Origin: Burkholderiales bacterium
GTDB lineage: Bacteria > Pseudomonadota > Gammaproteobacteria > Burkholderiales > Burkholderiaceae
Assembly (NCBI GenBank): GCA_947447845.1
Contig: CANFNO010000029.1
Span: 1 to 12,684, forward strand
DNA: 12,684 nucleotides
Reading direction: 5' to 3'
Shown: piece after piece, positions 1 to 12,684 of the stretch
How the letters are laid out: each line of letters begins with the position of its first letter
Numbering within the stretch: position 1 is the stretch's first letter
The notes under the pieces: generated by a model
Database searches by the model: none
Told to the model about the DNA's origin: nothing
What the model saw: only the letters and a program-made list of their open reading frames with translations
Position numbers and translations under genes: made by a program

Positions 1-741
1 CGCACCCACGCCAGCCCGGACAGCGACTTGAGCCAGATGGAAAAGAAGCTGGATGCGCAAATTACCGACAGCCTGAACGATTTCCGCGACAAACGGGATG
101 CCCAATCGGTAGAGTTGGCGCGCAGCCTGTACGGCCCGCAAGGGCTTGGTTTCTGGTTCAAACCGGATGCACCAGACGCCGAGGTGGCCCACGCGCGGGC
201 CCAGGTCGATATTGAAAAAGCACGCCAGACAGTGCTGAAAACCATTACAAAAGGTGGCCTGCCCGAAGCGGTGTGCCGCATTGTGGTGGCCGGCATGATC
301 TCCATCGGTTCCTTTGAGCGTCGCAGTCTGCGTCTGGCGCGTCTGTTGACACTGCTGCCGCAAGCGGAACGCAGTGCCATACCGGCCAATGTGAATTGGG
401 TGCAACTGATGAAGGAGCAAGCCCGCATTGCGGCCGTGGCGCCGGTCGAGGCTTTGAATGCACTGGAGCAGATGCTGCCCGATGCGCCCCGTCGTGAATT
501 GGCTCTGGCCATCGCCGCTGCCGTGATGATGATCGAACCCACACTGTCCAATCCACGCTCTGAAATCATCGAGTTTTTGATCGGCACCTTGGGCGTCGAT
601 CCTGAGCGAGTGATCGGCCTGGCCAAGGTGCTGACCGACTCGGTGGGCAAGACTGCCGCTTCAAAAGTTCCCGCAAAGGCGGCGGTAAAGCAGGTTAAGA
701 AGCCAGCCGCAAAGCCCAAAGCCAAACGCCCTGCCAAATAG
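1..741 (+). CDS. C-terminal part of a probable DUF3141/TerB-like protein (5' end outside window)
   Basis: The frame is open from base 1 to the TAG at 739-741, so this is the last ~246 residues of a longer protein; the TTG at 28 is only an internal codon. The first visible stretch (SDLSQMEKKLDAQITDSLN, then FRDKRD and LYG) resembles the segment that follows the alpha/beta-hydrolase-like core in DUF3141 proteins, which are often annotated as polyhydroxyalkanoate-synthase-like. The following ~130 residues are alpha-helical (KTITKGGLPEAVCRIVVAGM, then a second helical stretch) and look like the TerB-type helical domain at the end of such proteins. The last ~30 residues (codons from about 649) are rich in Lys, Ala and Pro (AAKPKAKRPAK), like a histone-H1 or PhaF-type DNA-binding tail. 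The gene converges on mshN with a 60-bp gap and is probably unrelated to pili. The family assignment is from memory of the family pattern; function is unknown. Confidence 0.6.
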   Translation, partial: RTHASPDSDLSQMEKKLDAQITDSLNDFRDKRDAQSVELARSLYGPQGLGFWFKPDAPDAEVAHARAQVDIEKARQTVLKTITKGGLPEAVCRIVVAGMISIGSFERRSLRLARLLTLLPQAERSAIPANVNWVQLMKEQARIAAVAPVEALNALEQMLPDAPRRELALAIAAAVMMIEPTLSNPRSEIIEFLIGTLGVDPERVIGLAKVLTDSVGKTAASKVPAKAAVKQVKKPAAKPKAKRPAK

Positions 742-801
742 TCGTCGACAGGTCATTCACCAGCCATCCACGTTTACGCGCGAAGGCTGAATGGCGCGCC
801 G

Positions 802-1947
802 TCAAGGCTCGCTCAAAGAGACTCCAGACTGGCGCAAATAGCTTTGCACTTCTTTGCTGATGGGGCCCAGTGCACGGGCCTTGGCCGCTAACTCTGAAGC
901 ATTGGCGGCTTGCCCCAAAGCCGCCTGAGAGACTGCCGCACCCAGCAACCAGCGCTGCTCGTTCGGGCGTATTTGCAGGGCCGCGGTGTAGGCGCGCACG
1001 CTATCCTGGTGGCGTCCCAAACGCTGTGCAGCATTTCCACGCAGGGCCCAGGCATCAGCGTCCTGGCCGAGATAGGACTCCAATCGGGACAAACCGTCCA
1101 AGGCGGCCTGCGGTCTGCTATTGGCAATTTGCATGCGTGCCTGTTCGCGCGCGAGCGTTGCCAGCAGTTGCGCATTCGCACCCGTAGGCGACGAACCGGC
1201 AGTGCGTTCAGCAAGTACCAGGGCTTGCTGCAGCAGCTCGCTGGCGGCGTCATGCGAGCCTGCATTCCAAAGGCTCTGCGCCTGTGCCAAGGCCTCGCGT
1301 CCGGCCTGCAATTGACGCGCCGATCCGCCCTGCTGCGGCTCAGCATTGGCACCGGTGCTGTTGGCGGTTGTAGATCCCGTTACAGCGGCCGTACTTACCG
1401 GAGCAGCGGCGGCAGCAGGCAGGTCGGCTTTACCAAATGTCGCGGGGTTGTTTGTGGCCTTGCCTGGAAGCTCAACGGGTAAATTTGGCTTGACGGCTGC
1501 CTTTGCAGGTTTTGATGTGGCCTCCTGGCTTGCTGCGGCGGGTGCGCGCGGGGGTGTGTCGGCAGGAACTTGCACTGGCGCTGCCGCGGGTACGCTTGCA
1601 GCAACGGGTGCGGATGAAGCAGCAGTGGCTGGGGAAAGTGCAGTTTCAAACGTTAGCGTCGTCACCTTTCCAGGTTGACCCGAAGTCCGGGAATCAACCT
1701 GCGAAGTGCCTGCTGAAGAAGACTTTTGCCACCACCAAAAAGCACCTGCCACCAACACAAGCACCAAGACTGCCACAGCAACGAATATTCCTTTGCTGAA
1801 TCGGCCGTAGGCCTGCACAACGACAGGTGCATTGCCAACGCTGACTGTATCCCGGCGCAACGCCGTGTCACCTGGTTTGGCGTTTCCAAGGGGCTGCGGC
1901 GCCTGGCGCTGATCCAGGTCCCGCAGCATTTTGTTGATCACACTCAC
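802..1947 (-). CDS. mshN: MSHA biogenesis protein MshN (TPR protein with one membrane anchor)
   Basis: 381 aa. The start is placed at the GTG at 1945-1947, giving (M)SVINKMLRDLDQRQ, which matches the typical MshN N-terminus. It overlaps the mshM TGA by four bases (GTGA) and has AAGGGG (1956-1961) eight bases upstream; the frame is open further upstream only because mshM runs there. Architecture: a short cytoplasmic N-terminus; one transmembrane helix at about residues 52-71 followed by WWWQK; an Ala/Pro/Thr-rich periplasmic linker (about 100-205); then helical TPR-like repeats from 212 to the end (AREALAQAQSLWNAGSHDAA; AWALRGNAAQRLGRHQDSVR). MshN proteins belong to the MSHA pilus assembly apparatus; the exact role is not settled, and protein-protein scaffolding is the usual inference for the TPRs. 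It is the last gene of the assembly operon. Confidence 0.88.
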   Translation of the reverse strand: MSVINKMLRDLDQRQAPQPLGNAKPGDTALRRDTVSVGNAPVVVQAYGRFSKGIFVAVAVLVLVLVAGAFWWWQKSSSAGTSQVDSRTSGQPGKVTTLTFETALSPATAASSAPVAASVPAAAPVQVPADTPPRAPAAASQEATSKPAKAAVKPNLPVELPGKATNNPATFGKADLPAAAAAPVSTAAVTGSTTANSTGANAEPQQGGSARQLQAGREALAQAQSLWNAGSHDAASELLQQALVLAERTAGSSPTGANAQLLATLAREQARMQIANSRPQAALDGLSRLESYLGQDADAWALRGNAAQRLGRHQDSVRAYTAALQIRPNEQRWLLGAAVSQAALGQAANASELAAKARALGPISKEVQSYLRQSGVSLSEP

Positions 1948-2849
1948 AAGGCATTCCCCTTGGCATCGCGCAGCACGCCGGAACGCCGTCCCCAAGCGGC
2001 GCGCAGGCGCTGCCACCAGGGTTGGGTCCGCTTCAAACCCGGGGTATCTGCGGCGGCAAGACGCGCATGTTCCACGGTTACGCTGTGCACGCCTTCACCA
2101 TAGGCCAGCATCAAACTCTTGTGCGCCAGCACATTGATAAGCCGTGGCACACCACCGCTGGCCTTGGCGATGGCGGAGGCGGCTTGGGGGGTGAAAATTT
2201 CGCAGTCCACCGAGTCATCCAGCGCTGCAGTGGCCAAACGATGGGCTAGGTAAACCGGCACGCGGTCCAGTTGCATGGGACCCAGGTATTCGCTGAAGGT
2301 GATGCGCTGCAATAGCTGGCGAATCTCGGGACGAGCGAGTTTGGTGTCCAGATCGGGCTGACCCAGCAGCACAATTTGCAACAGCTTGCGTTTCTCGGTT
2401 TCCAGATTGGAGAGCAGACGCAGGCTTTCCACCGTGCGCACCGGAATGGCCTGGGCCTCGTCGATGCAGACCAGCACGCGCTTGCCCTGGCGTGCATGCT
2501 GCACCAGGCAGGCACCAATGCCATTCATCACCGCGTGACGCTGCACCGGGTGGCCGATGGCTACACCCAACTCATCGGCCAGTGCCAGCAGCAAATCGTC
2601 GGGCCCCATGTCGGGGTTGGGAATGTAAGCGGTGACAAATTCGCCCTGCAAAGTCTTGAGGAGTTGGCGGCACAGCACGGTCTTGCCGCAGCCCAACTCG
2701 CCCACAACTTTGAGAAAACCCTCGCCGCTACGCAGTGCCACCAACAGCATGTTGAGCGAAGCCTGCGCGCCTTCGTGCGGATAGAAAAAGTCGGTATCCG
2801 GTGTGATTGAAAAAGGCGCTTCCCGCAGCGAAAAATGCCCCAGGTACAT
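1944..2849 (-). CDS. mshM: MSHA biogenesis AAA+ ATPase MshM (ExeA/GspA-like)
   Basis: 301 aa. It begins MYLGHFSLREAPFSITPDTD, the classic N-terminus of MshM/ExeA/GspA-type ATPases (FxLxxxPFxxxPDxxFxY). Walker A is GELGCGKT at residues 50-57, Walker B is VLVCIDEAQ at 125-133, sensor 1 lies in LLGQPDL (161-167), and the GGVPRLIN motif (232-239) is typical of this family. There is no transmembrane helix, so it should be cytoplasmic or membrane-associated. By analogy with ExeA, which helps place the secretin in the cell wall, MshM probably assists MshL assembly or pilus positioning; that role is inferred. The ATG at 2847-2849 follows the mshL TAA with no gap (TAAATG), and its own stop overlaps the mshN start, so all three are probably translated in a coupled way. 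Confidence 0.93.
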   Translation of the reverse strand: MYLGHFSLREAPFSITPDTDFFYPHEGAQASLNMLLVALRSGEGFLKVVGELGCGKTVLCRQLLKTLQGEFVTAYIPNPDMGPDDLLLALADELGVAIGHPVQRHAVMNGIGACLVQHARQGKRVLVCIDEAQAIPVRTVESLRLLSNLETEKRKLLQIVLLGQPDLDTKLARPEIRQLLQRITFSEYLGPMQLDRVPVYLAHRLATAALDDSVDCEIFTPQAASAIAKASGGVPRLINVLAHKSLMLAYGEGVHSVTVEHARLAAADTPGLKRTQPWWQRLRAAWGRRSGVLRDAKGNAL

Positions 2850-4643
2850 TTACTTGGCCGGTCCGCCATCCAACTGAATCACACGGGCGCGGGCGTCGTC
2901 CATCTCGTCCAGCGCCACGCGCGCCTTGCGGCTTTGCTCTTCCCAATCGGCCGCACTGCGGATGATGGTCGGCTTGATCAAGACGATCACTTCGCGCTTG
3001 CGCCCGGCCGTAGCCTTGTTGCCAAACAGGGGCGCGAAGATGCTGCCGGTGGTGCCGGGCACGCCAGAGACATTGCGGCTGGAATCCATTTGCATCAGGC
3101 CGCCAATGGCCACGATGCGCCCGTCCTGTATGCGTACCAGGGTGTCGGTCTCGTTTACTGCGCTGGAAGCCAGCGGCAGCTTGTAGTTGCCAGCAGCGCC
3201 CAGGTCAATCTGCTTGGAGCTTTCGGTCACCGAGGTTACGGCCGGATGCACATGCAAAGTGACGTTGACACCGTCGTCGACCTGCGGCGTCACATCCAGC
3301 GAAATGCCGGAGAAGAACGGTGTCAGCGTGATGGTGGGCATGGTGGTGGTGTTGCCCGTCGTGCTGCTGCTAGTGCTGGGGCTTGAGCCGCCCGATACAT
3401 TGGTCACAAAGAAGGAATCGGTACCCACCTTCAGCACTGCCTTCTGGTTGTTCAGCGTGGCTACTCGCGGGCTGGACAGGGTTTGTACATCGCCCTGGGT
3501 TTCCAGAAAGCCCAGTACGGCGCCGAAGCTGTTGGTTTGCAAGGCCAGGCCAAACAGGCCGCCTGCCGTAGCCACCGATGGCACCGGCACAACGCCGCTC
3601 AGCGTAGTGGTGCCGCCTTGAAGCAGCATATTGGTGTTGGTCACCCCGCTGCCCAGTACGCCCACGGCCAAAGCCGCATCGGCGCTGGCGGCAAAGGCGC
3701 CCCAATTCACGCCGCTTTGAAAGCCATCCCGCAGTTCGACTTCGACCAACTTGGCCTCGAGCATGACCTGGCGCTCCACCGCAATTTGCGCTGCCTTCAA
3801 GAATTTTTCGACCTGGCGCAATTCATCCGGCATGGCGCGCACGGCCATGATGCCGGCCTGCGGACTGGTGATGACGCTGCGCCCCTCGCCACCGATCATG
3901 CCTTTGACTGCACCGGACAACTCGGACCAGAAATCGGTCTTGTTGGTGGTGGTGACTTTGCTACTTTCGGCCTGCTGTGAACTGCTAGAGGTCGAAGAGT
4001 TGGCGCCCGAGCTGGAGCTGGAGCTGATGTTCGAGTTGGAGCCACCACTTTGCGAGCCACCCGCCGACACGCGCAACTCGCTGCTGCCCACGCGCTGCGA
4101 GTTGGGATAGTTGACGGTAAAGATGCGCGTCTGCAGGGTCGGCGCGTAAATGATGATGCGTCGGCCTTCGATCTTGAAGTCGTAGCCATAGACATCGCGA
4201 ATCGACTCCAGCGCCTCGCTGACGGTGACACCGCGCAGCGTGACCGACAGCGTGCCACCCACATCCGGGTGCATCAGCATGCTGTAGCGGGTGTCGGCCA
4301 CGATGGCCAGAAACACGTCGCGCGCCTGGGCGTTGTTGACCAGCAGATCGATGCGTGGCTCGGGTGCAGGCTTGACGGGTGGGGGCGCCGGTTCGGCCAG
4401 CGCCTCGCTCACTTGCACAGGCACGGCTGCGGGTGCCTTGGGCGCTGTCGTCGGCAGGTCGGCCCGCATGGCGGCGCCCACGTCGGGTGTTTTCAGCACA
4501 TGTTCGGAGGCGCATCCGGAGAGCAGCCCCAAGGACAAAATTAGAGCCGTCAATGCATAGGCGCTTTCACGCTTTTCAGCGCTTCGTTCTGCGCGTGTCA
4601 TCGAGGCGCCATTTTCAAAAATATGCGGGGCTGGTGAGGTCAT
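2850..4643 (-). CDS. mshL: MSHA biogenesis protein MshL, outer-membrane secretin (lipoprotein)
   Basis: 597 aa. The N-terminus has a hydrophobic segment ending in the lipobox LLSGC (residues 40-44), so Cys44 should be lipidated and the pilotin function may be built in. A Pro-rich stretch (about 61-96) precedes a secretin N0/STN domain (about 97-170: VNNAQARDVFLAIVADTRYS). A Ser/Asn/Gly-rich low-complexity linker follows at about 193-230, then an N1-like region (RSVITSPQAGIMAVRAMPDE). The secretin barrel domain runs from about 290 to 562, with VQTLSSPRVATLNNQKAVLK, VTPQVDDGVNVTLHV and the C-terminal REVIVLIKPTII. A second Ser/Thr insert lies at about 418-435. MshL forms the outer-membrane channel for the pilus. 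The ATG at 4643 overlaps the mshK TGA (ATGA); a second in-frame ATG at codon 15 is possible and would shorten the unusual N-terminal extension before the signal peptide. Confidence 0.95.
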   Translation of the reverse strand: MTSPAPHIFENGASMTRAERSAEKRESAYALTALILSLGLLSGCASEHVLKTPDVGAAMRADLPTTAPKAPAAVPVQVSEALAEPAPPPVKPAPEPRIDLLVNNAQARDVFLAIVADTRYSMLMHPDVGGTLSVTLRGVTVSEALESIRDVYGYDFKIEGRRIIIYAPTLQTRIFTVNYPNSQRVGSSELRVSAGGSQSGGSNSNISSSSSSGANSSTSSSSQQAESSKVTTTNKTDFWSELSGAVKGMIGGEGRSVITSPQAGIMAVRAMPDELRQVEKFLKAAQIAVERQVMLEAKLVEVELRDGFQSGVNWGAFAASADAALAVGVLGSGVTNTNMLLQGGTTTLSGVVPVPSVATAGGLFGLALQTNSFGAVLGFLETQGDVQTLSSPRVATLNNQKAVLKVGTDSFFVTNVSGGSSPSTSSSTTGNTTTMPTITLTPFFSGISLDVTPQVDDGVNVTLHVHPAVTSVTESSKQIDLGAAGNYKLPLASSAVNETDTLVRIQDGRIVAIGGLMQMDSSRNVSGVPGTTGSIFAPLFGNKATAGRKREVIVLIKPTIIRSAADWEEQSRKARVALDEMDDARARVIQLDGGPAK

Positions 4644-5005
4644 GGAGTGGGCCTTTCGGTTGCGGTGTGGCGCTCGATGCCGCTGAACCTTTGGATTTTG
4701 CGAAGTTCTTTGCCATTGCGCAGCCAGACTTCCGTCTCGCCAATGCGCTCAATTTTGTAAGGACCGATGCTCTGCCCGACGCTATACAGCCGGGTACCAG
4801 CGACCAGATAGGGTTTGCCATCGCGCACGACCACAGCCGCACTGTCCACTTCAGGCATGGCTGGCTGGGTCACCGCGCCGGGCGCCGGGGCTTGGGTAAA
4901 AGTACCCGCAGGAGGACGTGTCGGGTCGCGCTCTTGTGCGGCTACCGGCCCAGCCACCAGCAGCACCGCAACGATTGAGAAAAGCACACGTAGCATCGGC
5001 GACAT
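4640..5005 (-). CDS. mshK: MSHA biogenesis protein MshK (PilP-like periplasmic protein)
   Basis: 121 aa from the ATG at 5003-5005, which shares one base with the mshJ stop (TGATG). A TTG one codon earlier (5006-5008) is the alternative start; AGGAG lies 10 bases before the ATG or 8 before the TTG, so the spacing does not settle it. The N-terminus is a signal peptide (hydrophobic core LFSIVAVLLVAGPVAAQ) followed by RDPTRPP, the hallmark after cleavage in MshK/PilP-type proteins. The C-terminal half (VVRDGKPYLVAGTRLYSVGQ then IGPYKIERI and EVWLRNGKEL) is a small beta domain like the PilP/GspC homology region, which links the inner-membrane complex to the secretin. The gene lies between mshJ and mshL, as expected for the family. 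The protein is likely periplasmic or anchored by an uncleaved leader. Confidence 0.85.
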   Translation of the reverse strand: MSPMLRVLFSIVAVLLVAGPVAAQERDPTRPPAGTFTQAPAPGAVTQPAMPEVDSAAVVVRDGKPYLVAGTRLYSVGQSIGPYKIERIGETEVWLRNGKELRKIQRFSGIERHTATERPTP

Positions 5006-5640
5006 CAATGTTGTACTCCTACGGCATAGACCTGCAGCGTCAACTCACTGAGTTGCTTTTCGGTCTTGAGTTCCATAGGCCCCCAGCGCAGTCCCGGCAG
5101 TGCGGTTTCCAGCGCCTGGACATAGCGCACCAGTTCCGCATACGGACCGGCAACCCGCAATGTCAGTCCGTGCTTGGTCAGTCCCGCAATCGGGGCCGAA
5201 CCGGCGGGTGCAACGGATGCTCCAGAGACCTCGGGCTTGAGTGTCTCCAGACTGAGCAGGGTCAGGCCTTCCTGGCGGCGCAGCAGGCGCTGCAGCACTT
5301 GCTCCAGCGCCGGGTCTTTCTGGTCGTTCGGTGCCAGGCCTTTAATCTCAGCGTTGAGCGCTTCGAGTCGCACAGCCGTCGCTCGCAATTCTTCGCGCGC
5401 GGCCTTGCCCGGATCATTGGGCACACCGGAACCAGCCAACTCGCCACGCAAGCGATCCAGTTCGGCGCTTTGCGCAACAAATCGCTGCAGCAAAGCCTTG
5501 TGCGCCGTTTGTGCCGGCGTGAACCATATGAAGTCGGCCAGCGCCAACACGCACACAAACACGGACATAAACAAAAACAAGCGCTCGCGCACACTCAGTG
5601 CGTCTATGCGTAGCAAGAGCTGTTGCAATTGCTGTTTCAT
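5005..5640 (-). CDS. mshJ: MSHA biogenesis protein MshJ (PilO/GspM-like)
   Basis: 211 aa from the ATG at 5638-5640, which overlaps the stop of the upstream PilN-like gene (ATGA); the open frame extends 24 codons further, but that part lies inside the neighbour and is not family-like. The start is MKQQLQQLLLRIDALSVRER. One transmembrane helix spans about residues 20-40, followed by a helical/coiled-coil stretch rich in Leu, Glu and Arg (about 45-130), then a small C-terminal alpha/beta domain (GLTLRVAGPYAELVRYVQAL; ELTLQVYAVG), the ferredoxin-like fold of PilO/GspM. It should pair with the PilN-like protein in the inner membrane to form the periplasmic alignment complex. Confidence 0.87.
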   Translation of the reverse strand: MKQQLQQLLLRIDALSVRERLFLFMSVFVCVLALADFIWFTPAQTAHKALLQRFVAQSAELDRLRGELAGSGVPNDPGKAAREELRATAVRLEALNAEIKGLAPNDQKDPALEQVLQRLLRRQEGLTLLSLETLKPEVSGASVAPAGSAPIAGLTKHGLTLRVAGPYAELVRYVQALETALPGLRWGPMELKTEKQLSELTLQVYAVGVQH

Positions 5641-6305
5641 GGTTTGGCCACCGGAGTTGTCGGGCCTGACGCGGGCGCAGAAGGCTGCGCACTCACCAAG
5701 TTGAAGGACCACATCGGCTTGGCCCTGATACCTGAGGCACCAGATCCACCTGGCTCGGCCACGTATTTGACATTGACCGCATTGAGCACCAGCCCGTTCA
5801 TCAGCGGATGCCGGCCCAGGCGCGCCACCCAGTCGTTCAAGGCGGCCGGCTCCAGGGCAAAGCCCGAGACTTCAAAACTGCCACTGTCGGCCTTTAGGGA
5901 GTTGACCCATGCGTCCGCCGGGATGCTGCGAGCCAGTAACAGCAGCCGGTCCGAGTGCCCCTCGCCCGCCTTGAAAAGCCCTCGGCGCGCCAGTTGCAAC
6001 AATTTTTCGTGCTCCTCCACACGGGCGCGTTGTTCTTGCAATTGGCTCAGCAGTCCCGCATCCACCGGCCCGGCAGCCGCCCGGCTGCTTTGAATGACGG
6101 CCTGCAAATTATGGATTTCGCTGTTCTGCGCCTCCAGCGTCTGGCGATAAGTCTGGGCCGAGCCTTCCAGACTCCACAACCAGAAGGCCCCCAGTGCACC
6201 CATTGCAACCAGGCTCACCGCAAGCATGCCCAGCAGAGACTGCGCCTGAAAACGCGGCCGCGCCTGCGTCAGGGCTGCGGTACAGAGGTTGATTTGCTGG
6301 GGCAT
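5637..6305 (-). CDS. PilN-like MSHA inner-membrane protein (MshI2-type)
   Basis: 222 aa from the ATG at 6303-6305, which gives MPQQINLC, close to the conserved PilN start (xxxINLL) that contacts the PilM-like partner; upstream codons in this frame fall inside mshI. It starts 5 bases after the mshI TAA, with only a weak ribosome binding site, so coupling to mshI is likely. One transmembrane helix lies at about residues 25-46 (MLAVSLVAMGALGAFWLWSL), followed by a coiled coil (about 48-112) and an alpha/beta C-terminal domain (VNSLKADSGSFEVSGFALEP; LNAVNVKYV) typical of PilN/GspL periplasmic domains. The C-terminus ends in a Pro/Ala-rich tail. It is annotated in some MSHA loci as a second MshI. 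Its role is a bridge between cytoplasmic MshI and periplasmic MshJ. Confidence 0.85.
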   Translation of the reverse strand: MPQQINLCTAALTQARPRFQAQSLLGMLAVSLVAMGALGAFWLWSLEGSAQTYRQTLEAQNSEIHNLQAVIQSSRAAAGPVDAGLLSQLQEQRARVEEHEKLLQLARRGLFKAGEGHSDRLLLLARSIPADAWVNSLKADSGSFEVSGFALEPAALNDWVARLGRHPLMNGLVLNAVNVKYVAEPGGSGASGIRAKPMWSFNLVSAQPSAPASGPTTPVAKP

Positions 6306-6310
6306 GGGCT

Positions 6311-7354
6311 TTAAGTGGCAGCGCCGGTGCGAAACAACAATCCCAACAAGGGCAAACACTTCATGGCGTGTTCATCACTCAGCTCCGGCACACCGTCAAA
6401 CAACGCAGAAGGGTCCAGCGTAGCCACGGCGTGCCCCAATCCCTGGCTCAACCAAGCAGCTAAATCTGCGGAGCGGCTACCCGCATGGACCACAACGCCG
6501 GCCATGGGCAGAGCCGTCCAGGTGCGATCCCACAAGTCGAGTGAGCGTTGCAACTCAACCAAAAAACGCTGTGCACGGTCATTCACCCCAAGATTTGAAT
6601 CGTCAGCACCCAGGGTTGATAGGCCGCCGTAGTCGGGCACGTATTCGCCCACAGGCGTATAGGCATCGACCGCCTCATGCGCCACCTCTGCGCCACCATC
6701 CCACTGCATGGCCATAAAGCCTGCCGGCAAATCCAGGCGACGGCTGTAGTAAAGCTCCTCGTTGGCACAAATGGTGAGCAAGGCCTGCTTGTCGTTCACC
6801 ACCACCAAAGCCGCTGTAGCGCGCCCGGCAAGACCTGCATATTTGGCCCAAGCGGACTGCATATTGCGCTGGGCCATCTCCTGCACATCAATAATCTGCA
6901 CGGTCCATTCTATGGACTCTGCCAATTGCATAGCTTCGCGAATGACGGTGTTGGCAGCCGCCACGACAAACAGTTGGCCCGCACTCTTTTCAAGGCCGTC
7001 GCCCAAGCGCAAAACATCCAATGTGAGGTCATCAATGTGCAAGTCCACCATATCGCGTATCTGGTAACGCGCAGCAGAGCGCAATTCTTCAGGAGGTACG
7101 GCAGGTGCTGCGATCTGCAGCAACATGCATTGCTCGGTGGTCAGCATGACAATGGCCCCCGGCCCGCCCAGACCCAGGTCAGCAACGCGGTGGGCAAAGT
7201 CTTTAGCTTTGTCTGTGCCCTGATACGCCACGCCCATGCGCTTGATGTTGAACCTTCCACCCGCGCTTGCCGCTTCTACATAAGCCAATGCCTGCCCACA
7301 CCAGGATACGATGAGATGGTCATGCGAACTTGCGCGTTTCCAGGGCCACTGCAT
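6311..7354 (-). CDS. mshI: MSHA biogenesis protein MshI (PilM-like, actin-like fold)
   Basis: 347 aa from the ATG at 7352-7354 (MQWPWKRASSHDHLIVSWCG). A TTG two codons upstream (7358-7360) has a GAG seven bases before it and is a possible alternative; neither has a strong ribosome binding site. There is no membrane segment. The fold looks like the PilM/actin ATPase family: LIVSWCGQALAYVEA near the N-terminus, an ELRSAARYQIRDMVDLHIDD segment typical of PilM-like proteins, and ATAALVVVNDKQALLTIC near the middle as the second beta-hairpin. It acts on the cytoplasmic face, binding the N-terminus of the PilN-like protein. It is the first gene of the assembly operon, preceded by a 153-bp non-coding gap, which suggests that a promoter lies there. 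Confidence 0.85.
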   Translation of the reverse strand: MQWPWKRASSHDHLIVSWCGQALAYVEAASAGGRFNIKRMGVAYQGTDKAKDFAHRVADLGLGGPGAIVMLTTEQCMLLQIAAPAVPPEELRSAARYQIRDMVDLHIDDLTLDVLRLGDGLEKSAGQLFVVAAANTVIREAMQLAESIEWTVQIIDVQEMAQRNMQSAWAKYAGLAGRATAALVVVNDKQALLTICANEELYYSRRLDLPAGFMAMQWDGGAEVAHEAVDAYTPVGEYVPDYGGLSTLGADDSNLGVNDRAQRFLVELQRSLDLWDRTWTALPMAGVVVHAGSRSADLAAWLSQGLGHAVATLDPSALFDGVPELSDEHAMKCLPLLGLLFRTGAAT

Positions 7355-7429
7355 GTTCAATCTGTGTCTCGAAGGCGGTAGGTGAATAAAGTCATTAATT
7401 ATGAACAGCGCCGTTTGTGCCTGGCCCTG

Positions 7430-7504
7430 TAGCTGCTCACATAATAATAGCTATTGGCGCTGCGAAACCAGCCAGACTTTCGCATTTTTGCCACTAGCGC
7501 AACG
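7430..7504. repeat. Possible degenerate dispersed intergenic element (Comamonadaceae type)
   Basis: The stretch contains TAGCTGCTCACATAATAATA followed by GCTATTGGCGC and, further right, GCCACTAGCGCAACGC. This combination of an AT-rich TAGCT...AGCTA segment next to GCGCTAG-type blocks resembles short dispersed intergenic repeats I remember from Rhodoferax, Polaromonas and Acidovorax genomes. The resemblance is from memory and only one copy is in the window, so copy number is untested. Confidence 0.35.
7461..7484. other. Perfect 7-bp inverted repeat (hairpin)
   Basis: TGCGAAA (7461-7467) and TTTCGCA (7478-7484) are exact inverted copies around a 10-base loop. An outer GCGC/GCGC pair (7457-7460 and 7497-7500) can extend the structure with an internal loop. 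Five T residues follow on the plus strand (7485-7489), but no gene is transcribed in that direction here. On the minus strand, which carries all genes around it, no U-run follows, so it is not a standard terminator for the glycosyltransferase mRNA. It could be a 3' end structure or part of the repeat element. Confidence 0.5.
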
Positions 7505-7507
7505 CTT

Positions 7508-9709
7508 TCATTGCGATGCGGCCTCAATCGCAAGATCAGAGGTCAATTTCTCACCAACGCACCAAGCCTGCCACATACGCCGGTACAGGGCATCGAGATC
7601 GTGCGTGAACTGCTTTGCATCACGCAAGGGACTGCTCTCAATAAGTGGGCGAAGTCGTTGGCGCAAGGCCTCTAAACGAGCCCCATCGGATGCCAGCGCA
7701 ACGGCGCCCGCAACATAGGAATCGCAATCCGCAAACGACAATTCCTGGGCCAGGCCAAGGTTGGCAAGTGCAGAAAATGTCTGGCGCGACACGACGGTAT
7801 CGCCCGCAATGGTCACCACTGGCACCCCCATCCACAGCGCCTCCAGTGTGGTCATGCCGCCATTGAAGGGAAACGTATCCAGTGCAATGTCGATGTCGCC
7901 GTATTCGCTGAGCATCACATCATGGCTGGAGCCTTCGCGCAGGTCCAGACTTTGCGGCGCGATGCCTGCTTTTTCAAAGCGCGTCAGCAATCGCTCGCGC
8001 ACCAGTTGCTCCGACAACGCGCTGCTCTTGACCACCAGTTTGCTGTTCGGCACCGACAGCAAAATCCGGCTCCAGGCATGCACGGCTTCATCGGTCACCT
8101 TGGGCAGGCGATTGAAGGATCCGAAAGTCACGAAGCCATTCCTTTTGGCAGGCAATTCGCTGACGTCCGGTGCGTAGGCCGGCGGCCCGTAGCAAAAGCG
8201 GGTGTGCGGCAAATGCACCGGCACCTCGCTAAACAACTGGCCACTGCCTGCGGGTGAGGTGAACGGATCGGTAATAAAGTAGTCCATAGCCGCCATGCCG
8301 GTGCTGTGGAAATAGCCAATCCATTCCACCTGAATTGGCGCCAACCGACGCGCAAAGGCCTGCAGCCGGTGGAACGCGGTATGGCCGGACAGGTCAACCA
8401 AAATGTCAATGTCGGCGGCCCCGATCAGGTCTGACACCTCATCGTCCGACAGGTAAAAAATGTCCTCCCAGGTGTCAGCCGCTTGGCGCAGTTCTGGCAA
8501 CACGTCGCCCGGGCGCACGACCATCGAAAAACAGTGAATGGAGAACTTTTGCTTGTCGTGGTGCCGCAAAATGTCTCGTAGCAAGAAGCCCACAGGATGG
8601 CGTGTGAAATCACCCGACACGTAGCCGATGCGCAGGGGTCTATGCACATCCCGGTCGGTACTGGCAAAGTCCTTTACCTTCAAAAGCGATGCCGTATGCT
8701 GCTCGGCCCACGCGCGGTGCAGTTCGAACAGTTGCTCGCGGCCCAATGCAGAGACGTTGTTGTATTCGAAGAGCAAGTTAGAACCCATGCCCGCCTGCGA
8801 CGGGTCAATTTCCAGGACTTTTTTGTACAACTCCACGGCCGTGCTGGAATCTCCCCCATTGCTCAGACACGCGCCCAAGGTGATCAGCGCGGTGAGATTG
8901 TCCGCTTGTCGCTCCAGCACGCGCCGGCACAAGGCCTCCGACTCGTCCAATTGCCCGTTCGCTTGATAGGCCGCCGCCAACATGCCCAGGTTTTGCAAAC
9001 TGTCACCGTGCACCGCCAATTTGCGTTTGAGGTAGTTGATGGCCTGCGCCAAATCTTCGCGCGTGCCCAAGAGCGAAGAAAGATTGAAATGCGCTTCGGG
9101 GTATCCCGGCTGCAACTCCAGCGCTTTTTTGTATTGCTTGATGCCCAGTTTGGTCTTGCCGGTGTGCACCAGCACATTGCCAAGATTCAGACAGGCTTCG
9201 GCACGCGACGGCTCATCTGCGGCGATCTGCTCGGCCAATTCTCTGGCTTGCTCAAACTGACCCTGCTCGAACAGCGCGGCGGTCTTGTTGATTCGCGCCT
9301 GAAAAAAACCAGGAGAACAAGCCAACGCACGGTCAAGCCACGGCAAGGCCTGCTCTGGCTGGCCGTTGGCGATATGCCATTCGCCCAAATTGCTGAGAAC
9401 TTCTGGATAGTCGGGTCTGAAAACCAGCGCCTGTTCGTAGGCTTTACGTGAACCGCCAAAGTCACCCACCTGACGCAGCGCTGCGCCCAGGCTGCACCAA
9501 AGTTCCGGAGCCTGTGCCTGAACCGCGATGGCCTTTTGCAACAGTTCTACCGCCTGCGCAGGTTCACCCCGTGCGAGCGCGCGCCGGGCCATGTTGTGCA
9601 GAGCCGCGACATCCCCTTGTGCGGCGCCGTGCTGTTCTAGTGTGTCGGCCACATTGCCCAGACCACGATGGTCCAGCCAGCGCGTGAACCAGCGTATGAG
9701 AAGACCCAT
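7508..9709 (-). CDS. TPR-containing GT41-family glycosyltransferase (OGT/SPINDLY-like)
   Basis: 733 aa. After a short N-terminal helix, about seven or eight TPR repeats span residues ~34-300 (LNLGNVLVHTGKTKLGIKQY and similar). The C-terminal half (about 358-715) is the two-lobed O-GlcNAc-transferase catalytic region: LRIGYVSGDFTRHPVGFLL (359-377; His371 aligns with the conserved His of OGT), ILVDLSGHTAFHRLQ followed by APIQVEWIGYFHSTG, the invariant-type MDYFITD, FGSFNRLPKVTD (529-540; Lys537 aligns with the UDP-contacting Lys of human OGT), and the nucleotide-sugar motif DTFPFNGGMTTLEALWMGVP (611-630). Known members move a single sugar from a nucleotide-sugar onto Ser/Thr of proteins in the cytoplasm. 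The donor here cannot be read from sequence. It starts 15 bases after the methyltransferase stop and lies in the pilin gene cluster, so pilin or another MSHA component is the obvious candidate acceptor (inference). No signal peptide or membrane helix. Confidence 0.9.
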   Translation of the reverse strand: MGLLIRWFTRWLDHRGLGNVADTLEQHGAAQGDVAALHNMARRALARGEPAQAVELLQKAIAVQAQAPELWCSLGAALRQVGDFGGSRKAYEQALVFRPDYPEVLSNLGEWHIANGQPEQALPWLDRALACSPGFFQARINKTAALFEQGQFEQARELAEQIAADEPSRAEACLNLGNVLVHTGKTKLGIKQYKKALELQPGYPEAHFNLSSLLGTREDLAQAINYLKRKLAVHGDSLQNLGMLAAAYQANGQLDESEALCRRVLERQADNLTALITLGACLSNGGDSSTAVELYKKVLEIDPSQAGMGSNLLFEYNNVSALGREQLFELHRAWAEQHTASLLKVKDFASTDRDVHRPLRIGYVSGDFTRHPVGFLLRDILRHHDKQKFSIHCFSMVVRPGDVLPELRQAADTWEDIFYLSDDEVSDLIGAADIDILVDLSGHTAFHRLQAFARRLAPIQVEWIGYFHSTGMAAMDYFITDPFTSPAGSGQLFSEVPVHLPHTRFCYGPPAYAPDVSELPAKRNGFVTFGSFNRLPKVTDEAVHAWSRILLSVPNSKLVVKSSALSEQLVRERLLTRFEKAGIAPQSLDLREGSSHDVMLSEYGDIDIALDTFPFNGGMTTLEALWMGVPVVTIAGDTVVSRQTFSALANLGLAQELSFADCDSYVAGAVALASDGARLEALRQRLRPLIESSPLRDAKQFTHDLDALYRRMWQAWCVGEKLTSDLAIEAASQ

Positions 9710-9724
9710 GCAAAGCCCCCGCAG

Positions 9725-10441
9725 TCAGGCCGTTGAAGGCAGATAGGCGCTTACCAACGCCCGCATTTCGTCCTCGGACCGTTTGGATTTACTGGCAACC
9801 ACCCACATGTCAAACAAGGGGGGACGCCTGAAACCCGCTATCGACGGGAATCCTGCCTCGCGCAAAACGCCTACCAAGGTGGTGAAGGTAAAACCGCTGC
9901 GGTGGGCCATCCAGGGATTTTTTTCCAGCACGGGCCGGTAGCCATACAGGATGTCAAACGTGGTTACGGGCCCGGCGAAAGCGTCATACAGGGGCTCCAG
10001 CAGTCGGTCTTGCTCCACCATGGAGGCCAGGGCTTGCACATCCGGACAGGTGATGACGACGAAACCCGTGTCATTCAGCACCCGCAAAAATTCGGCCAAC
10101 GCCTTGGGAACTTCATGCCAGATCAAATGCTCAATCGAATGCGAGGAATAGACCGCATCAACCAGGCCGGATGACACAGCAAACATATCCGTCATGCTGC
10201 CCTCGATGTCCGGGTAAACCGATGCATCCAGGTCCAGGCGCAGTTCACGCCAGCCGGGCTCTTGAAAACCCGCCACAGGAATATGAGAAATGTTGGAGGG
10301 GCCGCACCCCACATGCAACAGCAGCTTTTCGCCTTCGTTTGAGATCAGCTTGGGGCGTTCTGTCGCCAAGCCATGGCGACGCTGAAAACCGGTCAGCCAT
10401 CGCTCCACCCAAGCGCCAACCCAAGCCGCTAGCGGTTTCAT
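9725..10441 (-). CDS. Class I SAM-dependent methyltransferase
   Basis: 238 aa. The Rossmann SAM-binding motif I is LLLHVGCGPSN (about 40-50); acidic residues for the ribose are in LRLDLD (67-72); the VDAVYSSHSIEHL block (94-106) matches the post-II motif of Methyltransf_11-type enzymes, followed by LAEFLRVLNDTGFVVITCPD. The C-terminal part (FDILYGYRPVLEKNPWMAHR, then GFTFTTLVGVLREAGF) is shared with methyltransferases in polysaccharide and glycan clusters as I remember them. The substrate cannot be read. Its ATG overlaps the stop of the 94-aa gene (ATGA), and it precedes the GT41 gene by 15 bases, so methylation of the added glycan, or of the same target protein, is a reasonable inference. 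No transmembrane helix; cytoplasmic. Confidence 0.85.
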   Translation of the reverse strand: MKPLAAWVGAWVERWLTGFQRRHGLATERPKLISNEGEKLLLHVGCGPSNISHIPVAGFQEPGWRELRLDLDASVYPDIEGSMTDMFAVSSGLVDAVYSSHSIEHLIWHEVPKALAEFLRVLNDTGFVVITCPDVQALASMVEQDRLLEPLYDAFAGPVTTFDILYGYRPVLEKNPWMAHRSGFTFTTLVGVLREAGFPSIAGFRRPPLFDMWVVASKSKRSEDEMRALVSAYLPSTA

Positions 10442-10722
10442 GCGCTGGCAGTGAAGGCGTTCAGCACCAGCGAAAACACAACTTTGCGAACAATTTCCGC
10501 ATCAAAGCCGGCCTTGAGCAGCAACTTCTGAAAATGGTAGGTGGCACGTGCTCGCCCAATAGGGCCTAGTGCGAACTTCTGGCGAATGAGCTTGGCGTCT
10601 TTGTGAAACTTGCTGAGTGCCTGGGCCCACTCCGCTTCACTCATTCGCTTCTTTTGATTGGCTGGCACGCAGCGGGCAAATGCCTCATTGAGTGCCAACG
10701 CGGCTTCAGCGAATTTGGTCAC
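10438..10722 (-). CDS. Small helical protein of unknown function between pilin and methyltransferase
   Basis: 94 aa from the GTG at 10720-10722, chosen because GGAAGGA (10727-10733) lies just upstream; a TTG at 10738-10740 would add six residues (MWWKDF) but would place that Shine-Dalgarno inside the gene. The protein is predicted wholly helical, rich in Ala, Lys, Arg and Leu, with no signal peptide or membrane helix. The most distinctive stretch is FALGPIGRARATYHFQKLLL, followed by KAGFDAEIVRKVVFSLVLNAF. I do not recognise the family. Its stop overlaps the methyltransferase ATG by four bases and it lies 65 bases behind the pilin stop, so it is almost certainly co-expressed with the modification enzymes; an accessory or adaptor role is only a guess. 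Confidence 0.75.
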   Translation of the reverse strand: MTKFAEAALALNEAFARCVPANQKKRMSEAEWAQALSKFHKDAKLIRQKFALGPIGRARATYHFQKLLLKAGFDAEIVRKVVFSLVLNAFTASA

Positions 10723-10741
10723 AAAATCCTTCCACCACAAG

Positions 10742-10771
10742 TGGCGAGGCTAGCCAAAGGCAGGCCCGCCA
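10742..10771 (-). other. Strong stem-loop between pilin gene and downstream gene
   Basis: The arms TGGCG-A-GGC (10742-10750) and GCC-CGCCA (10764-10771) pair with a single bulged base, and the loop contains a further GCC-AAA-GGC stem (10753-10761). The hairpin starts 17 bases after the mshA stop on the minus strand. It is not followed by a U-run, so complete termination is unlikely. Its position suggests a 3' stabiliser or partial attenuator that raises pilin mRNA above the downstream genes (inference). Confidence 0.55.
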
Positions 10772-10787
10772 AGTGATGAACAAAAAA

Positions 10788-11183
10788 TTAGCCGGTGCAA
10801 ATAATGGTAGCGGTTGCAGTGGCCGTTCCGCCAACATAGGACAGCCCAACCGTCTTTGAAGCCCCGACCGTGGTACCGCAGGTGGCATCAGTGCCCACCG
10901 CGAATTTGGCGTCCCACGTTCCCATGCTGGCGACCAACAAAGCACCGGCACCCGATGCACTCAAACGCACGGCATTGGCCGTATTGGTGCTGTTGGCCTG
11001 GTAGGCTGCGTAGTTGATGGCGGAGTAAGAAGACAGCGCACCGGCAGCGCCCGTGATGGCAGCAGTCTTGGCGTCAGAACTGAGGTCCACAAACTTGGGC
11101 AATGCCACGGCGGCCAGCACACCCAGAATCACGATAACCATCACCAGCTCAATGAGCGTAAAGCCACGTTGCTCTTTTTTCAC
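10788..11183 (-). CDS. mshA: Type IV prepilin, MSHA major-pilin type (MshA)
   Basis: 131 aa from the GTG at 11181-11183, chosen because it gives the short leader MKKEQRG directly before [20 protein letters not shown] and has GGAAAGG (11192-11198) eight bases upstream; the longer open frame from an ATG at 11252 lacks a ribosome binding site. Prepilin peptidase would cut after Gly7 and methylate Phe8; Glu12 (Glu5 of the mature pilin) is present. The mature protein of 124 residues has the N-terminal hydrophobic helix running into [17 protein letters not shown], as in MshA pilins. Cys102 and Cys129 can form the C-terminal disulfide (D-region). The globular part is rich in Ala, Ser, Thr and Gly, including ANSTNTAN and [10 protein letters not shown], giving many possible O-glycosylation sites. 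It is preceded by a 143-bp leader region and followed by a hairpin, fitting a highly expressed subunit. A minor pilin (MshB-type) is the alternative. Confidence 0.85.
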
Positions 11184-11326
11184 GATGCCAACCTTTCCAT
11201 AGTGTTTATATTGAACTTCAGGTATTTCGTACCTTAACCTGACGGAGATCATACTTAGCTTTGTACGCAGGTTTACTCTATGCCACCGGTTTTATCTCAA
11301 AAAGTCGGGAATGTTGCGCTTTTTTC
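11184..11326 (-). promoter_or_regulatory. Upstream region of the pilin gene
   Basis: This is the only long non-coding stretch before mshA and probably carries a promoter of its own. A TATGAT box (11248-11253, minus strand) is the best -10 candidate and would give a leader of about 58 bases, but no good -35 is seen at 16-18 bases, and I found no sigma-54 -24/-12 pair with correct spacing. Two small inverted repeats follow in the leader: AGGTA-CGAAA-TACCT (11220-11234) and the 9-base palindrome TGAAGTTCA (11212-11220). Confidence 0.35.
11192..11198 (-). promoter_or_regulatory. Ribosome binding site of mshA
   Basis: GGAAAGG on the minus strand, eight bases before the GTG at 11183. It decides in favour of the GTG start with a seven-residue prepilin leader. 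Confidence 0.7.
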
Positions 11327-11800
11327 TCACTCCAGTCGCTGGTCTTGCCAGCGATAGGACTGCATCGCGGTGATCTGCAAGGGACCCGGTGGTGCGCTGA
11401 TCCGAAACCACACCCCGCTGGTGTCGGCAGCAGTGTTCAGCGCGTAGGAATACAGCGGCTCATATCCGATGCAGCGGCAGTACGCATCAAAGACCCAAGT
11501 GCCCGGCTTCAACAGTTTGGCCTGGTTTTCTGACAACACGCCGGCGTAGTTGGCGGGCACAGGTGCCAGCAATAGAAAAGGGTTTGTTTGCGCCGGAGTG
11601 GCTTGCTCGTTGCCATCTATCGCGCGCTTCAAATGATCCAAAAGTAAGGCTGTGCGCAAGGCGCCCAGTGTGGTCTTGACAGCAGCCAATTCGCCTTGGG
11701 CCTGCACGTTGCGGAATTCCCGGCCGAAATAGGCCGTCACCAACATAATGATCAGCAGCGTCAATCCCCACTCCACCGCCCGTCGACTCGTGCGCGCCAC
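11327..11800 (-). CDS. MshF/pseudopilin-like single-pass membrane protein
   Basis: 157 aa from the GTG at 11798-11800, supported by GGAGG (11808-11812) seven bases upstream and by a gap of only 3 bases after the mshG stop. One transmembrane helix lies at about residues 11-27 (WGLTLLIIMLVTAYFGREF), followed by an amphipathic helix (GELAAVKTTLGALRTALLLD) and a globular C-terminus with NPFLLLAPVPANYAG, PGTWVFDAYCRC and a second hydrophobic strand, a pattern seen in minor pseudopilin-like proteins of MSHA/type II secretion loci. The classical prepilin cleavage motif G-FTLIE is absent, although Glu10 sits just ahead of the helix. The position between mshG and the pilin gene is that of mshF in Vibrio, so MshF is the best guess. 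It probably belongs to the inner-membrane or pilus-tip assembly, but function is unproven. Confidence 0.7.
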   Translation of the reverse strand: MARTSRRAVEWGLTLLIIMLVTAYFGREFRNVQAQGELAAVKTTLGALRTALLLDHLKRAIDGNEQATPAQTNPFLLLAPVPANYAGVLSENQAKLLKPGTWVFDAYCRCIGYEPLYSYALNTAADTSGVWFRISAPPGPLQITAMQSYRWQDQRLE

Positions 11801-11803
11801 GCC

Positions 11804-12684
11804 CTAACCTCCGCCCTTGCCCATGGCGGCCTGTCCCAGGTTCCATAGCGGCAGAAAAACGCCCAGCGCCAGCAGCAACACCAGTCCTGCAATGACGACC
11901 AACAGCAAGGGTTCAATGGCGGCGGAAAGGCCTTTGATGGCGTAGTCGGTGTCGCGCTCGTACATATCGGCAATTTCAAACAGAAGGCTGTCGAGTTCAC
12001 CCGTTTCTTCGCCGACATTAATCATCTGCAACACCACGGGCGTGAACACGCCAGTGGCGGTGGCGCAGCGCGAGATGCTCTCGCCGCGTTCAATGCCGTC
12101 GCGCATCTGTTCGATGCGGCTGCCGATATAGGCGTTGTCCACGGTCTGCGCCACCACGGTCAAGGCCTGCACCAACGGCACGCCACTTTGACTGGACAGC
12201 GCAAAGCTGCGCGCGAAGCGCGACAGCGTGGCCTTGAGAATGATGTCGCCAATGATGGGGAGCTTGAGCTTGCGGGAGTCCCATTGGTAGCGGCCCTTGG
12301 GGGTTCGTACATAGCTTCGGACCGACATCGTGGCAGCCACGCCGAGCGCAATCACCAAGGGCCACCATGCCACCATCCAACGGGAGAAGCCCAACAGGCC
12401 GCGAGTAATCAGTGGCAGTTCGGTATGAAAGCCGTCAAAGACTTTGGCAAATACCGGAATCACAAAAATGTTCAAAACCACAATAGCCGCCGCCATGGCA
12501 ATCATCACAAACATCGGGTAGCGCGTGGCTTGCTTGATGCGCTCGCGCACATCGCGCTCAAATTCCATATGTTCGTTAAGGCGCAGAAACACTTCCGTCA
12601 GGCGCCCGGTCATTTCACCGACCCGCACCATTGAGATATAAAAAGCGCCAAACAAATCCTGATGCCGCGCCAGTGCCGCCGACA
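11804..12684 (-). CDS. mshG: MSHA biogenesis protein MshG, GspF/PilC-family platform protein (5' end outside window)
   Basis: The last 293 residues are visible; the frame stays open to the window edge (…SAALARHQDLFGAFYISMV), so the TTG at 12655 is internal. Two halves of the duplicated T2SSF domain are recognisable: the end of the first (YISMVRVGEMTGRLTEVFLR) and the full second (LSRFARSFALSSQSGVPLVQ through MINVGEETGELDSLLFEIAD). Three hydrophobic segments are seen: MFVMIAMAAAIVVLNIFVIP after domain one, WWPLVIALGVAATMSV, and the C-terminal PLLLVVIAGLVLLLALGVFL. MshG is the inner-membrane platform on which the assembly ATPase (MshE, expected just upstream outside the window) drives pilin polymerisation. 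It ends with GKGGG and a TAG three bases before the MshF-like start. Confidence 0.93.
   Translation of the reverse strand, partial: SAALARHQDLFGAFYISMVRVGEMTGRLTEVFLRLNEHMEFERDVRERIKQATRYPMFVMIAMAAAIVVLNIFVIPVFAKVFDGFHTELPLITRGLLGFSRWMVAWWPLVIALGVAATMSVRSYVRTPKGRYQWDSRKLKLPIIGDIILKATLSRFARSFALSSQSGVPLVQALTVVAQTVDNAYIGSRIEQMRDGIERGESISRCATATGVFTPVVLQMINVGEETGELDSLLFEIADMYERDTDYAIKGLSAAIEPLLLVVIAGLVLLLALGVFLPLWNLGQAAMGKGGG
11808..11812 (-). promoter_or_regulatory. Ribosome binding site of the MshF-like gene inside mshG
   Basis: GGAGG on the minus strand is formed by the terminal glycine codons of mshG and lies seven bases before the GTG start at 11800. It indicates coupled translation of the two genes and fixes the start. 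Confidence 0.8.

Follow-up and report, generated by a model that had tools for sequence, protein, structure and literature searches.

Three genes directly behind the mshA pilin gene of an MSHA operon, encoding a TPR-containing GT41 glycosyltransferase (GT41), a SAM methyltransferase (MT) and a 94-aa protein (p94), probably form a pilin-modification module, in which GT41 would glycosylate the MshA prepilin, p94 would serve as adaptor or chaperone, and MT would methylate the sugar or the pilin. We put the probability of this reading at roughly 0.7. The sequence establishes what the genes are, how tightly they are coupled, that they recur at mshA, that p94 is linked with GT41 and pilin genes, that two gene fusions exist and that one further genome (G012) has another type of methyltransferase in the corresponding place; which protein is modified, in what order the steps run, what p94 and MT do and which donor is used we infer from this. 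The recurrence of the cassette beside pilin genes in related bacteria suggests that these bacteria glycosylate their pili from the cytoplasm.

The window, that is, the entire 12.7 kb stretch of DNA analyzed, reads from its ORFs on the minus strand as mshG(gspF)-mshB-mshA-p94-MT-GT41-mshI to mshN, with tight junctions. The genes are as follows.

11804..12655, minus strand: mshG/gspF-like gene for an inner-membrane platform protein, incomplete at the end of the window (T2SSF 1e-40; GspF model 1.4e-71, under cut-off)
11327..11800, minus strand: mshB-like gene (no Pfam match; 45% identity to the gene at the same position in L001, another MSHA locus)
10788..11183, minus strand: mshA, MSHA-type major pilin (N_methyl 2.5e-9; likely GTG start with ribosome site)
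10438..10722, minus strand: p94, 94 aa (34 homologues; family linked to TPR/GT41 and pilin genes)
9725..10441, minus strand: MT, class I SAM methyltransferase, 238 aa (PF08241 1.8e-6)
7508..9709, minus strand: GT41, SPINDLY-like TPR plus GT41 glycosyltransferase, 733 aa (PF13844 8.9e-49)
6311..7360, minus strand: mshI, PilM-like (PilM_2 5.9e-6, just below cut-off; 49% identity to the L001 counterpart)
5637..6359, minus strand: PilN-like gene (PF05137 5.4e-8)
5005..5712, minus strand: mshJ-like gene, T2SSM type (T2SSM 0.0032, below cut-off)
4640..5008, minus strand: mshK-like gene (no Pfam match; 43% identity to the L001 counterpart)
2850..4643, minus strand: mshL secretin (Secretin 1.8e-28; TIGR02519 219 bits, cut-off 250)
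1944..2849, minus strand: mshM-like ATPase (AAA_22 4.4e-25; 47-54% identity to same-position genes of ten other MSHA loci)
802..2016, minus strand: mshN-like TPR protein (TPR_1 1.5e-7; 25-51% identity to same-position homologues in four MSHA loci)

An mshA pilin, an MshL secretin (under the strict TIGR02519 cut-off) and an mshI-N block together mark this as an MSHA locus, and T2SSF-, PilM-, PilN- and AAA-type genes are present as well. The pilin open frame covers 10788-11252, GTG 11183 being the more likely start, with its leader (13 protein letters, not shown). p94 begins with GTG, preceded by GGAAGG, and its stop shares ATGA (10438-10441) with the start of MT. Two small genes separate GT41 from mshA; the gap between MT and GT41 is 15 bp, and mshI follows GT41 directly, at about 150 bp. 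Gene ends were taken from the longest open frames, which makes distances approximate. Reading of ORFs and Pfam matches thereby confirms the gene content and spacing that the preliminary description had reported for GT41, MT and the 94-aa protein behind the pilin gene. The position held by mshI in the window is occupied by minor pilin and MshQ-like genes in the other MSHA loci examined; no minor pilin gene was found behind mshA in the 12.7 kb, and the missing ones may sit outside it.

GT41 carries TPR matches within residues 35-306 and the GT41 domain from residue 354, both halves being in one protein, and its PF13844 catalytic domain scores 166.6 bits against a cut-off of 25. The closest solved relative is Arabidopsis SPY (384 bits). 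By alignment SPY D491, H495, N661 and K665 are matched by D367, H371, N533 and K537, all four invariant in alignment A2; the active-site lysine and histidine of SPY thus have their counterparts in K537 and H371. SPY K665 and H495 matter for function, according to excerpts of PMC9715652. The window enzyme is thus assigned to family GT41 by sequence, and protein-directed sugar transfer is predicted for it. In the alignment human OGT C917 falls on F615, and the small residue that leaves room for GlcNAc is absent. An excerpt of PMC9715652 (section 12) gives a donor-size rule for GT41, with Cys at this position in human OGT and Phe in the hexose-using ApHMW1C, and notes that O-GlcNAc activity was low or absent in two solved bacterial members. 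Phe in place of Cys makes a GlcNAc donor doubtful; F615 speaks against UDP-GlcNAc, a point which is suggestive only, the rule itself being a proposal.

A membrane anchor (start M..W[LF][KR]) in several p94-linked GT41 proteins was considered and rejected, the strict amphipathic test giving 5/38 versus 0/24 (p=0.15). A looser N-terminal motif, set after viewing the sequences, occurs in 13/38 versus 0/24, and in 11/30 versus 0/26 catalytic ORFs, and is a lead only; the counts of 5/38 and 13/38 versus 0/24 take in ORFs matching GT41 through TPR repeats alone.

p94 is one of a family of proteins of about 90-120 aa, predicted to have four helices and lacking a Pfam entry, the single match in a Pfam scan of p94 being DUF2087, below cut-off (E 0.15). 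Its AF2 model has four helices (pLDDT 89.8), for which fold and sequence comparison, with FliS/FlaF-like secretion chaperones in view, returned no specific PDB match. We propose that p94 is an adaptor or chaperone. A TPR or GT41 ORF lies within 1 kb of p94 in 20 of 22 p94 loci, and 15 of the 22 contain the GT41 catalytic domain. When GT41 is counted by its catalytic part alone, TPR-only matches being left out, a type IV pilin gene is present in the stretch in 11/15 loci with p94 and the catalytic domain versus 1/17 p94-less GT41 loci (Fisher p=1.3e-4). Among just the 20 loci that had been chosen by GT41 the p94-pilin contrast is weak (2/3 versus 1/17, p=0.046), in a count whose GT41 ORFs take in some matching through TPR repeats alone. 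Seven of the 22 p94 loci are without the catalytic domain, six of them having TPR ORFs only (two with a GT9-like motif); locus L168 has neither a TPR/GT41 ORF nor a pilin. Pilin genes are missing from 7/22 p94 loci, some of which are on short contigs. Related p94 modules stand near PilA-type pilin genes in non-MSHA loci, and in one genome (G723) p94 is fused to TPR and GT9-like parts.

A survey of neighbourhoods, which had been put forward as a check on the link between GT41 and MSHA pilin genes, found that this link recurs, though rarely. p94 and GT41 lie between mshA and the minor pilins in five further genomes. Three of these (G001, G401, G458) have the order mshA-p94-MT-GT41, and in G049 MT and GT41 accompany a divergent p94. 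The p94 of G012 is divergent too, and there GT41 is present but MT is replaced by an unrelated FkbM methyltransferase-domain ORF (PF05050, 2.3e-13), so that the MT family is that of the window in 4/5. In G401 one 203-aa ORF, outside the Pfam scan, is found on the opposite strand between mshA and the minor pilins. An environmental isolate, Rhodoferax sp. GW822-FHT02A01, encodes relatives of GT41, MT and p94 and is a candidate carrier of the cassette. The G012 GT41 falls outside the clade (support 0.997) formed by the window GT41 and the other four; because the GT41s come from two lineages, the tree suggests that GT41 reached the mshA position at least twice. A fusion of GT41 and MT was found in P0063. 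By a rough proxy for shared contigs (equal-sized longest contigs, among the matches listed) GT41 and MT coincide at least 17 times and p94 and GT41 at least 8 times, versus chance means of 0.7 and 0.2.

Of 394 genomes of the order, 3 have the cassette, including the genome on which the search was centred, and MshL exceeds its cut-off in 151. Arrival of the cassette in the operon by chance, with no role in the pilus, would agree with this rarity, with its absence, including that of p94, from 17/17 full MSHA loci picked from MshL matches, and with the abundance of GT41 genes in the order (131/394 genomes at E 1e-90). That GT41s of two lineages and methyltransferases of two types came to lie at one junction, together with the tight spacing and the p94-pilin association, makes such an accident very unlikely. 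The Ser/Thr content of MshA did not differ significantly between the six cassette loci and the 17 without it (p=0.07).

Prepilins normally enter the membrane early, and access to them is therefore a problem for a cytoplasmic enzyme. In the proposed module GT41, with its TPR and GT-B parts, would work from the cytoplasmic side and attach a small sugar, presumably not GlcNAc but a hexose or deoxyhexose, to the MshA prepilin before or during its entry into the membrane. The four-helix p94 would couple the TPR transferase to prepilins and may keep the prepilin in reach, and MT would afterwards methylate the sugar or the pilin itself. The MT model has a class I SAM fold with an extra N-terminal helix (pLDDT 84.6), and its fold matches are generic. 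MT could act on protein, since lysine trimethylation of a pilin is mentioned in an excerpted review.

The target might instead be a cytoplasmic MSHA component (e.g. MshE, MshI or MshN) or another cell protein, with a regulatory effect. Such proteins would be met by a cytoplasmic TPR-GT41 without a topology problem, cytoplasmic partners are encoded in MSHA operons, and SPY is described as nucleocytoplasmic in the excerpts of PMC9715652. The immediate succession of pilin gene and module in five other genomes, the p94 modules near PilA-type pilin genes outside MSHA loci and, from excerpts, a cyanobacterial precedent in which the pilin itself is modified render this unlikely.

Alternatively, the genes might build a lipid-linked or surface glycan, attached to the pilin in the periplasm by a membrane oligosaccharyltransferase. 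Type IV pilins are glycosylated by PglL, PilO and TfpO, membrane enzymes that use lipid-linked glycans in the periplasm. We regard this route as highly improbable here: TPR-GT41 enzymes are known as protein transferases, the Pfam scan of the 10 + 4 window ORFs revealed no flippase family or ligase (Wzy_C, PglL/TfpO type), and G001, G458 and G049 have no room for a ligase between mshA and the minor pilins. In its favour, L180 has a Wzy_C ligase-like (O-antigen ligase-like) gene next to its pilin gene, L176 has an acyltransferase gene next to p94, and V. cholerae pglL is upstream of msh in the excerpt of PMC6901666.

Modification of the pilin from the cytoplasm by an OGT-like enzyme, as the preliminary description had it, is partly supported, namely by the gene content, its recurrence behind mshA, the p94-GT41-pilin link and the cyanobacterial precedent; a GlcNAc donor fits poorly, given F615. 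To call the route unusual and different was too strong, because work on Ogt and pilA in cyanobacteria precedes it (excerpts of PMC12288463 and PMC9260433). The principle is already known there; what is new is the MSHA setting, the methyltransferases and p94. No MSHA or p94 version of GT41/OGT-type pilin modification was found in titles and abstract starts among the matches listed from the open-licence PMC literature, and the excerpt of PMC7762298 contains nothing on GT41/OGT-type enzymes with pilins.

Tentatively, and at somewhat less than even odds, we suggest that p94 represents an unrecognized family of prepilin adaptors or chaperones enabling cytoplasmic TPR glycosyltransferases, GT41 and others, to decorate MSHA and PilA-like type IV pilins before insertion. 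This would be the pilin counterpart of the flagellin route, occurring throughout the order and put together more than once with various transferases and methyltransferases. If the module acts as proposed, the cyanobacterial idea would apply also to Burkholderiales-like bacteria, in their MSHA and PilA-type pili, and would gain a methylation step and a small partner of its own. The presence of p94 would offer a simple means to predict which of the many GT41 enzymes of bacteria have pilins as targets. Should p94 hand prepilins to the enzyme, direct tests would become possible of the way in which an enzyme of the cytoplasm gains access to a pilin in the membrane.

Among the nearest known systems is that of cyanobacteria, where Ogt genes beside pilA are involved in PilA glycosylation (excerpts of PMC12288463 and PMC9260433); according to PMC9260433, which cites Suban 2022, PilA is glycosylated by Synpcc7942_0051, a protein with TPR repeats and an OGT domain. 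As described in these excerpts, Ogt shares with the window GT41 the TPR and O-GlcNAc-transferase-type domains and a gene near a pilin gene, a comparison by description and not by sequence; it differs in that PilA and not MSHA is concerned, and the excerpts mention no methyltransferase or p94-like partner. FlmG of Caulobacter crescentus likewise has a TPR half and a GT-B half in one protein; it is a soluble cytoplasmic enzyme whose TPR half binds the filament subunit, and the modification also takes place in the cytoplasm, but its substrate is flagellin and its donor pseudaminic acid (excerpts of PMC7591256, whose main text lacks the words GT41 and methyltransferase). The Actinobacillus HMW1C-type GT41, which modifies an exported adhesin, resembles the window enzyme in the Phe at the donor-size position, whereas the latter scores 27.9 bits with the NCBIfam NGT model (cut-off 1000 bits) and has TPR repeats and pilin linkage. 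The O-fucosyltransferase SPINDLY shares TPR, GT41 and the four active-site equivalents named above (excerpts of PMC9715652); in place of SPY Y744 and T748 the window enzyme has F615 and M619 and, unlike SPY, it is linked to a pilin gene and carries a conserved N-terminal segment.

An MSHA pilus locus occupies the minus strand of the window, recognized from Pfam and NCBIfam domain matches and by comparison with other MSHA loci. Its gene order is gspF/mshG, mshB-like, mshA, p94, MT, TPR-GT41, mshI, PilN-like, mshJ-like, mshK-like, mshL, mshM-like and mshN-like. The coordinates assigned to the cassette behind mshA in the preliminary description proved correct on re-reading:

10438..10722, minus strand, 94-aa protein (p94)
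9725..10441, minus strand, SAM methyltransferase (MT)
7508..9709, minus strand, TPR glycosyltransferase (GT41)

p94 starts with a GTG at 10722, with a GGAAGG site upstream, and overlaps MT by ATGA; 15 bp separate MT from GT41. Judged from the sequence, mshA most likely starts with a GTG at 11183 and specifies a leader peptide. Relatives of the three cassette proteins occur together in one named organism, Rhodoferax sp. GW822-FHT02A01 (GT41 72%, p94 67%, MT 60%), which points to a source in the Burkholderiales. GT41 directly precedes mshI (7360-7508) with no minor pilin or MshQ-like genes between them, unlike other loci; these genes may be located outside the window.

A survey of neighbourhoods in which GT41 lies beside mshA, proposed earlier as a check, revealed p94 and GT41 behind mshA in five further genomes (G001, G401, G458, G049 and G012); these were picked for p94 or GT41 and therefore provide no frequency estimate. 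In G001 (locus L001), G401 and G458 the order is gspF, mshB-like, mshA, p94, MT and GT41, followed by minor pilins and an MshQ-like gene (the mshB-like ORF of G458 overlaps gspF and was left out by the gene-picking step in one comparison). G049 has mshA, a 92-aa p94 relative, MT, GT41 and minor pilins. In G012, copies of mshA precede a p94 relative of 101 aa, GT41 and an ORF whose domain is of the FkbM methyltransferase type, then minor pilins. By its domain this ORF is another type of methyltransferase, taking the position of MT. MshA-type pilins number one in the window, G001, G401 and G458, two in G049 and three in G012. The minor pilin genes of L001 are interrupted by a toxin-antitoxin pair (13246-13928), whose antitoxin is FitA-like (PF22513) and whose toxin has a PIN domain (PF01850).

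In a tree of 62 GT41 catalytic domains the enzymes of the window, G001, G401, G458 and G049 form one clade with nine database relatives (support 0.997). Since the mshA-linked enzyme of G012 falls outside this clade, close to GT41 enzymes that accompany p94 in PilA-type loci (its exact place has low support), the sequences suggest at least two separate arrivals of GT41 at mshA.

The cassette is rare. MshL exceeded the cut-off in 151 of 394 genomes of the order; 38 were drawn from this match list, 17 of them with the full MSHA order, and none of these 17 loci has the cassette. Among 30 GT41 loci examined it occurs in at least three of the 394 genomes (G012, G049 and G001, the search centre), a lower bound because no more than two GT41 candidates were scored in any one genome. 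In these cassette-free loci the gene after mshA encodes a minor pilin, the exceptions being an MshQ-like gene (G308) and an inverted minor pilin block (G197); in G183 an 85-aa ORF on the opposite strand intervenes after mshA. Two tandem MshA-type pilins occur in 11 of the 17 (G279, G232, G197, G227, G316, G244, G149, G219, G364, G161 and G183).

A narrow p94 profile (A1) matched 1/399 genomes of the order (G001, the centre) and 4/399 of the family (G001, G401, G458 and G723). The p94 domain of G723 forms the N-terminal part of a larger fusion protein, in which it precedes a TPR protein ending in a GT9-like region. Such a fusion is found at L015 (9504-11333), where no MSHA genes were recognized in the 20 kb of the locus except for a weak MshN-like TPR match. 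A profile widened with divergent members (A3) matched 29/394 genomes at E 0.01 (20 at 5.7e-5 or better, three of these being profile members), and since three p94-like ORFs recognized subsequently had escaped it (G183, G133 and G225; loci L183, L186 and L189) the p94 count at that cut is a lower bound; its weakest matches may be due to chance.

We compared 22 p94 loci, comprising 19 new A3 matches (18 at E <= 5.7e-5, one at 0.0014) and three p94-positive loci among 20 GT41-chosen controls. A TPR or GT41 ORF lies within 1 kb of p94 in 20, a GT41 catalytic domain is present in 15 (within 1 kb in 12), and a type IV pilin gene in 15, most of these pilins sharing the PilA-like start GFTLIELMIVVAIIGILAA. 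When only loci containing a GT41 catalytic domain are counted, 11/15 with p94 have a pilin versus 1/17 without (p=1.3e-4); for the GT41-chosen loci alone the figures are 2/3 versus 1/17 (p=0.046), both p-values being optimistic because genomes of one order are kin. The sole p94-less locus with a pilin, L192, has four pseudopilin-like genes in a row. The orientation of p94 relative to its neighbour varies among loci, which argues against one copied block.

GspE/PilB-type ATPase genes are neighbours of the p94, TPR/GT41 and pilin genes at L175 (14137-18229; GAF-MshEN-T2SSE) and L180 (9827-13871), each with an adjoining GAF-HD-domain gene; similar matches occur at L164, L167, L168, L173, L178 and L179. 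The MshEN domain suggests c-di-GMP control.

The predicted fold of p94 consists of four helices (3-18, 29-50, 54-70 and 75-90; mean pLDDT 89.8), and comparison with the PDB gave no specific structural relative. MT is predicted to be a class I enzyme with an extra N-terminal helix; this extension is absent from shorter homologs (e.g. P0234) and from the MT half of a GT41-MT fusion (P0063). Its N-terminus (W..WL..F..RHGL) loosely resembles that conserved across the GT41 clade (..RW..RWLDRRGLG..VADTL). In alignment GT41 retains the catalytic residues of Arabidopsis SPINDLY (SPY), with Phe and Met at the positions of SPY Tyr744 and Thr748. It has been argued that GlcNAc cannot fit when the residue at the donor-site position, Phe here, is bulky; ApHMW1C, whose donor is UDP-glucose, also has Phe at this position (PMC9715652).

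Most likely, GT41 is a putative prepilin glycosyltransferase which would add a sugar to the MSHA prepilin from the cytoplasmic side, having to reach it before membrane insertion; p94 would serve as adaptor or chaperone, and MT would methylate either the attached sugar or the pilin. Against this stand the rarity of the cassette and the Ser/Thr content of MshA, which is not significantly enriched in cassette loci relative to cassette-free loci. Further points against cytoplasmic prepilin glycosylation are the p94 loci lacking GT41 or a pilin, and a ligase-like gene at L180, where a Wzy_C (O-antigen ligase-like) membrane gene (5227-6708) adjoins the PilA-type gene, near a p94-like gene.

Among the papers listed by searches of the open-licence PMC literature for GT41/OGT-type enzymes with type IV or MSHA pilins, nothing was seen on an MSHA setting, on methyltransferase coupling or on p94-type proteins. 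Lysine trimethylation of PilA1 in Synechocystis is mentioned in PMC12288463. Ogt-type glycosylation of pilins is known in cyanobacteria, where Ogt genes adjoin pilA (PMC12288463): PilA is glycosylated by Synpcc7942_0051, in which TPRs are combined with an OGT domain (PMC9260433, citing Suban 2022). Synechococcus elongatus is one of 2/14 control genomes matching PF13844. Cytoplasmic glycosylation of flagellin is likewise known in Caulobacter, where FlmG, a TPR-GT-B enzyme, binds and modifies filament subunits in the cytoplasm (PMC7591256).
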